Source: an uncultured Fidelibacterota bacterium
GTDB taxonomy: Bacteria > Fidelibacterota > Marinisomatia > SCGC-AAA003-L08 > D37C17
Assembly (NCBI GenBank): GCA_913049525.1
Contig: CAJWYZ010000035.1
Span: forward strand, 1-10,310
Length of the DNA stretch: 10,310 bases
Direction of reading: 5' to 3'
Below the pieces are notes generated by a model, which saw nothing but the letters and a program-made list of their open reading frames with translations, did not search any database and was not told the origin of the DNA. Of this stretch, positions 1 through 10,310 are shown piece after piece. A program made the position numbers and the translations under genes. Numbering within the stretch: position 1 is the first letter of the stretch; every line of letters starts with the position of its first letter.

Positions 1-827
1 AAAACAAACTGTCCCTGGTCAGTGGTAAAATGTGAAATAACAGGGGTTTGCTTATTATCTGTATCCGCAGTCACCTGATATGTAAGATAATTGCCCAGCT
101 CTCTGTCAGTTATATATCCATCTCCGTTGGTATCAGCCATACCCTTCTCTAAACCGCTTTTAATATTTTTTACAAATGGGCTATGGCCCCATTCAGCACG
201 TTCCTGGGCAATTTCTCCCTTTTTCCCAGCTGTGATAACGGTTCTAGAACCTCCAGCTGAAATCTTTTTTAAATAATTTGGGGTATTTACATCCAGATCT
301 AAACCACGACTACCTACACCCATAAGCCCGCTGTAACATGCATCCATTAGAAAAAGCATATCTTTGGCAGGTGTCATATTAGAAAGTCTATTCATCTCAC
401 TCATTGGTATTGACGTAGAAAATAAATCACTGCTTTTACCATTTATAGGAATCAAATAACCTTCTTCTCCCCCTGATGGCAGGGGTTGTGTCATACCATG
501 CCCCGCAAAATATATCAGTACACGATCATTTTCAGATGTATTTTCAGCTAATTTTTGCATACTTTTCTTTATGCCGTTCAGTGTTGCATTATCATCTAAT
601 AATATTTCAATATTCTTTTCAGGAAAACCAAGTTTCTCTACAAGTAATCTTTGCATTTCTTCTGCATCAGCTACTGCATAATTCAATGGTTTTTCAAATT
701 GGTATTCGTTTATTCCTATTAACAATGCCCAACTATCAGCATAAAAGTTGATCTCTTCCTGGGCTGTGTACAGCATCCCAATAAATAATATCATTACTAT
801 GTGTTTATAAAAACTAATATACTGCAT
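1..827 (-). CDS. Secreted caspase-family (peptidase C14-like) protein with EF-hand-like loop, 3' end missing
   Basis: 275 codons are visible; the frame is still open at the left window edge, so the C-terminus is missing. The start ATG (825-827) has an AAGGAAG ribosome site 7 nt upstream and lies 16 nt after the CxxCH gene. Residues 1-22 look like a signal peptide (H9 in the basic n-region, hydrophobic IVMILFIGML, Ala22). The caspase fold then begins with the strand WALLIGINEY (33-42). YFAGHG (106-111) supplies the catalytic His110 and LMDACYSG (160-167) the catalytic Cys164. Residues 232-243 match a 12-residue EF-hand loop: D232, N234, D236, G237, I239, E243. The family comprises cysteine peptidases cleaving after acidic or basic residues; the specificity here cannot be read from the sequence. 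Export suggests action outside the cytoplasm. The substrate is unknown. The fold assignment is firm; proteolytic activity is inferred from the intact dyad. Confidence 0.9.
   Translation of the reverse strand, partial: MQYISFYKHIVMILFIGMLYTAQEEINFYADSWALLIGINEYQFEKPLNYAVADAEEMQRLLVEKLGFPEKNIEILLDDNATLNGIKKSMQKLAENTSENDRVLIYFAGHGMTQPLPSGGEEGYLIPINGKSSDLFSTSIPMSEMNRLSNMTPAKDMLFLMDACYSGLMGVGSRGLDLDVNTPNYLKKISAGGSRTVITAGKKGEIAQERAEWGHSPFVKNIKSGLEKGMADTNGDGYITDRELGNYLTYQVTADTDNKQTPVISHFTTDQGQFV
99..134 (-). other. EF-hand-like calcium-binding loop in the caspase-family protein
   Basis: Codons 232-243 encode DTNGDGYITDRE. This fits the canonical EF-hand loop: acidic or amide side chains at positions 1, 3 and 5, Gly at 6, Ile at 8 and Glu at 12. 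It lies about 70 residues after the catalytic Cys. Calcium binding is inferred from the motif alone. Only one loop is visible, but the protein continues beyond the window. Confidence 0.7.
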
Positions 828-834
828 CTTTAAT

Positions 835-841
835 CTTCCTT
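835..841 (-). promoter_or_regulatory. Ribosome binding site of the caspase-family gene
   Basis: The coding strand reads AAGGAAG, then 7 nt, then the ATG at 825-827. It supports this start, which also gives the signal peptide. It sits directly after the stop codon of the CxxCH gene (844-846), so the two genes are probably translated from one message. Confidence 0.7.
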
Positions 842-843
842 AA

Positions 844-1188
844 TTAGTACCCTGCGTATTCATGACAGGCATTACAATCTTGAGTATTAGGTGGTAATTT
901 ATCTAATTTATTTTGTAAAACTTCATGATCCTGTTCTGAGAAAGGAAAAGTTATGAGAGAATCAAATTTATGCGAATAAGCGGAAATAACTTTTTTACGA
1001 ACGGTTATGGAATGGAGCAGAACAGAAAAAGCCTTATCTTGATTCTTTAAAATAGTTGTCTTCTTAAAAATGGGGTCATTTATATTAATTGCTGCATTCT
1101 TAGATAATTGAGTTGAGAACGCAATTAAAACAATAAACAGGAACGTAACCAGGAGCATCATTCTAATTAATGGCGTTCGATTAGACAC
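844..1188 (-). CDS. Small membrane-anchored protein with a single C-terminal CxxCH haem-binding motif
   Basis: The protein has 114 residues and no family that I recognise. The start is a GTG (1186-1188) without a clear ribosome site. An in-frame TAG lies upstream, and the alternatives are ATG codons 10 and 11. GTG is preferred because it keeps basic residues Arg4 and Arg9 before the hydrophobic segment at about 10-25 (MMLLVTFLFIVLIAF), giving an anchor or signal with the C-terminus outside. The middle is basic and probably helical. The last residues contain CNACH (C105, C108, H109), the covalent haem c attachment motif, only five residues from the C-terminus. This would make it a very small monohaem c-type cytochrome needing the cytochrome c maturation system. 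The motif could instead bind a metal or form a disulfide. It lies 37 nt after the 99-residue gene and 16 nt before the caspase gene. Confidence 0.7.
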   Translation of the reverse strand: MSNRTPLIRMMLLVTFLFIVLIAFSTQLSKNAAININDPIFKKTTILKNQDKAFSVLLHSITVRKKVISAYSHKFDSLITFPFSEQDHEVLQNKLDKLPPNTQDCNACHEYAGY

Positions 1189-1225
1189 AGATAGATGGTA
1201 TATCTAATTATTATACTGAAAACAA

Positions 1226-1525
1226 TTAGAACCCCAGGGGCTTTGTATCTGCATAATCCCGCACAAGCTGTTCAACTTCATCACGACCCACCAACTGAAT
1301 TTTATTTTCAGCATCTTCGTTAGGGGGTTCAGCATCTCCGTTAGGGGGTTCAGCATCTTCATTAAGAGGGTAAGCCAACACATAATTCTCCATTAATTTA
1401 TCATAAAAGAGCATGAGTGAATCACCTAAAACTCTGATACGCTCATCTTCTATAATTTGTTGACGTTTGGTTTTTAACTTTTGATCTATTTCAGATTTGG
1501 CACCTGAACTTCTTACAAATGGCAT
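1226..1525 (-). CDS. Hypothetical 99-residue protein with acidic Pro/Asn/Asp/Ala repeat
   Basis: I do not recognise this gene. The ATG (1523-1525) is preceded by GAGG at 1531-1534 with a 5-nt spacer, and the gene starts 26 nt after the M16 peptidase, so it looks like a genuine operon member. No signal peptide or membrane helix is visible, so it is predicted cytoplasmic. Residues about 10-50 are highly charged and probably helical (KSEIDQKLKTKRQQIIEDER, then a segment ending in LMENYVLAYP). Next comes an acidic repeat of seven-residue units, NEDAEPP, NGDAEPP and the partial NEDAE (about 55-73). A short charged tail follows (VGRDEVEQLVRDYAD). The repeat is probably a flexible linker. No catalytic motif is seen, and the function is unknown. 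Confidence 0.65.
   Translation of the reverse strand: MPFVRSSGAKSEIDQKLKTKRQQIIEDERIRVLGDSLMLFYDKLMENYVLAYPLNEDAEPPNGDAEPPNEDAENKIQLVGRDEVEQLVRDYADTKPLGF
1307..1369 (-). repeat. 21-bp tandem repeat inside the 99-residue gene (three units)
   Basis: The plus strand shows a unit TTCAGCATCTTCGTTAGGGG(G) at 1307-1327. A second copy at 1328-1348 has one change (T to C), and a third, decayed copy follows at 1349-1369. The unit is 21 bp, a multiple of three, so copy-number change would keep the reading frame and only alter the length of the acidic linker. Confidence 0.85.
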
Positions 1526-1530
1526 AATTA

Positions 1531-1534
1531 CCTC
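1531..1534 (-). promoter_or_regulatory. Ribosome binding site of the 99-residue gene
   Basis: The coding strand reads GAGG, five to six bases before the ATG at 1523-1525, in the 26-nt gap after the M16 peptidase stop codon (1552-1554). It is the main sequence evidence, beside spacing, that this short unrecognised frame is translated. Confidence 0.55.
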
Positions 1535-1551
1535 AATTTACCTTCAGTAAC

Positions 1552-4404
1552 TTACTGATATTTTCGGGTATTTTTCCATTGGTTTATGGAATCAAAAGAG
1601 GATTTAATATTTTCTCCAACATTATGCTCCTTAGCATAGAGGAGAACAGTAGCCCTTTCCAGCGTTTCATTTGCGAGGACTTTAGCTAATACTTCTACAG
1701 ATTTCTCTCTGGTCAAGTTTTCCACTGCCTGAATAAGCTCCTCATTTCTATTAAAATTACCGTTATAATCAAATGCCATGGTATAATATTTACCAGCCTG
1801 TTCTTCGATACTGGTGGGCTTTTCTTTTATTTTTTCAATAACAGAATTTTTAATAGCCAAAAAATCTTCTTCAGGTAATTGTCTGAGAGAATCTGGCAAG
1901 GTTAATGAGAACTGTTCCGCCTGATTAGCTAAATATTCTGCAGGATGATTTCCAGATTGGATAATAAAATAGAAATAACTGGATTTCTCTGCACTGGCAG
2001 CTCCACCCCACACAATATAACCCAGCTGCTGATTGGTTCGCATTTCCAGAAAGAACGGTGACCCTACAAAATTACCAATAACCTGAGCTTGCGCAGCTTC
2101 TTCAATACTGTTTTCACCAAAATACTGCAATCGCCATAAGCATGAATTGTTCACCTGAGTTTTCAAAACCTGAGTAATATCTTCTCCAGCTGTGAAATCA
2201 AGACGTCCCTGATGGATTACCTTTTTCCATTTCTCCGGCTTGATTTTCAAAATTTCTGTAAATAAATCCGTATTTACTCTGGCTTGACTCTCAGACACAT
2301 TGCCATATATCAAACCTTCAATATACCCTTTCTTTAATAGCGCTTTTGAAAACTCCTTCACTTCAAATAATGTCATTTTGCCAGCTTCATCAGCCATTTC
2401 CGGACTGTTATAATAATATTTTCTAAGCATTTTCCGCATACCCTCACGTGCAATACCAGTAGCATTTCCTAAGGCAACATTTTTCCAGTCTCTAATCATT
2501 TTATCCCGAAGTGCTTCAAACTGTCCTTCAGGAATAGAAATATTTTTCATATTTAGAAGGACTTCTTTTAACAAATCATCAATTGAGTCACTATATCCGT
2601 TAACAACGATGGAAATTCCCTCAGCATCATTGGATACATTATAATTCATACCTGCCAATTTAGCAGGATAAGACGCCTCGTTCATTGACTCATTAACTGC
2701 AGCGATATACAAGGTCATTAGCACCTGGCTGCGTAAATCAGTAAATTTTTCTGGGGAGTATATTTTATATCTATAGGATGCCTTAGGCCGCTGAAAATCG
2801 GTATCTCTTCCCCAATACAGCTTAAGTCCTTCAGAATCTTCCAGAAGTATAGGGTCTTGACTTACATTATTAGATCCAGATAGCAAGTTGGCATTTTCAG
2901 GCAAGTATAGATTTGGCTCAGGAAGATGTAATTCCGCATACATGGTTGGTGCTGACAATTTATCAAACACGCTGCCTTCAATCTCTTCATAATTATAATT
3001 CGATTTATACCAGAACTCTTCCAGCGGCGTTTCCTGTCTGCTGTCAGAAAGTACACAGAGCATATTTTTAGGATGGATGTAAGATAGAACTTTCAAATAT
3101 GCTTCAGGATCCGGATTTCCAAAATGGTACTCTACTCGATGGGCAATATCCATGGGGTAAAATGCCAGATTATTGGCAAAGGAAATTGCTTTCCAAGCTC
3201 CTTCCCCCTTATCAGAATACACCTCTTCCAGTTTGGCAATAGTTTGCTGTTCATTAAAAATATAGTTTTTAAATCCTTCTTTTTTTAACATGTCCACATA
3301 GGAAAAGAAATAACCCAGGACTTCCTGATAATTAGACACACCCTTCTCCGTAAGCTGTATATTGACTCCAGCAGAACCATAGTCTGGAGTATCAGGGCTT
3401 CCACCACCATTAAGACCTGTTGCTAAACCTTTATCCTTCAAGAATGACAATAAGCTCCCTTTGCCTTCATGCCCCATAAGGCTGCCCAAAATACTCATAG
3501 GCTTACTATCATAATATTGATATAAATCGATAGGCAAAGGGAATTCCAATCCCAATTCTTTCTTATCTTTTACCGGTTTAACCCTAATGAGACGCAGTGC
3601 ATCTTTCTCAGATAAATAAACCGGCGGGTATTCAATATCTGGAGCTTGATTATTCTTAATTTCGCTGAAATAGGTATGTGCCCAAATTTCCATATCAGCA
3701 ATGGGATATTTGCTTAGTAATGCCAATGCCATTTGATTAGCAGAATAATATTTTTTATGAAAGTCCAGTAAAACTTGACGATCGACTTTTTCTAATGTTT
3801 CCAGCGATCCAATTTCAAAATGGTTACTAGGATGATCACTATTATAAATATTTCGTTTTATTTGACGCATGCGCCAGTAATCATGCTCGAGATTTTTTTG
3901 GAATTCAGAATTTACTGCATTCTGTTCACGAGTTGTGTAATCAGGGTTAAATGCAGGGGCTATGAAAAATTGAGCGAATCGGTCTAAAGCGCCCTCATAG
4001 GCTTCATGAATGACCTCGAATAAATAATTGGTATGATCTTCTGCAGTATAGGCATTAGAGTAACCACCATTATTAGACAGGTACATCTTGTAATCTTCTA
4101 CATCTGGGTATTTTTCAGTCCCTAGAAATAATAAATGTTCTAAAAAATGAGCCAAACCCTGGGCATCTTTCGGGTCAGATAGCGATCCCACTTTCACATT
4201 CATGGATGCCGCGGATATATTATATTTGGGATTAGATATTAGAATGACTTTTAATCCATTATCCAACATGAAAGTCTTGGTTTCTGTTTCATCTAGGGGA
4301 TGTTTGTCTGGGATGTTAATAACTGTGGTATTCATGGAAAATTTCCATAATAAAATAAAAATAACAAGTACGGTAACTAAAATATATTGTTGATTTTTCT
4401 TCAT
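1552..4404 (-). CDS. Membrane-anchored M16A zinc peptidase (pitrilysin/insulysin-like)
   Basis: At 950 residues this has the usual length of the long M16A peptidases (E. coli protease III, insulin-degrading enzyme). An N-terminal hydrophobic segment (8-20) follows basic residues K2 and K3, indicating a signal anchor or signal peptide and action outside the cytoplasm. The inverted zinc motif HFLEH is at 86-90: H86 and H90 bind zinc, E89 is the catalytic base, and E167 in NAVNSEFQ is the third ligand, 81 residues after H86 as in the family. GHEGKGSL (311-318) matches the conserved segment of the second domain. In the C-terminal half, MRTNQQLGYIVW carries R789 and Y796, equivalent to the substrate-binding Arg/Tyr pair of insulysin. 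All key residues are present, so it should be active on short peptides. The ATG is supported by a strong ribosome site. It begins 25 nt after the SSS-NamZ gene. A role in degrading wall-linked or other periplasmic peptides is inference. Confidence 0.95.
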   Translation of the reverse strand: MKKNQQYILVTVLVIFILLWKFSMNTTVINIPDKHPLDETETKTFMLDNGLKVILISNPKYNISAASMNVKVGSLSDPKDAQGLAHFLEHLLFLGTEKYPDVEDYKMYLSNNGGYSNAYTAEDHTNYLFEVIHEAYEGALDRFAQFFIAPAFNPDYTTREQNAVNSEFQKNLEHDYWRMRQIKRNIYNSDHPSNHFEIGSLETLEKVDRQVLLDFHKKYYSANQMALALLSKYPIADMEIWAHTYFSEIKNNQAPDIEYPPVYLSEKDALRLIRVKPVKDKKELGLEFPLPIDLYQYYDSKPMSILGSLMGHEGKGSLLSFLKDKGLATGLNGGGSPDTPDYGSAGVNIQLTEKGVSNYQEVLGYFFSYVDMLKKEGFKNYIFNEQQTIAKLEEVYSDKGEGAWKAISFANNLAFYPMDIAHRVEYHFGNPDPEAYLKVLSYIHPKNMLCVLSDSRQETPLEEFWYKSNYNYEEIEGSVFDKLSAPTMYAELHLPEPNLYLPENANLLSGSNNVSQDPILLEDSEGLKLYWGRDTDFQRPKASYRYKIYSPEKFTDLRSQVLMTLYIAAVNESMNEASYPAKLAGMNYNVSNDAEGISIVVNGYSDSIDDLLKEVLLNMKNISIPEGQFEALRDKMIRDWKNVALGNATGIAREGMRKMLRKYYYNSPEMADEAGKMTLFEVKEFSKALLKKGYIEGLIYGNVSESQARVNTDLFTEILKIKPEKWKKVIHQGRLDFTAGEDITQVLKTQVNNSCLWRLQYFGENSIEEAAQAQVIGNFVGSPFFLEMRTNQQLGYIVWGGAASAEKSSYFYFIIQSGNHPAEYLANQAEQFSLTLPDSLRQLPEEDFLAIKNSVIEKIKEKPTSIEEQAGKYYTMAFDYNGNFNRNEELIQAVENLTREKSVEVLAKVLANETLERATVLLYAKEHNVGENIKSSFDSINQWKNTRKYQ

Positions 4405-4409
4405 AGTAA

Positions 4410-4416
4410 CTCCTTT
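4410..4416 (-). promoter_or_regulatory. Strong ribosome binding site of the M16 peptidase
   Basis: The coding strand reads AAAGGAG, followed by five bases and the ATG at 4402-4404. It is the best Shine-Dalgarno match in the window. It lies in the 25-nt gap after the SSS-NamZ stop codon (TGA, 4430-4432), so the peptidase can be translated independently within a shared transcript. Confidence 0.75.
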
Positions 4417-4429
4417 AGAAATTAATTTA

Positions 4430-7012
4430 TCAGTAAATTAAATATTTTTTTCTTAATTCAATAAATTGTGTATAGGTAGTGTCACTCGCTAATAATTTTT
4501 CGGCTGTGATATCCTTCTCATTGGCAAGTCTTAGTCTGTCTGAACCATATAATTTATCAATAAAATTGGTATCTAGAAACTTGAATTTTTCAGGATGTTG
4601 ATCTTGTAGAATTTGAAGAAGATGTATTGTCCATATCAATGGGTGTTCTAATGTTATTATACGAATCCCTTTACACTCTTCTCCCTCATATTTTGGATAT
4701 TTTGCAGCGGGTATAGATTGAGGAGTGAAACTGATTAATTCATATTTATCACTCTTTGAACTAAATTTCTGCAACTTATCAGCTAGAACTTTATTATCCA
4801 ACCATGGCGCGCCAAATAGTTTAAAGGGCAAATCTGTTCCCCTGCCTTCAGATAAATTGGTTCCTTCTAACAAACATAAACCCTGATAGAGCCAAGCCGT
4901 TTCTACATTTGGCATATTGGGCGATGGTGGTACATTGAAAGCATGCGCCTTCACCTTTTCATCAATTTTACCTTTGTATGCAATTACATTTAAATCTGCT
5001 TTCATACCATTTTCTAGCCAGCTTTCCCCATTTATCATCTGCGCCAATTCTCCCACACTCATTCCATGACGAACAGGAATAGGATGCATCCCTACAAATG
5101 ATGCAAACTCCATTTCCAATATTACTCCCTCAACCTCATGACCTAACGGATTTACTCTATCCAAAACAATAAAAGGAATACCATTTTCAGCCGCGGACTC
5201 CATTGCCAGAGTTAAAGTACTCACATAGGTATAATAACGAACGCCAATATCCTGCATATCAAAGATCAGGATATCAATTCCCTTGAGCATTTCGGATGTG
5301 GGCTTCTTTGTTTTTCCATACAAGCTATAAATGGGTGCGCCTGTGAGATTTTCAAATCCATTATCCACTTTTTCGCCTGCCCCTACTACTCCCTTAAAGC
5401 CATGTTCAGGGGAAAATACTGCCTTTATTCTTACACCTTCATCGTGAGCCAGTTTAATGAGATGATCATCGTGGTAATCCACTGAAGTATGGTTTACCAC
5501 TACAGCTACATTTTTCCCCTTTAATACAGAAAATCCATCTTCAGATAAAACTTCAAGTCCATTTTGGTACTGCCCCCCCACTGCACTAAAATAGCCTGTG
5601 ATAAAGAGTATTACTGCAAACCCAAAACCTCTTTTCCATCCCAAATAATGTAGCCCATGGACAACTGCCAAATTCAAAACAACTGCTGCTCCAATGTACC
5701 AAGTCCATGCAACACCCAGCCATTGGAGAAAAAATACCGTACCTAAACTCGAAAGAAGTCCAAAAATCAGAACCGGGGTGGTAAACTTTTTATTTGAACA
5801 TGACAGAATAAACAAACCCAACAGGCCCCCATAAGTGAAAGATGCAATTTTTAAGCCCAATACCACTACAGCGGTATTGCCTTCATCAAAAAGTAACGCT
5901 AATGAAATAAGTAGAATTGCCCAAACTCCGCTCACAATCAGAGACCGTTTCAGGCTGATATTCTTCTGCATCCAATCGTGAATAGTGGATGATGCCAGTG
6001 AATTAATGGATGAACTGAGTGTGGACATTGCCGCTGAAAGTACACCAGCCAAAAGTATCCCTCGAATACCAATGGGCAAATGATCAACAATAAATGTAGA
6101 AAGTTCTCTGTCTTTAGTCATTTCAACACCGCCAGTAAATAACCAAATGAGGGAACCCGCTAATAAGAATATTAAAAATTGTAGAAATACAAAAAATCCA
6201 CTGCCAATCATGGCTTTTCGGGCAGAACTGAGATTACTGCAGGCTAGTACCCGCTGGACCATCATATAATCAGCGCCATGGGAGGCAAAGGAAAGCAGAA
6301 TTCCCCCTAAGAAAGCAGAACCAAAGAACCATGCATCCTTGAACATATTATCCGTGGTAAAGCGAAATATCCGTGTTTTACCAGCTTCTAATAAGGGTTC
6401 CCAACCTGAAAATTCTGAAGAGTTCAAAATGAAGAATATGACAATAGCGCCCCCTGTCAAATACAACACAAATTGAAAGCTGTCCACCCAGAGAACGGTA
6501 CGAATACCACCAGACAGAGTATAAACCATAGTCACTGCACCAATTATGAGAACAGCCATCCAAATGGGCCAACCCGTCACTACCTGTACTACCACTGCAG
6601 TAGCCAGAAAGCGTACCCCATCTGCAAATAATCGGGTAATGAGAAATATTCCTGAAGCAGTCTTCTGAACCGGCTTACCAAAACGTGAGCCTAATATCTC
6701 ATATATGGAAGTAATATTCCCTTTAAAATATTGTGGGAGGAGAAAAATCGACACCAATACTCTCCCCAGAATATAACCCATTGCCAATTGCAGAAAGAAC
6801 CAGTCACCACGGTAGGCTAATCCAGGTACGGACACAAAAGTAAGTACAGATGTTTCTGTTGCCACAATGGAAAACATAGCCACCCACCAGGGCGTATTGC
6901 GTCCAGCTAAAAAATAATCCTCTGCTGATTTATTTTTCCGGGAATTATAAATGCCGTAGGCAGAAATTCCACCTAGGAAGAAAAGAATAATACCTAGATC
7001 AATATAATGCAT
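4430..7012 (-). CDS. namZ: Fusion: sodium:solute symporter (SSS) + NamZ-type exo-beta-N-acetylmuramidase (DUF1343/GH171)
   Basis: The protein has 860 residues in one uninterrupted frame. Residues 1-478 form an SSS transporter with about 14 predicted helices. The TM9 segment AAMSTLSSSINS (327-338) matches the Na+-site helix (TM8 of the LeuT core), and AGRNTPWW (36-43) is typical of the family. Basic loops (RKNK near 25, GKPVQK near 115, SARK near 265, SNKK near 407, WKRG at 459) mark the cytoplasmic side, so the N-terminus, the C-terminus and the attached domain lie outside. Residues about 484-860 form a full NamZ domain: FSPEHG (533-538), FDMQDIGVRYYTY (584-596), LDRVNPLG (617-624), PVRHGMSVGEL (646-656), PPSPNMP (695-701), EGTNLSEGRGTD (717-728). 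NamZ releases terminal MurNAc from peptidoglycan sugar chains; the symporter is predicted to import the product with Na+. The start lies 7 nt after the NagZ-AmiE gene with only a weak GAAGAG ribosome site. The domains are certain; the transported substrate is inferred. Confidence 0.93.
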   Translation of the reverse strand: MHYIDLGIILFFLGGISAYGIYNSRKNKSAEDYFLAGRNTPWWVAMFSIVATETSVLTFVSVPGLAYRGDWFFLQLAMGYILGRVLVSIFLLPQYFKGNITSIYEILGSRFGKPVQKTASGIFLITRLFADGVRFLATAVVVQVVTGWPIWMAVLIIGAVTMVYTLSGGIRTVLWVDSFQFVLYLTGGAIVIFFILNSSEFSGWEPLLEAGKTRIFRFTTDNMFKDAWFFGSAFLGGILLSFASHGADYMMVQRVLACSNLSSARKAMIGSGFFVFLQFLIFLLAGSLIWLFTGGVEMTKDRELSTFIVDHLPIGIRGILLAGVLSAAMSTLSSSINSLASSTIHDWMQKNISLKRSLIVSGVWAILLISLALLFDEGNTAVVVLGLKIASFTYGGLLGLFILSCSNKKFTTPVLIFGLLSSLGTVFFLQWLGVAWTWYIGAAVVLNLAVVHGLHYLGWKRGFGFAVILFITGYFSAVGGQYQNGLEVLSEDGFSVLKGKNVAVVVNHTSVDYHDDHLIKLAHDEGVRIKAVFSPEHGFKGVVGAGEKVDNGFENLTGAPIYSLYGKTKKPTSEMLKGIDILIFDMQDIGVRYYTYVSTLTLAMESAAENGIPFIVLDRVNPLGHEVEGVILEMEFASFVGMHPIPVRHGMSVGELAQMINGESWLENGMKADLNVIAYKGKIDEKVKAHAFNVPPSPNMPNVETAWLYQGLCLLEGTNLSEGRGTDLPFKLFGAPWLDNKVLADKLQKFSSKSDKYELISFTPQSIPAAKYPKYEGEECKGIRIITLEHPLIWTIHLLQILQDQHPEKFKFLDTNFIDKLYGSDRLRLANEKDITAEKLLASDTTYTQFIELRKKYLIY
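5573..5579 (-). other. G7 homopolymer at the SSS/NamZ junction
   Basis: The coding strand has seven consecutive G in codons 478-480 (GTG GGG GGG), exactly between the last helix and the NamZ domain. Gain or loss of one G leads to a stop within about 7 or 16 codons, giving a symporter without the enzyme. Another G7 run exists at 8970-8976, so the run itself is not unique in this window. Confidence 0.6.
5579..5626 (-). other. Extra helix (TM14) joining symporter to NamZ, signal-peptide-like
   Basis: Residues 463-478 of the fusion form a hydrophobic segment (FGFAVILFITGYFSAV) preceded by K460 and R461 and followed by small residues: A477, V478, G479, G480. This is the layout of a signal peptide, including a possible signal peptidase I site (A477-x-G479). 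A standalone NamZ would carry its export signal at this point. It may therefore be a former NamZ signal peptide that became the last helix of the transporter. This is inference from pattern. Confidence 0.5.
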
Positions 7013-7019
7013 AAAATAA

Positions 7020-9851
7020 CTACTCTTCTACTGGCTTGATAAGTACTTCCATGACTCTATTATAAAAATCCCTCCTGATTCCATACATCTCCTTACTCCC
7101 CTCATCTCCTTTACGGCTGGGATGAACCCGATTGGTAAGCAGTACGATGATGATTTCTTCATTAGGATCAATCCAAAGTGATGTGCCGGTAAAACCCAGA
7201 TGCCCAAATGAACCGGGAGTAAAGTAATCCCCGGCAATTGATTTACCAGATTGCGAGGGAGTATCCCAGCCCAATGCCAAATCTGAATCCTGTGGAATAT
7301 GTTGTACTTTGGTAAATTCTTGAATCTGTGATTTTTTTAAAATACGTCTGCCTTCCCAAATCCCCCCATCCACCAACATTTGAGCATAACGGGTAATTTC
7401 TTTCGCAGTGGAAAATATCCCTGCATGACCAGAGACACCTCCCATAAGATGGGTATTTTCATCATGTACTTCTCCATGAATCAGCCGATTGCGATAGATG
7501 CTATCTATTTCTGTAGGAGCAACTTTCCGTTTCCATTCCAGCGGAGGGTTATAGCATGTATGATGCATTCCTAAGGGACCAAAAAAATAGGAGTGGGCCA
7601 ATCTATCTATAGACCGATTGGCAACTTTCTCAATAATAGAAGTTAGCAGAATAAATCCCAAATCACTGTACTCATAATGACTTCCCGGCTCTGAATGCAA
7701 TTTTACATTCAGAATATAATCCAATACGTCTTCTTTGGTACTTATCTGGTCATCTAAAAAAAACTGGTAATATCCTGGTAACCCGGAAGAATGGGTAAGC
7801 AGATGTCGAATGGTAATATCTTCCTTCCCATTACCTGTAAATTGAGGGTAGAATTGTTGAACCGTATGTTCCAGAGACAGTTTCTTCTGAGCAATGAGTT
7901 TCATGGTGATGGGAGTGGCTGACAGGACTTTTGTAAGGGAGGCAATATCATAAATACTTTCCTGCTTCACCGGCGGAGAGCTGTTGTCGTAGGTATGTCT
8001 GCCGAAACCTCTGCTGGCAATTAATTTCCCTCTGTGAACGACTGCTACCTGAGCACCGGGAAATATTCTGTTTTCAATAGCACTGTCAATAACCGACCAT
8101 GCATTTATAAATTCCACTTGCTGCACCTCTCCCCAGTCATTAAAGCGTTTTTTTTTAGGGATTCCAAATCCTCTATCCAATTGAGGTGTGAGACTCACTG
8201 GCAATTTCCCATCTACTTTAACTCTACCCCAAATAGCCTCTGATATCGCCTGAACAGAAACAGAACCATATCCATAAGCACAGACATAGGTTTCCAACAA
8301 GTCATAATCAGGAAGATAGGGAGAACCATAGCTCACTGCCACAATGGGGATATCCAATTGTCTCAATTCTGATAGGAGTAAGGAATGGGTGGAATCAATA
8401 CTGGCGATACCTTTATCCATTCGGATACGAACCACCAGAGATACCAAAATTTGATCCACCCCCTTCAGTTGATTCAGAATATCTTTTCGGCCTAGTTTGG
8501 ACAATGGATTATTAATCAACATTTCTGCAACACTACCGTGAGTCCTATTTAAATCTCTATTGAGAGATTTCAGATATCCACTAGCACCTTCATCCAATGA
8601 AAGAATTAGGTGTGCCAACGAGTCAATTTTTTCAGGAATGAGAGGTAATTGATGATTTTCATCTTTTACAATGGTAATTGATTTTTGCGCAATCACTTTG
8701 GCTTTAGCAGAATGTTCGCTTTTACCAATGATGGTTTCCAATTCTGAAAAGGGGATTTGTGCTGCACCATTTAACAAGCCCATTTTGGATTTCATTTTCC
8801 ATATTCTTTGAACAGATTTATTAATACGCTTCTCATTAATTCGCCCGGACTTTACCGCCGATAAAACAGATTTTAGAGTTTGTTCTACATCCATAGGCAA
8901 TAAGAGAATATCTGCACCTGCTTCTATAGCCCTCACTGCGGATTCTCCTGCCCAAGCTGATTTGGTAAGCCCCCCCATTTCCATTCCATCGGTGACGATG
9001 ATGCCATCAAAACCCAATTCATTGCGTAGTAATTCGGTAGAAATGGCATGAGAATGGGACGCAGGTATCCCAGATTCATCCAGTCCAGGAAGTGCAATGT
9101 GACCAGCCATCATCATTTCTACATCTGCATTAATAGCAGCCTTGAAAGGTTTTAGTTCCAGATTCATTAATTCAGTTTTGCTACCTGTAATAGTTGGTAA
9201 ACTTGAATGACTATCCGTAGACGTATTGCCATGACCGGGAAAATGTTTGGCACAGGCAACGAGACCATTATCTTGCACACCCCTGATAAACTCAGTCCCA
9301 AATTTTGATACTGTTTCAGCATTATCAGAATAGGCCCGGAAATTAATTATAGGGTTATCCGGATTATTATTAATGTCCATCACCGGTGAAAAAGTAATAT
9401 GAACGCCTAAAGCACGTGCTTCTACTGCTGTGATTCGCCCCTGATCATAAGCCAAACTGCTATCACCCGTGGCAGCCATCGCCATATTGCTGGGAAAAAG
9501 GGTTCCACCCCCCATCCATTGTCCCAAGCCCCTTTCATAATCAGCGGCAACCAAGAGAGGATACTTTGCCCATTTCTGAAATTGCTGAATATTGTAGTAG
9601 CTACCATGAATACTGCCACCAAAAGAGATAACACCACCGATGCCATCTACTGATAAATATTTCTGAAGTTTCTTTCTATACCAATGTTCACTAGAATAAT
9701 AATCGCCTCTAATCCGCACCATAACCATTTGAGCAATTTTTTCTTCCAAAGTTAGATGGCTAATAGTTTCTGGGTACTGGGTGCTGGGTGCTGGGTTAGG
9801 CGGCAGAGCACATGCTATGAAAAATAAGAGAGGGAGAAAAATTTTATTCAT
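7020..9851 (-). CDS. nagZ: Fusion lipoprotein: NagZ-type beta-N-acetylglucosaminidase (GH3) + AmiE-like serine hydrolase
   Basis: The protein has 943 residues. The N-terminus is a signal peptide with a likely lipobox (FIAC, Cys14), then a Pro/Ser linker. The GH3 domain covers about 30-360. KHFPGHGNTSTDSH (202-215) is the NagZ signature, with the D213/H215 acid-base dyad, and IVTDGMEM (285-292) holds the nucleophile D288. A second alpha/beta GH3 domain covers about 384-560. From about 578 a class C beta-lactamase-fold hydrolase follows: S638-L-T-K641 (SxxK), Y728-S-D730 (YxN-like) and GHLGFTGTS (883-891, third motif). NagZ removes GlcNAc, and the AmiE family cleaves the MurNAc-peptide amide. 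In B. subtilis these are separate adjacent genes, whereas one-chain fusions occur in Bacteroidota-like bacteria. The start overlaps alr by 8 nt without a ribosome site, implying translational coupling. The second domain could instead be a D-amino-acid peptidase or esterase, since this superfamily is broad. Confidence 0.93.
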   Translation of the reverse strand: MNKIFLPLLFFIACALPPNPAPSTQYPETISHLTLEEKIAQMVMVRIRGDYYSSEHWYRKKLQKYLSVDGIGGVISFGGSIHGSYYNIQQFQKWAKYPLLVAADYERGLGQWMGGGTLFPSNMAMAATGDSSLAYDQGRITAVEARALGVHITFSPVMDINNNPDNPIINFRAYSDNAETVSKFGTEFIRGVQDNGLVACAKHFPGHGNTSTDSHSSLPTITGSKTELMNLELKPFKAAINADVEMMMAGHIALPGLDESGIPASHSHAISTELLRNELGFDGIIVTDGMEMGGLTKSAWAGESAVRAIEAGADILLLPMDVEQTLKSVLSAVKSGRINEKRINKSVQRIWKMKSKMGLLNGAAQIPFSELETIIGKSEHSAKAKVIAQKSITIVKDENHQLPLIPEKIDSLAHLILSLDEGASGYLKSLNRDLNRTHGSVAEMLINNPLSKLGRKDILNQLKGVDQILVSLVVRIRMDKGIASIDSTHSLLLSELRQLDIPIVAVSYGSPYLPDYDLLETYVCAYGYGSVSVQAISEAIWGRVKVDGKLPVSLTPQLDRGFGIPKKKRFNDWGEVQQVEFINAWSVIDSAIENRIFPGAQVAVVHRGKLIASRGFGRHTYDNSSPPVKQESIYDIASLTKVLSATPITMKLIAQKKLSLEHTVQQFYPQFTGNGKEDITIRHLLTHSSGLPGYYQFFLDDQISTKEDVLDYILNVKLHSEPGSHYEYSDLGFILLTSIIEKVANRSIDRLAHSYFFGPLGMHHTCYNPPLEWKRKVAPTEIDSIYRNRLIHGEVHDENTHLMGGVSGHAGIFSTAKEITRYAQMLVDGGIWEGRRILKKSQIQEFTKVQHIPQDSDLALGWDTPSQSGKSIAGDYFTPGSFGHLGFTGTSLWIDPNEEIIIVLLTNRVHPSRKGDEGSKEMYGIRRDFYNRVMEVLIKPVEE
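8148..8156 (-). other. A9 homopolymer at the NagZ/AmiE domain junction
   Basis: The coding strand has nine consecutive A in codons 566-568 (three Lys), the longest single-base run I noticed. It lies in the linker between the GH3 C-terminal domain and the serine hydrolase domain. One extra A gives a stop three codons later (ACG CTT TAA); one fewer A gives a stop within about 16 codons. A runs of this length are known to permit transcriptional slippage in bacteria. Its use here is unproven. Confidence 0.6.
9771..9798 (-). repeat. Heptanucleotide tandem repeat (4 x 7 bp) near the 5' end of nagZ-amiE
   Basis: The plus strand reads TGGGTAC, TGGGTGC, TGGGTGC, TGGGTTA in tandem. It encodes the Pro/Ala/Ser linker NPAPSTQYP (19-27) just after the predicted lipid-modified Cys14. 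Seven is not a multiple of three, so gain or loss of one unit would shift the frame near the start of the protein. Confidence 0.8.
9844..9851 (-). promoter_or_regulatory. Overlapping stop/start linking alr and nagZ-amiE
   Basis: The coding strand ATGAATAA holds the nagZ-amiE start ATG (9849-9851) and the alr stop TAA (9844-9846). The preceding bases are AT-rich without a Shine-Dalgarno match, so the second gene is probably translated by ribosomes finishing alr. Confidence 0.6.
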
Positions 9852-10310
9852 TTATAAGATTTCGCTTAACACGGGAAGATAGCCCTGTAAGAAATTCATA
9901 GGGGATTTTACTATATTTTTTAGAGATATATTCTAATTGGTTATTTTCATGATCTCCACCCCAAACCACAGCTTCATCACCCTCATTAATTGTATCTTCT
10001 CCACAATTTATGGCAATTAAATCCATTGATATCTTCCCGATTATAGGATAAATGCATCCATTCAACTCTACACCTCCAGAATTAGAAAAATCTGTTGGGA
10101 TACCATCTGCATATCCAGCCTGTAGAATTGCAATTGTTTCATTCTTTTTAGCAATATAGAGACGATTATATCCCACCGAATCTCCTGCCTCCATTTTTTT
10201 TACCAAAATTACAGGTGCTTTCATTTTCATCACTGGCTTTAATTTATTATGGGGCATTCCCATTGGCGAGACGCCATAAAGAGAAATCCCGGGACGTACC
10301 ATGTTAAAAT
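9844..10310 (-). CDS. alr: Alanine racemase, C-terminal part (5' end outside the window)
   Basis: About 155 residues of the C-terminal part are visible; the frame is open at the right edge and the PLP-lysine barrel start is missing. The ATG at 10300-10302 is internal: it is preceded in frame by Phe-Asn and sits inside the conserved segment MVRPGISLYG. SVGYNRLY (10156-10179) carries the catalytic tyrosine of the second active-site base (codon 10168-10170). LQAGYADG and GKISMDL are the usual C-terminal domain motifs, the latter with the Met-Asp pair that contacts the partner subunit's active site. The enzyme interconverts L- and D-alanine with PLP in the cytoplasm, supplying D-Ala for peptidoglycan. 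Its stop overlaps the nagZ-amiE start (ATGAATAA, 8 nt), which ties it to the wall-recycling genes. A role in handling L-Ala released from muropeptides is possible but inferred. Confidence 0.95.
   Translation of the reverse strand, partial: FNMVRPGISLYGVSPMGMPHNKLKPVMKMKAPVILVKKMEAGDSVGYNRLYIAKKNETIAILQAGYADGIPTDFSNSGGVELNGCIYPIIGKISMDLIAINCGEDTINEGDEAVVWGGDHENNQLEYISKKYSKIPYEFLTGLSSRVKRNLINE

Follow-up and report, generated by a model that had tools for sequence, protein, structure and literature searches.

The window, by which we mean the whole stretch of 10,310 nucleotides analysed here, is an entire contig (C35). The genome to which it belongs measures 1.49 Mb, is divided among 236 contigs and is 91.7% complete. 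Its genes lie on the minus strand in the order alanine racemase end, GH3 protein, fusion gene, M16 peptidase, two small ORFs and C14 peptidase. The fusion gene (4430..7012, minus strand) encodes 860 aa and joins an SSS symporter to a NamZ exo-beta-N-acetylmuramidase, as indicated by its ORF, Pfam, homologs and an AlphaFold2 model. The SSS domain (residues 1-460; 5633..7012, minus strand), recognized by Pfam, a match to SiaT and residue mapping, contains 13 transmembrane helices by our own count. It is followed by helix 14 (approximately residues 461-480; 5573..5632, minus strand), which a comparison of junctions, the AlphaFold2 model and loop charges equate with the signal peptide of stand-alone NamZ proteins, and then by the NamZ domain (residues 484-860; 4433..5563, minus strand), identified from Pfam, matches to 4k05 and 4jja, and invariant columns. 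Upstream, with only a 7-base gap to the fusion gene, is a gene for a 943-aa protein (7020..9851, minus strand; ORF, Pfam, NCBIfam) that combines a NagZ-type GH3 domain with a beta-lactamase/PBP4B-type domain; its best NCBIfam matches, to PBP4B and beta-N-acetylhexosaminidase models, were both below cut-off, and its N terminus appears lipobox-like by eye. This gene overlaps by 8 bases the C-terminal part of an alanine racemase gene that leaves the contig (9844..10308, minus strand; ORF, Pfam). Downstream of the fusion is a 950-aa, pitrilysin-like M16 peptidase (1552..4404, minus strand; ORF, Pfam, synteny), which is also its downstream neighbour in other members of the genus and in genome G006. 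The two small ORFs (844-1188 and 1226-1525) had no Pfam match, and their order is kept in two loci of the same genus (L046, L047). A C14 peptidase of caspase-like type, hydrophobic at its N terminus (3-827, minus strand), leaves the contig; in L046 one copy is complete (827 aa) and a second one begins.

Pfam placed SSF at residues 33-412 of the fusion protein, NamZ_N at 502-703 (247.5 bits, cut-off 26.9) and NamZ_C at 708-860 (123.4 bits, cut-off 25), confirming the earlier proposal, made from the sequence alone, that one frame encodes a whole SSS transporter together with a whole NamZ enzyme. The transporter half belongs to the SSS/SLC5 family by its SSF domain and LeuT-type fold, and the best PDB match to residues 1-458 was SiaT. 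For residues 479-860 the best matches were 4k05 and 4jja, the DUF1343 structures of Bacteroides fragilis, which have in common with the fusion the N and C domains (PF07075/PF20732), the fold over these residues and the PEHG motif. As far as compared here, known NamZ enzymes stand alone, each carrying a signal peptide, whereas in the fusion NamZ forms the C-terminal end of a transporter. The FSPEHG sequence starting at residue 533 was invariant in 62 aligned fusions. We take NamZ to be family GH171, and PEHG to be a motif of the active-site region with a role in catalysis. SSF, NamZ_N and NamZ_C occurred together in 110 of the best 120 database matches, at identities reaching down to 45%, indicating that the fusion is genuine; an assembly or frameshift artefact is ruled out by the recurrence of the same frame on many contigs and in many species. 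Two close homologues (P0046, P0062) bear the name Candidatus Marinimicrobia (SAR406). No recognizable description of an SSS-NamZ fusion was found in the literature searched, which is a weak absence, as the main NamZ and MurT papers lay outside its coverage.

The AlphaFold2 model of the fusion (mean pLDDT 85.0) contained 14 membrane helices by our own count, helices 13 and 14 forming one predicted helix (435-477 in model numbering); its pTM of 0.59 leaves the relative placement of the domains uncertain. Loop charges, expressed as mean Lys+Arg over the 62 aligned fusions, were 1.3 to 2.5 in six inner loops, 0.61 in the one remaining inner loop, 0 to 0.02 in the four short outer loops, and 0.60 in the segment after helix 14. 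The two long outer loops had values of 2.9 and 2.0, with acidic residues more numerous (3.8 and 3.7). A figure legend, in the excerpt of PMC7918813 available, puts the SSS N terminus outside. Together, the modelled helices, the loop charges and this legend uphold the proposed arrangement of 14 helices with both ends outside, and a cytoplasmic C terminus was predicted neither by the model nor by the topology. With the SSS N terminus outside and helix 14 crossing the membrane, the NamZ part is predicted to be periplasmic. Judged from sequence and model, helix 14 is expected to pass to the periplasm with a complete NamZ domain beyond it, so that in the fusion a putative muramidase would lie on the external side of the sodium symporter.

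SiaT shares with the fusion the fold over residues 1-458, the Na2 and Na3 residues and two carboxylate-binding residues of helix 1 (PDB 5nv9/5nva), at 25% identity in the aligned part; it differs in the absence of an enzyme domain and in the position of an arginine, which is shifted by one turn in the fusion. The portion of PMC5931594 available assigns Ser60, Thr63 and Arg135 of SiaT to holding the Neu5Ac carboxylate, Ser342/343 to Na2, and Ser345/346/Asp182 to Na3. At these positions the fusion has S55 and T58 (sugar), S330/T331 (Na2) and D177/S333/S334 (Na3). The Na2 residues are well maintained in the subfamily, with S330 present in 37/37 sequences and position 331 occupied by Thr in 35 and Ser in 2 of the 37. 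The column of SiaT Arg135 is Ala130 in the fusion, and Ala in the subfamily, while Arg134 lies one turn further, near the sugar site. Arg134 was found in all 37 SSS proteins of the subfamily and in all 67 Bacteroidales SSS proteins (ORFs longer than 400 aa from NamZ loci), and in none of 8 other SSS paralogues. Its presence in both groups could, on the alignments, be explained by shared ancestry as well as by shared cargo. The Bacteroidales sodium sites differ, with Ala at the S343 equivalent and Gly at the S345 equivalent, each in 66/67. Pairing of an SSS domain with a C-terminal functional domain is known from the sensor kinases CbrA and MxtR, and the SSS half of the fusion might likewise be a sensor, or inactive. 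In the text of PMC7918813 available, however, such proteins have 13 helices and a signalling domain on the opposite, cytoplasmic side, in contrast to the 14 helices and periplasmic hydrolase of the fusion. Pfam on the fusion protein found no histidine kinase after the SSF domain, the NamZ domains alone being present there. With a kinase or other signalling domain absent and the sodium-site residues conserved, we regard a sensory or inactive role as very improbable.

The forward fusion was present in at least 14 of 60 relatives, every one of them in family f1; across the phylum (245 genomes searched), the number of fusions listed is likewise a lower bound. In family f4, a long open-frame figure had pointed to fusions in G036 and G039 as well, but in both the two genes are split by stop codons. 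Among 37 Marinimicrobia loci, which were our choice from the database matches rather than a random draw, there were 23 adjacent gene pairs, 9 forward fusions, 1 reverse fusion and 4 SSS genes without NamZ directly downstream. Two-gene relatives thus exist beside in-frame fused ones, contrary to the possibility that relatives always have two genes. The split pairs are tightly spaced (gap or overlap of at most 25 bases in 19/23, exactly a 4-base overlap in 5). A hydrophobic head was present on 30 of 31 stand-alone NamZ proteins, a set that includes 3 beside reverse fusions, and comparison of junctions revealed that the fused proteins retain it. Genus g9 offers the clearest pair: the split G021, with a 4-base overlap, and the fused G017, whose sequence contains some unread bases, share ...FFPGPTDYGIDIFFKKH / MFPGPTSYGIDIFFKKH after the hydrophobic stretch. 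In a phylogeny of 42 SSS domains, 3 changes, which may be gains or losses, were needed to account for the forward fusion; well supported branches force at least 3, and bootstraps gave 3 to 4. The linkers differ among genus g1, genera g4/g7 and G017, favouring separate gains, and these sequences suggest repeated origins of the fusion within the SAR406 group. It probably came from an adjacent SSS/NamZ gene pair in which loss of the intervening stop gave one frame and turned the NamZ signal peptide into helix 14; no additional membrane part would then have been needed. That helix 14 derives from a signal peptide, and that small residues (SAVGG) lie beyond it in the window, would suit cleavage by signal peptidase after the helix, leaving two halves that are made together and act apart. 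Such processing is improbable in our estimation: internal helices are rarely cleaved, and SAVGG is not conserved even nearby, being replaced by SAVRG in G003, YLSG in G005 and TFGEVPYR in G002.

The same type of SSS domain also occurs in other arrangements. A reverse fusion, NamZ-SSS in one frame, was found in three genomes (G044, G137, G139) of genus g25, family f8 (L062 6645-9305; L198 5003-7663; L199 4682-7312). The PEHG motif is lost in the NamZ part of these proteins and altered in a separate NamZ gene adjoining, which suggests, as far as the residues can tell, that the fused NamZ has decayed or been re-purposed. In a genome of family f13, the SSS domain is followed in frame by Beta-lactamase2 (PF13354, 56.1 bits; L197 3270-5900, G174:C55); an ORF of the same length is present in G175 (L196 1589-4219, G175:C57), Pfam having been run on L197 alone. 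The occurrence of NamZ and Beta-lactamase2 on the same SSS type implies that this transporter type received different periplasmic domains. In family f30, no NamZ was found within about 1.5 kb on either side of the SSS gene (66-68% identical) in 13/13 fetched loci; the f30 loci are L204 (4097-5497) with L180-L186, L188-L191, L194 and L195, among which the genome of L204 recurs, L204 covering a longer stretch of one of these loci. The gene preceding SSS in L204 resembles, by eye, a type II dehydroquinate dehydratase. Together with the 4/37 chosen loci that also lack an adjoining NamZ, the f30 loci argue against a fixed link between NamZ and the transporter, and weaken the claim that the cargo must be a NamZ product. 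The Beta-lactamase2 fusion and the f30 loci lend some weight to the alternative that the transporter serves only to anchor NamZ near the inner membrane, while its cargo is GlcNAc, D-alanine or something unrelated. Stand-alone NamZ itself looks membrane-tethered in some relatives (a lipobox-like Cys in 10/31, by a loose pattern). We consider this alternative unlikely, although not negligible, and the residue pattern described above (S55, T58 and the sodium sites), which resembles that of the acidic-sugar symporter SiaT, speaks against it.

SSS genes lie at most 700 bases after the NamZ gene, on the same strand, in 65/80 Bacteroidales loci (the best 80 of 323, all relatives of one Bacteroides protein); 13 were without, and 2 were excluded as contig edges, among them L119, which does have an SSS gene. 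This gene order is opposite to that of Marinimicrobia, and the recurrence of the adjacency in reversed order counts against a mere anchoring role. The Bacteroidales SSS proteins were 25-34% identical to that of the window (27% over 407 columns for a Tannerella sp. locus). Bacteroidales loci also bear on MurT, the MurNAc transporter of Tannerella forsythia, which the sequence-only reading had used as an SSS precedent. The excerpts available of PMC5388701 and PMC5790795 describe a NamZ-type gene beside genes for a MurNAc transporter, kinase and etherase, in the order ampG, ybbC, murT, murK, murQ (PMC5388701). The literature is inconsistent about the family to which MurT belongs: one sentence in the part of PMC5790795 available places it in the sodium symporter superfamily, and another contradicts this. 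Dysgonomonas sp. 521 (L133) has the same gene order (AmpG-like, NamZ2, HGSNAT-like of 389 aa, MurK, MurQ), with the HGSNAT-like protein (18356-19525; HGSNAT_cat 22.9 bits, cut-off 22) in the murT position. MurK loci were sought in 18 Bacteroidales genomes, of which 16 had a match. Among the 20 loci, an HGSNAT-like gene stood directly before MurK in 12 and NamZ2 did so in one; none of the 20 gave an SSS match. The MurT argument is therefore weak, because the murT position in Bacteroidales holds an HGSNAT-like and not an SSS protein; judged by gene position, MurT is probably HGSNAT-like. By gene position in other Bacteroidales, the SSS half of the fusion is judged not to be of the protein family found between NamZ2 and murK. 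The T. forsythia operon probably differs from the window in its type of transporter, and it has no fusion.

The genomic context of the fusion points to cell-wall sugars. In a locus of the same genus (L046, from G003), where the fusion is 97% identical, it is preceded by genes for an ABC ATPase, an ABC-2 permease, a BadF-type kinase and a complete alanine racemase (2867-3970). The best PDB match of this kinase was the MurNAc/GlcNAc kinase 8zo3 (E 3.2e-24), followed by hexokinase and NAGK; its alignment with Bacteroidales MurK was weak (26% over 179 columns, E 0.004). A BadF-type kinase was present in 22/37 loci, and that of the window's own genome lies on a separate contig (C146). MurQ was above cut-off in 47/60 genomes (363.9 bits in the own genome) and AnmK likewise in 40/60 (271.3 bits in the own genome), both genes being located away from the fusion operon in the own genome. 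Thus the NagZ-type GH3 protein, the MurNAc/GlcNAc-type kinase of relatives, and MurQ with AnmK in the genome bear out the suggested wall-sugar setting. Such a kinase would suit GlcNAc as well as MurNAc, and the alanine racemase and PBP4B-type domain of the operon would fit D-alanine, both of which would be compatible with a transporter that only anchors NamZ. On the other hand, in the own genome the MurQ gene adjoins a sodium:alanine symporter gene (L032 89-2392, G000:C68), and alanine may therefore enter by another route. In the streamlined family f6, all five genomes among the 60 lacked MurQ above cut-off, AnmK and close SSS/NamZ; this joint absence is one loss in one clade.

Other routes for MurNAc entry were sought in the same 60 genomes. 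The AmpG model TIGR00901 matched 6 of them and none above cut-off, giving no sign of AmpG as a general route, although distant AmpG proteins may escape the model, as controls exceeded the cut-off in just 2/14 genomes; the own genome has a partial, sub-cut-off AmpG-like match at a contig edge, a possible other route. HGSNAT-like MurT candidates were present in 21/60 genomes and in 0/23 of family f1, home of the forward fusions. The genome thus has a sink for MurNAc and yielded no MurT-type importer, which leaves the fusion as the leading candidate for MurNAc entry. MurA was above cut-off in 54/60 genomes, including the own genome (523 bits), indicating a cell independent of imported MurNAc and ruling out peptidoglycan auxotrophy as the reason for the fusion in this genome. 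It differs in this from the cultured Fidelibacter multiformis IA91, of the same phylum, which, according to the excerpt of PMC11652737 available, cannot make its own peptidoglycan, lives on peptidoglycan fragments (muropeptides), and releases D-lactate from MurNAc-6P.

Taken together, sequence and model lead us to favour, as rather more probable than its competitors combined, an inner-membrane enzyme-transporter in which periplasmic MurNAc release is coupled to Na+-driven uptake. The GH3/NagZ-type neighbour would first remove GlcNAc from peptidoglycan fragments; NamZ would then cut MurNAc off their non-reducing end in the periplasm, and the attached symporter would import it with Na+. Inside, the MurNAc/GlcNAc-type kinase and MurQ would convert MurNAc to GlcNAc-6-phosphate and D-lactate. 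The sugar would probably be cut loose right beside its import gate. Of the earlier proposal of cleavage and capture by one protein, the fusion, the topology and the wall-sugar context stood, and no unrelated substrate came to light, while MurNAc as cargo and capture by the same molecule are what we infer. More tentatively, and with somewhat less than even confidence, we propose that one SSS subfamily imports MurNAc, as a third kind of importer beside the PTS MurP and MurT, and docks periplasmic wall enzymes. Equally tentative is the idea that the grafts are traces of such docking: NamZ was added at the C-terminal end several times, its signal peptide being reused as helix 14, while another genus has a decayed NamZ at the N-terminal end and a third has a Beta-lactamase2-type domain.

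Periplasmic enzymes that free sugars risk losing their product, and an enzyme built onto its importer would explain how a free-living ocean bacterium retains it. In the fusion, whether a hydrolase passes its product on to a secondary transporter can be tested cleanly, and the protein illustrates how simply the merging of neighbouring genes may turn a signal peptide into a transmembrane helix. For the SAR406 bacteria, it provides a candidate MurNAc importer.
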